Of a stretch of DNA of 64,000 nt, positions 1 to 64,000 are shown piece by piece. The DNA comes from Flavobacterium fontis (GTDB lineage Bacteria > Bacteroidota > Bacteroidia > Flavobacteriales > Flavobacteriaceae). Below the pieces are notes generated by a model. The model searched no databases, had not been told where the DNA came from, and saw only the letters and a list, made by a program, of their open reading frames with translations. Made by a program: the position numbers and the translations under genes. The stretch is from NCBI RefSeq assembly GCF_900129405.1, contig NZ_FQVQ01000001.1:124001-188000 (forward strand), given 5' to 3'. Position 1 is the stretch's first letter, and each line of letters opens with the position of its first letter.

Positions 1-2
1 AA

Positions 3-218
3 ATCGGAGTATACACCGCCAACGATTATGTGGATATTTTACGCAAATTAATTGCGACTTGGGAAATTGACAAAATAACCAGTCTAACCGATGAAGCCGA
101 ACGCGCTCGTGATTATTTGATGAAATTACCCGATCGTATGGCGCGTATTTCTGAACGATTGGTTTTGCCAGATGAAACCAAAAAATTCAAGTGGGTACAA
201 CCGGCTTTAGCGATATAA
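3..218 (+). CDS. acyl-[ACP] desaturase, C-terminal fragment (runs off window)
   Basis: Only the last 71 codons lie in the window, read in the frame that begins at base 3 and ends with TAA at 216-218. The visible residues (IGVYTANDYVDIL, then TWEIDKITSLTDEAERARDY and LPDRMARISER) match the C-terminal end of plant-type stearoyl-ACP desaturases, where the family has a VYTAxDYADIL stretch followed by a KAQDYVCGLPPRIRRLEER-like helix. This soluble di-iron enzyme family introduces a double bond into ACP-bound fatty acids. The iron ligands are upstream of the window and cannot be checked. The next gene starts one base after the stop, so the two are probably co-transcribed. Confidence 0.75.
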   Translation: MGVYTANDYVDILRKLIATWEIDKITSLTDEAERARDYLMKLPDRMARISERLVLPDETKKFKWVQPALAI

Positions 219-219
219 A

Positions 220-864
220 ATGGGGATTGTTGACGCGACGATTATTTTTGTAAAACAACAGCTAGAAGGTGCCGAAGCAGGGCACGATTGGTTTCATATT
301 GAACGGGTTTATCGAAATGCCCTTCGTATCGCCGAACACGAAAATTGCCATCGGGAAGTAGTACAATTGGCCGCTTTACTGCATGACATTGCCGATAGTA
401 AATTCCACGGTGGTGATGAAAGCATTGGCCCCAAAACGGCGCGAACTTTTTTAGAAAGTCAGCACTCCGATGAAGCTACCATTGATCATGTGGTAAAAAT
501 CATCGAAAATATTTCATTCAAAGGCGGAAAAACCGACAGGACGTTTTCTTCTTTAGAATTGGATATCGTGCAAGATGCCGACCGTTTGGATGCCATTGGC
601 GCCATTGGGATTGCCCGAACGTTCAATTATGGGGGGTTCAAAAACCGACCGTTGTATGATCCCGCCATTGCGCCCAACCTGCACATGACTAAAGAAGAAT
701 ATAAGGCGAGTCAGGCTCCGACGCTTAATCATTTTTATGAAAAACTCCTCTTATTGAAAGACCGAATGAATACCGCTACAGGAAAAAAAATGGCCGAAGA
801 CCGCCATCGATTTATGGAAGTTTTTTTAGCCCAATTTTATGCCGAATGGGACGGAGAAAAATAA
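220..864 (+). CDS. HD-domain phosphohydrolase
   Basis: This 214-residue soluble protein has an HD-superfamily metal site: His near residue 22 (AGHDWFHIERV), the paired LLHDIAD at about residues 52-58, and a late Asp in IVQDADRLDAIGAIG at about 117-130. It resembles the YedJ/YpgQ group of predicted metal-dependent phosphohydrolases, whose natural substrates are generally unknown. It begins one base after the desaturase stop, which suggests translational coupling, and is followed directly by a strong terminator. A nucleotide or phosphate-ester hydrolase role is known for the family but not shown by the sequence. Confidence 0.8.
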   Translation: MGIVDATIIFVKQQLEGAEAGHDWFHIERVYRNALRIAEHENCHREVVQLAALLHDIADSKFHGGDESIGPKTARTFLESQHSDEATIDHVVKIIENISFKGGKTDRTFSSLELDIVQDADRLDAIGAIGIARTFNYGGFKNRPLYDPAIAPNLHMTKEEYKASQAPTLNHFYEKLLLLKDRMNTATGKKMAEDRHRFMEVFLAQFYAEWDGEK

Positions 865-891
865 AAAAGAGAACCGATGAGGTTCTCTTTT
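865..891. terminator. bidirectional terminator hairpin, copy 1
   Basis: A perfect 11-base-pair stem (AAAAGAGAACC / GGTTCTCTTTT) encloses the loop GATGA. A-run and T-run flanks make it usable on both strands. It separates the plus-strand HD gene (stop 864) from the minus-strand gene ending at 892. An identical 27-base copy lies at 2533-2559. Confidence 0.85.
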
Positions 892-2448
892 TTAGTTCTC
901 TATTTCTACTTTTAAAAGTTGTTTCTTTTTTCCTTTTTGTCCCAAAATGAAAACGGAACGATTAGAGAATACACCATTAGAAACCATTAATGGGACTTCA
1001 ATGTTTTCATTGTCTAAAACTTTACTATAACTAATACCCCCATTTTCGTTAAGTTTAATTACAAAGAGGTTTGATTTTTGAGCTTTCGTTTGTACAAATT
1101 GAATGCGGTCTTGACCAAGATTGTAAATGTTTTCACCTGCGTTAATATAAAAATAAGCATCATTTCCGAGGACCGTAGTGCAATACGAAATAAATGATGA
1201 TCTGTAATTTGTAACTTCCCGTTTGTTTATATTTCTAGCCCAGACCATTTCGCCTGAAGTATTGATTCGGGCACAAACAATGTCATCGTAGTGTGCTAAT
1301 GATCTAACAGCAGTGCCCCCATTTGCTGTAAATACAGTGTAGGGGGTTAAATAATACTCTTCCGCATTGAAAATAATATCATTTGTAGCGGTAATCGTGA
1401 TATTTTTAAAGATTAAGTTTTTTAATTCTTTATCTCTATTTTCACCATACTTGTCAATCATAAATTGTTCTGTAAAGGGATTGAACTTTGATTTTTTTAC
1501 CGTCAAATTCAATGGATCTAAATCGAAGTAGCAAATTCCTTTGAAACGGGTGTCTTTTCGTTCGGAGTAAAAACCGACACAAGCAATTCGATCCTCAAAT
1601 GCAATAGCTTTTAAGCTTGGAGCAAAATAGGTATTAGTTTCAATGGTTTGAGAGATTTCGGAATCGTTGGTAATTCGCGTGATTTCATATTCATATTTAC
1701 CTCCTTCTTTCTTCTTTTTGGCATCCTTAGTATGTACTTTTCCTAAGATATATAATGTTTTCCCATCCTTGGAAACATCGATGTTTTCGTACTCAAATTT
1801 GCGGTCTTTAATTTCTTTTTTAAACACATGGTCAATTTTTTTATTTAAGTTGTTATCAAACATCACTATTTTATGCGTCTCCATTCCAGTGTTGTTGATG
1901 TCAACCGTTATAGCAAAAGCAGTTTTATCTTGGTTTACAATCATACTTGCCCCAGAATCTTCATCAAAATTCGATAAACTTAAAACTTCAAACCCTTTTA
2001 TTTGTTCCGATTCAACGCGAAACAATTCACGCGATTCAAAATTAAATTCATTAAAAGGAGTAGTCATGGCCATACATTGATATACCCCTTCCTGTTTATT
2101 ATATTGAAACATAATAATATGGATTTTATCACCACTACTTATCATGCCCAGTACATTACATTGCTTTATGTTTTTTTCTGCTTTTGGATTAAAGTCATAC
2201 TCTTTTACTAATTTCATGTTGGTGTCATAGTGTTCAAAATAATAACCATAACCATTGCTAAATGGACCACCATCATAAGAACGAATCATAATTACTCCTC
2301 CTTTTCTATCATTTTCAGCAAAATACAATTCGGAGTTTTTGAAGCTATCTTTAAAAATGTCACTTTTATTCCATTTAAATTTAAGATCTTGTGCTACACT
2401 GGAATAAGTAAGAAAAAGTAAAGAAAAAAGGTTGATTAGTTTTTTCAT
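892..2448 (-). CDS. secreted protein of unknown function
   Basis: This 518-residue protein starts with a signal peptide (MKKLINLFSLLFLTYSSVAQ) followed by a probable mature N-terminus. I do not recognise a named domain. The body is rich in repeated beta-strand-like blocks (for example DNNLNKKIDHVFKKE, VSKDGKTLYILGK, INTSGEMVWARNI), which suggests a beta-propeller-like fold. It lacks an obvious T9SS sorting tail and a lipobox, so periplasmic location is the simplest guess. It is bracketed by two identical terminator hairpins, so it is probably a single-gene unit. No TAnnTTTG promoter match was found just upstream. Confidence 0.7.
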   Translation of the reverse strand: MKKLINLFSLLFLTYSSVAQDLKFKWNKSDIFKDSFKNSELYFAENDRKGGVIMIRSYDGGPFSNGYGYYFEHYDTNMKLVKEYDFNPKAEKNIKQCNVLGMISSGDKIHIIMFQYNKQEGVYQCMAMTTPFNEFNFESRELFRVESEQIKGFEVLSLSNFDEDSGASMIVNQDKTAFAITVDINNTGMETHKIVMFDNNLNKKIDHVFKKEIKDRKFEYENIDVSKDGKTLYILGKVHTKDAKKKKEGGKYEYEITRITNDSEISQTIETNTYFAPSLKAIAFEDRIACVGFYSERKDTRFKGICYFDLDPLNLTVKKSKFNPFTEQFMIDKYGENRDKELKNLIFKNITITATNDIIFNAEEYYLTPYTVFTANGGTAVRSLAHYDDIVCARINTSGEMVWARNINKREVTNYRSSFISYCTTVLGNDAYFYINAGENIYNLGQDRIQFVQTKAQKSNLFVIKLNENGGISYSKVLDNENIEVPLMVSNGVFSNRSVFILGQKGKKKQLLKVEIEN

Positions 2449-2532
2449 AAATTAAAGTTTTTTGATTTACGTGGATTAAATTTCGGCGTTTATTCAAAAA
2501 CGAATATTGGCGAAAATAATAAAAAGGATAAA

Positions 2533-2559
2533 AAAAGAGAACCGATGAGGTTCTCTTTT
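2533..2559 (-). terminator. terminator hairpin, copy 2
   Basis: The same 27 bases as the hairpin at 865-891 (11-bp stem, GATGA loop). Read on the minus strand it follows the lipoprotein gene ending at 2567 and is followed by a T-run. Confidence 0.8.
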
Positions 2560-2566
2560 TATTTGT

Positions 2567-2980
2567 TTAAGGGATTCGGGTCAACACCGAGAGGTAAGGA
2601 ACTCCCCCAATATCAAATCGTACTTTTAATGTAGTCGCATTGAGTAGTAGGATTTCCCCTGTTACCGAGCTGTTGTCGGCATACGTAATGGTAAAGGTAT
2701 TGTTGTTTTTGGTCCAAACGCCAATATCAATTGTTTCCTCACAATCCAAATCATAATAATGATCCCGAAGTGCTCCATTAGCTGCAATTTCTGAAAAGTC
2801 TTTCACACAACCCGGAGAATGCTCATAAGGTTCTAAAATTTCTTGATTGTTAACGATACTGCCTTCTTGCGTAAATTGCCATTTGCCCACAATGGACGGT
2901 GCTTGGGCTTCATCATTGTCATTTTTACTGCAGCTTAAAACAGTAAATGCCAGAAAGGCAATGCATAGAATTTTTTTCAT
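2567..2980 (-). CDS. small lipoprotein, lipocalin-like
   Basis: This 137-residue protein has a lipoprotein signal (MKKILCIAFLAFTVLSC, with Cys17 as the likely lipidated residue) and an acidic linker. It then has the SIVGKWQFT motif near residue 30, typical of the lipocalin-like lipoproteins common in Bacteroidota. Later strands (WTKNNNTFTITYADNS, TLKVRFDI) fit a small beta-barrel. The ligand is unknown. It lies 17 bases after the crotonase gene in the direction of transcription and is followed by a terminator, so it may be the last gene of that unit. Confidence 0.75.
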   Translation of the reverse strand: MKKILCIAFLAFTVLSCSKNDNDEAQAPSIVGKWQFTQEGSIVNNQEILEPYEHSPGCVKDFSEIAANGALRDHYYDLDCEETIDIGVWTKNNNTFTITYADNSSVTGEILLLNATTLKVRFDIGGVPYLSVLTRIP

Positions 2981-2997
2981 ATAGTTTAAATTAGGTA

Positions 2998-3780
2998 TTA
3001 TTTTCCTGGGAAAGTAGCTTTGCGTTTTTCTAAGAACGCTGTTGTTCCCTCTTTAAAATCTTCGGTTCCAAAACATTTTCCAAACGACTTGATTTCGGTT
3101 TTGAATCCTTCTTTGGTATCTATCAACCCTGCATTCACCGCTTTGATGGCATAACTAATGGCTACAGGTGAATTTTTTGTGATTTTGCTTGCAATGTCTT
3201 TAGTGAATTCTAACAATTCGGCTTGGGGAACAACATGATTGACTAAACCATAACTTTTTGCCGTTTCGGCATCAATCATTCCCGCCGTCATAATCATTTC
3301 CATGGCGCGCCCTTTACCCACCAATTGGGGTAAACGTTGTGTTCCGCCATAGCCTGGAATCACCCCTAAAGTCACTTCGGGTAAGCCCATTTTGGCATTG
3401 TCGGAAGCAATTCGAAAATGGCAAGCCATCGCCAATTCCAATCCGCCACCCAAAGCAAAACCATTCACTGCTGCAATGACGGGCGTTTTCATGTTTTCGA
3501 CAAAATCAAATAGGATTTCTTGTCCTAAAGCCGCCAATTGCGCGCCCTCTTCAATAGAGAAATGGGCAAATTCAGAGATATCAGCACCTGCAACAAAGGC
3601 TTTTTCACCCGATCCAGTCAAAATAATCGCTTTGATCGTCGCTTCGGCATCCAATTGGGCTAAGGCATCGTGCAATTCTTGAATCGTTGCTTTGTTCAAT
3701 GCATTAAGTTTGCTCGGACGGTTGATGGTGAGGGTAGCCAAATGACCTTCCGTGGCTACGAGAATATTTTCAAATGTCAT
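2998..3780 (-). CDS. enoyl-CoA hydratase/isomerase (crotonase family)
   Basis: This 260-residue protein has the full crotonase fold. The oxyanion-hole segment AFVAGADISEF is at about residues 60-70, AAVNGFALGGGLELAMACHFRIA at about 100-122, and GLPEVTLGVIPGYGGTQRL at about 130-148. Both catalytic glutamates expected of true enoyl-CoA hydratases are present (in GGLELA and LPEVTLG), so hydration of trans-2-enoyl-CoA in beta-oxidation is likely. Length and spacing are normal for a single-domain member. The histidine kinase gene lies 12 bases upstream and the lipoprotein 17 bases downstream on the same strand. Confidence 0.88.
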   Translation of the reverse strand: MTFENILVATEGHLATLTINRPSKLNALNKATIQELHDALAQLDAEATIKAIILTGSGEKAFVAGADISEFAHFSIEEGAQLAALGQEILFDFVENMKTPVIAAVNGFALGGGLELAMACHFRIASDNAKMGLPEVTLGVIPGYGGTQRLPQLVGKGRAMEMIMTAGMIDAETAKSYGLVNHVVPQAELLEFTKDIASKITKNSPVAISYAIKAVNAGLIDTKEGFKTEIKSFGKCFGTEDFKEGTTAFLEKRKATFPGK

Positions 3781-3792
3781 AGGTATATTTTT

Positions 3793-5262
3793 TTAAGGAT
3801 TTATGCGCGGTAATGTTACTTTAAAGGTAGTGCCTTTATGGGATTCGGACTCAAAAGTAATGGTTCCTTTATAATTTTCAATAATATTTTTAATAATCCC
3901 CAACCCGAGTCCCATGCCGCTCGTTTTGGTAGTGAACTTAGGTTCAAAGATTCGCTCTTGATAATCAGGGTCAATTCCAACGCCATTGTCTTTGACCAAA
4001 ATAACCACCCCTTCCCAATTTTGGTATACGCTAACTTGAATTCGTTTTTCCTCTTGAATTTCTGGAATGGCTTGAATGGCATTTTTGACCAAATTGGTAA
4101 TAATACGAATGAGTTGCGTGCGGTCCATGACCGTGATGATTTCTGGTTCGGCAGACTGAAACTCAATAAATTCTTCATTAAAAATATCTAGGGAAAACTC
4201 TACAACTTCAACCACATTGAGTGTTTCATTTTGCTGTGCAGGCATCGAGGCAAAGTTAGAAAACGCCGAAGCCACTGCCGTCATCGTATCGATTTGTTGA
4301 ATTAAGGTTTTGGTGTAATCGTTGAGTTTCTGTCGTAAATTCGGATCGTTTTCATCAAATTTTCGTTGAAAACTTTGTACCGTTAAACGCATCGGGGTCA
4401 ACGGATTTTTGATTTCATGAGCAACCTGTTTCGCCATTTCGCGCCACGCTTGTTCCCGTTCGGATTGGGCCAACATCGAGGCACTTTCTTCCAGTTTGTC
4501 CACCATCGCATTGTACGCTTTAATCAAGGAGTTTATCTCACGACTGTTGTCTTCAATCATGATTTTCTCATTTTTTTGATTCAAGCTCGTTTCATTGATT
4601 TTGTCCGAAATCGTTTTTAGCGATTGGGTGATGTAAGAGGAAAGGAAATACGCCAAGGCAAAGGCAATAATTAGCATGAAAAAATACACCTGACTCAACC
4701 GTACCAAGAAATTCTGGATTTCATTCTCGTAAATACTGTCGTCTTCAACATAGGGAAGATTAAGGATTCCAAGCGGTTTGAACCGATCGTCTTTGATTTG
4801 GGTAAACGATGAACGAATTTTCAACCCATCCATGTTTTTAATGTCAACATACCGTTTCTCAATCGAAGACTGGACCAGTTTCAATATATATTTTGGAATA
4901 GGCGGTGAAATGCTATCGACGGCAAAGGAAGCTTTGGACGATTTTAACAAATTTCCTTTTAAACTGTAAATATTAATTTCGACACTGTGAATATCGGAAA
5001 GCTCGTGAATTTTATCTTTAAATATTAACGGTAAATTTTTCTCCGTTAACGGGTAAGTCGTGTTGGATAAAATATAGTTGATGTGTTCCCGAACTGCATC
5101 TTCCTTGCGCTCCAAACGCTCTTGATGGTAATTTCGCGCCTCACTTTTGAACTGAAACAACGAAATCGAGGCCATTAAGATCGATGCAATCAAAATCAAT
5201 ACAATCATCGCCAGGAAAATCCGGATACGAAGGGAAAGCATGGATATTTTGAAGTTTAGCAT
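3793..5262 (-). CDS. membrane sensor histidine kinase (HAMP, HisKA, HATPase)
   Basis: This 489-residue protein has a transmembrane segment at about residues 13-32, a periplasmic sensor region of about 150 residues, a second membrane segment near 190-210 and a HAMP-like linker. The phospho-accepting His is in EMAKQVAHEIKNPLTPMRL. An ATP-binding domain follows with N-box NLVKNAIQAI, G1 box DNGVGID and a second glycine box GMGLGLGI. The HEIKNPLTP form resembles NtrY-like kinases. No response regulator is adjacent. ATG at 5262 directly touches the heptad repeat array; ATG at 5241 is an alternative start that still keeps the membrane segment. If 5262 is used, the array forms the entire 5-prime leader. 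Confidence 0.88.
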   Translation of the reverse strand: MLNFKISMLSLRIRIFLAMIVLILIASILMASISLFQFKSEARNYHQERLERKEDAVREHINYILSNTTYPLTEKNLPLIFKDKIHELSDIHSVEINIYSLKGNLLKSSKASFAVDSISPPIPKYILKLVQSSIEKRYVDIKNMDGLKIRSSFTQIKDDRFKPLGILNLPYVEDDSIYENEIQNFLVRLSQVYFFMLIIAFALAYFLSSYITQSLKTISDKINETSLNQKNEKIMIEDNSREINSLIKAYNAMVDKLEESASMLAQSEREQAWREMAKQVAHEIKNPLTPMRLTVQSFQRKFDENDPNLRQKLNDYTKTLIQQIDTMTAVASAFSNFASMPAQQNETLNVVEVVEFSLDIFNEEFIEFQSAEPEIITVMDRTQLIRIITNLVKNAIQAIPEIQEEKRIQVSVYQNWEGVVILVKDNGVGIDPDYQERIFEPKFTTKTSGMGLGLGIIKNIIENYKGTITFESESHKGTTFKVTLPRINP

Positions 5263-5387
5263 CAGTGTTCAGTGTTCAGTGTTCAGTGTTCAGTGTTCAG
5301 TGTTCAGTGTTCAGTGTTCAGTGTTCAGTGTTCAGTGTTCAGTGTTCAGTGTTCAGTGTTCAGTGTTCAGTGTTCAGTGTTCAGTGT
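5263..5387. repeat. heptad tandem array H1 (CAGTGTT, about 18 copies)
   Basis: An uninterrupted run of the 7-base unit CAGTGTT covers 125 bases with no visible unit variation. Read on the other strand the unit is CTGAACA. It runs from the start codon of the histidine kinase to nine bases before the stop of the four-helix-bundle gene. Together with the oppositely oriented array at 5884-5994 it brackets that gene. Confidence 0.97.
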
Positions 5388-5396
5388 AAAATTTTA

Positions 5397-5774
5397 CTAA
5401 GGTAGTTTTTTCGCTCCGAATTTTTCTGGGTGAATGATCATGTAGCCAATCAACTTCCCAATTTCATTGCTTTTAGCAACTAACAAAGTAAATGTTTTTT
5501 GATCAATGTAATGGCATTCTAAGGCAAATTCAAACCAACATTGTGTCTCGGTATTTTCGGTATCTGCATCCGAAAGTTTACTGATAAAATGTTTTGGATA
5601 ACCTCTTTTTCGATACGCTTCGGCGATATTTGAACAGGTACTTCGCGAACTTCTTCTTATTTGATCCGTTAACGAATACATTTCCTCTTTCGGAAACGTA
5701 CGGCTAATTTCAAATATCTCCATAGCTAGTTCAAAGCCTTTTTGATAGGCTAATAAATCTTGAAATCTGTGCAT
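5397..5774 (-). CDS. four-helix-bundle protein, S23/IVP family (copy 1)
   Basis: This 125-residue protein carries the family hallmarks: the opening HRFQDLLAYQKGFELAMEIF, the core SLTDQIRRSSRSTCSNIAEAY at about residues 34-54, and KLSDADTENTETQCWFEFAL at about 66-85. The family was first found in insertions within 23S rRNA genes of some bacteria, and a distant relative is Avd of diversity-generating retroelements. Its biochemical role is not established. Here no rRNA is near. The gene lies between two arrays of 7-base repeats pointing in opposite directions. A second, sequence-distinct member lies at 25635-26003 in the same kind of setting. A nucleic-acid-binding role in keeping or moving the arrays is inference. 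Confidence 0.88.
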   Translation of the reverse strand: MHRFQDLLAYQKGFELAMEIFEISRTFPKEEMYSLTDQIRRSSRSTCSNIAEAYRKRGYPKHFISKLSDADTENTETQCWFEFALECHYIDQKTFTLLVAKSNEIGKLIGYMIIHPEKFGAKKLP

Positions 5775-5883
5775 ATAAGTATTTTTTTGGCGGTTAAAAA
5801 AAGTGTGTATTTTAATTTATTATCATTCTTTGCAGTAGAAAATGCATTTTTTTGAATAGTGCTTTCTGCTTTATTATTGTATA

Positions 5884-5994
5884 CTGATTACTGTATACTA
5901 ATTACTGTATACTGATTACTGTATACTGATTACTGTATACTGATTACTGTATACTGATTACTGTATACTGCTTACTGCTTACTGTTCACTGAAA
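5884..5994. repeat. heptad tandem array H2 (CTGATTA / CTGTATA alternating)
   Basis: About sixteen 7-base units, mostly alternating CTGATTA and CTGTATA with variants CTAATTA, CTGCTTA, CTGTTCA and CTGAAAT. The units read on the plus strand, opposite to array H1. The last unit touches the stop codon of hemJ. Between this array and the four-helix-bundle gene lie about 110 AT-rich bases in which I see no gene. Confidence 0.95.
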
Positions 5995-6540
5995 TCACGA
6001 ATTATTTTTCTTTCTAATATTCTTGTAAAACTTGAAACCGAGCATGATGAGTATAGAGAATCCAATTATCCCTACGACGCCGTAAATCCAGTCGATGGCA
6101 TTTTTTAGAATGACCAAAAAGACTACCGCAAATAAGATAATCGTGGCGCCTTCGTTCCATAAGCGCATGAAATTGGAGGAATAGCGGGTGTCGTCGTTTT
6201 GCAACTGCTTGTAAATTTGATGGCATTTTAAATGATACGCCAAAAGAAGCGCAACAAATCCTAATTTCACTTGCATCCACGGCATGTACAACCACTCCGG
6301 ATTTAAATGCAGTAAGACCAGGGCAAACAATGTCGCCAACACTGCACTAGGCCACGTGATGATATACCACAACCGATAGGTCATGATTTTGTATTGCGCC
6401 CCGAGAATTTCCTTTTCAGGCGTAGGTTTGGATTGTGCTTCTATTTGATACACAAACAACCGAACAATGTAAAAGAGTCCGGCAAACCAAGTGATCACAA
6501 AGATCAAGTGCAAGGCCTTAATGTTATTGTAGAGTTCCAT
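5995..6540 (-). CDS. hemJ: protoporphyrinogen IX oxidase, HemJ type
   Basis: This 181-residue integral membrane protein has four or five hydrophobic helices. HemJ (UPF0093) features are IKALHLIFVITWFAGLFYIVRLFVY at the N-terminus, containing the conserved His at about residue 11, and MPWMQVKLGFVALLLAYH with the conserved Lys at about residues 85-102. The later block is RLWNEGATIILF. HemJ oxidises protoporphyrinogen IX to protoporphyrin IX in many bacteria that lack HemG and HemY. Its neighbour hemH performs the next step, and the other haem genes lie 2 kb away, which supports the call. Heptad arrays touch its 3-prime end and lie just before its 5-prime end. Confidence 0.88.
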   Translation of the reverse strand: MELYNNIKALHLIFVITWFAGLFYIVRLFVYQIEAQSKPTPEKEILGAQYKIMTYRLWYIITWPSAVLATLFALVLLHLNPEWLYMPWMQVKLGFVALLLAYHLKCHQIYKQLQNDDTRYSSNFMRLWNEGATIILFAVVFLVILKNAIDWIYGVVGIIGFSILIMLGFKFYKNIRKKNNS

Positions 6541-6546
6541 GGATGG

Positions 6547-6627
6547 GTTTCAGGTTTCAAGTTTCAGGTTTCAGGTTTCAAGTTTCAGGTTTCAGGTTTC
6601 AAGTTATTTAACTTGTAACTTAAAACA
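6547..6627. repeat. heptad array H3 (GTTTCAG/GTTTCAA x8) with short inverted arm
   Basis: Eight exact 7-base units (GTTTCAG or GTTTCAA; CTGAAAC or TTGAAAC on the other strand) run from 6547 to 6602. They are followed by units in the opposite direction (ACTTGTA, ACTTAAA). CAAGTT and AACTTG at the junction form a 6-bp stem with a 4-base loop. The array fills nearly all the space between hemH (stop 6632) and the hemJ start codon (6540). Confidence 0.93.
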
Positions 6628-6631
6628 AGAT

Positions 6632-7645
6632 TTAGTTTTTCCAATCGTTGACCCAATTGGCCACCACTTGACACCATTCGTCTTCATCGTTTAAACAAGG
6701 TACGGCAAAAAATTCCTCGCCTCCGTTTTCGATAAATTCTTCGTTAGCACGCATGGCAATTTCTTCCAAAGTTTCCAAACAATCCGACACAAATGCGGGT
6801 GTAACTACGGCTAATTTTTTGATTCCTTTCTTCGGCATTTTGTTGATTTCAACATCGGTGTAGGGTGTTAACCATTTGTCACCGGCCAAACGCGATTGGA
6901 AGGTCTGACTGTATTTTCCTTCTGGGATGCCCAATAATTCTACGACTTGACGCGTGGTTTCATAACATTGGTGACGGTAGCAAAACTCATGAGCTGGTGA
7001 AGCCGTGACACAGCATTTGTTGTCAATCGTACAATGCGACTTGGTAACATCCGTTTTGCGAATATGGCGTTTGGGAATGCCGTGGTACGAAAACAATAAA
7101 TGATCGTATGCAAAACCTTCCAAATGTTTTTTGATCGAATTTGCCAAGGCTTGGATAAAATCGGGCTTATTGTAAAAAGCGGGCACTTTGGTGATTTTCA
7201 TTTCTGGGAAATGCTTTTGTTGCAATTCATCGGCCAAAGCCCAAATGGTCGTGGTGGATGCCATAGCATATTGTGGGTACAAGGCCAATAACATGACATC
7301 GGTTACGCCTTTATCTTTCAATTCTTGCAAGCCTTTTTGAATCGTCATGGTGCCATAACGCATCGCCAAAGCCACAGGAACATCCACAAGTTTTTCCACC
7401 TTTTGGTGCATTTTTTTGGAAATCACAATCAAAGGCGACCCTTCATCCGTCCATATCTGACTGTACGCCTCAGCTGATTTTTTAGGTCGCGTTTGCAAAA
7501 TAATTCCGCGTACCAACAAAGCGCGTAATAAATAAGGAACGTCAATAACGTATTTATCCATTAAAAATTCGTCCAAATACGGCTTAACATCTTTGGGGGT
7601 CGGACTTTCAGGCGAACCAAGATTGACTAATAATACTCCTTTCAT
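6632..7645 (-). CDS. hemH: ferrochelatase
   Basis: This 337-residue enzyme inserts ferrous iron into protoporphyrin IX, the last step of protohaem synthesis. Visible landmarks are GVLLVNLGSPESPTPKDV at the N-terminus and the catalytic His in LLFSYHGIPKRHI at about residue 190. The late acidic NGGEEFFAVPCLNDEDEW lies near residue 320. A cysteine-rich insert (CTIDNKCC, then CYRHQCYETT) follows the catalytic His and resembles the internal cysteine group that holds a 2Fe-2S cluster in some bacterial ferrochelatases. The ATG at 7645 is preferred to a TTG nine bases upstream because MKGVLLVNLGSP is the usual family start. Confidence 0.93.
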   Translation of the reverse strand: MKGVLLVNLGSPESPTPKDVKPYLDEFLMDKYVIDVPYLLRALLVRGIILQTRPKKSAEAYSQIWTDEGSPLIVISKKMHQKVEKLVDVPVALAMRYGTMTIQKGLQELKDKGVTDVMLLALYPQYAMASTTTIWALADELQQKHFPEMKITKVPAFYNKPDFIQALANSIKKHLEGFAYDHLLFSYHGIPKRHIRKTDVTKSHCTIDNKCCVTASPAHEFCYRHQCYETTRQVVELLGIPEGKYSQTFQSRLAGDKWLTPYTDVEINKMPKKGIKKLAVVTPAFVSDCLETLEEIAMRANEEFIENGGEEFFAVPCLNDEDEWCQVVANWVNDWKN

Positions 7646-7727
7646 GTGTAGCAATTTATTTTTTTAAACGATTGAAATTTATTTTTTTGATAGTGGTAAA
7701 AAGGGTGACATTGGCAACCCTGTTTGG

Positions 7728-8600
7728 TTATGTGTTGACTTGCAAACTCATCAAGTATTTTTTGGGTGTGGTGCCAAATTTTTTCTTGAAGGCCGCAATA
7801 AAATGACTGCCAGTGCTGTAGCCTACTTTGAGTCCCACTTCATTCACATTGTACGAGCCGCTATCCAAGAGTTTTCGGGCATAATCCATTTTGTAATCAA
7901 ACAAAAAACCGTACACCGTGTCACCATAGATTTGTTTGAAACCCATTTTTAATTTTTTTAAATTCAAACCCACTTGATCGGCCAATTCCTGTAAGCCAGG
8001 CGGTTCGGCCATGTTAGCAATTACGAGTTCTTTGGCCTTGCGGATTTTTAATACATTTTCTTCATCAATCAAAAACGGACATTGTTCGGCATTCGGATCT
8101 TCCGAGCGGTTAAAGTACAAACTCAACAATTCATATCCTTTACCTTTATAATAGAGATTTTTGATGGAAGGATTGAGGTTGTAATGAAATAGTTGACTCA
8201 ACACGATAGCCATCGACGGACTGATGTTGTGTTCCTTATAATACTTCTTATCGATATTTTCTTCGCTCAAAAACGGAATGTTTTCGGTATCGGAAGAAAA
8301 CAATTTGTGTAGTTTTTTGATGGAAATCAAAATCGAAATCAACCAGGTGTTGGGCGAAACCTCCAATTGAATCGGCAATTCCTTTTGCGGATTGTAAAAA
8401 AGTAATGACTTTTCTTCCTTTAACTCCAAGGCATAATTCCCATCGTTAAAGACAAATTTGGCTTTTCCTTTTAAGCCAAAATGAAACTGAATCAGTCCTT
8501 GCGATACCCCGCGTTTTACAGGATAATTCTCTGTTCCATCATTTTGAAAACGGATCAACAAAAAGTCTTCTTCAATTTTTATTTCTTCAAAAGAACCCAT
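7728..8600 (-). CDS. AraC-family transcriptional regulator
   Basis: This 290-residue protein has an N-terminal ligand-sensing part (residues 1 to about 185) and a C-terminal double helix-turn-helix. Its AraC signature includes LQELADQVGLNLKKLKMGFK at about 205-224, and YARKLLDSGSYNVNEVGLKVGY with FIAAFKKKFGTTPKKYL at about 240-285. It is divergent from hemA, which starts 231 bases away, and lies immediately upstream of hemH. Control of haem genes is therefore plausible but is inferred from position only. The ligand is unknown. Confidence 0.87.
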   Translation of the reverse strand: MGSFEEIKIEEDFLLIRFQNDGTENYPVKRGVSQGLIQFHFGLKGKAKFVFNDGNYALELKEEKSLLFYNPQKELPIQLEVSPNTWLISILISIKKLHKLFSSDTENIPFLSEENIDKKYYKEHNISPSMAIVLSQLFHYNLNPSIKNLYYKGKGYELLSLYFNRSEDPNAEQCPFLIDEENVLKIRKAKELVIANMAEPPGLQELADQVGLNLKKLKMGFKQIYGDTVYGFLFDYKMDYARKLLDSGSYNVNEVGLKVGYSTGSHFIAAFKKKFGTTPKKYLMSLQVNT

Positions 8601-8797
8601 AGCGATATTTTTTCGTATATGATACCCAACGGAAGGCGACTTTCTTATTTAGAATGAATCTACATAATATCGTTGTAAAGCCCCGTGTTTGGTACAAATT
8701 TAAAATAAATAACGGAAAAAGTTCGAATCGCGTTAGAAATTACATCAAGCGACACAAAAAGTCCTTAGAGCGTTATTTTTTAAAATTAGTAACCCCG

Positions 8798-8805
8798 TAA
8801 CTTTG
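8798..8805 (+). promoter_or_regulatory. probable hemA promoter, -7 box TAACTTTG
   Basis: TAACTTTG is an exact match to the Bacteroidota -7 consensus TAnnTTTG and lies 27 bases before the hemA ATG. The -33 element is weak (only T-rich sequence about 20 bases upstream). Confidence 0.55.
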
Positions 8806-8831
8806 TTCAACTTTTAGGAAAGAGCCCCTAC

Positions 8832-10088
8832 ATGGAAAACGGAATTAAGATTAAACATTCCTCCTTTTATGCAATTGGATTGAGCTACAAGAAAGCCGAT
8901 GCTGAAACGCGTGGTCGTTTTAGTTTGGATGCCGTGGCTCAAGCGAAGCTATTACAACAGGCACAAGAAGAAAATATTGAGTCGTTAATTGTGACGTCTA
9001 CCTGTAACCGTACCGAGATTTATGGTTTTGCCCAACATCCTTTTCAATTGATTAAATTGTTGTGTGAGAACAGCCGCGGAACGGTCGAAGAGTTTCAAAA
9101 AGTGGCCTATGTGTACAAAGGGGCTGATGCCATTAATCACATGTTCCGTGTAGGAACCGGTTTGGATAGTCAAATTTTAGGCGACTTTGAGATTATCAGT
9201 CAATTGAAAATTGCTTTTGCGCAAAGCAAAGAAGAACAATTGGTCAATGCTTTTTTGGAGCGTTTGGTCAATTCGGTGATTCAAGCCAGCAAAAAAATAA
9301 AAACAGAAACCGAGATTTCTACCGGCGCTACTTCCGTTTCATTTGCGGCAGTGCAATACATTTTCAAAAACGTAGAGGACATTTCAAATAAAAACATTTT
9401 ACTTTTTGGAACCGGTAAAATCGGTCGCAATACCTGTGAAAATTTGGTCAAACACACCAAACACAGTCATATCACTTTAATTAATCGCACCAAAGACAAA
9501 GCCGAACGCTTAGCACGTAAATTAAATGTTATCGTGAAAGATTACGCCGACCTCCAATTGGAAATTCAAAATGCCGATGTATTGGTGGTGGCCACGGGAG
9601 CGCAAAATCCAACTGTGGACAAAGCGATTTTGAATTTGAAAAAACCGTTGACCATTTTGGATTTGTCCATTCCCAAAAATGTACATGAAAATGTGATGGA
9701 AATTCCGGGAGTTACCTTGGTGCACATGGATCAATTATCGCAAATCACCGACGAGACCTTGGAAAACCGCAAGCAACACATTCCGGCAGCCGAAGCGATT
9801 ATTGAAGAAATTAAAGAAGAGTTCATCGCTTGGACTAAGCAGCGTAAATTTGCACCAACCATTCATGCCTTGAAAGCAAAATTAAATGCGATTAAGGAAG
9901 GCGAATTGAACGTGCAACGCAAAAAAATGTCCAATTTCGACGAAGAACAAGCGGAAATCATTACCGCTCGCATCATACAAAAAATTACCAACCATTTTGC
10001 CAATCACCTTAAAGATGAAAACACGCCCGTCGATGAAAGTATCGAATGGATAGAAAAAGTGTTCCAATTGGCATCCTCTGAAAAATAA
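8832..10088 (+). CDS. hemA: glutamyl-tRNA reductase
   Basis: This 418-residue enzyme reduces glutamyl-tRNA to glutamate-1-semialdehyde, the entry step of the C5 haem pathway. The catalytic Cys is in SLIVTSTCNRTEIYGF at about residues 52-67, followed by GLDSQILGDFEIISQLK (tRNA and substrate domain, about 110-126). The NADPH-binding fold contains LFGTGKIGRNTCENL at about 194-208, and there is a helical dimerisation tail. Length is normal. It opens a tight plus-strand run of hem genes, with hemC starting one base after its stop. The next enzyme after it, HemL, is not in this window. Confidence 0.96.
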   Translation: MENGIKIKHSSFYAIGLSYKKADAETRGRFSLDAVAQAKLLQQAQEENIESLIVTSTCNRTEIYGFAQHPFQLIKLLCENSRGTVEEFQKVAYVYKGADAINHMFRVGTGLDSQILGDFEIISQLKIAFAQSKEEQLVNAFLERLVNSVIQASKKIKTETEISTGATSVSFAAVQYIFKNVEDISNKNILLFGTGKIGRNTCENLVKHTKHSHITLINRTKDKAERLARKLNVIVKDYADLQLEIQNADVLVVATGAQNPTVDKAILNLKKPLTILDLSIPKNVHENVMEIPGVTLVHMDQLSQITDETLENRKQHIPAAEAIIEEIKEEFIAWTKQRKFAPTIHALKAKLNAIKEGELNVQRKKMSNFDEEQAEIITARIIQKITNHFANHLKDENTPVDESIEWIEKVFQLASSEK

Positions 10089-10089
10089 G

Positions 10090-11013
10090 ATGAGTAAAAC
10101 CATACGCATCGGAACCCGCGACAGCGAACTCGCCCTTTGGCAAGCCAAAACGGTAGAAAAACAGCTGAACGATCTGGGGTACCGCACCGAAATTATTGCC
10201 GTGAAATCCCAAGGTGACTTGGTCCTGGACAAACCCTTGTACGAACTTGGGATCACCGGAATTTTTACCAAAACTTTAGACATCGCCATGATCAAAGGCG
10301 AAGTGGATATCGCGGTGCATTCCATGAAAGATGTTCCCACGGCTTTACCACAAGGTATTGTTCAAGCGGCCGTTTTACCTCGTGCCAATGTGCTGGATAT
10401 CTTGGTGCATAAAGGGTCGACAGAATTCCTTGAAACTTCCGCGACCATTGCCACGGGAAGTTTACGCCGTCAAGCGCAATGGCTCAATCGTTATCCCCAA
10501 CATACTGTGGTGGATCTGCGCGGAAATGTCAACACCCGAATGCAAAAATTAAACGATAACGATTGGAGTGGTGCCGTTTTTGCCGCCGCTGGTTTGGAGC
10601 GTATCAATTTGAAACCGCAAACGTATCTTAACTTGGATTGGATGATACCCGCACCCGCACAAGGCGCCATGGTGGTAGTCGCTATGGAAAATGATCATCA
10701 TGCACTCGAAGCCTTAGCCCAACTCAATGATATAGAAACCGAAGTGTGTACTGCCATCGAACGTCAATTTTTACGTACGCTTGAAGGAGGTTGTTCCGCA
10801 CCCATCGGCGCTATAGCAAAATATGATGAAGCCCAAGATGAAATTCAATTCCACGGCGTTTTGTTATCCCTCGATGGGAAAGAAAAATTGGAAATTCAAC
10901 GTAATTTTCCAATCAATGAATGGAAAAAATTAGGGTTTCATTGTGCCAAAGAAATCCTTGACAACGGCGGTGCTGCCTTAATGGAACGCATCAAAGCCCA
11001 GTTGAAAAAGTAA
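10090..11013 (+). CDS. hemC: hydroxymethylbilane synthase (porphobilinogen deaminase)
   Basis: This 307-residue enzyme joins four porphobilinogens into hydroxymethylbilane. Motifs are IRIGTRDSELALWQAKTV at the start, HSMKDVPTALPQG at about residues 77-90 (containing the active-site Asp region), RRQAQWLNRYP and LRGNVNTRMQKL. The dipyrromethane-cofactor Cys is in LEGGCSAPIGAI at about residue 235. It starts one base after hemA and is followed 26 bases later by hemD. Confidence 0.97.
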   Translation: MSKTIRIGTRDSELALWQAKTVEKQLNDLGYRTEIIAVKSQGDLVLDKPLYELGITGIFTKTLDIAMIKGEVDIAVHSMKDVPTALPQGIVQAAVLPRANVLDILVHKGSTEFLETSATIATGSLRRQAQWLNRYPQHTVVDLRGNVNTRMQKLNDNDWSGAVFAAAGLERINLKPQTYLNLDWMIPAPAQGAMVVVAMENDHHALEALAQLNDIETEVCTAIERQFLRTLEGGCSAPIGAIAKYDEAQDEIQFHGVLLSLDGKEKLEIQRNFPINEWKKLGFHCAKEILDNGGAALMERIKAQLKK

Positions 11014-11039
11014 GTTAAGTTCCAACGTTCTTAGAAAAA

Positions 11040-11696
11040 ATGATTACCCTACTGTCCACAAAATCCCTGACTGAATCCCAACGCCAACTGCTGGCGGAAG
11101 CAGGTCTGTCGGTGGTGGAACAGGAGTTTATTCGTGTACAGCTGTTACCCGTGCCCACATCCGAATGGCAACACAATCTGTTGTTCACGAGTCAGCAAGC
11201 GGTAAAAAGTGTGGTGGCCCAAAAGTCAATCGCCCATCCCGAAAACCATACTGTTTTTTGTGTGGGTGAAAAAACAAAAGCAGCCCTGGAAACAGCGGGA
11301 TTTATTGTGAAAGCTACTTTTGAATCGGCTGAAACGATGGCTCATTTTCTCATCCATTCTAATGAGGATCACTTCGATTTCTTTTGCGGAAACCGTCGAA
11401 TGGATACACTGCCTACAAGTTTAATCCAAAAAGGGAAAAACTTGCGTGAAATCGTGGTGTATTCCACCGAAAATCAAGCCCTAAAAATAGAAACTCCTAT
11501 CGATGGTGTACTCTTTTTTAGTCCGTCGGGTGTAGAAAGTTTCTTGGAAAAAAACACACTTGAAACACTACCTTGTTTTTGCATTGGCTCCACAACAGCT
11601 AACGCATTACACGGGGTCACTCAAAATATTCACATTGCGCCAACTCCCACCGTGGAGGCCACGCTACAACTCAGTATAGACTATTTTAAACGCTGA
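11040..11696 (+). CDS. hemD: uroporphyrinogen-III synthase
   Basis: This 218-residue protein fits HemD in length and in its two-lobe layout: LLFTSQQAVKSV at about residues 46-57, FCVGEKTKAALETAGF at about 75-90, FFCGNRRMDTLP in the middle, and VLFFSPSGVESFL with CIGSTTANAL near the end. The family is poorly conserved, so the call rests on these fold motifs and on its place between hemC and hemE. It cyclises hydroxymethylbilane with inversion of ring D. Confidence 0.9.
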   Translation: MITLLSTKSLTESQRQLLAEAGLSVVEQEFIRVQLLPVPTSEWQHNLLFTSQQAVKSVVAQKSIAHPENHTVFCVGEKTKAALETAGFIVKATFESAETMAHFLIHSNEDHFDFFCGNRRMDTLPTSLIQKGKNLREIVVYSTENQALKIETPIDGVLFFSPSGVESFLEKNTLETLPCFCIGSTTANALHGVTQNIHIAPTPTVEATLQLSIDYFKR

Positions 11697-11722
11697 ATTA
11701 CTATTCGGCTAAACGATAAATT

Positions 11723-12748
11723 ATGATTAAAAACGACCTTTTTTTAAGTGCTTTAAATAACGAAAAAGTAGAACGTCCGCCCGTGTGGATGATGCGTCAA
11801 GCCGGACGCTATTTGCCTGAATTCCGTGCACTTCGCGATAAATATGATTTTTTCACCCGTTGCGAAACACCTGAATTAGCAGCCGAAATCACCGTACAAC
11901 CGATTCGTATTGTACAGCCCGATGCCGCTATTTTGTTTTCGGATATTTTGGTTGTGCCACGCGCTATGGGTATTCACGTCGAACTCAAAGACAATTTGGG
12001 GCCGATTATCCCGAATCCTATCCGTACGATGGAGCAAGTAGACCAAGTTTTTGTGCCTAATATTCAGGAAACTCTAGGCTACGTGATGGATGCCGTGAAA
12101 TTAACCAAAGAAATGTTGAACGATGAGGTGCCTTTAATCGGTTTCGCCGGTTCGCCCTGGACGATTTTCTGCTATGCCGTAGAAGGAAAAGGGTCGAAAA
12201 GTTTTGATACCGCCAAAGGATTTTGTTTCTCTAATCCCGTGGCTGCACATACTTTATTACAAAAAATCACTGACACCACCATTTTATACTTAAAAGAAAA
12301 AGTAAAAGCGGGCGTGAATGCAGTACAAATTTTTGATTCTTGGGGCGGCATGTTGTCTCCAGCCGATTATCAAGAGTTTTCATGGAAATACATCAACCAA
12401 ATCGTCGAGGCGTTGGCCGAAGAAACTAAAGTTATCGTATTCGGAAAAGGTTGCTGGTTTGCCCTAGGCGAGATGGCCAAATCCAAAGCTTCGGCGTTAG
12501 GAGTAGATTGGACGTGCTCGGCGCGAAATGCCCGTTATTTAACCGGTGGGAACATTACCCTACAAGGAAATTTCGATCCTAGTCGCCTGTTGTCACCTAT
12601 TCCGACCATCAAAAAAATGGTCCACGAAATGATTGACGCGTTTGGCAAAGACAATTACATCGTGAATCTTGGCCACGGCATTCTACCCAATATTCCGGTT
12701 GATCATGCCAAAGCCTTTATTGAAGCGGTGAAGGAGTATAATCAGTAA
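11723..12748 (+). CDS. hemE: uroporphyrinogen decarboxylase
   Basis: This 341-residue protein has the HemE signature [21 protein letters not shown] at about residues 13-33, the catalytic-Asp segment [14 protein letters not shown] at about 75-88, and [16 protein letters not shown] at about 141-156. It ends with [19 protein letters not shown]. It removes four acetate carboxyls to give coproporphyrinogen III. Its last codons (CAG TAA) lie inside the first unit of a degenerate heptad array. Confidence 0.97.
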
Positions 12749-12805
12749 TCAGTGGGCAGTGTTCGGTGAACAGTACACAGTGTGAACAGCGACTGAAAAC
12801 TAAAA
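12743..12805. repeat. degenerate heptad array H4
   Basis: Six 7-base units in the CAGTGTT direction (CAGTAAT, CAGTGGG, CAGTGTT, CGGTGAA, CAGTACA, CAGTGTG) are followed by a short stretch in the opposite direction (ACTGAAA, ACTAAAA). The first unit contains the hemE stop codon, and the array ends five bases before the hemF ATG, so it fills the whole spacer. Confidence 0.82.
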
Positions 12806-12810
12806 ATTTT

Positions 12811-13713
12811 ATGAAGGAAAAATTTCTATCCTATATCCATAATCTACAAGATCAGATTTGTTCGGGTCTCGAAGCCATTGACGGTGCTGCCAAATTTCGA
12901 GAAGATCTTTGGGACCGACCCGAAGGTGGCGGCGGTCGAACACGCGTAATCGAGAACGGTCAGGTTTTTGAAAAAGGCGGCGTGAATATTTCGGCGGTTC
13001 ATGGCAAATTACCCGATTCCATGCAGCAACTATTCAAGGTAGGTGAAGCCGATTTTTTTGCTTGTGGCTTGAGTTTGGTGATTCACCCCAAAAATCCAAT
13101 GGTGCCAACCGTACATGCCAACTGGCGCTATTTTGAAATGTATGATGCCCAAGGAGAAGTCATGCAGAGTTGGTTCGGCGGCGGACAAGATTTAACACCC
13201 TATTATTTGTTTGATGAAGATGCGATTCATTTTCATCAAACGTGTAAAACCGCCTGTGATGCGCACGACCCTTCATTTTATCCCAAATACAAAAAACAAT
13301 GTGATGCCTATTTTTGGAATACACATCGCAAAGAAGCCCGTGGCGTCGGCGGTTTGTTTTTTGATTATTTAAAAGCTGACGAACAGCATACCATGAACGA
13401 TTGGTATGATTTTGTTACCGAAGTCGGGAACAGTTTCTTGCAAGCGTATGTTCCTATCGTTGAACGTAGAAAAGACTTGTCCTATTCAGCGGCACAACGT
13501 ACATGGCAGGAAATTCGCCGCGGCCGTTACGTCGAATTCAATTTGGTACACGATAAAGGCACGTTGTTCGGACTCAAAACCAACGGGCGGATAGAATCCA
13601 TTTTAATGAGTTTACCTCCCCATGTTCAGTGGGTGTATGATCATCATCCCGAGCCAGGCAGCGAAGAAGCACGATTGTTGGAAGTTTTGGCGCAACCGGT
13701 GGAGTGGGTTTGA
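12811..13713 (+). CDS. hemF: oxygen-dependent coproporphyrinogen III oxidase
   Basis: This 300-residue aerobic enzyme converts coproporphyrinogen III to protoporphyrinogen IX. The family blocks are intact: RPEGGGGRTRVIENGQVFEKGGVN at about residues 32-55, HANWRYFEMY, WFGGGQDLTPYY, RGVGGLFFDYL, and GRYVEFNLVHDKGTLFGLKTNGR followed by SLPPHVQW. An upstream ATG at 12766 would add 15 residues that do not resemble HemF and would read through the heptad array, so the ATG at 12811 is chosen. Use of HemF rather than HemN points to oxygen-dependent haem synthesis. Confidence 0.96.
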   Translation: MKEKFLSYIHNLQDQICSGLEAIDGAAKFREDLWDRPEGGGGRTRVIENGQVFEKGGVNISAVHGKLPDSMQQLFKVGEADFFACGLSLVIHPKNPMVPTVHANWRYFEMYDAQGEVMQSWFGGGQDLTPYYLFDEDAIHFHQTCKTACDAHDPSFYPKYKKQCDAYFWNTHRKEARGVGGLFFDYLKADEQHTMNDWYDFVTEVGNSFLQAYVPIVERRKDLSYSAAQRTWQEIRRGRYVEFNLVHDKGTLFGLKTNGRIESILMSLPPHVQWVYDHHPEPGSEEARLLEVLAQPVEWV

Positions 13714-13886
13714 AGTGACTAGTGATTAGTGATTAGTGACTAGTGATTAGTGATTAGTGATTAGTGATTAGTGACTAGTAATTATTTATATTTAAAGAAT
13801 TTATAGACGAACAAAGTAAAAGGTTAGTTACTAATTGCTGAAAGCTAATTGCTAATTACTGAAAGCTAATTGCTAACCGCTAAATA
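13714..13886. repeat. two-armed heptad array H5 between hemF and hemB
   Basis: The left arm, 13714-13783, is ten exact 7-base units AGTGATT/AGTGACT (CTAATCA on the other strand), beginning immediately after the hemF stop. A 47-base AT-rich spacer follows. The right arm, 13831-13886, is eight units in the opposite direction (CTAATTG, CTGAAAG, CTAATTA, CTAACCG, CTAAATA). The arms can pair partly as a long hairpin. The array ends ten bases before the chosen hemB ATG. Confidence 0.95.
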
Positions 13887-13896
13887 CAAAAAAATT

Positions 13897-14895
13897 ATGT
13901 TTCCATTACAAAGAGGTAGAAGATTACGTGTTAACGAGAGCATTCGCTCCTTAGTTCGCGAAACGACATTAAGTCCGGCCGACTTCATGTTCCCCATGTT
14001 TATTGCCGAAGGAGAAAACTACCGTTCGGAAATTCCCTCCATGCCGGGAATTTTTCGCCGTTCGTTAGATTTAACCGTGGAAGAAGTCAAAGAATTGTTT
14101 GCTTTGGGAATTCGTGCCGTAAATATCTATGTAAAAGTTGATGAAAGCTTGAAAGATAATACGGGAAAAGAAGCTTGGAACCCGGAAGGTTTGATGCAAC
14201 GCGCCATTCGTGCCATAAAAGCGGCTTGTCCCGAGATGATTGTCATGCCCGATGTGGCTTTGGATCCGTATTCAATCTATGGTCACGATGGAATTATCAA
14301 AAACGGAGATATCGCCAACGACGAAACCAACGATGCTTTGGTGAAAATGGCCGTTTCACATGCCGAAGCGGGCGCCGATTTTGTGGCCCCCAGCGATATG
14401 ATGGACGGTCGAGTGTTGCGTCTTCGACAAGGGTTGGATGCTGCTGGTTTTCATCATGTGGGTATTATGAGTTATTCCGCCAAATACGCTTCAGCGTTTT
14501 ACGGACCTTTCCGCGATGCCTTGGATAGCGCTCCCAAAGAAGCCGATGTAGTAGTTCCCAAAGACAAAAAAACCTACCAAATGGATTATGCCAATCGCAT
14601 TGAAGCCGTCAAAGAGGCCCTTTGGGATGTAGAAGAAGGCGCGGATATGGTGATGGTCAAACCCGGAATTGCCTACTTGGATATCGTGCGTGAAGTCAAA
14701 AATGCAGTAAATGTTCCCGTAACGGTTTTCCACGTTTCTGGGGAATATGCCATGATTAAAGCGGCTGCCGAACGCGGCTGGTTGGATCACGACAAGATTA
14801 TGATGGAGCAATTGATGTGTATCAAACGGGCAGGAGCGAGTTTGATTTCGACCTATTTTGCCAAAGAAGCAGCGCTATTGTTGCATCGGCAATAG
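13897..14895 (+). CDS. hemB: delta-aminolevulinic acid dehydratase (porphobilinogen synthase)
   Basis: This 332-residue enzyme condenses two aminolevulinates into porphobilinogen. The two Schiff-base lysines are visible in MSYSAKYASAFYGPFRDA at about residue 200 and MVKPGIAYLDIV at about 252. The region that binds zinc through three cysteines in many homologues reads DVALDPYSIYGHDG here, with Asp and Ala in place of Cys, so this is the magnesium/potassium-type class. The ATG at 13897 (MFPLQRGRRLR) fits the family. A TTG 27 bases upstream lies in the heptad array and is rejected. Confidence 0.96.
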   Translation: MFPLQRGRRLRVNESIRSLVRETTLSPADFMFPMFIAEGENYRSEIPSMPGIFRRSLDLTVEEVKELFALGIRAVNIYVKVDESLKDNTGKEAWNPEGLMQRAIRAIKAACPEMIVMPDVALDPYSIYGHDGIIKNGDIANDETNDALVKMAVSHAEAGADFVAPSDMMDGRVLRLRQGLDAAGFHHVGIMSYSAKYASAFYGPFRDALDSAPKEADVVVPKDKKTYQMDYANRIEAVKEALWDVEEGADMVMVKPGIAYLDIVREVKNAVNVPVTVFHVSGEYAMIKAAAERGWLDHDKIMMEQLMCIKRAGASLISTYFAKEAALLLHRQ

Positions 14896-14954
14896 CGAAT
14901 CCATTTTTTTCAAATTACAAAAATGAAATAGCTTTTCAGTGTAAAAAAATAACC

Positions 14955-15377
14955 ATGAAAAAAATTTATGTGTTTTGCATGCTAACGCTTGCCAGCAGTA
15001 TTATTTCTTGCGGTAGTGATCCAAAGAAAACCGACAACAATAGCCCTGAGGTCAATCCAGAAACGACGGTTGAAGAAACCAAAACAAAGGCTGATTTTCC
15101 CCTAGCGGAACAAGGCAAAGCGTTGTTTGAAGGAGAAGGGACTTGTGTAGCCTGTCATAAGTTAGATACCAAAGTGGTAGGTCCGAGTATTCAGGAAATT
15201 GTAGCCATTTATAAAGCTAAAAATGCCAGCATTGCTACTTTTTTGAACGAAGCATCCGAACCTATAGTCGACCCTTCGCAGTACAGCATCATGAAAGCTA
15301 ATTTTGCCATAACCAAAAACATGAAACCCGAGCAACGGTTGGCGTTGGAGCAATACATGATGAGTTTGGCACCCTAA
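14955..15377 (+). CDS. c-type cytochrome lipoprotein
   Basis: This 140-residue protein has a lipoprotein signal (MKKIYVFCMLTLASSIISC, Cys19), a Glu/Thr-rich linker, and one CVACH haem-attachment site near residue 61. A candidate distal Met is in SIMKANFAITKNMKP at about residues 108-121. It would be anchored in the periplasm as a small electron carrier. The ATG at 14955 is chosen because it gives an intact lipoprotein signal; an in-frame upstream start would overlap hemB. Its place after hemB is consistent with a haem consumer sharing transcription, but this is inference. Confidence 0.85.
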   Translation: MKKIYVFCMLTLASSIISCGSDPKKTDNNSPEVNPETTVEETKTKADFPLAEQGKALFEGEGTCVACHKLDTKVVGPSIQEIVAIYKAKNASIATFLNEASEPIVDPSQYSIMKANFAITKNMKPEQRLALEQYMMSLAP

Positions 15378-15439
15378 AATGAGGTAATAAACGTAACAAA
15401 AGCGAGAATTCCTTCTTCGTTTTTCCGTATTTTGTGGCC

Positions 15440-15919
15440 ATGAGCGCAATTGAAACCGTTACAATGCCTACTCCATTAGGATTTGCCAAAATTTCAGGAA
15501 ACTCCGAAGGTATTCAATCCGTTTGTATCATGGAAGAAGGTGAAGCGACAGCTGAAATTCCCACAATACTTTTGGAGGTGGTGCAACAACTTTCGGAGTA
15601 TTTTGAAGGGAATCGAACCGAGTTTCAATTAAAACTGAATCCGAAAGGAACCGAATTTCAGCAAAAAGTTTGGAATGCTTTACTTCAAATTCCCTTTGGT
15701 AAGTCCATTTCCTACCAACAATTATCGTTGCAGTTGGGCGATCCCAAAGCGATTCGTGCCGTAGCTTCAGCCAACGGGAAAAATCCACTTTGGATTATCA
15801 TTCCATGTCATCGCGTCATTGGTTCCAATGGCACTTTAACGGGTTATGCAGGAGGATTATGGCGAAAGAAATGGTTGCTGACCCATGAGCAAGGGGAATC
15901 TCAACAAAGTTTGTTTTAA
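15440..15919 (+). CDS. ogt: methylated-DNA--[protein]-cysteine S-methyltransferase
   Basis: This 159-residue DNA repair protein removes alkyl groups from O6-methylguanine onto its own cysteine. The active-site motif IIIPCHRVIGSNGTLTGYAGG is at about residues 119-139, with the conserved FQQKVWNALLQIPFGKSISY upstream (about 72-91) and the arginine-finger segment DPKAIRAVASANGKNP between. ATG at 15440 is preferred to the GTG six bases earlier. Length is normal for the Ogt type without an Ada domain. Confidence 0.93.
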   Translation: MSAIETVTMPTPLGFAKISGNSEGIQSVCIMEEGEATAEIPTILLEVVQQLSEYFEGNRTEFQLKLNPKGTEFQQKVWNALLQIPFGKSISYQQLSLQLGDPKAIRAVASANGKNPLWIIIPCHRVIGSNGTLTGYAGGLWRKKWLLTHEQGESQQSLF

Positions 15920-15961
15920 AAATGCAAAAAATAATGTATCTTCGGTTAAAATTTATAAGCC

Positions 15962-16675
15962 ATGTTAGACAAAATTAAATTAGAACACGTACTGTTTCTC
16001 GACATCGAGACCGTTCCACAAGAAGAATTTTTTACCCAAATGGATCCCGAAATGCAAACGCTTTGGGAGCAAAAAACCCAGTACCAGCGCAGGGATGAAT
16101 TTTCCCCAGAAGCATTTTATGATCGGGCAGGTATTTGGGCCGAATTTGGAAAAATCGTGTGTATTTCTGTCGGGTATTTTCAAATCAAAGGCGACATTCG
16201 GAATTTTAGGGTGACTTCATTTTTTGGAGAAGAAAAAGAATTACTGCACGCCTTTAATAATTTGCTGAACAACCATTTTAGTGGACCGCAGTATGTATTA
16301 TGTGGGCATAATAGCAAAGAATTTGACATTCCTTTTATTGCCCGTCGCATGATTATTAATGGGGTTTCGCTTTCGGGTAAATTGAATTTATTTGGAAAAA
16401 AACCATGGGAAATTCCGCATTTGGACACTATGGAATTATGGAAGTTTGGCGATTATAAGCATTATACGTCATTAAAGTTATTGTCCAAAATTTTAGGCAT
16501 TCCCACCTCCAAAGACGACATCGATGGAAGTCAGGTGGGCGAAGTGTTCTACAAAGAAAAAGACATCGATCGCATCGTTACCTATTGTGAAAAAGACGTC
16601 GTGGCAGTAGCCCAAGTCTTACTTCGTTTTCGCAATGAGGATTTACTCATTCCTGAAGAAATATTACATGTATAA
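15962..16675 (+). CDS. predicted DEDDy 3'-5' exonuclease (PolB-exonuclease-like)
   Basis: This 237-residue protein resembles the stand-alone exonuclease family related to the proofreading domain of B-family polymerases. Exo I is FLDIETVPQEEFF at about residues 12-24, Exo II is LCGHNSKEFDIPFIARRM at about 111-128, and the third motif is IVTYCEKDVVAVAQVLLRF at about 199-217, providing the Asp/Glu metal ligands and the Tyr. A role in DNA repair is usual for the fold but unproven. A TATCTTCG sequence at 15937-15944 is one base off the -7 promoter consensus. A terminator follows closely. Confidence 0.85.
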   Translation: MLDKIKLEHVLFLDIETVPQEEFFTQMDPEMQTLWEQKTQYQRRDEFSPEAFYDRAGIWAEFGKIVCISVGYFQIKGDIRNFRVTSFFGEEKELLHAFNNLLNNHFSGPQYVLCGHNSKEFDIPFIARRMIINGVSLSGKLNLFGKKPWEIPHLDTMELWKFGDYKHYTSLKLLSKILGIPTSKDDIDGSQVGEVFYKEKDIDRIVTYCEKDVVAVAQVLLRFRNEDLLIPEEILHV

Positions 16676-16678
16676 AAA

Positions 16679-16705
16679 AAGGATGTCTACAATTTAGACA
16701 TCCTT
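16679..16705. terminator. bidirectional terminator between convergent genes
   Basis: An 11-bp perfect stem, AAGGATGTCTA / TAGACATCCTT, encloses the loop CAATT. It lies just after the exonuclease stop (16675) and 22 bases before the end of the convergent subtilase gene (16727). Confidence 0.85.
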
Positions 16706-16726
16706 CTATGATCGGTTTTTTTCAAA

Positions 16727-19657
16727 TTATCGTTTAATGACAACACGTTGTGAAATAGTTCCTAAACTATTTTCGATACGTACTAAGTAAACGCCTTCCG
16801 ACAAATGTTGCACATTCAAGCGCGCCAATTCATCATGGGTTTCTTTTTGTCCCACTTCGCGTCCTTGTAAATCGTAGAGACGAACTTGCGTGCGTTCCAC
16901 ACTGTTTGGAATCAATACGTTGATCAGGTCGTTGGTCGGGTTGGGGAATACGCGAACTTGAGCTAAACTAACTTCAGGAGTAGACAATGCTGGTGAAACA
17001 CGACAAAGGTCGATACTGAAATTGTTTACTGTTCCCCCATCACCATTCCATGGGTCACTAATGTTTAATACCCATTCACCGTCGGCGGGTAAGGAGTTAA
17101 GAGCGCTCAAACTGTCAAACGGAGCCACCAAACCGGTGAGTGATGGATTTCCACTACACACGGGGTCATTTCCATCGTCATCATAGGTACAATCCATATT
17201 GTCATTATCGCCACATGCCTCGCGCATCAATACAATACTTGGACTACCAATAGAAGCAGGACCTTGTAAGGTAAGCGTCATGTCTTGAATGTACGTATGG
17301 GTAATATTTACGTTCACATTTATGTCGCCAATGGTGTAGCCTCCTGTAATGGTCAAGGGTACACTAGCACTTGAATTAGCCACCGAATCGATAAAGGCGT
17401 TAGAGTAATCAGTTGCTTCAAAGGATTGATCACAACTAATAACACCTGTATCAAAACTGAATACAGTTGCAGTTGCCGCTACGCCTGTGCCACAACGGTT
17501 GGAGGGAATAATTCGCCAAAAATAACGCGTTGATTGCTGTAAACCGGTCACCGTAAATCGGTTTAATGTGGTTGTTTCATTTACGGCTAATGTGCTAAAA
17601 CTGCTGTCCGTAGAAGCTTGTACGGTATACGTTTCAGCATTGCTGTTGGCGTTCCAACGCAATACCGCTGAAGTCGATAATCCCGTTTGTCCGTTGGAAG
17701 GGCTATTTAACGTTAAGGGTTGTAAACTCGCATTAAAAATACGTAAGGTTTTAAAACGTGTTTCAGTCTCTGTTCCATTGTTTCCTGTAATTCCCACAAA
17801 GTATTCCCCTGGGGTTACATTGGCTAGGCCCGTTACGGTCATTGTAACTGTTCCAGAAGTATTTCGGCTTGGGGGATTAAAAGAGGCTGATGCACCTGCG
17901 GGCAATCCACTAGCTGAAAACGAGGTTGTTCCTCCGCCAGACTGCGTGTAATTGAAGGTATACGTCGCATTTTCATTGGCACACAACAATTGGTCACCAC
18001 TGGTTGAATTGAGGGCAAATGTTGAACTTAATCCTGTGATGATTAGCGAATATTTTTGACTTCCTGTTACTAAAGTTCCTTTGTGCGAAATGGTAATGGT
18101 GTATTGTCCTGCAGCAGGTGTATCAATGCGAACCAACTCCACATTATCCACATCATTGTCACCCGTTCTTACCGCAGGATTGTTAGGATTTGGGGTCAAT
18201 TTCCAAGGAAAGAATGTTGTTTCATTACGCGTGATACGAATATCCAAGTCGTTGACTAAAGCTTTGATGAATTCATTGGGCGTAGTACTTGTATTCATAT
18301 TTCCGGGCAAATCGGTCCATGTTATAGAAGCGACCAAAGGCGTTGTTCCACTCGCATTTACAGTCATCGAAAACGTTTGGCCTTGGTTTAGATTTTCTTC
18401 CGACACCCAAGCGGTTAAGCCATTGCCGTTTAAGGTTTCAACCGCGCGTTTAGCATTGAGTAACCCCCAACCGAAAACAGCATCAGGACCTACATTACCC
18501 GCATCATCGGCCGTATGACAAGCCAACCCTTTCAAGGTAGACGCACGCATAAAGGTGTTGTATAAATTTTTATAGTGTTGTTGTAAAAGCAAAAGAGTTC
18601 CTGCCACATTTGGAGACGCCATAGAGGTGCCCGATAATGTTGAAACAGCACCATTACTTGCATTACTCGTAGAGGTTAAACCTGAACCATTTCCAGTTAT
18701 ATCCGGTTTAATACGGAAATCATCTGTAGGCCCTTGACTACTTGAGCTGTTAATTGTGATAGTGCCCGCAGCTCCTGTAGTAGCATTAACTGTTACATCC
18801 TCGCAATTCGCTACGACTAAATTATTTTTACAAGTTTTGTTTGTGGTTAATTTATCAAAACCAAAAAACAAAGGATCAGAATTTGCGTTTGAAGTACCTT
18901 CATTTCCAGCGGAGGCTACTTGAAGGTAGTAGGGCGCATTGTAGGCCACTTCATCCCATGCAAATGAATCGGTAATGTATGCACCCACAATCCATCCCGG
19001 AATTGCGTTCCCTCCAGAGGAAATAGGAACACCATAAGAATGATTGGAAACCAACATACCCAATTGAATCTCAGAAATTGCTTCACTAATATCATCGGTC
19101 CAGTTGAAGGTTCGCGCTGTTGCTGCGGGCGCCATCCCTTTCACACTTGCTGGATTGGCCGAAGCGACCATGGTTCCTGTCACGTGTGTAGCATGAAGAA
19201 TCGTACTTCCTGCAGGATCATCAACCACAGTTACTCGGTTCCCAAAAGCATTGTGAGTCGTGCGAACACCACCCCCATCCCATACACGGGCTACCATAGT
19301 TTCACCATTTAAGTTTAAGCCCATGGCGCCTCCAGTGTGTAAGAAATTTGCACGTGTAGCACGAGCCGCTGCCACATTATCCGTGCTGAAATACATCGGA
19401 TATCCATCTGGCGTAAGTTTCATTAATTCGGAAAACGATCCGTTGGGCCCTTCAATTGTTAAAGGCCAACCATTAATTTTTGCTACAGTAATCGCTTTCT
19501 CTTTTTCAGAAGCTTGAAGACGGCGGTAATATTCTTGTCGCTCTTTTAACTTATCCATGTTGTAAGTAGCCGTAATCGCAGCTACATCCTGGGGCGTTTG
19601 ACCATATACATTAAGTCCACCAAGGAGGACAACCAGAGCAATGAAGGTTTTTTTCAT
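16727..19657 (-). CDS. subtilisin-like serine protease with P domain and T9SS sorting tail
   Basis: This 976-residue protein has a signal peptide (MKKTFIALVVLLGGLNVYGQ) and an S8 peptidase domain. The catalytic residues are Asp in VARVWDGGGVR (about residue 110), His in HATHVTGTM (about 140) and Ser in SGTSMASPNVAGT (about 335). Beyond this lie an immunoglobulin-like stretch, a fibronectin-like block (LRWNANSNAETYTVQASTDS), a proprotein-convertase P domain (NITHTYIQDMTLTLQGP) and a C-terminal type-A sorting domain (VRVFPNPTNDLINV to the end). It should therefore cross the outer membrane by T9SS and act at the surface or outside. ATG at 19657 is preferred over 19669 because the signal peptide starts there. 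Confidence 0.93.
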   Translation of the reverse strand: MKKTFIALVVLLGGLNVYGQTPQDVAAITATYNMDKLKERQEYYRRLQASEKEKAITVAKINGWPLTIEGPNGSFSELMKLTPDGYPMYFSTDNVAAARATRANFLHTGGAMGLNLNGETMVARVWDGGGVRTTHNAFGNRVTVVDDPAGSTILHATHVTGTMVASANPASVKGMAPAATARTFNWTDDISEAISEIQLGMLVSNHSYGVPISSGGNAIPGWIVGAYITDSFAWDEVAYNAPYYLQVASAGNEGTSNANSDPLFFGFDKLTTNKTCKNNLVVANCEDVTVNATTGAAGTITINSSSSQGPTDDFRIKPDITGNGSGLTSTSNASNGAVSTLSGTSMASPNVAGTLLLLQQHYKNLYNTFMRASTLKGLACHTADDAGNVGPDAVFGWGLLNAKRAVETLNGNGLTAWVSEENLNQGQTFSMTVNASGTTPLVASITWTDLPGNMNTSTTPNEFIKALVNDLDIRITRNETTFFPWKLTPNPNNPAVRTGDNDVDNVELVRIDTPAAGQYTITISHKGTLVTGSQKYSLIITGLSSTFALNSTSGDQLLCANENATYTFNYTQSGGGTTSFSASGLPAGASASFNPPSRNTSGTVTMTVTGLANVTPGEYFVGITGNNGTETETRFKTLRIFNASLQPLTLNSPSNGQTGLSTSAVLRWNANSNAETYTVQASTDSSFSTLAVNETTTLNRFTVTGLQQSTRYFWRIIPSNRCGTGVAATATVFSFDTGVISCDQSFEATDYSNAFIDSVANSSASVPLTITGGYTIGDINVNVNITHTYIQDMTLTLQGPASIGSPSIVLMREACGDNDNMDCTYDDDGNDPVCSGNPSLTGLVAPFDSLSALNSLPADGEWVLNISDPWNGDGGTVNNFSIDLCRVSPALSTPEVSLAQVRVFPNPTNDLINVLIPNSVERTQVRLYDLQGREVGQKETHDELARLNVQHLSEGVYLVRIENSLGTISQRVVIKR

Positions 19658-19692
19658 AGCTAGAAGCATTTCAGTTTGTTGGTTAATTTCGG

Positions 19693-19700
19693 CAAATATA
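19693..19700 (-). promoter_or_regulatory. probable subtilase promoter, -7 box TATATTTG
   Basis: On the minus strand TATATTTG matches TAnnTTTG exactly, 35 bases before the subtilase ATG. No convincing -33 TTTG is at the usual distance. Confidence 0.45.
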
Positions 19701-19839
19701 ACAAACCTGCTAGTGTTTTAACATTAAACAAGTTGTATTATTTAATTATATATATGATTTTTTTAGCAAAAAGGAATCCATTGTACAGATATTTTTTTAC
19801 ATCAAAGATTTATCCGTATTTTGAAAAAAATTACAACAC

Positions 19840-21285
19840 ATGGTACTTAGTAGATTTTGGTTGACCATTTTTATAGCTTCCATAGCCTTTACTGTTTTTG
19901 CTCTTTTTTCGGGAGACACCTATACTATTGATTCCATTTTGAATGGTAAAAAAGACGATCCGATATTGATTTCTGAGCGGTACTTGAACGACACGCCTTC
20001 GTTCATTCGCGATAGCATCGAAAAAGCTCCCGAAAAAACCATAGTGATTGACCGAGATACTTTGAATCCAGATACAACCTATGTGTACAAAAGTAAAACC
20101 GTTAAACTCTATTCAGGAGTACAAAAATCGGATGGATTGCTACCCACGTGCAAAAACACGTTGATGGATATTATTCTGCCGTTGATTGCCTATTTGGCTT
20201 TTTTCTGCGGTCTTATGGAATTGCTCATTGTTTCTGGAGCCTCCGAGAAAATAGCAAAATGGCTCTCTCCTGTTTTTGCCAAAGTTTTCCCTTCCGTTCC
20301 CAAAAACCACGAGTCGATATCTTATATGACCTTGAATTTTGCCGCCAATTTCCTCGGACTCGATTCGGCTGCCACACCTTTTGGGTTGAAAGCCATGCAA
20401 TCCTTGCAAGAAATTAATCCCGAAAAAGACAAAGCCAGTGACGCTCAAATCATGTTTATGTGTTTGCATGCGGCCGGACTTACCCTGATTCCTACCTCGA
20501 TTATTGGCTATCGTGCCGCTCAAAACGCAACCAATCCCGCCGATGTGATGTTGCCGTGTATCATCACCTCTTTTATCGGTACTATTGCGGCGCTCATTAT
20601 TGTGGGGATTCGCCAGCGCATCAACTTTTTCAGTGCGACGCTACTCGTTGCCATTATGTCTGTGGTGGCGGCGATTGTCGGACTTTTATTCTATATCAAC
20701 GGTTTGGATTTGATTGGAAAAAGTTTCTTTACCGCCAATTTGTCCGGACTTATGTTGGTTGCCATTATTGGAGCCACGCTTATCTTTTCGTTTATTCATG
20801 AAAAAAAATTCACCGAAAAAGAGACCACCATTTTTGACGCCTTTGTCGAGGGTTCACGAAATGGAATCCAAACGGGGGTGAAAATTTTTCCTTATGTCCT
20901 TGCGATGTTGGTGGCTATTTCCTTCTTCCGAAATAGCGGTTTGTTTGAAATCATAAGCCGTTGGATTGCTATCGGATTTTCACAAATCGGGATTGCCAAA
21001 GACATTACCGATTCGCTTCCCGTGGCCATGCTGCGTCCGTTCAGTTCGGGCGGTTCCCGCGGATTTATGATTGATGCGATGCAAAACTTCGGTCCCGATT
21101 CGTTCACCGGTCGCTTGGTATGTATTTTCCAATGCAGCGCCGAAACTACCTTTTACGTGATTGCGGTGTACTTTGGCTCGGTCAATATTAAAAACACCCG
21201 CTACACCTTGGCAACCATGTTATTGGTAGATTTGATTTGTGTGGTTACCGCGATTATGGTGGCGAGTTGGTTTTTCGTACGATAA
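19840..21285 (+). CDS. nucleoside-recognition (gate) domain membrane protein, SpmA-SpmB-like fusion
   Basis: This 481-residue integral membrane protein has two related halves. The first (about residues 100-290) has GVQKSDGLLPTCKNTLMDIILPLIAYLAFFCGLMELL and NFAANFLGLDSAATPFGLKAMQ, typical of SpmA. The second (about 330-480) has EGSRNGIQTGVKIFPYVLAMLVAI and RPFSSGGSRGFMIDA, typical of SpmB. An extra segment of about 70 residues after the first membrane helix is probably periplasmic. In Bacillus the separate proteins act in spore dehydration, but this organism type does not sporulate, so the substrate is unknown. Confidence 0.82.
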   Translation: MVLSRFWLTIFIASIAFTVFALFSGDTYTIDSILNGKKDDPILISERYLNDTPSFIRDSIEKAPEKTIVIDRDTLNPDTTYVYKSKTVKLYSGVQKSDGLLPTCKNTLMDIILPLIAYLAFFCGLMELLIVSGASEKIAKWLSPVFAKVFPSVPKNHESISYMTLNFAANFLGLDSAATPFGLKAMQSLQEINPEKDKASDAQIMFMCLHAAGLTLIPTSIIGYRAAQNATNPADVMLPCIITSFIGTIAALIIVGIRQRINFFSATLLVAIMSVVAAIVGLLFYINGLDLIGKSFFTANLSGLMLVAIIGATLIFSFIHEKKFTEKETTIFDAFVEGSRNGIQTGVKIFPYVLAMLVAISFFRNSGLFEIISRWIAIGFSQIGIAKDITDSLPVAMLRPFSSGGSRGFMIDAMQNFGPDSFTGRLVCIFQCSAETTFYVIAVYFGSVNIKNTRYTLATMLLVDLICVVTAIMVASWFFVR

Positions 21286-21407
21286 TTCCAGTTCCAAAGC
21301 GGAATACGTCAAATTTAGAACCATGTTAAATTGAACATAATCCCGGGATTCAATAGGAAGCTTCAGCGCATTTTCGTACTTTTACCTTTCTAAAACACCA
21401 ACACAAA

Positions 21408-23015
21408 ATGGACTTTTTATACCAAGATCCGTATCCGATTTTAAAAGACGATACACCTTATAAAAAATTGACTTCCGATTATGTGAACGTCGAAAAATTG
21501 GGCGACCGTGAAATTCTTTCCGTCGATCCCAAAGGCTTAGAATTATTGGCAGAAGAAGCGATGAAAGACGTATCGTTTATGTTGCGTTCGTCGCATTTGC
21601 AAAAATTACGCAACATTATCGACGATCCCGAAGCTACCGACAACGACCGTTTCGTAGCTTATAACTTATTGCAAAATGCAGTAGTGGCCGTAAGCGGCGA
21701 ATTGCCTTCGTGTCAAGATACAGGAACCGCGATTGTTATGGCCAAAAAAGGGGAAAATGTCTACACCGGTGCCGATGACGCTGAATGGCTTTCCCGTGGC
21801 ATTTTCAACACCTACCAAAACCGCAACTTACGCTACTCTCAAATTGTGCCAATAACGATGTTTGAGGAGAAAAATTCAGGTTCCAACTTGCCCGCGCAAA
21901 TCGATATTTATGCGAAAAAAGGAAGTTCGTACGAGTTTTTATTTTTAGCAAAAGGGGGTGGTTCGGCCAACAAAACCTTTTTATATCAAAAGACTAAATC
22001 GTTATTGAATGAAAAGTCGCTGGAAGAGTTTATCCGAGAAAAAATCATGGATCTGGGAACTTCCGCTTGTCCACCTTACCACTTGGCCATTGTCATTGGC
22101 GGAACTTCGGCTGAAGCCAATTTAGCCGCCGTGAAAAAAGCCTCTGCCGGCTATTACGATAATTTACCAACTTCGGGGAACATGGCCGGTCAAGCCTTCC
22201 GTGATTTGGAGTGGGAAGCCCGCGTGCAACAAATCTGTCAAGAGAGTTCCATCGGTGCTCAATTTGGTGGAAAATACTTAACCCATGATGTGCGTGTGAT
22301 TCGTTTACCGCGCCACGCTGCTTCGTGTCCTGTGGGCATGGGCGTTTCGTGTTCGGCCGACCGAAATATCAAAGGAAAAATTACCAAAGACGGGATTTAC
22401 CTAGAGCAATTAGAAAGCAATCCCGCGCAATATTTACCTGCAACAGCACCGCATTTGGAAGAACCGGTGGTAGTGAATTTGAACCGACCCATGAAAGAAG
22501 TTTTGGCCGAGTTGTCGCAATACCCCATCAAAACCCGCTTGAAATTAAACGGAACCTTGATTGTGGCCCGCGACATCGCCCACGCTAAAATCAAAGAATT
22601 GTTGGATGCCGGTCAGCCGATGCCCGAATATTTCAAAAACCATCCTGTTTATTATGCGGGTCCGGCGAAAACCCCACAAGGTATGCCATCGGGAAGTTTT
22701 GGTCCGACAACCGCAGGGCGCATGGATGTGTATGTGGAAGAATTCCAAAAACACGGCGGCAGCATGATCATGTTGGCCAAAGGAAACCGCGGCAAAGAAG
22801 TCATGAACGCTTGCAAAACCTACGGCGGCTTCTATTTGGGCTCCATTGGTGGTCCGGCGGCGATTCTTGCCAAAGAAAATATCCTATCCGTTGAGGTAGT
22901 TGATTTCGAAGAATTGGGCATGGAAGCCGTACGCAAAATCGAGGTCAAAGACTTCCCAGCATTCATCATTACCGATGATAAAGGAAACGATTTCTTTGCG
23001 GCATTGAGCCATTGA
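21408..23015 (+). CDS. fumarate hydratase, class I (iron-sulfur)
   Basis: This 535-residue enzyme interconverts fumarate and malate in the TCA cycle. Both domains of the class I enzyme are in one chain. The three candidate 4Fe-4S cysteines are in [14 protein letters not shown] (about residue 105), [14 protein letters not shown] (about 223) and [18 protein letters not shown] (about 306-314). The C-terminal domain has [25 protein letters not shown]. Length and motif order are normal for FumA/FumB-type proteins. A terminator follows 37 bases after the stop. Confidence 0.93.
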
Positions 23016-23052
23016 TTTTAGAAAAAAGAGAAAAGAAACAAGAAGAAAGAAG

Positions 23053-23085
23053 CCTGTATATTGAAAAGATGTACAGGTTTTTTTT
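23053..23085 (+). terminator. terminator after fumarase
   Basis: CCTGTA (23053-23058) pairs with TACAGG (23072-23077) around a 13-base loop, followed by an eight-base T-run. It lies downstream of the fumarase stop. Confidence 0.65.
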
Positions 23086-23118
23086 GGTGTAAATGTTTTG
23101 CAGACAGCGTAATAACTT

Positions 23119-24234
23119 TTACAGCAAGTATTCCCAAAAATTGTCGCGATGCACGACATGTGTATTTTTTGGGTGATATTTTTCAGTAAAAGACTTTGTG
23201 AATTTTACTTTTTTTAGGGGATTGAATTTTATTTCATAGGCGGAAATCTCATTTTCAATAATTTCGATAAAATCAATCTCTGCTTGCTGTGCGTTTCTCC
23301 AATAATGTGTTTTACCATAAAATCCATTGTATTTTAGCTGCTTCATTTTTTCACTAATAAAAAAGTTTTCAAACAAAGCGCCAACGTCTTGCCTGCTTTG
23401 CAATGGATTAAATTGACCGATGATAGCATTTCGTATGCCATTATCATAAAAATATATTTTTGGTTTTGCAGTGATTTCATTCCGTTGGTTTGTCGAAAAA
23501 GGATGCAATCTAAAGATGACATATACTTTTTCTAACAAATCAATATAATTCACAACAGTCATGCGATCTACGCCCAAGATTTTTGCCAATTCGTTGTAGG
23601 AAACCTCACTTCCGAGTTGTAAAGCCAATGCATTTAATAATTTTAATAGTAAATCAGGCTTTTTGATGTTAACCAATTCCAAGATGTCTTGATACAAATA
23701 ACTGCTCGAAAGTTGCAGTAATATCTTTTGTTTGTTTTGCTCTGTAACTACTTCAGGATACATTCCGTAGATTAGAAATTCTTCTAATCGGGCATAAGCA
23801 TTGGCAAATGTATAATGATTTCTAACTTCATTCCACGATAATGGAAACAGTTGATGTTCCCATTTTCTTCCCGTAAGGGGTTCATTTATTTGATTGCCCA
23901 AATCCAATGAAGACGACCCTGTAAGTATAAATTGCTTGTTTAATTTCGCATCAACTAACATTTTTATGGCCAAACCGACATTCTCAATTCGTTGCGCTTC
24001 ATCAATGACAATGGTATCATAATCGTTTACCCATTGAAGTAAAAATTGGAAATTAGCTTGTGCAAATTGTAATCGTGTTTGTGGGTCATCACCATTTAAA
24101 AAAAGTGTTTTTTTCCCAGTAACGATTTTTTCAATCAGCGTCGTTTTTCCAACTTGTCGAGGGCCAACAACAACAATCACTTTTTTATAATTGTAATCGG
24201 CTACTATATTTTGAGTTAGCGTTCTTGATATCAT
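23119..24234 (-). CDS. AAA+ ATPase with DUF4143 (archaeal-type ATPase family)
   Basis: This 371-residue protein has a Walker A motif VVVGPRQVGKTTLIEK at about residues 20-35, a Walker B segment NDYDTIVIDEAQR at about 71-83, and a sensor-like FILTGSSSLDL. The C-terminal DUF4143 half includes NELAKILGVDRMTVVNYIDLLEKVYVIF (winged-helix-like) and a nuclease-like stretch EIDFIEIIENEISAYEIKF. Such genes are scattered in bacteria and their function is not settled; they behave as accessory genes. The start codon overlaps a perfect 16-base palindrome and lies immediately beside a -7 promoter box. Confidence 0.85.
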   Translation of the reverse strand: MISRTLTQNIVADYNYKKVIVVVGPRQVGKTTLIEKIVTGKKTLFLNGDDPQTRLQFAQANFQFLLQWVNDYDTIVIDEAQRIENVGLAIKMLVDAKLNKQFILTGSSSLDLGNQINEPLTGRKWEHQLFPLSWNEVRNHYTFANAYARLEEFLIYGMYPEVVTEQNKQKILLQLSSSYLYQDILELVNIKKPDLLLKLLNALALQLGSEVSYNELAKILGVDRMTVVNYIDLLEKVYVIFRLHPFSTNQRNEITAKPKIYFYDNGIRNAIIGQFNPLQSRQDVGALFENFFISEKMKQLKYNGFYGKTHYWRNAQQAEIDFIEIIENEISAYEIKFNPLKKVKFTKSFTEKYHPKNTHVVHRDNFWEYLL

Positions 24235-24249
24235 ACTACAAATGTAGTA
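24234..24249 (-). promoter_or_regulatory. 16-base palindrome over a -7 box at the ATPase gene start
   Basis: TACTAC-AAAT-GTAGTA is a palindrome with perfect 6-base arms. On the minus strand it contains TACATTTG (24239-24246), an exact TAnnTTTG box only four bases from the ATG. The form TACTACAnnTGTAGTA is like operators of BlaI/MecI-family repressors; no such regulator is in the window. A repressor bound here would block the promoter. Confidence 0.55.
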
Positions 24250-24359
24250 AATTATGCTTTAAACCCTAAAAAATTATAAAATATTGCTAGCGCAACCCTA
24301 AAATCATATATTTTTATCTTTAAAATCGAATCGTAGTTGTGCCTAAGTAGTTGGGTTGT

Positions 24360-25523
24360 CTATTCGACATATAGTACCAATCCTTTTAAATAATGCCCTT
24401 CGGGATGGTAAATGTTGGTGGGGTGATCAGGACCTTGGGTGAGTTTGTGCAACACGCGAATGGTGCGTCCCGACTCGATAGCGGCGGCGGCAACGGTATT
24501 GTAAAACAACACATCGTCAATCACTTGCGAGCAAGAGAAGGTAAACAAAATGCCTTTGGGTGCTAGCGCTTTGAGTCCGGCCACATTCAAGCGTTTGTAG
24601 GCTTGCGTCGCGGTGTGTTTACTTTTAATACTTTTAGCAAAGGCCGGCGGATCCAAGACAATTACGTCGTAATGTTGGTGGTGACTGCGCATAAACTCAA
24701 AAACATCAGATGCAACTGCGGTATGGTTGGCTCCCGGAAAATTCAATTCCATATTTCGGGAAGCGAGATCCACCGCTTTTTGGGAAATATCGACAGAAGT
24801 AACCAATTCAGCGCCGGCTTCCATCGCATAGATAGAGAAACCGCCCGTATAGCAAAAGGTATTGAGTACTTTTTTGTCTTTGGAAAAAGAACCCAATAAT
24901 TTACGGTTGTCGCGTTGGTCCAAGAAAAATCCGGTTTTCTGTCCTTCGACCCAGTTTACATGAAAGGAAATGCCGTTTTCTTGAGCGATAGTTTCGGGGG
25001 TATTCCCGAATAGGAAATAATCCGTTCCCGTTTGGGGTAAGGTACCGCTACTTTTGCAATAGATGGTTTCACAATGTTCGGGAAATGCCTGTTGGATGGC
25101 CTGTGCAATGGCTTCCATCGCTTGGAAAATTCCGGTGGAATGCGCTTGAATAACCCAATGGTTGTGGTAAAAATCGATGATGAGTCCGGGAATTCCATCG
25201 CCTTCGCCGTGAATCACACGAAAGGCATTGGTTTGGGTGAAATCCAAAATCTGTAATCGCATTGCCCATGCAGCTTGGAGTTTTTCTTTCCAAAAATCCG
25301 GAGTAAAAGGTTCGGCACCAAACGTGAGTAAGCGCACCGAGATACTGCCTTTATCACTGAAATAACCCGTGCCTAAATGTTCGTTGTGCGCATCGACTAC
25401 ATCCACGAGTTCGCCGTCGTTCAATTCTTGGGTTACACCATAAATCGCCCCGCTAAACACCCAAGGATGGCGGCGTTGAATGGATTTTTCTTTTCCTTTT
25501 TTTAAAATAACTTTTGGAAGCAT
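24360..25523 (-). CDS. class I SAM-dependent 23S rRNA methyltransferase, RlmI-like
   Basis: This 387-residue protein has an N-terminal PUA-like RNA-binding domain (KSIQRRHPWVFSGAIYGV at about residues 12-30, DVVDAHNEHLGTGYFSDKGSISVRLL). A Rossmann methylase follows with QRDNRKLLGSFSKDKKVLNTFCYTGGFSIYAMEAGA (SAM binding, about 205-240). The catalytic-type motif is VIVLDPPAFAKS at about 291-302. RlmI methylates a cytosine of 23S rRNA at C5; substrate identity here is inferred from family. A degenerate octad array begins immediately upstream of its start. Confidence 0.88.
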   Translation of the reverse strand: MLPKVILKKGKEKSIQRRHPWVFSGAIYGVTQELNDGELVDVVDAHNEHLGTGYFSDKGSISVRLLTFGAEPFTPDFWKEKLQAAWAMRLQILDFTQTNAFRVIHGEGDGIPGLIIDFYHNHWVIQAHSTGIFQAMEAIAQAIQQAFPEHCETIYCKSSGTLPQTGTDYFLFGNTPETIAQENGISFHVNWVEGQKTGFFLDQRDNRKLLGSFSKDKKVLNTFCYTGGFSIYAMEAGAELVTSVDISQKAVDLASRNMELNFPGANHTAVASDVFEFMRSHHQHYDVIVLDPPAFAKSIKSKHTATQAYKRLNVAGLKALAPKGILFTFSCSQVIDDVLFYNTVAAAAIESGRTIRVLHKLTQGPDHPTNIYHPEGHYLKGLVLYVE

Positions 25524-25528
25524 AGTAA

Positions 25529-25638
25529 TGTGTCAATTAGGCAATGAGACAATGTGTCAATTTAATTTGTCAATGTGAAAATCTGTCGATGTGCCAATTC
25601 CTTCAATTATTAATTGGCATACTAGCTAATTGCCTCAT
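25529..25638. repeat. octad array O1 (ATGTGTCA units, then inverted ATTGGCTC units)
   Basis: 8-base units of the form ATGTGTCA (variants ATTAGGCA, ATGAGACA, ATGTGCCA) occupy about 25529-25598. They are followed from 25613 by units in the opposite direction (ATTGGCAT, ACTAGCTA, ATTGCCTC, ATTGGCTC). The right arm runs into the last codons of the four-helix-bundle gene (stop at 25635), so the repeat encodes its C-terminal Met-Ser-Gln. Confidence 0.85.
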
Positions 25639-26003
25639 TGGCTCATCTTTTTGCTAGTTGAAATTATTTTATTTGTGATTTTTAAAATATCAAATACTTC
25701 AGACAATAATTCCTCTGTATTTGGATAGTTCTCCAATTCGTTGCAAAGAAATAACCAAAATTCAGTTTCATCTGCTTCTTTCATTGCAATTTTCATTTTA
25801 TGGATAAAATCTGCTTTACTTTCAGAATTTTGGGCCTCTTTAATATTAGCACCAATAGAAGTTCCTGATTTTAGCAATTGGTTGGCAATTACATATTTTT
25901 TATTTTCTTCTAAAATGGTACAGTATTGGACTATTTTTTTTGCAAATCCAAATGATTTAAGAAGAATTAAATTCTCTTTGTATTTCTCTTGAAATGTTAT
26001 CAT
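25635..26003 (-). CDS. four-helix-bundle protein, S23/IVP family (copy 2)
   Basis: This 122-residue protein has the family core QLLKSGTSIGANIKEAQNSE at about residues 42-61 and the helix MKIAMKEADETEFWLFLCNEL at about 70-90. It differs clearly from copy 1 at 5397-5774 (ITFQEKYKENLILLKSFGFA against HRFQDLLAYQKGFELAMEIF at the N-terminus). As with copy 1, its gene lies between short tandem-repeat arrays, but here the units are 8 bases instead of 7. The end of the gene is formed by array sequence. Function is unknown; a link to the repeats is inference from context. Confidence 0.88.
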   Translation of the reverse strand: MITFQEKYKENLILLKSFGFAKKIVQYCTILEENKKYVIANQLLKSGTSIGANIKEAQNSESKADFIHKMKIAMKEADETEFWLFLCNELENYPNTEELLSEVFDILKITNKIISTSKKMSQ

Positions 26004-26017
26004 GGCTTATATGTTTA

Positions 26018-26124
26018 ATGTGTCAATGTGTCAATGAGGCAATGTGTCAATGAGGCAATGAGGCAATGTGCCGATGTGTCAATAAACTAATTGGTACATT
26101 GACTCATCGGCATATTGACTAATT
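26018..26124. repeat. octad array O2 (AATGTGTC x8, then inverted units)
   Basis: The left arm, 26018-26081, is eight 8-base units (AATGTGTC, AATGAGGC, AATGTGCC, GATGTGTC). The right arm, about 26089-26124, has units in the opposite direction (ATTGGTAC, ATTGACTC, ATCGGCAT, ATTGACTA). The array fills the gap between the four-helix-bundle start and the scoB stop, ending in that stop codon. Confidence 0.92.
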
Positions 26125-26779
26125 AAAAAACCATCTCCGGCACTTCGCCATCAATGATTAATTCCGCTTCGGTCGCTTGAATGATTTCATCTACGCTTAC
26201 GCCGGGAGCGCGTTCCAACAATTTGAAACCGTTGGGAGTGACTTCCAGTACAGCCAATTCAGTTACGACTTTTTTCACACAGCCGACACCGGTTAGGGGT
26301 AAGGTACATTTTTTCAAAATCTTACTTTCCCCTGCCTTGTTCACGTGCATCATAGCGACAATGATGTTTTCGGCAGAGGCCACCAAGTCCATCGCGCCCC
26401 CCATTCCTTTTACCATTTTACCTGGGATTTTCCAGTTGGCAATATCTCCGTTTTCGGCTACTTCCATGGCACCCAAAATGGTTAAGTCCACTTTTTGTGC
26501 GCGAATCATTCCGAAACTGAAAGCCGAGTCAAAGAAACTCGCCCCCGGTAAGGTCGTGATGGTTTGTTTACCTGCGTTGATGATGTCGGCATCTTCTTCG
26601 CCTTCAAAGGGAAACGGACCCATACCGAGTACGCCGTTCTCCGATTGAAATTCGACCGAAATATCGGTGCGAACATAGTTTGCGACTAGGGTTGGAATCC
26701 CAATGCCGAGATTCACGTAATAGCCGTCTTGTACTTCTTTTGCAATGCGTTTTGCAATTTGGTTTTTATCTAAAGCCAT
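26123..26779 (-). CDS. scoB: 3-oxoacid CoA-transferase, subunit B
   Basis: This 218-residue beta subunit carries the catalytic Glu in EFQSENGVLGMGPFP at about residues 42-56, which forms the glutamyl-CoA thioester intermediate. Other landmarks are YVNLGIGIPTLVANY near residue 20 and GAMDLVASAENIIVAM. With subunit A it moves CoA between succinyl-CoA and an oxoacid such as acetoacetate. The two genes are in the usual A-B order but are separated by an octad repeat array of about 100 bases instead of the few bases normal for this pair. Confidence 0.94.
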   Translation of the reverse strand: MALDKNQIAKRIAKEVQDGYYVNLGIGIPTLVANYVRTDISVEFQSENGVLGMGPFPFEGEEDADIINAGKQTITTLPGASFFDSAFSFGMIRAQKVDLTILGAMEVAENGDIANWKIPGKMVKGMGGAMDLVASAENIIVAMMHVNKAGESKILKKCTLPLTGVGCVKKVVTELAVLEVTPNGFKLLERAPGVSVDEIIQATEAELIIDGEVPEMVF

Positions 26780-26783
26780 AGTT

Positions 26784-26884
26784 GATGTGTCGATGTGTCA
26801 ATGTGTCAATGAGTCGATGAGTCGATGTGTCAATGAGTCAATTTCACTAGTATTGTCTCATTGCCGTATTGTCACATTGGCTAA
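26784..26884. repeat. octad array O3 between scoA and scoB
   Basis: The left arm, 26784-26839, is seven 8-base units (GATGTGTC, AATGTGTC, AATGAGTC, GATGAGTC). A short spacer follows, then the right arm, 26852-26884, has units in the opposite direction (ATTGTCTC, ATTGCCGT, ATTGTCAC, ATTGGCTA). The array starts four bases before the scoB start codon and ends at the scoA stop. It would be transcribed inside the scoAB message, where the arms can fold together. Confidence 0.93.
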
Positions 26885-27583
26885 TTATTTCTGCCTAACC
26901 GTTCGTTGTTCAATTCGTTTTTCAAATTTTTCACCTTGGAAAATACGTTGTACCATGATGCCTGGAATATGAATTTCGTTGGGGTCAAGGGTTCCCGCGG
27001 GGACTAATTCTTCCACTTCTGCGATGGTGATTTTGGCCCCTCCAGCCATGACGGCATTAAAGTTTCGGGCGGTTCCTTTGAAAATAAGGTTCCCCGCTTC
27101 GTCGCCCTTCCAAGCCTTTACGATGGAAAAATCGGCTTTGTAGGCCAATTCCATAACGTGCATTTTCCCGTTGAATTCACGGGTTTCTTTACCTTCTGCC
27201 ACTTCCGTACCGTAGCCTGCTGGCGTGAAGAAGGCTGGAATTCCGGCTTGTGCGGCACGGCATTTTTCGGCAAGAGTACCTTGAGGAGTGAGTTCGACTT
27301 CGAGTTCGCCCGACAACATTTGACGTTCAAATTCGGCATTTTCACCTACATAGGACGAAATCATTTTTTTGATTTGGCGTTTTTGAAGCAACAGTCCAAG
27401 GCCAAAATCGTCCACGCCCGCATTGTTGGAAATACAAGTCAGGTTGGTTGTTCCTTTTTGTACCAATTCGGCAATACTATTCTCGGGAATACCACAAAGT
27501 CCGAAGCCGCCCAACATGATCGTCATGCCGTCTTCGATGCCTTGAAGGGCTTCGGTAACCGAGTTTACTTTTTTATTAATCAT
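26885..27583 (-). CDS. scoA: 3-oxoacid CoA-transferase, subunit A
   Basis: This 232-residue alpha subunit has the family signature [21 protein letters not shown] at about residues 20-40. Other blocks are [60 protein letters not shown], and the C-terminal [17 protein letters not shown]. It pairs with scoB downstream. The spacer between them holds an octad array, which is an unusual place for a repeat in a two-subunit operon. Confidence 0.94.
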
Positions 27584-27650
27584 GAAGAAAAATCGTTGGT
27601 TTGTGGCGTAAATTTAGGAAATAAAGCCCAAGAATGGGGGAAAGCGCCAT

Positions 27651-27682
27651 AAAAAAATCCTGCCCAATTTTGAGCAGGATTT
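27651..27682 (-). terminator. terminator after the ricT-gldH-PBP1A unit
   Basis: AAATCCTGC (27655-27663) pairs perfectly with GCAGGATTT (27674-27682) around a 10-base loop. Read on the minus strand it is followed by a T-run. It lies beyond the structured element that follows the PBP1A stop codon. Confidence 0.78.
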
Positions 27683-27688
27683 GGTATT

Positions 27689-27757
27689 TAGCCCTGATGG
27701 AAGCGGCATCCCCGTAACGAAGTGGAGGGATACAGCGGACAGCAGGAAATAGCTCCT
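27689..27757 (-). repeat. hairpin repeat element E-A in the 3' leader of PBP1A
   Basis: On the minus strand, directly after the PBP1A stop codon, about 70 bases read AGGAGCTATTTCCTGCTGTC, then CGCTGTATCC, a central hairpin, then GGATGCCGCTTCCATCAGGG. Conserved blocks CTRTCCGCT..ATC before the hairpin and GGAT..CGCT after it recur in elements at 33594 and 55212. I have a memory of closely similar sequence recurring between genes in Flavobacterium genomes, possibly the Flavo-1 RNA motif; this is not verified. Role unknown. Confidence 0.55.
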
Positions 27758-27759
27758 AA

Positions 27760-30084
27760 TTAAATCCCATTAAATTCATCCAAGTTTTGATCGTCAACAG
27801 GATCCACAGCGGTGGAATCATCGGGTGTTGAAGAACTACGCGGACTCCAACAGTCCACTTTGATATTGAATCCTTCGGGTTTTATGAATTCGTCTTTGGA
27901 GACTTGTAAGTCGGGATCTTCGTAGCATTTTTCCATAAAGTACCCCCAAATCGGTAAGGCTGCTGTTGCTCCTTGACCGTAGGTGATGCTTTTGAAACGG
28001 GCCGATCGGTCTTCACAACCTACCCAAACGCCGGTGGCTAAGTTGGGTACCATTCCAATAAACCAACCATCGGATTGATTTTGTGAAGTTCCTGTTTTCC
28101 CCGCAATAGGGTTCGTAAACATGTAGGGATATCCCGTCCAACGCGTGTCGCCACTACCGCCGGATTGGGTTCGTAAACGCACACCCGAACCTTCATCGGT
28201 TACGCCTTCTAATAATTTGATTACCGCAAATGCAATGTCTTTATTTAACACATCGTGTGATTCAGGGACGGGTTCGTAAATTACAGCCCCATTTTTATCT
28301 TCGATACGTTGGATAAATTGCGGTTTGATGTAAACCCCTTGATTGGCAAAGGTTGAATAGGCCGCCACCATATCTTGTACGGTAATATCTACTGCCCCCA
28401 GCGCAATCGAGGGTTGCATGGGGATTTCGGTGGTTACGCCTAGTTTTTTGGTGAGTTCAACTACAGGTTCGGGACCGGTTTTGTCAATCAACTTCGCCGA
28501 TACGGTATTGATGGAATAGGCCAGCGCTTTCTTCAAGGTCACCATGCCTCGGTATTGGTGGTCGGAGTTGCGCGGTTCCCAATCCTCGGTCACATTGTGT
28601 TTTCCTTTTCGAATCATAAACGGCCCGTCGATGATGGTATCACAAGGCGACATGCCCAATTGTTCGATGGCTGTAGCATAGACAAAGGGCTTGAAGGTCG
28701 AACCCACTTGGCGGGCGCCTTGCCCTACGTGGTCGTATTGAAAATATTTGTAATTGATACCGCCCACCCAAGCTTTGATGTGCCCTGTTTGGGGTTCCAT
28801 CGCCATCATACCGGCTTGCAAGAAATGTTTGTAATACCGAATAGAATCCAAAGGTGTCATTAGGGTATCACGTTCTCCCTGCCAGGTAAAGATGGTCATT
28901 TTGGTTTTTTTCTTGAACGAAGCTATAATTTCCTCATCCGTTTTTTCATCAGCTTTCAGGATACGCCAACGTTCGGAATTACGCATGGCTTGGTTGATGA
29001 TTTTGTCGGTTTCGGCGGGAGTGATGTTCACAAATGGCGCATTTTTGTTTTCTTTTTGTTGTAAAAAGAATTCCTCTTGTAAATTTTTCATGTGCTCCCG
29101 AACGGCCTCTTCGGCATGTTCCTGCATTTTGGAGTCGAGTGTGGTGTAGATTTTTAACCCGTCGCCGTAAATGTCATATTCTTCATCGTCACGTTTGTGT
29201 TCTTTCACCCAATTTTTCATATAATCCCGAAGGTATTCACGAAAATAGGTAGCTAAGCCTTCGTAGTGACTTTCGGGACGAAAATCGAGTTTGATGGGCT
29301 GTTTTTCCAATAGATTTTTCGCCGCAGTTTCGAGTTTTTTATTGCGAACCATTTGCCCCAATACCACATTTCTTCGTTTTAAAGAGCGCTCAGGAAAACG
29401 TTTTGGGTTGAATCGCGACGGATTGGTAAGCATCCCTACCAGTGTAGCACTTTCGTTGATGGTAAGGTCTTTGGGTTCTTTGTTAAAATAGACTTTTGCA
29501 GCCGAACGAATACCCACGGCACCGTTCACAAAATCGACTTGATTAAAGTACAAAGCGATGATTTCATCTTTGGTATACTGGCGCTCTAAACGTACAGCAA
29601 TGATCCATTCTTTGGCTTTTTGAACCACACGGAATGGTAAAAATTTAGACCCTTCACCATGAAACAATAACTTGGCCAACTGTTGGGTAATCGTACTGGC
29701 TCCTCCGTTGGCTCCCAATCGTGCCGCTGCGCCAAAAGTTCGCTTGGCATCGATACCCGAATGCTCGTAAAAACGTTCATCTTCTGTGGACACCAAGGCA
29801 TCTACTAAATGTTTTGGGAGGTCTTTGTATTTTACAGCCGTTCGGTTTTCATTGTAAAATTTCCCCAACACCACGCCATCGCTTGAAATGATTTCTGTGG
29901 CTAAGTTGGAGTTTGGATTCTCCAAGTCTTCAAAAGAAGGCATGGCACCAAAAAGGCCCCACGAGGCAAAAAGAAAAAACAAGAATACACTCCCTAGTGT
30001 GTAAAAAAACAAACGCCAAAACTTTTTTTGGTAGTACTTGATGTCTTTTGTGACAGGCTGGGGTTTCGGGGATTGATTTGCCAT
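27760..30084 (-). CDS. penicillin-binding protein 1A, bifunctional transglycosylase/transpeptidase
   Basis: This 774-residue class A PBP has a cytoplasmic tail, a membrane anchor at about residues 25-48, and a GT51 transglycosylase domain. The catalytic Glu motif is ALVSTEDERFYEHSGID at about residues 95-111, followed by GGASTITQQLAKLLF and RKWKEW-like helices. The transpeptidase has STFKPFVYATAIEQ (active-site Ser, about 451), SINTVSAKL (SxN) and GKTGTSQNQSDGWFIGM (KTG, about 657). It polymerises and cross-links peptidoglycan in the periplasm. It lies two bases after gldH, and its stop is followed by a structured repeat and a terminator. Confidence 0.94.
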   Translation of the reverse strand: MANQSPKPQPVTKDIKYYQKKFWRLFFYTLGSVFLFFLFASWGLFGAMPSFEDLENPNSNLATEIISSDGVVLGKFYNENRTAVKYKDLPKHLVDALVSTEDERFYEHSGIDAKRTFGAAARLGANGGASTITQQLAKLLFHGEGSKFLPFRVVQKAKEWIIAVRLERQYTKDEIIALYFNQVDFVNGAVGIRSAAKVYFNKEPKDLTINESATLVGMLTNPSRFNPKRFPERSLKRRNVVLGQMVRNKKLETAAKNLLEKQPIKLDFRPESHYEGLATYFREYLRDYMKNWVKEHKRDDEEYDIYGDGLKIYTTLDSKMQEHAEEAVREHMKNLQEEFFLQQKENKNAPFVNITPAETDKIINQAMRNSERWRILKADEKTDEEIIASFKKKTKMTIFTWQGERDTLMTPLDSIRYYKHFLQAGMMAMEPQTGHIKAWVGGINYKYFQYDHVGQGARQVGSTFKPFVYATAIEQLGMSPCDTIIDGPFMIRKGKHNVTEDWEPRNSDHQYRGMVTLKKALAYSINTVSAKLIDKTGPEPVVELTKKLGVTTEIPMQPSIALGAVDITVQDMVAAYSTFANQGVYIKPQFIQRIEDKNGAVIYEPVPESHDVLNKDIAFAVIKLLEGVTDEGSGVRLRTQSGGSGDTRWTGYPYMFTNPIAGKTGTSQNQSDGWFIGMVPNLATGVWVGCEDRSARFKSITYGQGATAALPIWGYFMEKCYEDPDLQVSKDEFIKPEGFNIKVDCWSPRSSSTPDDSTAVDPVDDQNLDEFNGI

Positions 30085-30086
30085 AA

Positions 30087-30572
30087 TTATTCGGTCGTTT
30101 CTATTCTAAATCCAACTTCCGTAATGCCGTTTAAACGCTCAACGCCGGGGACTTTTCCCGTTTCTCGTAAGGCATGTTGAATATGTACTTTATAGTTTCC
30201 TTTTTGATCAAAAGTGAACTTCTCTTTGTAAAAAAGCTTATTTTCTTTGACATCGCTAAAACCATCGCCCATCAAACTTCCATCGGGATGTGCCATTTTG
30301 TATTCTAGGGTGTCTACCAACACTTTTCGATTGGGTTGTTCGAGTGAAACAATCACAAAAAGATTGTCAAACGGATAGTCTTTGTTGTCGCGGATATTTA
30401 AAAACAAGTTGTATTTTTTATCTGCCTCCAACTTCGGTAAATTGAAATGCACAATACTGTCTTTGTGCCATGCATTGCCCACCGATTTGTATTCGTCAAA
30501 TACACCGTTTTTGTCGCACGACGCGCAACATATCAATAGCCCTAAAAAGAGTAAACTAGTTCGTACCTTCAT
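30087..30572 (-). CDS. gldH: gliding motility lipoprotein GldH
   Basis: This 161-residue lipoprotein has the signal MKVRTSLLFLGLLICCASC and a body matching GldH: WHKDSIVHFNLPKLEADKKYNLFLNIRDNKDYPFDNLF, a DGSLMGDGFSDVKENKLFYKE-like block, and ERLNGITEVGFRIE at the end. Gld proteins are needed for gliding in Flavobacterium and several belong to the type IX secretion machinery. GldH is anchored in the cell envelope. The ATG at 30572 lies inside the end of ricT (17-base overlap), the usual arrangement of coupled genes; an earlier in-frame ATG is less likely. Confidence 0.92.
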   Translation of the reverse strand: MKVRTSLLFLGLLICCASCDKNGVFDEYKSVGNAWHKDSIVHFNLPKLEADKKYNLFLNIRDNKDYPFDNLFVIVSLEQPNRKVLVDTLEYKMAHPDGSLMGDGFSDVKENKLFYKEKFTFDQKGNYKVHIQHALRETGKVPGVERLNGITEVGFRIETTE

Positions 30573-31971
30573 TGTTTTTGCTCTCATTCGAATTGCCACG
30601 ATTTCTGTTTCCGGGACGTTTTTTGTTCCGTTTGTTCCGATTGTTTGCGCGTTGTTCGCCAGTATTGGGTTGCCCTTGTGTTTGAGGTGCAGAACTGTCT
30701 TTAGGCTGGCCCTGTTGTTGCGCCGGACGGTTTTGGGGGTTGCGTTGCGGCTGCGTGTTGCGTTGCCCTGCGTTTTTATCCGGACTCACCGCACGGGGTT
30801 GGCCTTCTACTACAGCACCTTCTCGGCCTTTTCCTTTATTTCGATTTTTGCTCTTGCTACGATTTTTCTTTTTGGGTTGGTCAAATCGGGTGATGCTTTC
30901 TTGACCGACCACATTATTGTATGTTTTTTCAACTTCTTGCTCTACTTCAACGGTGTAATCTTCTAAGGATGTTGCGAGCCCGCCCTCTTTATTCAAGGCA
31001 ATAATTTCTTTCACTTGTTCGGTACTCAACACATGCCAAGCCGCAAAATTATCGGTATAGGCATACCACATCAACCCTTTGAAAATATCTTGTTTTTGAC
31101 AAACCGCATCGCCTTTTTCCGTTTTCAATTTGGTTTCGTAATCAGGGAAGTCACGCAAAGCATCCATGTAGGTGTCCAATTCAAAATTAAGACAACATTT
31201 CAATTTACCACACTGTCCAGCCAATTTCTGCGGGTTCAACGACAATTGTTGGTAGCGTGCCGCCGAAGTATTCACACTGCGGAAATCGGTCAACCAGGTC
31301 GAACAACATAATTCGCGTCCACAAGAGCCAATGCCCCCCAAGCGCGAAGCCTCTTGACGAAAACCGACTTGCTTCATTTCGATACGAATCTTAAACTCCG
31401 AAGCGTAATCCTTAATCAATTGACGGAAATCCACGCGATCACTAGCGGTATAGTAAAATGTTGCTTTGGAACCGTCGCCTTGGAATTCAATATCCGAAAT
31501 TTTCATTTCCAAATTCAGACGAATCGCCAATTCACGCGCGCGAACCTTCATCGGCTCCTCGCGATCGCGGGCGGCACTCCAAATATCAATGTCTTTTTGG
31601 GATGCTTTTCGGTACACTTTTAGCACCTCTGCCGAATGGTGATCGACCCCCTTTTTTTTCATTTGAATTTTAACCAACTCCCCCGTCAAGGTCACAATAC
31701 CTACATCATGCCCCGGAGACGCCTCCGTAGCTACAATGTCGCCGATGCTTAACGTTAGTTTTTCTGTGTTGCGGTAAAATTCTTTACGCCCGTTTTTGAA
31801 ACGAACTTCCACACAGTCAAATGGAGCTTCCCCAGAAGGCAAACTCATGTTGGCTAACCAATCAAATACTGTAAGTTTGTTGCAGCTATTGGCGCCGCAA
31901 GTGCCATTATTTCCACATCCTTTGGCTCCGTCACTTTTTGACGAACCACAGGAACAGTTTGTACATGCCAT
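30556..31971 (-). CDS. ricT: RicT/PSP1-domain regulatory protein
   Basis: This 471-residue protein has a Cys-rich N-terminus (MACTNCSCGSS, then CGNNGTCGANSC), a PSP1 domain centred on VEVRFKNGRKEFYRN to ELCCSTWLTDF (about residues 54-240), and CGKLKCCLNFEL. It ends in a long Lys/Arg/Asn/Gln-rich tail of about 110 residues. In Bacillus the Ric proteins form an iron-sulfur complex that affects RNA processing and development. In Flavobacteriaceae this gene is typically next to gldH, as here. The basic tail suggests nucleic-acid contact, which is inference. Confidence 0.88.
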   Translation of the reverse strand: MACTNCSCGSSKSDGAKGCGNNGTCGANSCNKLTVFDWLANMSLPSGEAPFDCVEVRFKNGRKEFYRNTEKLTLSIGDIVATEASPGHDVGIVTLTGELVKIQMKKKGVDHHSAEVLKVYRKASQKDIDIWSAARDREEPMKVRARELAIRLNLEMKISDIEFQGDGSKATFYYTASDRVDFRQLIKDYASEFKIRIEMKQVGFRQEASRLGGIGSCGRELCCSTWLTDFRSVNTSAARYQQLSLNPQKLAGQCGKLKCCLNFELDTYMDALRDFPDYETKLKTEKGDAVCQKQDIFKGLMWYAYTDNFAAWHVLSTEQVKEIIALNKEGGLATSLEDYTVEVEQEVEKTYNNVVGQESITRFDQPKKKNRSKSKNRNKGKGREGAVVEGQPRAVSPDKNAGQRNTQPQRNPQNRPAQQQGQPKDSSAPQTQGQPNTGEQRANNRNKRNKKRPGNRNRGNSNESKNNEGTN

Positions 31972-32094
31972 AAGAAAATATATATTGATCGTCGACAGTA
32001 ATCCATCGACTACGTTTACCCTAAACGATTTGTTGGTAAAGATAGTATTTTTTCAATTATGGAAAATGCAAAAAAGGGGGAAGCTGTGGAAAAC

Positions 32095-32126
32095 AAAATC
32101 GCCTGACTTCCAGCGAAATCAGGCGA
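32095..32126 (-). terminator. terminator after trhO
   Basis: TCGCCTGA (32099-32106) pairs perfectly with TCAGGCGA (32119-32126). On the minus strand it is followed by TTTTGTTTT. It lies 18 bases after the trhO stop. Confidence 0.78.
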
Positions 32127-32143
32127 AAAAGTAAGCTATTTTT

Positions 32144-33508
32144 TTAATTTAAAATCAAATACACTTTGTCGGATAAGCGTACCCGTGACGGAACTGCAAA
32201 CGTGACTTTGTCGCCCGCCTGCGCTTTGTCGCCCAACACTCCATTGACGTGAAGGGTTTCCAGCGTGAGTTCCATTTCGCCCGTGGTCGGTCCTACAATA
32301 AGGAGGCGATCACCTTTTTGCAGTGCGCCATTTTGCATTTCTACCAAACCGATACCGGCTTTTACGTAGTAATGCGCCACTTTGCCCAAAAGTGTTTTTT
32401 TCACCCGACGTTTCGGGCTAATTTTTTGGCGAATGTCCGTTGTCGCTTTAGCGAGCGGTACTTCCGGTAATTCCCCCGAATGCTTGAATTTTAGTTTTTC
32501 CGATTTCCCTTTGCGGAAGACTTTGTTGCCCACTTGGATTCCTTTGCGCAATTTTACTTGCTCTGCCAAAGGAAGGTGAATGATGTCCAGGCATTCTTGC
32601 GAACAACAATTTTCCATCGCAGCCTTGCATTCTTCACATTGAATAAATAACAAGTGACAGCCGTCGTTTACGCAATTAGTATGATCGTCACACGGTTTCC
32701 CGCATTGGTGACATTGTGCGATAATATCATCGGTGATGCGCTCGCCCAAACGATGGTCAAACACAAAGTTCTTTCCGATGAATTTACTTTCCAGTCCTTC
32801 TTCTTTGATTTGTTTGGCGTAGTTAATAATGCCGCCTTCCAACTGGAATACATTTTTAAAACCTTGATGCTTGTAGTACGCACTCGCTTTTTCACAACGA
32901 ATACCGCCCGTGCAATACATCACCAGGTTTTTACTTTCTTTAAAATCTTTTAATTGCTCGTTGATAATCGGCAACGATTCGCGAAAGGTTTCCACATCAG
33001 GCGTAATCGCACCTTTAAAATGGCCCACTTCACTCTCATAATGATTGCGGAAATCGACCACTATCGTATTCGGATCGTCCAAAATCGCATTGAATTCACG
33101 GGCATTCAAGTGCACACCTTTATTGGTTACATCAAAAGTAGCGTCGTTGAGTCCGTCGGCTACAATTTTGTGTCTCACTTTTATCGTCAACTTCAAAAAC
33201 GAGAAATCATCGTGCTCCACGGCCACATTCAACCGAATCCCACGCATAAAATCATAAGCTTCTAAGGTTTCCCGAAAGGCCTCAAAATGTTCGGCAGGAA
33301 CACTCATCTGCGCATTAATTCCTTCGTGAGCCACATAAATACGACCGAGCGCATCAAGGGCATTCCAGGCTAAAAATAAATCGTCGCGAAATTGTTGAGG
33401 GTTTTCGATTTTGGCGTACGCATAGAAAGATAATGTCAACCGTTGTTGACCCGCTTCTTCGATTAATTGAGCTCTTTCCTCTGCGCTTAATGTGTTGTAC
33501 AGTTGCAT
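32144..33508 (-). CDS. trhO: tRNA uridine(34) hydroxylase TrhO with C-terminal U32-type beta-barrel
   Basis: This 454-residue protein has the TrhO N-terminal domain (GRIYVAHEGINAQMSV at about residues 56-71) and a rhodanese domain with the active Cys in LVMYCTGGIRCEKASAYY at about 195-212. A cysteine-rich segment follows (QCHQCGKPCDDH, CEECKAAMENCC, about 265-305). The last ~85 residues (LGKVAHYYVKAGIGLVEMQN, KGDRLLIVGPTTGEMELTLE) look like the C-terminal barrel of U32-family proteins such as TrhP. TrhO makes 5-hydroxyuridine at the wobble base of tRNAs; TrhP serves the parallel prephenate-dependent route. The extra domain is unusual. A -7 box TACCTTTG lies at 33562-33569. Confidence 0.88.
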   Translation of the reverse strand: MQLYNTLSAEERAQLIEEAGQQRLTLSFYAYAKIENPQQFRDDLFLAWNALDALGRIYVAHEGINAQMSVPAEHFEAFRETLEAYDFMRGIRLNVAVEHDDFSFLKLTIKVRHKIVADGLNDATFDVTNKGVHLNAREFNAILDDPNTIVVDFRNHYESEVGHFKGAITPDVETFRESLPIINEQLKDFKESKNLVMYCTGGIRCEKASAYYKHQGFKNVFQLEGGIINYAKQIKEEGLESKFIGKNFVFDHRLGERITDDIIAQCHQCGKPCDDHTNCVNDGCHLLFIQCEECKAAMENCCSQECLDIIHLPLAEQVKLRKGIQVGNKVFRKGKSEKLKFKHSGELPEVPLAKATTDIRQKISPKRRVKKTLLGKVAHYYVKAGIGLVEMQNGALQKGDRLLIVGPTTGEMELTLETLHVNGVLGDKAQAGDKVTFAVPSRVRLSDKVYLILN

Positions 33509-33561
33509 GCTATAAACGTATTAAGGGAGTTAAACGAATTCACAATGGCGGAATTCGAGGG

Positions 33562-33591
33562 CAAAGGTATTGTTTTATTTGAATTTTCCAA
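33562..33591 (-). promoter_or_regulatory. probable trhO promoter (-7 TACCTTTG, -33 TTG)
   Basis: On the minus strand TACCTTTG at 33562-33569 matches TAnnTTTG exactly. A TTG at 33589-33591 lies 19 bases upstream in the -33 position. The predicted 5-prime leader is about 45-50 bases. Confidence 0.55.
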
Positions 33592-33593
33592 CT

Positions 33594-33680
33594 TTGGGCG
33601 CATCCCTAAAGGGTCGGGCTATCCGCTACAATCTTTTGGGAAACCCAAAAGGATTTTCGCTCCTATCCCTTGCGCGAAGT
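33594..33680 (+). repeat. hairpin repeat element E-B
   Basis: This holds most of the 327-base gene-free stretch between trhO and the bacilliredoxin gene. On the plus strand it reads GGGTCGGGCTATCCGCTACA, ATC, a hairpin TTTTGGG-AAA-CCCAAAA, then GGATTTTCGCTCCTATCCC. The same blocks CTRTCCGCT..ATC and GGAT..CGCT..ATC occur in E-A (27689-27757). A 93-codon open frame through the element is judged accidental. It points away from trhO and lies just upstream of the trhO promoter. Confidence 0.65.
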
Positions 33681-33784
33681 GCTATAAAGAAGCCCTTTTT
33701 GAAAATGGAAATCCGTTTTCCATAGTATCATTTGATAGTATCAAAAGTACAAATTGTTTAGATATAGCTCCTTATTTTCCATAA

Positions 33785-33815
33785 AAAAACCCCCAACGGT
33801 GAAGCATTGAGGGTT
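33785..33815 (-). terminator. terminator after bacilliredoxin gene
   Basis: AACCCCCAA (33788-33796) pairs with TTGAGGGTT (33807-33815) with one mismatch, followed on the minus strand by a T-run. It lies 20 bases after the stop of the bacilliredoxin gene. Confidence 0.72.
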
Positions 33816-33835
33816 GTTTTTAATTTTTTAGTCGC

Positions 33836-34246
33836 TTAGCAGAATTCGCTGTAAGCATCTTTTAAGTTTTCAGCAATCATCTCAGCCGGACGCCCTTCAA
33901 TGTGGTGACGTTCCAACATGTGAACCAATTCCCCGTCTTTGAACAATGCCATACTTGGCGAAGAAGGAGGGAATGGGAACATGTGTTGACGTGCCGCATC
34001 CACCGCTTCGCGATCAACACCTGCAAAAACCGTAATCAAATGATCGGGTTTTTTGTCGCCATCCAAACTCATTTTTGCTCCTGGACGGGCATTACGAGCC
34101 GCACAACCACAAACAGAGTTCACCACCACCAACGTGGTTCCGTTTTGTTTAATTGCATTTTCTACCGCATCGGCAGTATATAAGTTTTGAAAACCAGCGT
34201 CTGTCAATTCCGCACGCATGGGGTTTACCATTTCTTCTGGATACAT
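33836..34246 (-). CDS. BrxA/BrxB-family bacilliredoxin
   Basis: This 136-residue thioredoxin-fold protein has the CGC redox motif in VVVNSVCGCAARNARPG at about residues 40-56, preceded by MYPEEMVNPMRAELTDAGF, the usual family start. A C-terminal Cys ends the chain (DAYSEFC). In Firmicutes BrxA/B remove bacillithiol from proteins after oxidative stress. In Bacteroidota the same family is common and the low-molecular-weight thiol partner is inferred. It is a single-gene unit with its own promoter and terminator. Confidence 0.9.
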   Translation of the reverse strand: MYPEEMVNPMRAELTDAGFQNLYTADAVENAIKQNGTTLVVVNSVCGCAARNARPGAKMSLDGDKKPDHLITVFAGVDREAVDAARQHMFPFPPSSPSMALFKDGELVHMLERHHIEGRPAEMIAENLKDAYSEFC

Positions 34247-34289
34247 AATCGTTTAATTTGAAATTAATGTAATTGGCTTTTCAGCAGTA

Positions 34290-34318
34290 CAAAGATAAAT
34301 CAAAATTTACAACACAAA
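34290..34318 (-). promoter_or_regulatory. bacilliredoxin promoter (-7 TATCTTTG, -33 TTTG)
   Basis: On the minus strand an exact -7 box TATCTTTG at 34290-34297 and an exact -33 TTTG at 34315-34318 are separated by 17 bases, a good match to the Bacteroidota promoter. The ATG is 43 bases downstream of the -7 box. Confidence 0.7.
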
Positions 34319-34331
34319 TGAAAAGGAAATC

Positions 34332-35120
34332 CTAAAGAATCAGTTCTTTATTTCGAAATTGATTCAAAAAAGGAACGAGTTTTTCCCAATCCCCTTCTTG
34401 CGCTTGCAACTGTTTGATGAAAGCACTCCCCACTATGGCACCCCGACTGTAGGTTGTGGCCAACTCAAAAGTTTCCCGATTGTGAATACCAAATCCGATT
34501 AAACATGGATTTCGCAACTGCATCGCAGCAATTCGTTCAAAATAGGCTGTTTGTGCAGTCAAACTTGCTTCACTTCCCGTAATGCTATTGGAGGCAACTT
34601 GATACATAAATCCTTCACTCAACCGATCGATCTCGCGAATGCGCGCTTCAGCGGTTTCGGGTGTAATCAGGAAAATCGGAGCGATACCCAAGCGCTCGTA
34701 GTGAATTTTCAAGTTTTTTTCAAAATAATCTAAGGGCAAATCGGGGAGCAATACACCATCGACACCTACTTGGGCACATGCTTCCAAAAAAGCAATTTCT
34801 CCCATTTGCAATACCGGATTCAAATACCCCATCAACACCACAGGAATCGTTACTCGATCGCGTAAGTTCTTTAATTGCTCAAATAAAACGGAGAGTGTCA
34901 TTCCATTTTCAATGGCTTGCGAGCTGCTCGCTTGAATTAAAGGGCCGTCCGCCAGGGGATCAGAAAACGGGAAGCCAATCTCGAGACTGTCCACGCCTTG
35001 TTGTTCCAAAAATTCGGCCAAAGGGATAGTCGCGTCAAGCGTTGGAAAGCCTGCCGTATAATAAATGGAAAGTAAGGGTTTTGATCCCTTTTCCATCAGG
35101 GTTTGAAGTCTATTTTTCAT
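34332..35120 (-). CDS. trpA: tryptophan synthase alpha subunit
   Basis: This 262-residue TIM-barrel protein cleaves indole-3-glycerol phosphate to indole. The catalytic Glu and Asp are visible in [18 protein letters not shown] at about residues 41-58. [15 protein letters not shown] lies near 122, and the phosphate-binding loop [10 protein letters not shown] with [12 protein letters not shown] lies near the end. It is the last gene of the trp operon and starts inside the end of the trpF-trpB fusion (11-base overlap), so translation is coupled. Confidence 0.96.
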
Positions 35121-36924
35121 GTGCTAGAAAGGGTATTAATGTGGCTAAATCTTTATCGCCGCGACCGGATAAATTCACGACTACAATTTCGTCGGGTTGT
35201 AATTGCATCTTCGGTAAGTAAGCCAATGCATGCGCCGATTCAAGGGCCGGTAAAATACCATCCAACCGTGCCAATTGCAAGGCTGCTGCCACGGCTTCTT
35301 CATCGGTGACAGAAACCACTTTGGCTAGTCCCGTGGCACTCAAATGCGCATGTACAGGACCAATTCCCGGATAATCCAATCCCGCCGAAATGGAATGGGG
35401 TTCGACAATTTGTCCATCATCGGTTTGAATTAAAAAGGTCTTACTCCCATGAATAATCCCTTTTTTCCCTAAAGCAATTGTAGCGGCAGTTTTTCCTGAA
35501 TCAACACCCAATCCGCCCGCTTCTACCGCAATCAATTGGGTCTTGGGATTTCCAATAAAATGATAAAAAGCACCAATGGCATTGCTTCCGCCGCCTAAAC
35601 AGGCGATTAAATAATCGGGTGCTGCTTGACCGGTTTCTTGTTTCAATTGCACCTGAATTTCTTCACTAATCACCGATTGAAATCGAGCCACCATGTCGGG
35701 ATAGGGATGCGGTCCTACGGCCGAACCAATGACATAATAGGTGTCCACAGGATTGTTAATCCAAGCGCGAATGGCTTCGTTAGTGGCATCTTTGAGGGTC
35801 CGACTGCCACTCGTTGCAGGGACGATTTTTGCTCCCATCAAACGCATACGTTCCACATTGGGCTGTTGCCGCTGGATGTCGATTTCGCCCATATAAATTG
35901 TACATTCCATACCCAATAGTGCACAGGCTGTAGCCGTAGCAACACCGTGTTGTCCCGCACCGGTTTCGGCAATAATGCGTTTTTTTTGTAATCGTTTGGC
36001 CAACAATACTTGGCCAATAGCATTGTTGATTTTGTGCGCGCCTGTATGATTCAAATCCTCCCGTTTCAGGTAAATTTTCCCTCCGAAGTGCGCTGATAAA
36101 TTTTTGGAGAAAAACAGCGGCGTAGGACGACCTACATAGGATTTTAACAAGTCTTGAAATTCCCGCTGAAATTCTGGATCGTGCAAATGAAACAAATACT
36201 GATCTTGCAATTCCTTGACATTGGGATACAACATTTCTGGAACAAAAGCGCCCCCAAATTCGCCATAATAACCCGCTGCATCGGGTTGGATACCCGAGTT
36301 TGTTTTTCGTGTTAATGCCAATACTTCAGCCACTAAATCCAAATTTTTGTGGTGATTTTCCTTTTCCAATTTACTATTACAATCCAGGATTTCTACCTTG
36401 GGAATTGGAGAATTTAAAAAGGTTTTTACTTCGACCACACCCAAACCACCACTTAATATTAGAGGTGTGTCAAAGGGATAATCGTTGAGTATTTCCCATG
36501 GAAACGATTGTCCGCTTCCCCCATAGTTGGGCGTTGCCGTGTCAAACAAAAAGTAGTCACAATAAGGAAGATAATCGCTTAATTGTGAAAAATCAAAACC
36601 ATCATCTACACCAAACGCTTTGATGATTCGCATTCCTTTTGCTTTCAAAAAGGCGCAATCTTCAGGGGTTTCCTCTCCGTGCAACTGAATGTAGTCGAAG
36701 GCGAATTGGGTTTGAATAGATATAATGTGGTCCCGATCTTCATTGACAAAAACCCCTACTTTTTGGGTCGATTTTGGGAGATTGGCAATTCCTTTGGGAT
36801 CGAAATTCGTTCCGACATACCGTTTTGATTTGGGATAAAAAATAAATCCCACAAGGTCTGGTTGCTCAGTAACTACTGCGGCTATATTTGCGGGGTCAAA
36901 CAGCCCACATATTTTAATTTTCAT
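35110..36924 (-). CDS. trpFB: TrpF-TrpB fusion: phosphoribosylanthranilate isomerase + tryptophan synthase beta
   Basis: One 604-residue reading frame holds two enzymes. Residues 1 to about 205 are Trp[15 protein letters not shown] with catalytic Cys6, [19 protein letters not shown], and the catalytic Asp in [19 protein letters not shown]. From about residue 212 to the end is Trp[30 protein letters not shown] with the pyridoxal-phosphate Lys, [12 protein letters not shown] and [12 protein letters not shown]. The two parts are normally separate genes. The start at 36924 gives an ATGA overlap with the trpC stop and is preferred to an upstream start. No stop or frameshift lies at the junction. 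Confidence 0.95.
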
Positions 36925-37706
36925 CGTAAGTTGTGTATAAATTGTTGGCAATATTCTGCTGGATTTTCCTGTTTCATAAACTGTTCCCCGATTAAAAAAC
37001 CATGGAATCCGTGTTGTTGTAAATAGCGAAGGGTTTCTTCAGCATCAATACCACTTTCTGCAATTTTGAGGCATTTTTCGGGAATTTTTTTTCCAAGAGC
37101 GATGCTGTGATGGAGGGCAACTTCAAACGAATTGAGATTGCGGTTATTAATCCCCACCATATCGACCAACTCTGGATTGATTTTTTCAAGTTCTTCTTCC
37201 TGATGCAGTTCGAGCAATACTTCGAGACCCAATTGATGTGCTTCCGCTGTTAAACGTTCCAAGGCTTCTCCCGATAAAATTCTGGCAATTAACAGGATGG
37301 CATCGGCCCCCATGGCTTTGGATTCCCAAAGTTGGATTTCGTCCAAAATGAAATCTTTACGCAACAGCGGAATGGGGTTGTTTGCACGTGCTACAGCAAA
37401 ATCGTTGGGCTGCGCTCCAAAAAAAGGCGCATCCGTCAATACGGAAATTCCTGCAACGAGTCCAGCAGTATAGCCTGTAGTGATCGCTTCCACATCGGCA
37501 TGGGCATGGATGACACCTTTTGAGGGGGATTGGCGTTTAAATTCGGCAATAATCCCGCCGGTAACTGAGTTTTCAATGCTCTTTTTCAAAGATCGCGTGG
37601 CACTATTGAACAACGGTTGTTCTTCAAAAAAACGGTTTGAAAAATGGGTTTTCAAATAGGCAATTTCTTGCTTTTTACTTTGTACAATGGTATCTAGTAG
37701 GTTCAT
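36921..37706 (-). CDS. trpC: indole-3-glycerol phosphate synthase
   Basis: This 261-residue TIM-barrel enzyme closes the indole ring. The motif [16 protein letters not shown] at about residues 53-68 holds the catalytic Lys, [27 protein letters not shown] is at about 115-141, and [13 protein letters not shown] with IAESGI follows. It overlaps trpD upstream and the trpF-trpB fusion downstream by four bases each (ATGA). Confidence 0.96.
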
Positions 37707-38695
37707 GCGATTGATTTTAACTGGTTGAGTACATTGGCTGCTTTCAAATTCAGGAGGGATTCGTTTGCGATTTGATAAGCCGTTTCAAAAGTATATTCGG
37801 GATAATAGGTGAGTAAGGCCATCGCCGCATTGGAACAAACCACACGATTTTGTTCAGGGGTGCCTTTGCCTTTCAAAATTTGGGTAAAAATATGGGCCGC
37901 TTCGGCGACTGTTTTTCCACCATCCAACGCGTCTAAGGCAACGGGTTCCAGGTGCAAGTTTTCAGCCGTAATAAAGGACTCGCCTTTTGGATGAATGACT
38001 TTCACCGTATCGGTTAAGGTAATTTCATCACAACCGCTTAATCCATAAAGAATGCGGTATTGCACGCCTTCTTCTTGTAAAATGTAATGGTACATTCGCG
38101 CCAATTCTAAATTAAAAACACCTGTCATTTGTACTTTGGGCTGCGCCGGATTAACCAAAGGGCCAAGTTTGTTAAATAAGGTTTTAAGGCCAAGTTCTTT
38201 TCGAATGGCGCCAACATTTTTTAAAGCCGGATGAAATAAGGGCGCATGCAGAAAGGTTAAGTTGGTAGTAGCCAATTGCTCCTCAATGATTTTAGGATCC
38301 GTGGGGAAAGTCACACCCAATTCCTCCAAAACATTGGAAGATCCCGAGATGGAAGACACCCCATAGTTTCCATGTTTGGCTACGGGTACGCCAGCGCCAG
38401 CGACAACAAATGCAGTTAAGGTAGAAATATTAAAGGTGTTTTTGCCATCACCGCCTGTACCACAAACATCCATAGGGTGGTAGGCCGAAAGGTCAATGCG
38501 GTCACATTGGGAGATCAATGCTTCGCGAAATCCAATGAGTTCGGGCAACGTAATCGCACGCATATTAAAAACAGTCATGAAGGCTGCAATTTGTGTCGGA
38601 TTGACTGTTCCAGAAGTAAGGGTAAGCATGGCTTCTTTAGCGGCTTCGCGACTTAGGGTTTGGTGCGTAAATAAATAATCCAGTAACGTTTTCAT
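37703..38695 (-). CDS. trpD: anthranilate phosphoribosyltransferase
   Basis: This 330-residue enzyme transfers phosphoribosyl to anthranilate. The signature DVCGTGGDGKNTFNIST at about residues 76-92 binds the pyrophosphate. KHGNYGVSSISGSSNVLEELG and GPLVNPAQPKVQMTGV follow. The ATG at 38695 (MKTLLDYLF) fits the family; a longer in-frame extension upstream would overlap trpG and has no family resemblance. The stop overlaps the trpC start (ATGA). Confidence 0.96.
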   Translation of the reverse strand: MKTLLDYLFTHQTLSREAAKEAMLTLTSGTVNPTQIAAFMTVFNMRAITLPELIGFREALISQCDRIDLSAYHPMDVCGTGGDGKNTFNISTLTAFVVAGAGVPVAKHGNYGVSSISGSSNVLEELGVTFPTDPKIIEEQLATTNLTFLHAPLFHPALKNVGAIRKELGLKTLFNKLGPLVNPAQPKVQMTGVFNLELARMYHYILQEEGVQYRILYGLSGCDEITLTDTVKVIHPKGESFITAENLHLEPVALDALDGGKTVAEAAHIFTQILKGKGTPEQNRVVCSNAAMALLTYYPEYTFETAYQIANESLLNLKAANVLNQLKSIA

Positions 38696-38699
38696 AAGT

Positions 38700-39266
38700 T
38701 TAATTTTTAATCCAATTGGAAATAAGGGTTTTACCGTGTTCGGTGAGAATGGATTCGGGATGAAATTGAACGCCCCGCCAAGGGAACCCTTTATGTTTGA
38801 TTGCCATAATGTTGTGTTGTTCATCAAAAGCCAATACGTCAAGGGAATTGGGGACACTATCTTCAGCGACCACCCAAGAATGGTAATGGCCAATTTGGAA
38901 TGTTTTGGGTGTAGTTTCAAAAAGGGAATCGGTTTGTGTTTGAACCAATGCTGAGCTAACGCCATGCAACGGGGCGGTTAATTGCTGGAGTCGCGCTCCC
39001 GAAAATTCAGCAATCGCCTGATGTCCTAAACAAACACCCAATACCGATGTGTGGGGGGCAACACGTTCCAAAACTTCCATCATTTTTCCCGCTTCGGAGG
39101 GAATACCTGGGCCTGGAGAAAGTAAAATATGACTGTACTGGTGCAACGTTTCCAAGTCGACCTGATCATTTTTGACTACCGTAAGGGGTGCTTTGGTCGT
39201 TTCGCGAATAAGCGCTACAAGGTTGTATACAAACGAATCGTAATTGTCGATGACTAATAGTTTCAT
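38700..39266 (-). CDS. trpG: anthranilate synthase, glutamine amidotransferase subunit
   Basis: This 188-residue class I amidotransferase supplies ammonia to TrpE. The triad is visible as Cys in SVLGVCLGHQAIAEFSGA at about residue 79 and His/Glu in VQFHPESILTEHG at about 168-170. LLSPGPGIPSEAG forms the oxyanion loop. The start overlaps the trpE stop by four bases, and trpD follows four bases later. Confidence 0.96.
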   Translation of the reverse strand: MKLLVIDNYDSFVYNLVALIRETTKAPLTVVKNDQVDLETLHQYSHILLSPGPGIPSEAGKMMEVLERVAPHTSVLGVCLGHQAIAEFSGARLQQLTAPLHGVSSALVQTQTDSLFETTPKTFQIGHYHSWVVAEDSVPNSLDVLAFDEQHNIMAIKHKGFPWRGVQFHPESILTEHGKTLISNWIKN

Positions 39267-40660
39267 AGGGCAAATTGGGTAGCTTTTTGAATGGCAGTAC
39301 GCACCGCATTCAGTTTATGATTAACTTCTTGTAATTCCATTTGGGGATCGGAATGAATGACCACACCACAGCCCGCTTGATAGGTTAGCGTGTTGTTCCG
39401 ACTCACGATCGATCGAATAAAAATGGCGTGATTTAAGGTCCCGTCGAGTCCAAGTACACCTACCGTTCCGCCATAAAATCCGCGGGAATTGGGTTCTAAT
39501 TCGTCGATAAGTTCCATAGCACGGTGTTTGGGTGCTCCCGATAATGTTCCCGCAGGATAGGTGGCTCCCAAAACTGCTAAGGGTTGGTAATCGGGGGCTA
39601 ATTGACCACTAACTTCTGAGGTCATGTGAATCACATGAGAATAGAATTCAATGGATTTATACCGGTCGACTTGTACGTTGGAGCACTGTTTATGTAAATC
39701 GTTTCGCGCCAAATCGACCAGCATGGTATGTTCCGCATTTTCCTTCGGATCTTCTCGTAAGGCACTTGCTAATTTTTGGTCTTCCTCAGGATTACCTGTT
39801 CGACGAAACGTTCCCGCAATAGGAAATACGGTTGCTTTTTGCTGTTGAATGGTCAATTGGGCTTCAGGTGAGGATCCCATTATTTTAAACGAACCGTAAT
39901 CAAAGTAGAACAAATACGGCGAGGGATTTACCGATCGTAATGCGCGGTAGACATTAAAATCATCGCCTTGAAACGCTTGTTCAAACTGACGTGAAAGCAC
40001 AATCTGAAAAACATCACCGCGGTAACAATGCGCTTTTCCTTTTTCGATAGTGGTTAAAAAGGCTTCGTCGGTTCCATTGGACTGTTCTTCGCCGACTGTT
40101 CGAAAGGGAAAAGTGGCCACCGTGGGATTAACCAATAATTCTTGTAAAGCATCCAATTCGGAGGGACTGTTTTCTAAACGATTTTCAACGAAGTACAACA
40201 CATTTTTGAAATGGTCAAAAACCAAAAGGAAACGGAACAGTTGGTAGTGAATAAGCGGAACATCCATCGGGGGATGTTGAAATTGTATGGGTTCAAAAAG
40301 AGGAATCGCATCATACGCCGTGTAGCCAAATAACCCTTGGGTGGTAAATGCATAGGTATTGGGTTCTACGACAAATTGGGCACAAAAATCATGTAACGCG
40401 TCACTTACGGATGTGTTTTGCGTGGTAAAACACTGTGTTGCGCCGTCGGGGAATTGGATGTTGATTTCGTTTAAATCCGCTTCAAATTGCGCCATGGGTA
40501 GCAAACACAAGTACGATAAACTGTTTTCACGACGTTGGTATTCCGAACTTTCCAGCAACAAACTGTTGGGAAAACGGTCACGTAATTTTAGGTATAAGGC
40601 TACCGGTGTATGTAAATCACCCGGCGCCGTTCGGACTTCGGTGGTTAAATTATAAGCCAT
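39263..40660 (-). CDS. trpE: anthranilate synthase component I
   Basis: This 465-residue enzyme makes anthranilate from chorismate. An LLES motif (NSLLLESSEYQRREN at about residues 33-47) marks the Trp feedback site of TrpE. Catalytic blocks are PIAGTFRRTGNPEEDQKL, LVDLARNDL, and YPAGTLSGAPKHRAMELIDE with GFYGGTVG. It is the first structural gene of the operon, so both allosteric feedback and the upstream attenuator act at this point. Confidence 0.96.
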   Translation of the reverse strand: MAYNLTTEVRTAPGDLHTPVALYLKLRDRFPNSLLLESSEYQRRENSLSYLCLLPMAQFEADLNEINIQFPDGATQCFTTQNTSVSDALHDFCAQFVVEPNTYAFTTQGLFGYTAYDAIPLFEPIQFQHPPMDVPLIHYQLFRFLLVFDHFKNVLYFVENRLENSPSELDALQELLVNPTVATFPFRTVGEEQSNGTDEAFLTTIEKGKAHCYRGDVFQIVLSRQFEQAFQGDDFNVYRALRSVNPSPYLFYFDYGSFKIMGSSPEAQLTIQQQKATVFPIAGTFRRTGNPEEDQKLASALREDPKENAEHTMLVDLARNDLHKQCSNVQVDRYKSIEFYSHVIHMTSEVSGQLAPDYQPLAVLGATYPAGTLSGAPKHRAMELIDELEPNSRGFYGGTVGVLGLDGTLNHAIFIRSIVSRNNTLTYQAGCGVVIHSDPQMELQEVNHKLNAVRTAIQKATQFAL

Positions 40661-40682
40661 AAAAAAGGAAAAGTTAGGGAAT

Positions 40683-40714
40683 AAAAAAACCCGCCTGGAA
40701 AGGCGGGTTAAGCT
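40683..40714 (-). terminator. trp attenuator terminator
   Basis: A perfect 9-bp stem, AACCCGCCT / AGGCGGGTT (40688-40696 with 40701-40709), has a 4-base loop and is followed on the minus strand by a seven-base T-run. It lies between the leader peptide stop and trpE, only 22 bases before the trpE ATG. A candidate competing pairing is GGTAATGCT (40738-40746, at the leader stop) with AGCTTAACC (40706-40714), with two mismatches; this is tentative. Confidence 0.85.
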
Positions 40715-40741
40715 GTTATTGAAGAAAATACACCAATAGCA

Positions 40742-40810
40742 TTACCATCGCAATCCAGAAACGGAGTACGGGTTGTGCCACCAATTAGTATTTTGATTGT
40801 TGCAATTCAT
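40742..40810 (-). CDS. trpL: trp operon leader peptide (22 residues, Trp-Trp)
   Basis: On the minus strand ATG at 40810 opens a 22-codon frame ending in TAA at 40742. It contains TGG TGG at codons 10-11 and a third TGG at codon 22, the last sense codon. Three Trp in 22 residues is far above expectation. It lies upstream of a strong terminator and trpE, which is the layout of classical attenuation leaders. An exact -7 box lies five bases before the ATG, so the message may begin almost at the start codon. Confidence 0.85.
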   Translation of the reverse strand: MNCNNQNTNWWHNPYSVSGLRW

Positions 40811-40815
40811 GTTGA

Positions 40816-40823
40816 CAAAAGTA
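40816..40823 (-). promoter_or_regulatory. trp operon promoter, -7 box TACTTTTG
   Basis: On the minus strand TACTTTTG matches TAnnTTTG exactly and is five bases upstream of the trpL ATG. The -33 region is not clear. Confidence 0.6.
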
Positions 40824-40879
40824 TAAAAGTTGATTTTATTTTTCTCTTAAAAAAATTCAAAAAGTTATAATTAGTTGTT

Positions 40880-41479
40880 TTATTGCGCTTTAGATTGGTT
40901 TCTTTGGTGTAAAACAGCCGTAATTTCTTTCAACGTTACGTTTTGATTGTTCAATAAAAGCAGCAAATGGAAGAGCAAATCGGCCGTTTCTTCTTTGAAA
41001 CGATCGGAATTGTTTTGCAACGCTTCAATCACGGTTTCAACCGCTTCTTCTCCCACTTTTTGGGCAATTTTTGCGGTTCCTTTTTGAGTCAATCGCCATA
41101 CATATGAATCTTCATTAGCAGAAGTTAAGCGTTCTTGAATTAGATTTTCTAAACCACCTAAAAAACCAAGTTCAGGGGCATTTTCAAAGCAAGAGGCAGC
41201 GCCAGTGTGGCAAGTGGGGCCGTCGGGGATGACTTGAAATAAAATAGCATCTTGATCACAATCGACGGCATAGGACGTCCAACGCAAATAGTTGCCCGAA
41301 GTCGCGCCTTTCGTCCAGAGTTCATTTCGGCTCCGACTAAAAAAGGTAATCGTTTGGGATTGTTTGGTCAACGTAAAAGCTTCTCGGTTCATGTAGCCGA
41401 GCATCAGTACTTTTCCCGTCAGCGCATTTTGAATAATGGCGGGAAGGAGTTGGGTATCATTTATAAATTGGGGTTCCAT
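40880..41479 (-). CDS. hisIE: bifunctional phosphoribosyl-AMP cyclohydrolase / phosphoribosyl-ATP pyrophosphatase
   Basis: This 199-residue fused enzyme carries out steps 2 and 3 of histidine synthesis. The HisI part (residues 1 to about 110) has VLMLGYMNREAFTLT, SRSRNELWTKGATSGNYL and the metal ligands in VDCDQDAILFQV and PTCHTGAASCF. The HisE part (about 112-199) has AQKVGEEAVETVIEAL with the acidic metal site and ETADLLFHLLLLL. It is the last gene of the his operon and overlaps hisF by 19 bases. Confidence 0.95.
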   Translation of the reverse strand: MEPQFINDTQLLPAIIQNALTGKVLMLGYMNREAFTLTKQSQTITFFSRSRNELWTKGATSGNYLRWTSYAVDCDQDAILFQVIPDGPTCHTGAASCFENAPELGFLGGLENLIQERLTSANEDSYVWRLTQKGTAKIAQKVGEEAVETVIEALQNNSDRFKEETADLLFHLLLLLNNQNVTLKEITAVLHQRNQSKAQ

Positions 41480-42228
41480 CGTACCGGTATTTTTTGAGTG
41501 TATAATTCGTTTTTAATGGCTGCTATCGCTACTTTTTCCGTGTGAAAAATTCCGGCAGCCAAGGCTCCTGTGGCTTCGGTTTCTTTAAAAAGATGACTAA
41601 AATCTTCCACCGTTCCCGCACCACCAGAACCAATTACAGGAATGGAAAGCGCCTGACTAATTTTCTGTGTTAGTGAAATTGCAAATCCAGTTTGTGCGCC
41701 ATCTTGGTTCATGGAGGTGAGTAAAATTTCTCCCGCACCCAAGCGTTCCGCTTCCAAGGCCCAGTTGAGCGCTTCGTGATGGGTTGCTTTTTTGCCTCCA
41801 TGTGAAAAAACACAATCGACACCGTTTACCGTTTTCACATCAATGGCCACTACGACACATTGGTTGCCAAAGGCTGCTGCCAATTCCGTGATTAATTCGG
41901 GGCGTTCCAATGCTGCCGAATTGATACTGATTTTATCAGCGCCCGATCGCAAGAGTTTTTTGGCATCATTTACTGAACGAATACCACCGCCTACAGTGAA
42001 GGGTATTTGAATTGTAGCGGCAATATTCCGAACTAATTCCGACAGTGTAGCGCGCTCTTCAAGCGTAGCACTGATGTCCAAAAAAACCAATTCATCAGCG
42101 CCTTCTGCATCATAGCGTTGTGCCAAGGCAATCGGGTCGCCCATGTCACGCAACCCTTCAAAACCAATGCCTTTTACCACGCGACCGCCTTGGATATCTA
42201 GGCAGGGAATAATTCGTTTTTTTAACAT
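41461..42228 (-). CDS. hisF: imidazole glycerol phosphate synthase, cyclase subunit
   Basis: This 255-residue (beta-alpha)8 barrel has the catalytic Asp in RIIPCLDIQGGRVVKG (about residue 11) and the second Asp in VVVAIDVKTVNG (about 129). Other landmarks are FTVGGGIRS and PVIGSGGAG. With HisH it forms imidazole glycerol phosphate and AICAR. Its start overlaps the end of hisA by seven bases. Confidence 0.96.
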   Translation of the reverse strand: MLKKRIIPCLDIQGGRVVKGIGFEGLRDMGDPIALAQRYDAEGADELVFLDISATLEERATLSELVRNIAATIQIPFTVGGGIRSVNDAKKLLRSGADKISINSAALERPELITELAAAFGNQCVVVAIDVKTVNGVDCVFSHGGKKATHHEALNWALEAERLGAGEILLTSMNQDGAQTGFAISLTQKISQALSIPVIGSGGAGTVEDFSHLFKETEATGALAAGIFHTEKVAIAAIKNELYTQKIPVRWNPNL

Positions 42229-42935
42229 GATTGGAGCAGTTTATGTAAATCCATTAATCCTTCATACAAGGCCTTTCCGATGATGGTTCCCGCACAACCG
42301 ATTTCACGAAGCGTTTCCACATCTGCATACGAACTTACCCCACCACTAGCAATAAGTTCGATGGGATATTCGGCCAAAATTTTTTGATACAACGCCACAG
42401 ATGGTCCGCTAAGCATCCCGTCTTTGGCAATATCGGTCACCATAAATTGTCGAAAACCACAAGCGCTGTACGATGCAATAAAATTGAACACCGAATGGTC
42501 GGTTTGGGTAAGCCATCCATGAGTGGCAATTTGTTCTCCTCGAACATCCGCGCCTAAAATAAATCGTTCGTAGCCATACGTTGCGCCCCATTCTTGTACC
42601 CATTCGGGTTGGTTGACTGCAATACTTCCTAAAGTGACTTGCTGTGCACCCGCATCCAACACTTTTTTCAAATCGGTTTCGGTTTTAATTCCTCCACCAA
42701 AATCAAGGATGAGCTGTGTGTGTTTCGCAATTTTTTCCAAAACCTCAAGATGCACCACCGATTGCGACTTAGCCCCATCCAAATCGACAAGATGCAAATG
42801 GGTAGCGCCACAACGTTCAAAAATGAGTGCTTGTTCTAAAGGATCGGAAGCATAGACCGTTTTTTGGTGATAATCCCCTTGTGCTAACCGCACACAGCAG
42901 CCTCCTTGTAAATCAATAGCGGGTATAATTTTCAT
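42222..42935 (-). CDS. hisA: ProFAR isomerase
   Basis: This 237-residue barrel is homologous to HisF. Catalytic Asp8 is in [17 protein letters not shown] and the second Asp is in FILGADVRGEQIATHGW at about residue 128. LILDFGGGIKTE and LIASGGVSS are phosphate-binding loops. The ATG at 42935 gives an ATGA overlap with the hisH stop; a longer frame starting inside hisH is rejected. It isomerises the ProFAR intermediate in step 4. Confidence 0.96.
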   Translation of the reverse strand: MKIIPAIDLQGGCCVRLAQGDYHQKTVYASDPLEQALIFERCGATHLHLVDLDGAKSQSVVHLEVLEKIAKHTQLILDFGGGIKTETDLKKVLDAGAQQVTLGSIAVNQPEWVQEWGATYGYERFILGADVRGEQIATHGWLTQTDHSVFNFIASYSACGFRQFMVTDIAKDGMLSGPSVALYQKILAEYPIELIASGGVSSYADVETLREIGCAGTIIGKALYEGLMDLHKLLQSC

Positions 42936-43510
42936 AATGCTAAAAAGTTTTGAAGGAGCTGTTGCCCCCATTTTCCTGATTTTTCGGGGTGAAATTGTAC
43001 CCCATAAAAGTTGTTTTTGGCCAAAGCCACACTAAACGAGGCACCGTATTCACAAGTCGCCAACGTACTTTCTCCCAATGTAGCGGCATAGCTGTGTACA
43101 AAGTAGAAATCGGCTTCTTGGGGAATTTCTTCAAACAGCTTTGAGGGTTTGTACTGCACACTATTCCAACCCATGTGCGGAATTTTCAAATGCCCACTAA
43201 GTTTTTTTACGGTTACATCAAAAACACCTAAACCGCTCACCTGACCTTCTTCTGTGAATTCCGTTAACAGTTGCATTCCCAAACAAATGCCCAACACGGG
43301 ACATGTAAGTTCGCGAATCACCGTATCTAATCCGTTTTCTTTGAGAAATGCCATCGCGGGAGCGGCATGACCCACACCCGGAATAATCACTTTTTCCGCT
43401 TGGCGCAACAACGCAGGGTCGGCTGTACATAGTACCGTATAGCCCAATCGTTCAATAGCGTTTTGCAACGAATGCAAATTGCCTGCTTGGTAGTCGAGTA
43501 AGGTAATCAT
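42932..43510 (-). CDS. hisH: imidazole glycerol phosphate synthase, glutamine amidotransferase subunit
   Basis: This 192-residue class I amidotransferase has the nucleophile Cys in [20 protein letters not shown] at about residue 76 and the His/Glu pair in [13 protein letters not shown] at about 174-176. [12 protein letters not shown] is the oxyanion loop. It passes ammonia to HisF. Four-base ATGA overlaps join it to hisB and hisA. Confidence 0.96.
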
Positions 43511-44598
43511 AGGAGTCCTTTGGTACTAGGTAATTGATTTTGTGCGTTTTTTTGCACCGCGCTTTTTAGTGATCGGGCAAACGATTTAAAAATGGATTCA
43601 ATCTTGTGGTGTTCATTTTTGCCTTTGGCTTTCACATAAAGATTGCAACGGGCTCCATCACAAAAGGATTTGAAAAAGTGGTCAAACATTTCTGTGGGCA
43701 TATCGCCTATGGTTTCTCGCTTGAATTTTGCATTCCAATTTAAAGCACTTCTTCCGCCAAAATCAAGGGCAGTAACCGCTATACAATCGTCCATGGGAAG
43801 CATAAAACCATAGCGTTCAATGCCGCGTTTGGTTCCCAAAGCTTTATCGATAGCAGTTCCTAGTACAATACCAACATCTTCAATGGTGTGGTGTTCATCG
43901 ACGTCCAAATCACCTTGTACCGAAATCCGTAAGTCGAGTCCGCCGTGACGTGCAATTTGTTCGAGCATGTGGTCAAAAAATCGCAAGCCCGTCTGAATTT
44001 CCGCTTTCCCTGAACCTTCCAAGGTGAGTTCCACTTCAATTTGGGTTTCCTTGGTGGTTCGTTTTACAAGCGTGCTTCTTTTTTGTTGGGACAAATAGGT
44101 ATATATCGATTCCCAATTCGGCGCTGTGAATGTGGCTGCATCATTGGATTCCGTTTGAAGCAAAATAGACTGACAGCCGAGGTTTTGTGCCAATTGGACA
44201 TCGGTCAATCGATCGCCAATGACCCATGAATTTATAAGGTCAAAGGTGCCGTTGAGGTAGGATTTGAGCATGCCAATCCCAGGTTTTCGGGTGGGAGCAT
44301 TGTCTTCGGGAAAGGAGCGGTCGATGCAAATTTCGCGAAAGCGGATGCCTTCATTTTCAAAAGCTTGAACCATTTTGTTTTGGGCAGGCCAAAAGGTTTC
44401 TTCGGGAAAAGAAGCGGTTCCTAAACCGTCTTGATTGGTCACCAGTACCAATTCATAATCCATTTCGCGAACAATTTTTCCTAAGTAGGTGAAAACACCC
44501 GGAAGAAATTCCAGTTTTTCTAAACTATCCACTTGGAAATCGAGGGGAGGTTCTTGAATTAAGGTCCCATCACGGTCGATAAAGAGTATTTTTTTCAT
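43507..44598 (-). CDS. hisB: bifunctional histidinol-phosphatase / imidazoleglycerol-phosphate dehydratase
   Basis: This 363-residue fused enzyme has a HAD phosphatase half (residues 1 to about 165; [38 protein letters not shown]) and a dehydratase half (about 172-363; [30 protein letters not shown] and [17 protein letters not shown], supplying metal-binding His). The E. coli phosphatase half has a zinc-binding Cys/His loop. The equivalent segment here ([17 protein letters not shown]) lacks the full set, so it probably does without that zinc. Confidence 0.95.
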
Positions 44599-45596
44599 TG
44601 GAATTCGGCTAATGTTTTAAGGAGTAATTCATTTTCTTGTGGGGTTCCCACGGTAATTCGTAAGGTGTTTGGAACGTCCTTGCTTCGGTTGCGAACGATG
44701 AGGTTTCGGCCGGTTAAAAAAGCATAGATTCGGTCGGCTTCGGTCATTTCCACCAAAATAAAATTGGTTACGGACGGAAAAATGCGACGAACCGATGGAT
44801 TCTTTTTTAAGCCTTCAACCAACTTATCTCGTTCTTTCACTAGGGTTTCAATAGCTGTCGCATCCCAATTTTGAAGGGCTTGAAGCGCGAGTTCTTGGTT
44901 GGTTTGACTTATATTGTATGGGGGTTTGATTTTTTTTAAAACCGCAATAATCTCAGGATGTGCGATACCCATTCCCATTCGTAAACCCGCAAGACCTTTG
45001 GCTTTGCTTAAGGTTTGGGCGATGATGAGGTTGGGGTAGTTTTGAAGGAGTTCATTTTTGGAGTTGCTGGGACTAAAATCAATATAGGCTTCGTCCAAAA
45101 AGACAATTCCTTGAAAATTTTGAAGAAGAATTTCAATGTTTTCCAATTCATTTCCTGTTGGATTGTTGGGCGAACACAAATACAAAATTTTCGCTTTTTG
45201 GGCTAAAATTTGGGGAATATCCAATTGAAAGTCCCCAGTCAACGGAATGCGAATACATTCCAAATTATTGATTTTGGCGTACACCTCGTACATGCCGTAA
45301 GTGGGTGGACAAACGATGATGCTATCGGTTCCAGGGATTCCAAAAGCACGTTGTACTAAATCAATAATTTCATCGCTGCCATTGCCAAGAATCAATTGAT
45401 TTTCAGCACATCCAATTTGCGCAGCAAGAACGGATTGCACTGCTTTTGCCTCAGGGTCGGGATAACGATTGTACTTTCCTTCTGGAAATTCATTGGCATC
45501 CAAGAAAATTCCTGTCGTACCCGTATATTCTTCACGTGCACTGGAATACGGGGTGAGTTGGGCAATATTGGGACGAATAAGGGCTAATGGATTCAT
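44595..45596 (-). CDS. hisC: histidinol-phosphate aminotransferase
   Basis: This 333-residue class II pyridoxal-phosphate aminotransferase has [17 protein letters not shown] at about residues 69-85, [11 protein letters not shown] at about 139-149, and the cofactor Lys in [19 protein letters not shown] at about 195. An arginine for substrate carboxylate lies in [13 protein letters not shown]. It overlaps its neighbours by ATGA on both sides. Confidence 0.95.
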
Positions 45597-46879
45597 GAGT
45601 TGTTCTTTTTAATTCGGAGCGAAACGGCATTTTTGTGGGCGAAAAGTCCTTCGGCTTCGGCGAGTATTTCGAGGGTCGGACCCAAATCAAGCAATCCTTC
45701 TTCAGTGATTTCTTGAAAGGTTATTTTTTTGATAAAACTATCCAAAGACACACCACTGTAGGCTTTGGCATAGCCGCTGGTAGGTAACGTGTGATTGGTG
45801 CCGCTAGCGTAATCGCCTGCGGTTTCACAACTGTAGGTTCCTAAAAAGACCGATCCCGCAGCGGTGATTTTTGACGACCAATCTGAGGCATTTTCCAAGG
45901 CCACAATCAAGTGTTCAGGGGCATAGGCATTGCTAAAGGCAAAACAATCGTCCAAGCTTGGAAGTGCGATAGCATAACTGCTTAGCAAGGCTTGTTGCGC
46001 GATTTTTTTTCGCGGTAATTTTTCCAACTGCCGCTCAACTGCTGCTAGGATGCACTGGAGTTGTTCAGGGGCATCGCTCAGCACGACGACTTGACTGTCG
46101 GCATCGTGTTCGGCTTGCGCCAATAAATCGGCTGCGACAAATTCGGGATTACTATTTGCATCAGCAATAATCAACACTTCACTAGGTCCGGCAGGTAAAT
46201 CAATGGCTACTTGCAGTTGCTGTGCATAGGCTTTGGCAGCCGTCACGTATTTGTTACCTGGACCAAAAATCTTATCGACTTTGGGGAGTGTCTGGCTGCC
46301 AAAAGTCATTCCTGCAATGGCTTGAATGCCACCCACTTTGTACAATTCTGTAATTCCAGCCACTTGGGCAGCATACAGAATGGCAGGATTAATTTCTCCT
46401 AGTGCATTTGGAGGCGTACAGAGAATGCGATTGGGGCAACCCGCAATTTGAGCTGGAATTCCCAACATCAATACGGTAGAAAATAGGGGCGCGGTTCCAC
46501 CCGGAATGTACAATCCCACGGTTTCAATTGGGCGACTTTCTCTCCAGCAGGTGACTCCCGGCGACGTGGTGATGCGTAGGATGGGTTCCCGCTGACTTTC
46601 ATGAAAACGGCGAATTTGATGGGCCGCACGATCAATGGCTTGTTTTAGTTCAGGAGCGATTTGCGATGCCGCTTTTTGCATCTCTTCAGGCGAAACACGA
46701 AGATTTTCTCCTTCAAAACCATCAAAAAGTTGGGTGTATTTTGCAATGGCTTGGTCGCCTTTTTTTTGAACATCTGTAAAAATGGTGCGAACGGTTTCTT
46801 CCAGATTCAAACCCGTTGGAACCTGACGTGAGGTGATTTTTTGTTGCGCTTCGCTGTTTGGAAAAAGGATGTAGTTCAT
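45593..46879 (-). CDS. hisD: histidinol dehydrogenase
   Basis: This 428-residue zinc enzyme oxidises histidinol to histidine in two steps. Motifs are VGLYIPGGTAPLFSTVLMLG at about residues 116-135, DKIFGPGNKYVTAAKAYA at about 210-227, LPAGPSEVLIIAD, and the zinc region AQAEHDADSQVV at about 252-263. Near the C-terminus are YAPEHLIVAL and GTNHTLPTSGYA. Length is normal. Confidence 0.96.
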   Translation of the reverse strand: MNYILFPNSEAQQKITSRQVPTGLNLEETVRTIFTDVQKKGDQAIAKYTQLFDGFEGENLRVSPEEMQKAASQIAPELKQAIDRAAHQIRRFHESQREPILRITTSPGVTCWRESRPIETVGLYIPGGTAPLFSTVLMLGIPAQIAGCPNRILCTPPNALGEINPAILYAAQVAGITELYKVGGIQAIAGMTFGSQTLPKVDKIFGPGNKYVTAAKAYAQQLQVAIDLPAGPSEVLIIADANSNPEFVAADLLAQAEHDADSQVVVLSDAPEQLQCILAAVERQLEKLPRKKIAQQALLSSYAIALPSLDDCFAFSNAYAPEHLIVALENASDWSSKITAAGSVFLGTYSCETAGDYASGTNHTLPTSGYAKAYSGVSLDSFIKKITFQEITEEGLLDLGPTLEILAEAEGLFAHKNAVSLRIKKNNS

Positions 46880-46890
46880 AGTTGTACGTT

Positions 46891-47748
46891 TTAAGCGACC
46901 ATTTGATCCATCGGAATGACTAGAATTCCTTCGGCTCCGGCCTTTTTTAATTGTTCAATAATGCTCCATGATTCTTTTTCTGAAAGTACGGCATGGATGC
47001 TGCTCCAACCTGAAAGCGCAAGTGGCATTACGGTTGGCGATTTGATTCCAGGTAAAAGTTGAATGATGGTATCCAGCTGTTCGTTGGGCGCATTCAAAAG
47101 AATGTACTTGTTCGCTTTGGCTTGTTGGCAGGCGTCAATTCGAAAGAGTAAATTGTCAACTAATTCCTGTTGTTCTGCAGACAAATTGGGATTGGCGATG
47201 AGTACCGCTTGGCTGGAACAAACGGTGGCGACTTCTTTCAATCCGTTCATCAACAAAGTACTTCCCGTGCTTACAATATCAAAAACGGCATCAGCTAGAC
47301 CAATTCCGGGAGCGATTTCAACACTTCCGCTGATGGGTTCGAGAATTATTGGAATATTTTTTTTAGCAAAAAAACGACTTAGCACACCGGGGTAACTCGT
47401 TGCAATTTTTTTGGAAGCGAAATAGGATAAGTCCGTGTAGTTTTCTTCTTTAGGAATAGCAAGCGCCATACGGCATTTGGCAAAACCAAGCGGCTTGAGA
47501 ATGGTGACATTTTTATTTTGTTCCCAGACTTCGTTTTCACCCAAAATACCCAAATCGGCAACACCTTGTTCAACATATTGCGGAATATCATCATCGCGCA
47601 AGAAGAGGATTTCGATGGGGTAATTGGAAGCCACCGCTTTTAATTTACGTTCGCCGTTACTGAGTTGAATCCCGCAAGATTCGAGTAATTGAATGGACTT
47701 CTCACTGAGGCGTCCTGATTTTTGAAGGGCAATTTTGATACTTTTCAT
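46891..47748 (-). CDS. hisG: ATP phosphoribosyltransferase, long form
   Basis: This 285-residue protein is the long HisG type, with a C-terminal regulatory domain (about residues 210-285, KANKYILLNAPNEQLDTII to the end) expected to bind histidine. The catalytic part shows KIALQKSGRLSEKS, GVADLGILGENEVWE, and the phosphoribosyl-pyrophosphate loop DAVFDIVSTGSTLLMNGL. It makes the first committed step and is the first structural gene after the leader peptide. Confidence 0.96.
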   Translation of the reverse strand: MKSIKIALQKSGRLSEKSIQLLESCGIQLSNGERKLKAVASNYPIEILFLRDDDIPQYVEQGVADLGILGENEVWEQNKNVTILKPLGFAKCRMALAIPKEENYTDLSYFASKKIATSYPGVLSRFFAKKNIPIILEPISGSVEIAPGIGLADAVFDIVSTGSTLLMNGLKEVATVCSSQAVLIANPNLSAEQQELVDNLLFRIDACQQAKANKYILLNAPNEQLDTIIQLLPGIKSPTVMPLALSGWSSIHAVLSEKESWSIIEQLKKAGAEGILVIPMDQMVA

Positions 47749-47787
47749 TTTGATTAAAAATGACTGAGTATACCGGGAGGAAAGGAA

Positions 47788-47819
47788 ATAAAAAAACCGC
47801 CTGATATACTCAGACGGTT
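47788..47819 (-). terminator. his attenuator terminator
   Basis: On the minus strand AACCGTCTGA pairs with TCAGGCGGTT (47810-47819 with 47795-47804) using one G-U pair around a short loop, followed by a T-run. It lies between the leader peptide and hisG. The leader segment CTCAGGCG (47857-47864) can pair fully, with one G-U, to the 5-prime arm CGTCTGAG (47809-47816), forming a clear competing antiterminator. Confidence 0.88.
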
Positions 47820-47850
47820 CGACATATTTTTGTTTTTACAACATACAACA

Positions 47851-47910
47851 TCAGCTCGCCTGAGGGCCAGAATGTGTATGATGATGTAATGCTGTAAATA
47901 AAGTTTTCAT
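47851..47910 (-). CDS. hisL: his operon leader peptide (19 residues, four His)
   Basis: On the minus strand ATG at 47910 opens a 19-codon frame ending in TGA at 47851. It reads MKTLFTALHHHTHSGPQAS, with CAT CAT CAT at codons 9-11 and CAT at codon 13. The antiterminator segment covers codons 16-18, just downstream of the His codons, and would be hidden by a ribosome that reaches the stop. This is the expected geometry for histidine attenuation. Confidence 0.9.
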   Translation of the reverse strand: MKTLFTALHHHTHSGPQAS

Positions 47911-47927
47911 GCGGTAATTTTGTGGGA

Positions 47928-47935
47928 CAAAGGTA
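47928..47935 (-). promoter_or_regulatory. his operon promoter, -7 box TACCTTTG
   Basis: On the minus strand TACCTTTG matches TAnnTTTG exactly, 17 bases before the hisL ATG. The -33 region is T-rich but has no exact TTTG. Confidence 0.6.
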
Positions 47936-47997
47936 GCGACAGTGTTTGGAAAAAAAAGCGCCTTTTTAAAAATTTAACATTCGTTAGAAGATGTTTT

Positions 47998-49134
47998 TTA
48001 GAACAATCTACGAATTAAAGCCTTGATGAACAAGGTTTTAGGGCAACGTAAAATTATATTCAAATCTTCTAAAAATGTGGTTTCTTCATCCAAAAATTTA
48101 AAGATGGTAGCCACTTTTCCTTGGCGAAACATGCTCGCAAAGATCGAACTTCCGACTTCATTTTTTTGATATAGAATGTCAATAAGCAGTAAGTCATAAA
48201 ACCAAAAACGATTGATTTTGTGAAATTTTCGCAGGTCATTATTTTGGGGTAAAAAATTAACTAAGGCTTTGGATTTTTTGAGGGCATTTTTAAAGGTATA
48301 ACCCGTACTCGCTTTGGTCCACCCGCCCGCCGAACCGATGTGTAAAATGCGTTCCGAATTGTGTTTCCAAAACGGATAACAGGTCATCGGAATATTCCCT
48401 TGTTCGGTTTCGGTAATCGTATAGGCCGTTATACCGAGACGCTCTAAATAGGCTTTGATTTCCGATTCGTATTCCTCGCGTGGCAATAGGTTGGCCGAAA
48501 ACAGCGTGTACTCCATTAAAGCCTCTTTTTCACTGGTAGGAAGCACATACATGAATCGGGTATTGCCTTTTTGAGGTACCGAAAAATCCATAAAAGTGGC
48601 ACAATCGGGGGTAAAAACAGGAGTTTCCGTTTGCACAAACCAACCTATAAAATGTTGGTGTACTAAGGGAAACTTTTTTTGCGCCATTAACCGTTCGGGA
48701 TTGAAAATGGAATTGAAAATAAAGTTACAAGTAAAACTTTGGTTTTCCGTTTTCACTAAACAATGATTGCCCAATTCTTGAAAATCAACTACTTTTTCTT
48801 GGACTATTGTGATATTCGAATGGTTTTCAAGTTCTTGAAAAGTGCGTTGATAAAAATCCAATCCGCGCATCATGCGATAGGTGTAGGGCGCCATGGCAAA
48901 ACGGCGTTCAAAACCTGTATCAGCAAATACGGCTGCCTCCCACGCTTTGTGTTGTATGTTTTCAAATTGCTTTTTTTCATCCCAAAAACACCAGGTACGA
49001 TCGTTGGTTTTTTTGGCGTCGGTATCGAGTAAGAGTATTTTTTTGTCTCGATAAAAGGGATGCTGCACCATTTCTCGTACGGTCAATAAGGCCGCGAGTC
49101 CGGTTCCGGTGAAGATGTAATGGTAATGTTGCAC
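47998..49134 (-). CDS. crtY: lycopene beta-cyclase (CrtY-like)
   Basis: This 378-residue flavoprotein has an N-terminal dinucleotide-binding loop (HYIFTGTGLAALLTVREM), the lycopene cyclase motif NDRTWCFWDEKKQ at about residues 43-55, FIGWFVQTETPVF at about 163, and HIGSAGGWTKASTGYTF at about 266-282. It closes the beta rings of lycopene, a step towards beta-carotene and zeaxanthin, the yellow pigments of many flavobacteria. The GTG at 49134 is used because the cofactor loop begins only nine residues later. A promoter box ends five bases upstream, which suggests a leaderless message. Confidence 0.9.
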   Translation of the reverse strand: MQHYHYIFTGTGLAALLTVREMVQHPFYRDKKILLLDTDAKKTNDRTWCFWDEKKQFENIQHKAWEAAVFADTGFERRFAMAPYTYRMMRGLDFYQRTFQELENHSNITIVQEKVVDFQELGNHCLVKTENQSFTCNFIFNSIFNPERLMAQKKFPLVHQHFIGWFVQTETPVFTPDCATFMDFSVPQKGNTRFMYVLPTSEKEALMEYTLFSANLLPREEYESEIKAYLERLGITAYTITETEQGNIPMTCYPFWKHNSERILHIGSAGGWTKASTGYTFKNALKKSKALVNFLPQNNDLRKFHKINRFWFYDLLLIDILYQKNEVGSSIFASMFRQGKVATIFKFLDEETTFLEDLNIILRCPKTLFIKALIRRLF

Positions 49135-49138
49135 GATT

Positions 49139-49173
49139 CAAAGGTAACAAAAACCGTTGCCCTTTTGCCCAAA
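49139..49173 (-). promoter_or_regulatory. crtY promoter (-7 TACCTTTG, -33 TTTG)
   Basis: On the minus strand TACCTTTG at 49139-49146 and TTTG at 49170-49173 are both exact consensus elements, 23 bases apart. The start codon is four bases beyond the -7 box. Confidence 0.6.
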
Positions 49174-49179
49174 CATTTG

Positions 49180-51225
49180 TTAATCCCAATGAAAGCGAAT
49201 CCCAATAAATCCGCGAATCCCTTGATTAGGACCGTAGGCATAGGTAGGGTCAAAGGTTAGACCAAACGGGTTGTCGGGCGTAGGCAAAGCCATCCCATTA
49301 CTGTCAAATTGCACGTTTTGGTCAAATGGATCGTTGGCGCGTGCAATCAAAAATGGATTTCCGCGATTGGGCGTCCAATTGAGTAGGTTTTTTACCCCAC
49401 CATAGATTTCAAAATGATGCCCACCTTTGTACGTCAATTGAATGTTTTGGATACTGAACGGCAAGGAGTATTCCCGACGCGGGTCCAAGGGTCCTAATAA
49501 GGGCAAGCGCATGGGTCCAGTGAGGTTTCCGGTGTAATCGAGGGTCCACTTGCTGTTTCTCGGGGTAAAGGCAATCGACCAATTGGCCCCATAACGTTCG
49601 GCAAATAGCGGTTGAAATTCACGTCCTTCTTGCCGAACCGTTGGGCGATAGAGGTTAAATCCAAGCGAGGCTGTAATTCCAAACGGACTGATCCAATCCC
49701 CTTGCAATCCACTGCCCCACATTCGCATGTCGCCGTCCAAATTTTTATAAATAATAGCATTGGGGTTGGTGTCGTAATCGGGTAAAATGCGGTTGGTGAA
49801 ATAGGTTAGCCACGTAGAAGCCTCGATCACAAAGGTTCCAGCCTCGGTTGTCGACCATTTGTGAAGGTAGTTCCAATTGGCATTGTATGACGTTTCAGGC
49901 CGTAAAGATTCGGCCAAAATTACGTCACGAGCTCCCGACAAGGCTTGATGGTCTTCCGTAAAAAGATTCACTACACGAAATCCCGTACCCAAGTTAAATC
50001 GCATTACGGCATTTGAAGCGGGCTTCCATTTGAATGCGATACGCGGCGTGAGGATGGAACCGTGCGCCGAGTTGTAATCATAACGCATACCGAGAAGTGC
50101 TCCTGTTTTGGCACTCCATGTCCAGTCATCTTGCACGAAAAAACTTCCAATGTGCATGTGATTGGATTGTGCAGTGGCAGGCGTGTTGTCATTATAGAAT
50201 TGATAACGGTAGGCCGATCCAGTCAAGAGGGAGTGGTTTCCTATTTGTTTGTCCCATAGCGCTTGTACAAATCCAATGTTTTGTTGCGCGATGTATACCG
50301 AATTTCCGTACACCGAATTTTGGTTGTGGCCGATCCACGAGTATTGCAGTTTGATTTTTTCTGTGGTGGGCAGTTCATACAAACCGAGGAATTCATACCG
50401 TGAGGTGTAAATGCTTTCGCCATAGACTTGGTCACCTCCGCGAAAGGAAGAGTTCCATTGCATTTGCCCGCCCCATCGGTCTTCATACAAATACCGCGAA
50501 ACCCATTGAAATGCCTTTCCGCTTTTCCGCTTAAAGTTCCATTTCCCAAAAAGAGCAATCCGGTGTTGGAGTGCCACATCGGTAAAATTATCTCGGTTTT
50601 CATCAACTCGATTTTGAGCATGTACATAATTCACGCCGAGCAGTCCGTTGCCCGATTTTTTTGACCCCAAGCGGTAGCCCAAATCGACATTATGTTCCCA
50701 CCAAGAAGTGGTAAAAAAATTTCCCGTAAAACGTTTATGGTTTTCCGGTTTTTTGGTGATAATGTTGAGCAAACCCGCTACGGCCTCACTGCCATATAAA
50801 GAAGAAGCGGGCCCTTTAACTACTTCGATACGTTCAATCATGGAGGTGGGAATTCCTGAGAGTCCGTAAACCGTTCCTAGTGCACTAACGATGGGCATTC
50901 CGTCAATGGTGACCATGGTGTAGGCGCCTTCCATTCCATTGATACGAATGTCAAAAGTGTTGCAAACATTGCAATTATTTTGCGGACGTAATCCGTTGGC
51001 GTTTTGCAAGGCGTCAACTAAATTGGAGGTTGGATTTTGTTTCAAAAAAGTCGACGTAATGATTTCTACAGGCACTGCATTTTCGAGTCGTTTTACAGGT
51101 TTTAAAGTGCCAGAGACTACAATTTCATCCAATTGTGTCGTTCCTTTGGGAAGGCTGTCCTGAGGGGTTTGACTGTGTAACGTCAGCCCAAGAAATACGA
51201 TAAAAACTGTAATTTTATATTTCAT
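49180..51225 (-). CDS. TonB-dependent outer membrane receptor
   Basis: This 681-residue protein has a signal peptide (MKYKITVFIVFLGLTLHSQ), a TonB box-like segment TQLDEIVVSGTL, and a plug domain (about residues 45-155; INGMEGAYTMVTIDGMPIVS, IERIEVVKGPASSLYGSEAVAG). A 22-strand-type barrel follows. The plug has a notable CNVCNT pair in NGLRPQNNCNVCNTFDIRI, which could bind a metal. It is divergent from a DtxR-type metal regulator 75 bases away with two palindromes between, so a metal or metal-complex substrate is likely. The start at 51225 is chosen because the signal peptide begins there. Confidence 0.88.
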   Translation of the reverse strand: MKYKITVFIVFLGLTLHSQTPQDSLPKGTTQLDEIVVSGTLKPVKRLENAVPVEIITSTFLKQNPTSNLVDALQNANGLRPQNNCNVCNTFDIRINGMEGAYTMVTIDGMPIVSALGTVYGLSGIPTSMIERIEVVKGPASSLYGSEAVAGLLNIITKKPENHKRFTGNFFTTSWWEHNVDLGYRLGSKKSGNGLLGVNYVHAQNRVDENRDNFTDVALQHRIALFGKWNFKRKSGKAFQWVSRYLYEDRWGGQMQWNSSFRGGDQVYGESIYTSRYEFLGLYELPTTEKIKLQYSWIGHNQNSVYGNSVYIAQQNIGFVQALWDKQIGNHSLLTGSAYRYQFYNDNTPATAQSNHMHIGSFFVQDDWTWSAKTGALLGMRYDYNSAHGSILTPRIAFKWKPASNAVMRFNLGTGFRVVNLFTEDHQALSGARDVILAESLRPETSYNANWNYLHKWSTTEAGTFVIEASTWLTYFTNRILPDYDTNPNAIIYKNLDGDMRMWGSGLQGDWISPFGITASLGFNLYRPTVRQEGREFQPLFAERYGANWSIAFTPRNSKWTLDYTGNLTGPMRLPLLGPLDPRREYSLPFSIQNIQLTYKGGHHFEIYGGVKNLLNWTPNRGNPFLIARANDPFDQNVQFDSNGMALPTPDNPFGLTFDPTYAYGPNQGIRGFIGIRFHWD

Positions 51226-51232
51226 AAAAAAA

Positions 51233-51254
51233 TATTTAGGCAAAACTAAAAATA
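51233..51254. promoter_or_regulatory. candidate DtxR-family operator, site 1 (TATTTAGG..CTAAAAATA)
   Basis: An imperfect palindrome, TTTAG-GCAAAA-CTAAA, lies within TATTTAGGCAAAACTAAAAA between the TonB receptor and the DtxR-type gene. Its TATTTAG half-site recurs at 55082 and 57812, in front of other metal-uptake genes. It overlaps a second inverted repeat, AAAACTA-AAAA-TAGTTTT (about 51242-51259). Confidence 0.55.
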
Positions 51255-51257
51255 GTT

Positions 51258-51288
51258 TTATTCAAAACAAAGTATTATTTTTGAATAA
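51258..51288 (+). promoter_or_regulatory. dtxR promoter (-7 TATTTTTG) inside an inverted repeat
   Basis: TTATTCAAAA (51258-51267) and TTTTGAATAA (51279-51288) form a perfect 10-base inverted repeat. It includes the exact -7 box TATTTTTG (51276-51283), 17 bases before the regulator ATG. A protein bound here would control the regulator gene itself. Confidence 0.55.
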
Positions 51289-51300
51289 ATAAAAATTCAA

Positions 51301-51957
51301 ATGACTATTTCTGAAGAGAACTACATTAAAGTCATCTACCATTTATCACAAGTTTCACCCAAAGGGGTAACCACCAACGCAATTGCGGGAACCTTGGATA
51401 CCAAAGCATCTTCTGTAACGGATATGCTGAAAAAATTGGCCGATAAAAACTGGGTTTCCTACCAAAAATACCAAGGCGTTTCGTTGACCGAATCGGGCTT
51501 GCTAAAAGCCAAAATGGTGGTGCGCAAACACCGCTTGTGGGAAGTTTTTTTGGTCGAAAAATTGGGCTTTGCCTGGGATGAGGTGCATGATATTGCCGAA
51601 GAGTTGGAACATATTCAATCGGATGCGTTGATCGGACGACTCGATGAGTTTTTGGGCTACCCTTCTTTTGATCCGCACGGCGATCCTATTCCGAATGCCA
51701 AAGGCGAAATGGTCAAAGAGGAACGGATTCTCCTTTCGGAAGCCCAGCGCAATCACACGTATCGCTTTATTGGTGTAAAAGATTCGTCTCCGGGATTTCT
51801 TCAATATTTGGATAAACAAAAAATAGCCTTGGGCGCTCCCATTGAATTGCTGGAAATAGAACCGTTTGATCATTCGATATGTATTCGTATCAACGAACAA
51901 GAATTGGTGCTTTCACAAAAAATTGCAGATAACCTTTATGTCTTAAAACATGTTTGA
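51301..51957 (+). CDS. DtxR/MntR-family metal-dependent transcriptional regulator
   Basis: This 218-residue protein has an N-terminal winged helix (ISEENYIKVIYHLSQ, TNAIAGTLDTKASSVTDMLKKLA at about residues 25-47), then the metal-binding and dimerisation domain (RKHRLWEVFLVEKLGF, AEELEHIQSDALIGRLDEFL). A C-terminal FeoA/SH3-like domain (GAPIELLEIEPFDH to the end) follows. Family members repress uptake genes when iron or manganese is plentiful. Its gene overlaps the ZIP transporter gene by eight bases, and candidate operators lie upstream and at nearby uptake genes. Confidence 0.92.
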   Translation: MTISEENYIKVIYHLSQVSPKGVTTNAIAGTLDTKASSVTDMLKKLADKNWVSYQKYQGVSLTESGLLKAKMVVRKHRLWEVFLVEKLGFAWDEVHDIAEELEHIQSDALIGRLDEFLGYPSFDPHGDPIPNAKGEMVKEERILLSEAQRNHTYRFIGVKDSSPGFLQYLDKQKIALGAPIELLEIEPFDHSICIRINEQELVLSQKIADNLYVLKHV

Positions 51958-52768
51958 TTCAGTACTCCATTTTTTTGAACAAATTGACCCCGTAGTGGCC
52001 GCTTTACTGGCGACTTTATTTACCTGGGGTTTGACCGCTTTGGGTGCTTCTTTTGTATTTTTCTTTAAAACAATGAACCGGGTTGTTCTTGATGGAATGC
52101 TCGGTTTTACAGGCGGTGTTATGGTGGCTGCCAGTTTTTGGAGTTTGTTAGCGCCGGCCATCGAAATGAGTGAAGGCGACGGTTTTGTAAAAGTAATTCC
52201 CGCCGCACTTGGGTTTTTGCTTGGCGCCTTTTTCATTTTCGGATTAGACAAAATTCTACCGCACTTGCATCTTAATTTTCAAGAAACCGAAGGGATGAAA
52301 TCGCCTTGGCAACGTACGACTTTGTTGGTCTTGGCGATCACTTTGCACAATATCCCAGAAGGGTTGGCCGTGGGCGTTCTTTTTGGGGGTGTTGCAGCAG
52401 GTATTCCTGAAGCCTCGATTGCTGGAGCGGTGACTTTGGCGATTGGAATTGGAATTCAAAATTTTCCTGAGGGTATTGCGGTTTCGATGCCGCTTCGTCG
52501 AATGGGAATGAGCCGATGGAAGAGTTTTATGTACGGTCAATCGTCGGCGTTGGTCGAACCCATAGCGGGGGTTTTGGGTGCGGTGGCAGTTACTTTCTTT
52601 ACCCCATTGTTGCCCTATGCTTTAGCATTTGCAGCGGGTGCAATGATATTTGTCGTAGTGGAAGAAGTGATTCCCGAAACGCAACAAGATAAAAATACAG
52701 ATATTGCCACTTTAGGGTTCATCGGAGGTTTTATCGTCATGATGATGCTCGACGTCGCTTTGGGATAA
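51950..52768 (+). CDS. ZIP-family metal transporter
   Basis: This 272-residue membrane protein has eight predicted helices and the two ZIP metal-site helices: ITLHNIPEGLAVGVLFG at about residues 125-141 and GIGIQNFPEGIAVSMPLRRMG at about 165-185, with a third acidic helix VVVEEVIPE near 240. Such proteins import zinc, iron or manganese across the inner membrane. Overlap with the DtxR-type gene and location in an iron locus suggest iron or manganese, but the ion is not decided by sequence. Confidence 0.92.
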   Translation: MFDSVLHFFEQIDPVVAALLATLFTWGLTALGASFVFFFKTMNRVVLDGMLGFTGGVMVAASFWSLLAPAIEMSEGDGFVKVIPAALGFLLGAFFIFGLDKILPHLHLNFQETEGMKSPWQRTTLLVLAITLHNIPEGLAVGVLFGGVAAGIPEASIAGAVTLAIGIGIQNFPEGIAVSMPLRRMGMSRWKSFMYGQSSALVEPIAGVLGAVAVTFFTPLLPYALAFAAGAMIFVVVEEVIPETQQDKNTDIATLGFIGGFIVMMMLDVALG

Positions 52769-52770
52769 TA

Positions 52771-52797
52771 AAAAAGGCAGCTTTATCGCTGCCTTTT
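52771..52797. terminator. bidirectional terminator between ZIP gene and TonB receptor
   Basis: The 10-bp perfect stem AAAAGGCAGC / GCTGCCTTTT encloses the loop TTTATC, with A-run and T-run flanks. It lies between the convergent ZIP gene (stop 52768) and TonB receptor (stop 52815). Confidence 0.87.
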
Positions 52798-52814
52798 TTT
52801 ATGAATAGTTGGGA

Positions 52815-55043
52815 TTAAAATTTAGCCCCAATCGAAACGTAAAAACTTTGTCCCTCTCCTGGCAACAATCCTGGTCCGGGATAGCCACCTGCGCGTCGTG
52901 TCGCGTATTTCTCATTTGTAAGGTTGTTGATTCCTCCACGAAGGTTGTAATTACGGAATCGGTATTCCATTCCTAAGTCGATTACTTTGTATCCACCGAT
53001 ACGGCCGTTTACCCCGTTGGCTGTGGGTGTTACGGTATTTTGCGCATCGGTATATACTGCGCCGTTTTGACGTTGTTGTGCACTGATGGAGATTTTTTTG
53101 TATTCCCAACTGATACCAAAGTTGTGAATGAATTCGGGGGCGTTTTCAACGCGTTTACCAGCTAAATTGGTCGTTGTAATGGTTACGTTAGGAGCAGTCC
53201 CGCTGACACTCGTTACGGCAAAATCATCGTAACGGGCACTGATGAAGGCACTGCTGGCAAAGGTTTTCAATTTACCCCATGTTTTTGGGGCTCCAAATAC
53301 ATCAAACCAACTGATATCTCCGTACAGTTCGGCTCCTTTGTGGATACTTTTACCCAAGTTGGTTCGGAAGGCAAAAGCAGCCTGCGTGGGGTCGTCGTTG
53401 ATAAAGCGGTTTAACGTACCAATGCGGTTGTTGTACACCATGTAAAAGTAGGAAACATCAAAGTTAATCCAGTTTTTATACGTACCACGGTATCCCAAAT
53501 CGAGGGTGTATCCGTTGGCATCTTGTAGGTTAGGATCGATCACATCGGTCGTGGCTGGTGGTGTTTGATCAGAGAATAAAACCGGGCGATAGGCTTGGGA
53601 AATGTTTGCGTACACATTTGTCGTTCCGATACGGTATTCGGTACCTAAACCTAACAAGAGTTGGGTGCGGTTTAACTCTTGATTGGGCATCAATACGTCG
53701 TTACCGCTCACACGGTTGAACAATCCTGAACCTACCGATTCAATGATTTCCAAACGCGCGCCTGGGGTTACAGTCCAAGCCGGGGTGATTTGGAACATAT
53801 TTTCGGCAAAAAGGGCAATATTACGCGTGGTAAAGTCTAAGTTTCTCGGATAACGATCGCTAACGGTGAGGTCAAAATCGCTAACATTAGTTCCTGTACC
53901 GCGCTGTCTGCGGTTGGTGTCGGCTTGATACAAACGGAAACCAAAAGCCAAATGATGTTGTGTTTTCCCCAGAGCATAGTTCCAAAGCGAACGGTTTTCC
54001 AACCCGAAGTTAACATAACGATCACGGTCTACTTGACGGTTGGCATAGGCTAAAGTAGTGGGGTTTATGGCATCTACTACGTTGGGTGCTGCAGTGAATC
54101 CCACACTATTGCGCTCGCCATAGAGTCCGAATAATTTAAAATCGGTAGTAATTTTTGGACTCCAGCGTCCTGTAATCGTAATGGTAGCCAAGTTCCAAGG
54201 CGTACCCATCCAGTTGCGATCGCGTAACGATTGACGGTGATCGGCTGCAAATTGCGCATCGGTTAAACCGCCAGGTTGTTGCAATTCATAATCCATGGTG
54301 GTAAATTCTACTTGTGCTTTCCAATGCGGTGCAAATTCGTAGCCCAAGTTGACAAAGGAATTGCGAATTTGATATCCTGTATTGTCGCGCCAGCCATCGG
54401 CTCTACGGGCATGGTGGTAGGCGTAATACGTGAATTTTCCGTGTTTTCCACCAATCGCATTGAAGCTGCTGACTAGGCCAAAACTTCCCACTGTATTTTG
54501 GGTTTCGTAGCTAAATTTTTTCTCCGGTGCTTTTTTCAATACATAGTTAATCATTCCTCCAAATTGGGGTCCAAACTGCAACGAAGCCCCGCCACGAATG
54601 AATTCGATACGTTCTACCGCTTCCATTGGCGGATTGTAATAGGCTTCAGGGTATCCGAAAACGTCGGAGGAAATGTCGTAACCATTTTGACGTGTGTTGA
54701 GTTCCCAGCTGCGGTTGGGACTTAATCCACGTACAGCCACGTTGACTTGAATTCCGGAACCGTCGTTTTCCCAAACCGAAACCCCTGCCATGCGTGAGAA
54801 CAGTTCTCGGGCATTGTTGGTGGTGCGGTTGGCATTGATTTCGTTGAGACGTAAAACATCATTTTTTTTACCCGAATAGATGGTTTGTTGCTGTACAGCA
54901 GGCATGCGATCGGGGGTTTGTTCTTTGATGAAAATGATGACTTGATCGAGGGTAACAGTCGCTGTATCTTTTTTCACTTCTTGGGCCTGTGTTGCCGCTG
55001 CGGTAAGTAAAAGTCCAGCCAATATGGGGGCAATAATACGCAT
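52815..55043 (-). CDS. TonB-dependent receptor, FecA/siderophore type
   Basis: This 742-residue protein has a signal peptide (MRIIAPILAGLLLTAAATQAQ), a TonB-box region near VTLDQVIIFIKEQ, and a plug domain (MAGVSVWENDGSGIQVNVAVRGLSPNRSWELNTRQNGYD, PMEAVERIEFIRGGASLQFGPQFGG). It ends with a barrel whose last strand is GEGQSFYVSIGAKF, with the typical C-terminal Phe. The plug resembles FecA-like ferric-siderophore or ferric-citrate receptors. Its promoter has exact -7 and -33 elements with a 21-base palindrome over the -33, shared with feoA. Start at 55043 is set by the signal peptide. Confidence 0.9.
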   Translation of the reverse strand: MRIIAPILAGLLLTAAATQAQEVKKDTATVTLDQVIIFIKEQTPDRMPAVQQQTIYSGKKNDVLRLNEINANRTTNNARELFSRMAGVSVWENDGSGIQVNVAVRGLSPNRSWELNTRQNGYDISSDVFGYPEAYYNPPMEAVERIEFIRGGASLQFGPQFGGMINYVLKKAPEKKFSYETQNTVGSFGLVSSFNAIGGKHGKFTYYAYHHARRADGWRDNTGYQIRNSFVNLGYEFAPHWKAQVEFTTMDYELQQPGGLTDAQFAADHRQSLRDRNWMGTPWNLATITITGRWSPKITTDFKLFGLYGERNSVGFTAAPNVVDAINPTTLAYANRQVDRDRYVNFGLENRSLWNYALGKTQHHLAFGFRLYQADTNRRQRGTGTNVSDFDLTVSDRYPRNLDFTTRNIALFAENMFQITPAWTVTPGARLEIIESVGSGLFNRVSGNDVLMPNQELNRTQLLLGLGTEYRIGTTNVYANISQAYRPVLFSDQTPPATTDVIDPNLQDANGYTLDLGYRGTYKNWINFDVSYFYMVYNNRIGTLNRFINDDPTQAAFAFRTNLGKSIHKGAELYGDISWFDVFGAPKTWGKLKTFASSAFISARYDDFAVTSVSGTAPNVTITTTNLAGKRVENAPEFIHNFGISWEYKKISISAQQRQNGAVYTDAQNTVTPTANGVNGRIGGYKVIDLGMEYRFRNYNLRGGINNLTNEKYATRRAGGYPGPGLLPGEGQSFYVSIGAKF

Positions 55044-55061
55044 GTTTTTGAAAATTTTCGG

Positions 55062-55093
55062 CAAAGATACATCCTTATTCTTATTTAGACAAA
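55062..55093 (-). promoter_or_regulatory. TonB receptor promoter (-7 TATCTTTG, -33 TTTG)
   Basis: On the minus strand TATCTTTG at 55062-55069 and TTTG at 55090-55093 are exact consensus elements 20 bases apart. The start codon is 18 bases after the -7 box. Confidence 0.72.
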
Positions 55094-55102
55094 GTTTAAA
55101 TA
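55082..55102. promoter_or_regulatory. candidate DtxR-family operator, site 2
   Basis: TATTTAGAC-AAA-GTTTAAATA is a 21-base palindrome with 9-base arms and one mismatch. It covers the -33 element of the TonB receptor promoter, a good place for repression. It matches the site at 57812-57832 at 16 of 21 positions. Confidence 0.65.
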
Positions 55103-55211
55103 AAAATAATATTAAATTTAATTCTTGTTTAAAGTCAGTGGAAAAAGCGGTGTTTTACAATGTGTTTTTTTTTGGCGAATAACAAGCTGATTTCGAGGCA
55201 GCTATTGCAAT

Positions 55212-55291
55212 AGGGGGTGGAGTGGAAATCCCGTCCGCGGCGGAACAAAGCGGCGGCATTGCAACGGAAGACCCGACCCCGAGGTGCAGGA
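55212..55291 (-). repeat. hairpin repeat element E-C
   Basis: On the minus strand, 46 bases after the FeoB-partner stop, the sequence reads GGGGTCGGGTCTTCCGTTGC, AATG, a GC-rich hairpin (CCGCCGC / GCCGCGG, one mismatch), then GGGATTTCCACTCCACCCCC. It follows the same plan as E-B, which has GGGTCGGGCTATCCGCTACA before its hairpin and GGATTTTCGCTCC after. An open frame of 71 codons through it is judged accidental. Confidence 0.5.
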
Positions 55292-55337
55292 ATGGGTTGG
55301 CTACGAAAGGCGCTATCTCGGGGGATTGCCCTAAAAA

Positions 55338-55463
55338 TTAACAGCCACAATTTCCATCGCCGCAGTCTTTATCTTTTTTCTTGGGTCGTTTTTTAAAGCG
55401 CTCAAAGAGATAAGCGAGTGCGATGCCCAAGGCCAAGTAGACAAAAATTTCTTGTATACCCAT
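55338..55463 (-). CDS. FeoB-associated Cys-rich membrane protein (41 residues)
   Basis: On the minus strand ATG at 55463 opens a 41-residue frame. It has a single membrane helix (IQEIFVYLALGIALAYLF), a basic segment FKKRPKKKDKD, and a cysteine tail CGDGNCGC. It follows the feoB stop by six bases. This is the layout of the small proteins that accompany FeoB in many bacteria; the cysteines may handle ferrous iron, which is inference. It is too short to be found by length alone. Confidence 0.85.
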   Translation of the reverse strand: MGIQEIFVYLALGIALAYLFERFKKRPKKKDKDCGDGNCGC

Positions 55464-55469
55464 AGCGAA

Positions 55470-57575
55470 TTACTTTAAAAACTGATAGGCAACCAAGGCC
55501 GAAACGTAGGCGATACCGCTCATAAAAACCAATTGAATCATGGGCCATTTCCACGAATTGGTTTCTTTTTTTACGATGGCGAGGGTACTGATACACTGCA
55601 TAGCAAAGGCATAAAACAGCAACAGAGAGATGCCGCTTGCCAAGTTAAACACCGGACTGCCGTCTTCGTGAATTTCGTGGCGCATTTGTTCTTTGATGGT
55701 GGTTTCTTCTTCGCTTTGATCGCCCACTTTGTAAATGGTGGCTAAGGTGCCCACAAAGACTTCCCGTGCGGCAAATGAGCTGACTACGGCAATGCCAATT
55801 TTCCAGTCGTAGCCGAGCGGTTCAATCACGGGTTCGATCATTTTCCCTGCGATACCCATATAGGAGTGTTCCAATTTGTATTCGGCGGTCCAATTGGGAA
55901 TCACAGCGGGATTGACAGGCACGGGGGAATTATAAACCTTTTGTTCGATGATTTTTTCGGCATTTTTAAATTCGTCACCGGGGCCGTGAGAGCCAAGAAA
56001 CCAGAGAATGACCGATAGGGCTAAAATAATTTTTCCGGCTCCAAAGACGAATGATTTGGTTTTTTCGACCACATTGATGCCCACGTTTTTGGCCATTGGA
56101 ATTTTGTACCCGGGCATTTCCACCACAAAGTAGGACTTCGTTTTCAGGTCCAAAACCTTATGCAAAATAAAGGCACACAACAACGCTATACCGAAGCCCA
56201 ACAGGTACAATACCATCAGGGTAAGTCCTTGAAGGCTGATGAATCCCAAAACATGTTTCTCGGGAATAATGAGGGCAATCAGAATGGCATATACGGGCAA
56301 TCGGGCAGAGCAAGTAATAAAGGGCGTGACCAAAATGGTAATCAAGCGTTCTTTCCAATTTTCAATATTGCGCGCTCCCATGATAGCGGGTATAGCACAG
56401 GCGGTTCCTGAAATTAACGGCACTACACTTTTCCCAGAGAGGCCAAAGCGCCGCATGATTTTGTCCATTAAAAACACCACGCGACTCATATAACCACTTT
56501 CTTCCAAGACGGAAATAAAGAGGAATAAAAAGGCGATTTGTGGAATAAAAATAAGAATCCCACCGATACCCGGGATAATCCCTTCGGTAATCAAATTGGT
56601 GAATTCGCCGGGGGGCAAATGGGTGGCGGTGTAGGTAGCGAGTTGGGCAAATTTTTCGTCGATAAAATCCATGGGAACACTTGACCAGTCGAAAATCGAT
56701 TGGAAGATGCCAAAGAGAATCACAAAGAAAATGAGGTAGCCAAAGATTTTGTGGGTAAGTATGCGATCGAGGCGTGCGCTGATGTTGCCCGCTTTGGATC
56801 GGTCGATAGTTTGTCCCACTTTTAGGGTATCGTTGATAAACTGATACCGTTTGATGGTTTCTTTTTGTTGCAACCGTCGGAGTTCCGTATGCGATTTGGT
56901 GAACGAGCTTTTCATTTCGTTCCGCTCCAAATTCAAGAAATTAACGTCCTGCGTAATCACCAACCACAGTTTGTACACCAATTGATTGGGAAAGGCTTTG
57001 CGCAATTTATCAAAGTATTCGGGGTCAATGGAGGAGGCATTCAAACACGGTTCAGTGGGTAAGGATTGATACTCAAGGATGCGTTGCTTGATTTCTTCGA
57101 TACCAATATTTTTTCGGGAACTCGTCAAGGCGATTTTGGTTTTTAATTGGGCTTCCAAATACGGAATGTCCAATTCGATGCCTTTCAATTTCATTCGGTC
57201 GCTCATGTTGATGACCAAAATGGTAGGAATTTCTAGGTCTTTGATTTGGGTAAAAAGGAGTAGATTTCGCTTGAGGTTTTCTACTTCAGAAACCACGACC
57301 ACGACATCGGGAAAATTCTCGTCTTTGCGGTTCAATAAAAGTTCGATCACCACATTTTCGTCGATTGAACTCGCATTCAAGCTATACGTACCGGGTAAAT
57401 CGAGTATGGTAGCGCGGGTAGTTTCATTCAATCGGCAATACCCTATTTTCTTTTCAACGGTAATTCCGGGGTAGTTTCCCACTTGTTGTTTTAACCCTGT
57501 AAGTTGATTAAAAACCGATGTTTTACCGGTGTTGGGATTCCCAATTAAAGCTACTTTTATCGTTTTTTCCGCCAT
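55470..57575 (-). CDS. feoB: ferrous iron transporter FeoB
   Basis: This 701-residue protein has an N-terminal G domain (GNPNTGKTSVFNQLTG at about residues 12-27, DLPGTYSLN, and NMSDRMKLKG as the NKxD-like box) and a helical linker. A polytopic membrane domain follows with two Gate regions (SGTACAIPAIMGARN and FAAREVFVGTLATIY). It imports ferrous iron across the inner membrane. feoA lies nine bases upstream and a small Cys-rich protein six bases downstream, making a three-gene unit. Confidence 0.96.
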   Translation of the reverse strand: MAEKTIKVALIGNPNTGKTSVFNQLTGLKQQVGNYPGITVEKKIGYCRLNETTRATILDLPGTYSLNASSIDENVVIELLLNRKDENFPDVVVVVSEVENLKRNLLLFTQIKDLEIPTILVINMSDRMKLKGIELDIPYLEAQLKTKIALTSSRKNIGIEEIKQRILEYQSLPTEPCLNASSIDPEYFDKLRKAFPNQLVYKLWLVITQDVNFLNLERNEMKSSFTKSHTELRRLQQKETIKRYQFINDTLKVGQTIDRSKAGNISARLDRILTHKIFGYLIFFVILFGIFQSIFDWSSVPMDFIDEKFAQLATYTATHLPPGEFTNLITEGIIPGIGGILIFIPQIAFLFLFISVLEESGYMSRVVFLMDKIMRRFGLSGKSVVPLISGTACAIPAIMGARNIENWKERLITILVTPFITCSARLPVYAILIALIIPEKHVLGFISLQGLTLMVLYLLGFGIALLCAFILHKVLDLKTKSYFVVEMPGYKIPMAKNVGINVVEKTKSFVFGAGKIILALSVILWFLGSHGPGDEFKNAEKIIEQKVYNSPVPVNPAVIPNWTAEYKLEHSYMGIAGKMIEPVIEPLGYDWKIGIAVVSSFAAREVFVGTLATIYKVGDQSEEETTIKEQMRHEIHEDGSPVFNLASGISLLLFYAFAMQCISTLAIVKKETNSWKWPMIQLVFMSGIAYVSALVAYQFLK

Positions 57576-57584
57576 GGTAAGTCG

Positions 57585-57809
57585 TTAGAATGTCACTTCT
57601 ATTTGCCGAGCCGTCTCGATACGAATGGCCACGTGCGAATCGTTGATGGTAAAATAAAGCGGATCTCCCAAAGGAGCGATTTGCAACAATTCAACGCGAT
57701 TGCCCGGAAGACAACCCATTTCAAGTAATTTCAAGGGAATGGTATCGATGTTAAACTCGACGATGGTCGCTTGCTGCCCGATTTTCATGTCGGCTAAGGT
57801 CTCACTCAC
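57585..57809 (-). CDS. feoA: FeoA-domain protein
   Basis: This 74-residue SH3-like cytoplasmic protein has LADMKIGQQATIVEFN, LLEMGCLPGNRVELLQIAPLGDPLYF and a strand-rich C-terminus, the FeoA pattern. FeoA supports FeoB transport. The GTG at 57809 is preferred because SETLADMKIGQ matches the usual FeoA N-terminus; ATG at 57788 would give 67 residues. A candidate DtxR-type operator ends three bases upstream of the GTG. Confidence 0.9.
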   Translation of the reverse strand: MSETLADMKIGQQATIVEFNIDTIPLKLLEMGCLPGNRVELLQIAPLGDPLYFTINDSHVAIRIETARQIEVTF

Positions 57810-57811
57810 TT

Positions 57812-57832
57812 TATTTAGATTGAATTAAAATA
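57812..57832. promoter_or_regulatory. candidate DtxR-family operator, site 3 (feoA)
   Basis: TATTTAGATT-G-AATTAAAATA is a 21-base palindrome with 8 of 10 arm positions paired. It lies between the feoA -7 box and start codon, and is 16/21 identical to the site at 55082-55102. Confidence 0.62.
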
Positions 57833-57840
57833 CAAAAATA
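57833..57840 (-). promoter_or_regulatory. feoAB promoter, -7 box TATTTTTG
   Basis: On the minus strand TATTTTTG matches TAnnTTTG exactly and abuts the candidate operator. Transcription would begin inside the palindrome. Confidence 0.58.
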
Positions 57841-57895
57841 CGCAAATCGAACGGAAAATGGGGTTTCTGCCAAAAAATTATGTTTTGTTTGACAT

Positions 57896-58591
57896 TCATT
57901 CTTGGGGTTCGCATAAAAACTGAATATCTTCCCACAATTGCTGTACATTTTTTACCCCCGGTTCGGTAGGGCCGTCGAGGTTGGTGCCGTCATAAAAGCC
58001 GCGGATGCGTTGTTGGGCATCGACGAGCACAAAATTTTCGGTGTGCACCATATCGTATAATTCCTTGGGATTGCCTGTTTTTACGGCCAAAAATGATTTG
58101 CGTGCCAAGTAGTAAATTGCTTTTTTATCGCCTGTGAGCAGGTTCCATTTGTGGTCCAATACTCCTTTTTTTTGCGCATAGGCTTTCAAAACGGGAACAC
58201 TGTCGATATCGGGAGTCACCGAAAAAGAGAGCAATTGAACTTTGGGGTTGTTTTTGATTTTTTCCTGTAACCAAGCCATGTTATTGGTCATTTTGGGACA
58301 AATGGTTGGACATGTGGTAAAGAAAAAGTCGGCTACATAAATTTTCCCTTCATAGTCTTTATCAGTAATCGTTTTCCCGTTTTGATTGGTAAAGGCAAAC
58401 GATCCGATGCGGTGTTCTAATGCCACATGTTGCACTGTGGTGTCGACCAACTCTGGATTGACATCGCTTGGAGTGTAAATGGGGAGGTTTTTTTTGGGTT
58501 TTAAAACCGAATAAAAAGCACTCACGGTGATGATGGAGAACAGCACAAAAAAGAGGATAAAAAAGCGGTATTTTTGGAAAAAGGTGCCCAT
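57896..58591 (-). CDS. SCO1/SenC/PrrC-family protein
   Basis: This 231-residue protein has an N-terminal membrane anchor (about residues 8-28) and a periplasmic thioredoxin-like domain. The copper-binding CxxxC is in FFTTCPTICPKMTNNM at about residues 95-110 and the distant His is in MVHTENFVLVD at about 180. Sco proteins deliver copper to the CuA site of cytochrome oxidase or act as thiol-disulfide reductases. The ATG at 58591 is chosen because the membrane anchor begins there. A -7 box TACTTTTG lies 15 bases upstream. Confidence 0.9.
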   Translation of the reverse strand: MGTFFQKYRFFILFFVLFSIITVSAFYSVLKPKKNLPIYTPSDVNPELVDTTVQHVALEHRIGSFAFTNQNGKTITDKDYEGKIYVADFFFTTCPTICPKMTNNMAWLQEKIKNNPKVQLLSFSVTPDIDSVPVLKAYAQKKGVLDHKWNLLTGDKKAIYYLARKSFLAVKTGNPKELYDMVHTENFVLVDAQQRIRGFYDGTNLDGPTEPGVKNVQQLWEDIQFLCEPQE

Positions 58592-58605
58592 GCTGAAAAT
58601 TTTGG

Positions 58606-58613
58606 CAAAAGTA
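58606..58613 (-). promoter_or_regulatory. sco promoter, -7 box TACTTTTG
   Basis: On the minus strand an exact TAnnTTTG match, 14 bases before the sco ATG. A TTG at 58632-58634 lies at the -33 distance. Confidence 0.55.
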
Positions 58614-58688
58614 CAAACCCCTGCCGAATTCAACCGATTTCCCCAGAGGATTATACTGAATTTAACAACTATTCAATCAATATTTTGA

Positions 58689-58696
58689 TAGCTTTG
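58689..58696 (+). promoter_or_regulatory. M13 peptidase promoter, -7 box TAGCTTTG
   Basis: An exact TAnnTTTG match 26 bases before the M13 peptidase ATG. No exact -33 element is seen. Confidence 0.52.
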
Positions 58697-58721
58697 TTGG
58701 GAAAACTAAACGAAACACGGT

Positions 58722-60770
58722 ATGAAAAAACACAATCTACTCACTTTTGCTGCCACCGTAGCCGCTTGTTTGGCTTTGGATACAGCAGCAGCACAAAATA
58801 AGCCAGGTCTTCATTTGGACTTGATGGACAAGTCGGTCAAACCCGGCGACGATTTCTTTCGGTATGTAAACGGCACTTGGTTTGACAAAACCGAGATTCC
58901 CGCCGACCGAACCCGCTGGGGAAGTTTTGATGAGTTGCGTCAGAATACCGACAAAGACGCTTTGGCTATTCTTAAACAAGCGGCCAAAGACAAGAAGTTG
59001 GACCCTAAATCGGATCAAGCGAAAGCCGTCAACGTATACAAAACCTATATGGATACTTTGGCGCGCAACAAACGCGGCATTCAACCTTTGAAAGCGACCT
59101 TAGCGCAAATCGATGCGGTAAAAAATGTCAACGATTTAAACAAGTTAATGATAGATCGTTTGCCGTTTGGCGGCGTTGGATTTTACAGCATGTTTGTGGG
59201 TGCAGATGCCAAAAATAGCAACAAAAATGTGTTGAGTATTGGACCCGGAAGTTTGGGATTGCCCGACCGGGATTACTACGTATCGGAAGATGCAGATTCG
59301 AAAGAAAAACGCCAAAAATATGTGGCTCACGTTGCCCGTATGTTGCAATACCTCGGTTTGTCAGAGGCCAAAGCGCAAGCCGATGCTGCCCGTGTTTTGG
59401 CTTTGGAAACGGCCATGGCGCAACCGCGTTTTGACCGTGTTGAACGCCGCGACCGCAGAAAATCGTATAATCCCATGGATATTTTGCAATTGCAAAACCT
59501 CACGCCATCGGTCAATTGGCGCAATTACATCATGGGTGCGGGCATCAAGCGTATCGACACTGTGATTGTATCGCAGCCCAAATACATGGCCGCTTTGGAA
59601 ACCCTTTTTCAGGCCAATGAAGTCGATGCTTGGAAAGCGTATTTGCGTTGGACCCTTTTGAACCGTTATGCCGATCAATTGACGACCGATATCGAACGGG
59701 CCAACTGGGAGTTTTACAGTCAAACTTTACAAGGCGCCAAAAAACAACGTCCCCGCGAGGAGCGTGCGCTTCAAGTCGTCAACAGTACGGTGGGGGAAGC
59801 CTTAGGCAAATTGTATGTAGCGCAAAAATTCCCAGCTGAAGCCAAAGAGAAAGCGGCAAAAATGATCAAATACGTCTTCCGTGCTTTTGAAAACCGCATC
59901 AATAACTTGCCTTGGATGGCTCCTGAAACCCGTGTGGGTGCCATTGAAAAATTGCGCAAGTCGACCGTAAAAATTGGATACCCCGATCAATGGAAAGATT
60001 ATTCCAAATTGGAAATCAAAGCCTTGGCCGACGGAGGTTCATATTTTGAAAATATGGAGAATGTGTCCCGCTGGAATTTCCAAAACAACATCGACGATTT
60101 AAGCAAGCCCGTCGATAAAACCCGTTGGGGGATGACGCCGCAAACGGTGAATGCGTATTATAATCCGTCGTATAATGAAATTGTGTTTCCAGCGGCTATT
60201 TTACAACCGCCTTTTTACGATTATAAGGCCGATGATGCGGTGAATTTTGGGGGTATAGGGGCTGTTATTGGGCATGAAATATCGCACGGGTTCGACGATT
60301 CAGGGGCGCGCTACAATGCCGACGGGAATTTGATCAATTGGTGGAAGGATGAGGATTTAAAACAGTTTACCGCATTGGGAACGGCTTTGGCCGATCAATA
60401 CAGTGCGTTGCAACCCTTGCCGGGAACTTTTGTGGATGGTAAATTTACCTTAGGGGAAAATATTGGCGATTTGGGCGGGGTGAACGCAGCCTACGACGGG
60501 TTACAATTGTATTTGAAAGACCATGGAAATCCGGGGTTGATTGATGGATTTACCCCCGAACAGCGTTTCTTTATTTCGTGGGCTACGATTTGGCGCTCCA
60601 AAATGCGCGACGAAGCGATTAAGAATCAGGTGAAAACCGATCCGCATTCCCCTGGAATGTACCGGGCTTATGTACCGTTACTCAATGTTGATGCGTTTTA
60701 CCAAGCGTTCAATATTAAGGAAAATGACAAATTGTACTTAGCGCCTGAGAAGCGGGTAAAAATATGGTAA
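58722..60770 (+). CDS. M13-family metallopeptidase (neprilysin/PepO-like)
   Basis: This 682-residue protein has a signal peptide (MKKHNLLTFAATVAACLALDTAAAQ) and a long helical N-terminal domain. The zinc site is HExxH in GAVIGHEISHGFDDSGARYN at about residues 510-529, with the third ligand in TLGENIGDLGGVNAAY near 583. VNAYYNPSYNEIVFPAAILQPP precedes the site as in the family. It should cleave short peptides in the periplasm. A terminator follows. Confidence 0.94.
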   Translation: MKKHNLLTFAATVAACLALDTAAAQNKPGLHLDLMDKSVKPGDDFFRYVNGTWFDKTEIPADRTRWGSFDELRQNTDKDALAILKQAAKDKKLDPKSDQAKAVNVYKTYMDTLARNKRGIQPLKATLAQIDAVKNVNDLNKLMIDRLPFGGVGFYSMFVGADAKNSNKNVLSIGPGSLGLPDRDYYVSEDADSKEKRQKYVAHVARMLQYLGLSEAKAQADAARVLALETAMAQPRFDRVERRDRRKSYNPMDILQLQNLTPSVNWRNYIMGAGIKRIDTVIVSQPKYMAALETLFQANEVDAWKAYLRWTLLNRYADQLTTDIERANWEFYSQTLQGAKKQRPREERALQVVNSTVGEALGKLYVAQKFPAEAKEKAAKMIKYVFRAFENRINNLPWMAPETRVGAIEKLRKSTVKIGYPDQWKDYSKLEIKALADGGSYFENMENVSRWNFQNNIDDLSKPVDKTRWGMTPQTVNAYYNPSYNEIVFPAAILQPPFYDYKADDAVNFGGIGAVIGHEISHGFDDSGARYNADGNLINWWKDEDLKQFTALGTALADQYSALQPLPGTFVDGKFTLGENIGDLGGVNAAYDGLQLYLKDHGNPGLIDGFTPEQRFFISWATIWRSKMRDEAIKNQVKTDPHSPGMYRAYVPLLNVDAFYQAFNIKENDKLYLAPEKRVKIW

Positions 60771-60789
60771 ATCCAACGTATATTTAGGT

Positions 60790-60818
60790 AAAAGGCCGTT
60801 CCCAAAGAGCGGCCTTTT
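60790..60818. terminator. terminator between convergent M13 peptidase and patatin genes
   Basis: The 9-bp perfect stem AAAAGGCCG / CGGCCTTTT encloses an 11-base loop. It serves the plus-strand peptidase gene and, with its A-run, possibly the minus-strand patatin gene. Confidence 0.75.
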
Positions 60819-60840
60819 GTTTGGATAGGGATTAGGTTTC

Positions 60841-61878
60841 TTAGCGGTTGTCGAGAAGTTTTTGGACAATGCGATCGAGTTGGGCTTGATTTTTTCGAAC
60901 GAAGGTCAGTCCGTCTTGAATGAGGTTTTGAATATTCTCGGGAGAAGTATCATCCATTTCGGAGGACGCTTTCAGGAGTTCGGGCATTAACCGGAAATAG
61001 TGCTGTGTGTTTTCATTTCCAAGGGATTCATACATTTTTTGCATTTGGTAATTGACCGTCTCGACGTTGGAGGACAACAAGATGTCGATAAGCGGTGTGA
61101 TCCATTCGACTTTTCCCGCATTTTTAAAATCGTCAAAGGCATAGGATTTCAACACCGTTCCTGTTCCCACCGAAACGACTATCATGTCATTGGCCGTGGG
61201 ATAATCGGGTTTATCGGGGTGATTGAGTACTTTGGAGAAGGGAATTTTTCGCGCTTCAGCATAAGCACACAAAGCGGGATTGTTGGCATAGACTCCGCCA
61301 TCGATAAGGGTAAACTGTTCGCCCGAGAGTGAAACCACTTGCGCCGGTTCAAAATAAGAAGGCGCGGCGGCGGTAGCGCGGCAGACGTCGGTTACGCGAA
61401 AGTTGCGAATAGGATTTTGGGCGTTGTGGCTTGTAAAAAAGGTGGCCTTTCGTGCGGAGATGTCGTAGGCGGTAATGAGACAGGGTTTGATAAGGTGCCG
61501 CAGTTCGAGTGAACCAAACACACGCGCCAATTCTTGTTCTAAAGGCGTGTCGTCGATTTTTTCTTTGAATAGCCCAAACGGGTTGAGGAGTTTGTCCCAA
61601 AACGATACGTCAAAAATGGAGGCTCCTTTTTCGGTATAAAGTTGTAGCGCTTCAGTCACCGAGAACTTGGCCTTTTGGTGTTCATCGGGGCAAAGCAGCA
61701 ACGCCGTTATGAGTCCGCCGGTACTGGTTCCCGCGATAAGGTCAAAATAATCCCCTAGTTTGGCTTCTGGTTGATCGTGTTGTTGGAGTTGTTCTTCGAT
61801 GTATTTTAGGATAATACAGGAGATAATGCCTCGAATTCCTCCACCATCAAGGGAGAGTAGGGTGATTTTACGGGTCAT
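60841..61878 (-). CDS. patatin-like phospholipase
   Basis: This 345-residue protein has the patatin signature at the N-terminus: the oxyanion loop LLSLDGGGIRGIISC at about residues 6-20, the nucleophile Ser in LIAGTSTGGLITALL at about 58-72, and the catalytic Asp in LIDGGVYANNPALCA at about 185-199. No signal peptide is present. Members act as lipases on membrane lipids. The ATG at 61878 is chosen: a longer frame to 62013 adds residues without family resemblance and would overlap the next gene. Confidence 0.9.
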   Translation of the reverse strand: MTRKITLLSLDGGGIRGIISCIILKYIEEQLQQHDQPEAKLGDYFDLIAGTSTGGLITALLLCPDEHQKAKFSVTEALQLYTEKGASIFDVSFWDKLLNPFGLFKEKIDDTPLEQELARVFGSLELRHLIKPCLITAYDISARKATFFTSHNAQNPIRNFRVTDVCRATAAAPSYFEPAQVVSLSGEQFTLIDGGVYANNPALCAYAEARKIPFSKVLNHPDKPDYPTANDMIVVSVGTGTVLKSYAFDDFKNAGKVEWITPLIDILLSSNVETVNYQMQKMYESLGNENTQHYFRLMPELLKASSEMDDTSPENIQNLIQDGLTFVRKNQAQLDRIVQKLLDNR

Positions 61879-61970
61879 AATAATGGGATGTTTTTTAAAA
61901 AGGTTTCTAATGATTTTTTCGGATTTTTTTGGAATCAAATCGTTTGATTTTAGAATAAAATACGAAGTAG

Positions 61971-62513
61971 TTATTTCTTTAAATGAATCGAATAAAGTGT
62001 TTTTGGGTTGCAAATACGCTCATTACCCAATTCAGAGGTTAATGATTTATTTATATTTTTTGATTTGACAAAAAGTGAATCCATTGGATTAGTATTCATT
62101 ACTCCATATTTTTTAATTATCCATTCCTTTTCATAGAACAAATCAATAAAGAAGTAATCAGGCACTAAGTCAGTATTTCGGATCATTACTCTCAACCCTT
62201 TATCTTTAGATTGAATTTCATTTGCTTCGAAATAAATCATTTCAATCTTTGGTTTTGTTAAAACATAAGCACAATCGACTCTAGGTAAAATGCTAAGTAT
62301 TCTCTCTTTTTTTCCATTTTTTAGAAAAAAAATATCTTGCATACACTGTTTATTTATATTGCTTTCTAATGTTATTGTATCCCATTTTTGATCACCGATT
62401 ATATCTAAATAGCTACATGAAATTGAAGTGTCTTTTTTACAGGAAACAACAATGAGGAAAATTAGTATTAATCCCAAATAGCCATTAACGTTCAATAGCA
62501 TGCCATTTTTCAT
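61971..62513 (-). CDS. lipoprotein of unknown function
   Basis: This 180-residue protein has a lipoprotein signal (LGLILIFLIVVSC, Cys at about residue 25, then KKD) and an AT-rich gene unlike its neighbours. I recognise no domain. Its start overlaps the end of a fragment that resembles glycoside hydrolase family 19. A periplasm-facing lipoprotein beside a peptidoglycan hydrolase is the usual arrangement of an immunity protein, but that role is inference. A start five codons later (Met5) is possible. Confidence 0.7.
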   Translation of the reverse strand: MKNGMLLNVNGYLGLILIFLIVVSCKKDTSISCSYLDIIGDQKWDTITLESNINKQCMQDIFFLKNGKKERILSILPRVDCAYVLTKPKIEMIYFEANEIQSKDKGLRVMIRNTDLVPDYFFIDLFYEKEWIIKKYGVMNTNPMDSLFVKSKNINKSLTSELGNERICNPKTLYSIHLKK

Positions 62514-62727
62514 AATTAAAAATTTCTTTCAGTTTGTATGTATAAAGCTTTCTTTCTGATAAATGGTTAATACTAGCAATATTATTTTCTAATCCATTTA
62601 ATGCTTCAGGATAATTAATTGCTGCAGATACTTTTATTTCATCATCAATATCCGCATATTCACTTATTTTTAATTTATTCCAGTACCAAGCAGAACTCTG
62701 ACATGCTAATTTGATAGATTTAGCTAT
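62485..62727 (-). pseudogene. C-terminal fragment resembling GH19 / endolysin muramidase-type protein
   Basis: On the minus strand an open frame of 80 residues without a start codon ends at 62485. It reads SSAWYWNKLKISEYADIDDE, then AAINYPEALNGL and HLSERKLYTYKLKEIF, resembling the C-terminal part of GH19 chitinase/lysozyme-like proteins (SAAWFW..LADKDD..INGGLNGL..R..Y). A stop lies directly upstream in frame at 62728-62730, 13 bases from the end of the M15 gene, so the N-terminal and catalytic part is missing. It looks like the remnant of a gene replaced by recombination. Confidence 0.55.
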
Positions 62728-62742
62728 TCATGCGTTTTCTAT

Positions 62743-63252
62743 TTACAGAATGACATAACCTTGTGCGTCGCGTTGGCGTTTGATCAATTGGCGCCAGTTG
62801 TTGAAACCTTTCTTTTCAAAATGGGGGAAATCTTTAAAATTTTTCCAATTGCCGCCCCATTCCCAGCCGAATTTTGCAAAAATTTTCACGCATTCATACC
62901 AGTCGGCAACGGTGTCATTGTCCCAGTCTTTGGCGGTATCCCAGGAGGCTGTTTTTCCGTCGATGATGAGGCAAATATCTACGGCAAAGCCATAATTGTG
63001 CACCGATTGTCCGCCTTTGGCTTGAGTTACACGATTGCCGAGCGGTTTTTTGGCGGTTTTTCCTTGGGGATTGACGCGGGTTCGCCCGAGCGCAAATAAA
63101 TCATCTTGTTCTTTGAAGGTGCGCAATCCTTGTGTGATTCGCACTTTGGCCCGCCCGGTGAGCGCTTGATCACAGGCTTGAATGATTTGGTTAACTTCAG
63201 CGCGTACCGACGGATGGAGTTGGGCAATGCGGTTTTGGGTGGGAGTGTCCAT
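62743..63252 (-). CDS. M15-family peptidoglycan endopeptidase (CwlK/endolysin-like)
   Basis: This 169-residue protein has the M15C layout: ITQGLRTFKEQDDLFALGRT at about residues 39-58, the zinc motif SVHNYGFAVDICL at about 83-95, and GWEWGGNWKNFKDFPHFEK at about 128-146 with the last His ligand. Such enzymes cut L-alanyl-D-glutamate or related bonds in peptidoglycan. No signal peptide is visible, as in phage endolysins and secreted effectors. It is flanked by an effector-like fragment and two AT-rich lipoproteins. Confidence 0.88.
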   Translation of the reverse strand: MDTPTQNRIAQLHPSVRAEVNQIIQACDQALTGRAKVRITQGLRTFKEQDDLFALGRTRVNPQGKTAKKPLGNRVTQAKGGQSVHNYGFAVDICLIIDGKTASWDTAKDWDNDTVADWYECVKIFAKFGWEWGGNWKNFKDFPHFEKKGFNNWRQLIKRQRDAQGYVIL

Positions 63253-63357
63253 GGTGTTGATGTTTTACAGGTTAAAATTTCGAACTAAAAGTTATTTATT
63301 CTATGAGGCTGTACTAAAAACGGGGAAGGTTACAGAAGCAGACAGTTAAGAAACATA

Positions 63358-63999
63358 TTATTCTTCCAAAGAAGAATTTGTAAATGGATACTTTAAATTA
63401 TTATTTCTGTATTCACAAATAAAATCACTGGTAAACATTTTTGTAACAAGTATATTCGTCTTTATAAATTTTTCACTTTTCACTTCTTTTTCTATAAATT
63501 CCCCTTGTTTTATTTCAACTTTAGATCTTTTATTGTTAGTAGTATACCGATAACCAACTAAATATAAATTTTCTTCTTTTATTTTGAAGAAAAATTCATC
63601 ATATCTGCTTTCATACAACACAAAATCAAAATCAACGTCTCTATATTTATTTGAGAGATTTGATATTGCCTTATCTCTTTCTTTTTCATTCATCGCTGAA
63701 AAAGCAACATTCCAACCCCAATTTGATTCTTCGTCTATGCAATTTGTAGGAGACAACACGTAGCTTTTTTCAGCAGATGATTTAAAGTATATACTACCCA
63801 AGCTCTTTTTATTTCTAATAGTAATCGAGTCATTCTTAATGAGAAGTGTGTCAAAGTTTGTCGTTGCGGTAGTATTTGCATTGCTTACTTTTTTTAGACC
63901 TGTGCTCTTTTTTTTATCACAACTTTTTAAAGGAAGAGTTAAGATAAGAATAATGAAAAGACTACTTCTTACTGTTCCATTGCCAATGCGGTTTTGGGT
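63358..63999 (-). CDS. lipoprotein of unknown function, 5' end beyond window
   Basis: The frame stays open from the stop at 63358 to the window edge, at least 213 residues. A lipoprotein-like signal is visible (SSLFIILILTLPLKSC, then DKKKS), followed by an AT-rich unknown domain. There is no ATG, GTG or TTG upstream of the signal within the window. The first visible residues, TQNRIGNG, match in frame the start of the M15 peptidase (MDTPTQNRIAQ) on an identical 17-base stretch. The gene therefore seems to be fused to a copy of the first codons of an M15 gene lying past the edge. Confidence 0.6.
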   Translation of the reverse strand, partial: TQNRIGNGTVRSSLFIILILTLPLKSCDKKKSTGLKKVSNANTTATTNFDTLLIKNDSITIRNKKSLGSIYFKSSAEKSYVLSPTNCIDEESNWGWNVAFSAMNEKERDKAISNLSNKYRDVDFDFVLYESRYDEFFFKIKEENLYLVGYRYTTNNKRSKVEIKQGEFIEKEVKSEKFIKTNILVTKMFTSDFICEYRNNNLKYPFTNSSLEE

Positions 64000-64000
64000 G

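Follow-up and report, generated by a model that had tools for sequence, protein, structure and literature searches.

Four-helix-bundle (S23) genes outside rRNA in Flavobacterium as candidate protein halves of subfamily-specific protein-repeat pairs

Genes of the S23 four-helix-bundle family that lie outside rRNA genes in Flavobacterium are, on balance, probably the protein halves of subfamily-specific protein-repeat pairs, which resemble REPINs and their RAYT proteins and operate without a transposase. As judged from sequence comparison, tandem arrays face inward around these genes, a unit specific to each subfamily recurs at unrelated sites, arrays away from S23 genes reuse the units resident in the genome, and arrays and subfamilies co-occur at the level of genomes. 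We further infer binding by S23, movement of the elements and a function for them. To our knowledge, S23 has no known catalytic function and the family has no assigned function. No description of S23 genes tied to tandem-repeat arrays was found in the literature searched, which lay mostly outside subscription journals.

The window, by which we mean the whole 64-kb stretch of DNA that was analysed, is part of a genome of 3.08 Mb. Its first S23 locus (5262-5991) contains a minus-strand gene (5397-5774) for a protein of 125 amino acids, a four-helix bundle of the 23S rRNA-intervening-sequence type belonging to subfamily A, as judged by a subfamily plateau across the genus. The protein scored above the curated cut-offs of PF05635 (107.9 bits; cut-off 33.8) and TIGR02436 (102 bits; cut-off 24), which confirms the S23/IVP-type gene named in a preliminary description of this DNA. 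A sensor kinase gene (3793-5262) and hemJ (5995-6540) adjoin it on the same strand, and each of the two spacers contains an array. The array downstream of S23 (5262-5387, minus strand) has 18.0 copies of TCAGTGT (equal to CAGTGTT) with 100% matches and a TRF score of 252; CAGTGTT on the plus strand is AACACTG in the S23 sense, and the unit points at the gene. The array upstream of S23 (5873-5991, minus strand) consists of CAGTATA/CAGTAAT heptads in the S23 sense, also pointing at the gene. Here TRF found the 14-bp unit ATTACTGTATACTG, which is two heptads, at 5873-5977 (7.5 copies, 95% matches), and rows of longer period extend to 5991 (90-92% matches). These copy numbers, about 18 and about 15-17, agree with the approximately 18 CAGTGTT units on one side and 16 units on the other that had been described, and since CAGTNNN reads toward the gene in both arrays, the earlier statement that they point in opposite directions was right. 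The RNA fold predicted for 5258-5994 (minus strand) has an energy of -166.8 kcal/mol (z -5.85, 20 shuffles). In this predicted fold the two arms pair across the gene through their CAGU and ACUG cores, every 7 nt, and the variable bases between the paired cores are mostly unpaired.

The window genome gave nine matches to the PF05635 profile, eight of them above cut-off. By eye, short-unit repeats flank all eight confident S23 genes on both sides, and the ninth, weak match has no repeats. The unit is common to the two sides of one locus and differs between loci, again by eye: AGTGACT, GGTTTCA, CAGTGTT, AATTATG, the 8-mers AATGTGTC and CTCAGNNN, and degenerate AAGAAGCAAG and AAATTCC. With 250-bp flanks, seven of the eight genes reached an inverted flank score of at least 15, and the eighth, which has an in-frame stop, scored 11. 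Long co-directional open frames bracket all eight loci and none lies in a 23S rRNA gene; it was at these loci that the hypothesis arose. The S23 match at 1501-1815 of locus L001 has an in-frame TAG, yet the best family score in the window genome, and its flanks carry the 8-bp unit CTCAGNNN, which recurs in three arrays of locus L231. The second S23 element of the window (25527-26083, minus strand) has its gene at 25635-26003 and arrays of the 8-bp unit AATGTGTC at 25527-25598 and 26017-26083. These arrays run in the same direction, each being followed by partly inverted copies, and form no clean inverted pair (flank scores: direct 29.0, inverted 16.5). Matches to one S23 gene of the window genome were listed in named genomes for Flavobacterium stagni (93%), a Flavobacteriaceae MAG (93%) and a Flavobacterium MAG (84%), a list from which records very near the window genome may be absent. 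Elsewhere in the window, one terminator-like hairpin (AAAAAGAGAACCGATGAGGTTCTCTTTT) is present on both sides of the gene at 892-2448.

It had been suggested that arrays might flank S23 genes more often than other genes, and this proved to be the case across the genus. S23 matches above cut-off were present in 30 of 40 relatives, and in a first, narrow set of the best locus per genome the inverted score was at least 15 in 16 of 29 loci and lower in 13. The genus set comprised 60 wider stretches in list order, with matches at contig ends skipped and seven stretches from the window genome; it contained 64 S23 genes, and 307 other genes of the same stretches, none adjoining S23, served as controls. 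Local complementarity between 200-bp flanks, with gene calls by a simple script and a threshold of 15, was found for 47 of the 64 S23 genes versus 2 of the 307 controls (Fisher p about 1e-42, with loci that are not independent). Outside the window genome the figure was 41/57. The inverted signal was absent in 17/64, and direct flank similarity of at least 15 occurred in only 11/64. Of the two matching controls, one belongs to PF13366 (GxxExxY), and an identical terminator-like hairpin flanks the other on either side. S23 genes were also more often co-directional with both neighbours (56/64 vs 182/307 controls, p 7e-6), and none was opposed to both (0/64 vs 22/307). In a phylum-wide set, where the 99th percentile of mismatched pairs was 14.2, the loci outside the genus reached an inverted score of 15 in 11 of 26 cases (15 below) and a direct score of 15 in two, and only one of the four loci inside the genus reached inverted 15. 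Matches to the family occurred in 116 of 148 Bacteroidota genomes sampled, and S23 queries matched in 287 of 299 genomes of the genus. Chance or low complexity was rejected as an explanation by the gene control, the mismatched-pair controls and the shuffled folds.

In these comparisons the repeat unit follows the protein subfamily and not the site. The 299 genomes were searched with the window S23 protein and with the S23 protein encoded between gmk and nadD, and the 30 best loci of each were examined. Subfamily A has the heptads CAGTGTT, CAGTGAT, CAGTATT and CAGTGGT, with CAGTCGC in one sub-branch, and its CAGT heptads span seven protein-level site groups. Subfamily B has TAGT heptads at gmk-nadD and in two other site groups, and one member (L176) has drifted. 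For a pooled arm comparison 146 loci were used, duplicates, loci cut by contig ends and misframed loci being dropped, and arms were called similar at a score of at least 15. Among pairs of different sites, arms were similar in 36/3449 pairs below 30% protein identity, 78/4089 at 30-40%, 34/1492 at 40-50%, 26/288 at 50-60%, 118/285 at 60-70% and 188/206 at 70% or more (1.0, 1.9, 2.3, 9.0, 41.4 and 91.3%). Reversed units gave 22, 35, 22, 2, 14 and 37 matches in the same bins (0.6, 0.9, 1.5, 0.7, 4.9 and 18.0%). The proposal that array sequence tracks protein subfamily is borne out by this rise from 1-2% below 50% identity to 91% at 70% or more. With sites defined by flank proteins, the median arm score was at least 13 in 19 of 36 site-group pairs of at least 60% identity (reversed, 0/36), and the other 17, which had no shared arms at that median score, speak against the link. 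The nearest neighbour by arm belonged to the same protein family in 72 of 110 cases, compared to a permuted mean of 17.6 (maximum 30) and 29 with reversed units. A first cross-site test on 94 loci was weaker. Arm similarity rose with S23 identity for units in the same orientation alone (Spearman 0.144; highest permuted value 0.105), but among pairs of at least 60% identity the arm scores averaged 12.6, which is within the permuted range (maximum 13.7). That conserved genes were caught by an accident of site was rejected by both DNA-level and protein-level site groups.

Conservation within the unit was unequal. Among arms past the periodicity threshold, to which the calculation was confined, 24 arms from 15 subfamily-A loci gave C 1.50, A 2.00, G 1.75 and T 2.00 bits, then 0.96, 0.96 and 1.59; 32 arms from 23 subfamily-B loci gave T 1.80, A 1.66, G 2.00 and T 1.47 bits, then 0.29, 1.14 and 0.58. 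This is as expected if the core is read by something.

The genes themselves seem to be inherited mostly vertically. The best match of 96 S23 proteins came from the same site of another genome for 55, from a different site for 39 and, for two, from the same site within their own genome, one of these last two pairs being a single gene entered twice; for S23 genes at shared sites it was at the same site in 57 of 65. Because best matches are mostly same-site, moves are infrequent on this time scale. Subfamily A is present at unrelated sites, and twice in genome G007 (78% identity). The preliminary description had envisaged a hairpin-ended mobile element. This reading is supported in part: its paired, inward-facing ends were recovered, descent at shared sites looks mostly vertical, and PF13366 genes have similar ends (see below). 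At gmk-nadD, tblastn found S23 in 8 of 30 nadD loci (own genome included) and gmk was absent within 1.5 kb in two; the 20 loci with gmk adjoining and without S23 divide into 10 with another hairpin (score of at least 12) and 10 without. Genome G009 has a 66-bp TAGT hairpin alone at this site, without S23, and its best subfamily-B match has 47% identity. In genome G043 the 254-bp gmk-nadD spacer (L276) is filled by several near-identical palindromes of the AGACGCGATTAATCGCGTCT type, another kind of hairpin. Excerpts of a study on Flavobacterium columnare place gmk, four-helix-bundle and nadD genes within called phage regions of two strains (PMC5524665), and this arrangement, as excerpted, is the recurrent S23 site seen here. 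Ratios of dN/dS in three close-ortholog pairs each were 0.041-0.072 for subfamily A and 0.048, 0.061 and 0.282 for subfamily B. By this measure S23 is under purifying selection at the two sites tested, and the proteins seem to matter, unlike the Coxiella IVS ORF as it is reported in the available part of PMC4990558.

Arrays without S23 genes were found in the window and in the wider genome. The window contains a GGTTTCA array at 6546-6605 (score 51.5 to the L075 arm), whose unit also bounds the S23 gene at sufC-sufD in the window genome. A pair of arrays lies between hemF and hemB (13714-13876): the TAGTGAT array at 13714-13784 has the unit of the gmk-nadD S23 gene of the window genome (score 55.0, L074 arm), and that at 13831-13876, roughly its complement, scored 10.5, below the match threshold. 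The 8-bp array ATGTGTCA at 26785-26842 (score 33.0 to the L007 arm) shares its unit with the window's second S23 element, which lies one gene away. Over 25527-26842, one 8-bp unit occupies neighbouring spacers, namely those that flank the second S23 gene and another one gene away, and neighbouring spacers with a common unit also occur in L082, L083 and L081; it looks as though the unit spreads locally.

A scan of the window genome covered 20 systematic 20-kb stretches and the window, together 464 kb, with a match threshold of at least 15. There, 24 of 27 non-coding arrays away from S23 genes matched a resident S23 arm (nine arm entries for eight loci, one locus being entered twice; three of the 24 matches at 15.0-15.5), compared to a mean of 8.3 and a maximum of 16 for 200 equal-sized arm sets from other genomes. 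Genome G006 gave 17 matches among 31 S23-less arrays (null mean 4.9, maximum 13, reached by 0/200). Genome G010, with only four arms, gave 3/14 (null mean 0.9, reached by 11/200) and is a weak replication. Only 3 of the 24 matched solo arrays of the window genome had a complementary arm within 150 bp (two inward, one outward), so most solo arrays are half-elements. They showed no clear co-directional preference in this genome (14/166 co-directional, 4/28 convergent and 1/32 divergent spacers), and their position in co-directional spacers as a sign of RNA action was unsupported on these counts.

Arrays and subfamilies were also associated between genomes. A pattern of four CAGT heptads occurred in 162 of 299 genomes and the corresponding TAGT pattern in 153, the arms of S23 elements themselves being counted. 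Subfamily A was assigned to 108 genomes (listed match of at least 50% identity) and subfamily B to 67 (E <= 5.6e-33). Subfamily A accompanied CAGT arrays (odds ratio 3.5-5.0, p < 1e-6) and subfamily B did not (1.1-1.6, p 0.13-0.75), whereas TAGT arrays were associated with B (7.9-8.4, p < 1e-9) and only weakly with A (1.4-1.7, p 0.04-0.36). Arrays with at least five matches were present without the matching subfamily in 28/191 genomes for CAGT and 53/232 for TAGT. In the 12 genomes without an S23 match to either protein query (E <= 0.001; some incomplete), CAGT and TAGT arrays were each found in 0/12, versus 162/287 and 153/287 of the S23-bearing genomes (Fisher p 7e-5 and 1.4e-4). The counts are uncorrected for phylogeny, and since locus pairs, like genomes, are related to one another, the p values are optimistic. 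The controls with the pattern read backward gave mostly zero counts for CAGT. For TAGT they did not: its backward form, TGATNNN heptads, is itself abundant in some genomes (e.g. G073 and G240) and is perhaps a further code. The analogy with REP sequences and RAYT proteins drawn in the preliminary description gains from the reuse of resident units by S23-less arrays and from the co-occurrence at genome level.

Inverted ends of a similar kind also occur outside the S23 family. PF13366 genes (GxxExxY, PDDEXK_3; nuclease-like by family name) are multi-copy in the genus, in 20 of 26 genomes. Their loci (L099-L128) had inverted flanks of at least 15 in 21 of 30 cases, a value equal to the 95th percentile of mismatched pairs, and 13 of 30 exceeded the 99th percentile (20.7). 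The flank words are different ones (for example CGCAAAG, CACAAAG and ACAGATT; L099-L128 and L064:3909-4286). A link of PF13366 to the S23-type architecture is suggestive.

We propose the following system. Each S23 subfamily would have its own unit of 7 or 8 nt with a conserved core (CAGT in A, TAGT in B) and variable positions, as a rule in two arrays that face inward on either side of the gene, within a spacer between co-directional genes. Either the transcript or single-stranded DNA could then form an extended hairpin whose loop holds the S23 frame, and an S23 oligomer may bind its own array on RNA or single-stranded DNA, at about one core per heptad. Each of the PDB relatives 2rld and 2gsc has five chains, which would fit a pentamer. 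More tentatively, and by analogy with the role proposed for RAYT proteins at REPINs, S23 binding might help host DNA machinery to maintain or copy the element and the S23-less arrays. Since no reverse transcriptase was found in the window genome and the Y1 gene has its own repeats, any copying would proceed via host enzymes or another partner. Repeat spreading, as in REPIN/RAYT systems, is our first choice for the main role, ahead of operon regulation and of hairpin protection only. More broadly, and tentatively, the S23 family could consist of many orthogonal repeat-binding proteins with a private heptad code for each paralog, which make, spread or police arrays without a transposase; many such pairs may exist per Bacteroidota genome, with PF13366 maybe as a second type.

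Two other readings of the same loci deserve to be weighed. One, which we regard as rather unlikely, has the arrays serve the host: S23 would be an RNA-binding regulator that controls its own message and operons with the same code through arrays in operon spacers as binding sites. TRAP, for example, binds regularly spaced triplets. Such a regulon would fit the purifying selection on S23, the excess of co-directional neighbours, the core and variable positions at heptad period, and the location of arrays at S23 genes between operon genes, often abutting the start codon. For TAACTGA heptads just upstream of start codons a post-transcriptional regulator was proposed, according to the part of the text available (MacGregor, 2015; PMC4679880). 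However, array positions are not conserved, as gmk-nadD has S23 in 8/30 loci and a hairpin in 10/20 S23-less ones, solo arrays of the window genome are not concentrated in co-directional spacers, and within a single genome the S23 genes have, by eye, eight distinct units. The other reading, in our opinion unlikely, makes S23 a passenger: the arrays would be microsatellites born by slippage, inverted arms would be kept alike by template-switching at the hairpin, and S23 in the loop would be copied together with the arms. Shared arms at new sites could indeed arise by co-transfer without recognition. Arms within a locus are more alike than orthologous arms at three of four sites (thl-acad 14.7 vs 9.6/10.3; sufC-sufD 20.2 vs 14.8/13.2; a third site 14.3 vs 8.7/5.7), a comparison weakened because some sites hold different S23 subfamilies. 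Copy number also shifts fast between close relatives while the S23 gene stays, and some neighbouring spacers have a common unit. Against this, the remaining site (hpd) shows higher similarity between orthologous arms (37.3/45.2) than between the two arms of one locus (27.7), and slippage alone sits poorly with the unequal column conservation across loci, the absence of CAGT/TAGT arrays from the 12 genomes without detected S23 and the purifying selection on S23.

It is highly improbable that the arrays are REPs of the RAYT-like Y1 transposase of the genome with S23 as an accidental neighbour. The window genome does have one PF01797 match (34.5 bits, cut-off 23), but the units that flank this Y1 locus on both sides are 21 bp long (CGGATTGAAAATCCGCGCCAT) and unlike the S23 arrays, and a single transposase would not account for multiple units, each tied to a different S23 subfamily. 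REPs made by this RAYT were rejected, as the sole Y1 match lies elsewhere in the genome with its own 21-bp repeats. The CGGATTGAAAATCCGCGCCAT units of this locus (L262) lie at 517-559 and 2664-2709, and the Y1 gene and its units are possibly a classical RAYT with its REPs.

The preferred reading, a protein-repeat pair, offers a testable function for a widespread protein family and would explain the origin of many short tandem arrays in Flavobacterium genomes. The pairs on offer as natural protein-repeat codes are A with CAGT and B with TAGT. Spread of the arrays without a transposase, if it occurs, would be a new route by which repeats colonise bacterial genomes; a regulatory role would instead make the arrays a set of parallel post-transcriptional regulons.

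Among known systems, the bAvd proteins of diversity-generating retroelements (DGRs), a related family, work with RNA and a reverse transcriptase. The window S23 protein scored 42.7 bits against the bAvd model (cut-off 40) and 36.9 against the Avd equivalog (cut-off 80, not reached). The reverse transcriptase profile PF00078 had no match in the window genome and matched 3 of 14 control genomes; lacking a reverse transcriptase in the window genome, a retroelement (DGR, bAvd) was rejected. In the portion of PMC8934634 at hand, Avd-like domains are near 62% of DGR reverse transcriptases. The TAACTGA heptamers of Beggiatoaceae, Cyanobacteria and some Bacteroidetes are, like the arrays described here, intergenic 7-bp tandem repeats that frequently lie close to start codons, with up to 43 copies, and other heptamers occur beside them in some Bacteroidetes (PMC4679880, partial text). 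They differ in having one central unit; inverted pairing around a gene was not found in that partial text, from which the terms 'four helix' and '23S rRNA' are absent and in which no link to S23 was found (PMC4679880).

Intervening sequences of 23S rRNA have, like 47 of the 64 genes here, an S23 ORF in the loop of complementary ends. In Coxiella the IVS measures 428-444 nt, has a stem of 28 bp and is cleaved in vitro by RNase III, and its ORF is reported to be undergoing reductive evolution and, apparently, to remain untranslated (PMC4990558, in part). The elements described here lie between protein-coding genes, have arrays for arms and a code for each subfamily, occur several times per genome and are under purifying selection at the two sites tested, whereas reductive evolution is reported for the Coxiella ORF (PMC4990558, same excerpt). 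REPINs, which consist of two REPs in inverted order and are linked to RAYTs, share with the present system intergenic inverted repeats, predicted hairpins and several groups per genome that are each tied to a protein gene (excerpts of PMC3116915 and PMC8266576). In both systems the repeat class is specific to a protein group and dispersed away from the gene, here also in G006 and weakly in G010. The protein is a small four-helix bundle (PF05635) here and an HUH/Y1 transposase there, and the repeats are tandem 7-8-bp arrays with CAGT/TAGT cores here versus one short palindrome, mostly GTAG-headed, there; cleavage or an intermediate is not known here. We count the system as a new kind because the defining feature of each nearest kind, the transposase or the location in rRNA, is absent. 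If the REPIN/RAYT logic itself is taken as the kind, it may be placed within REPIN/RAYT-like systems.
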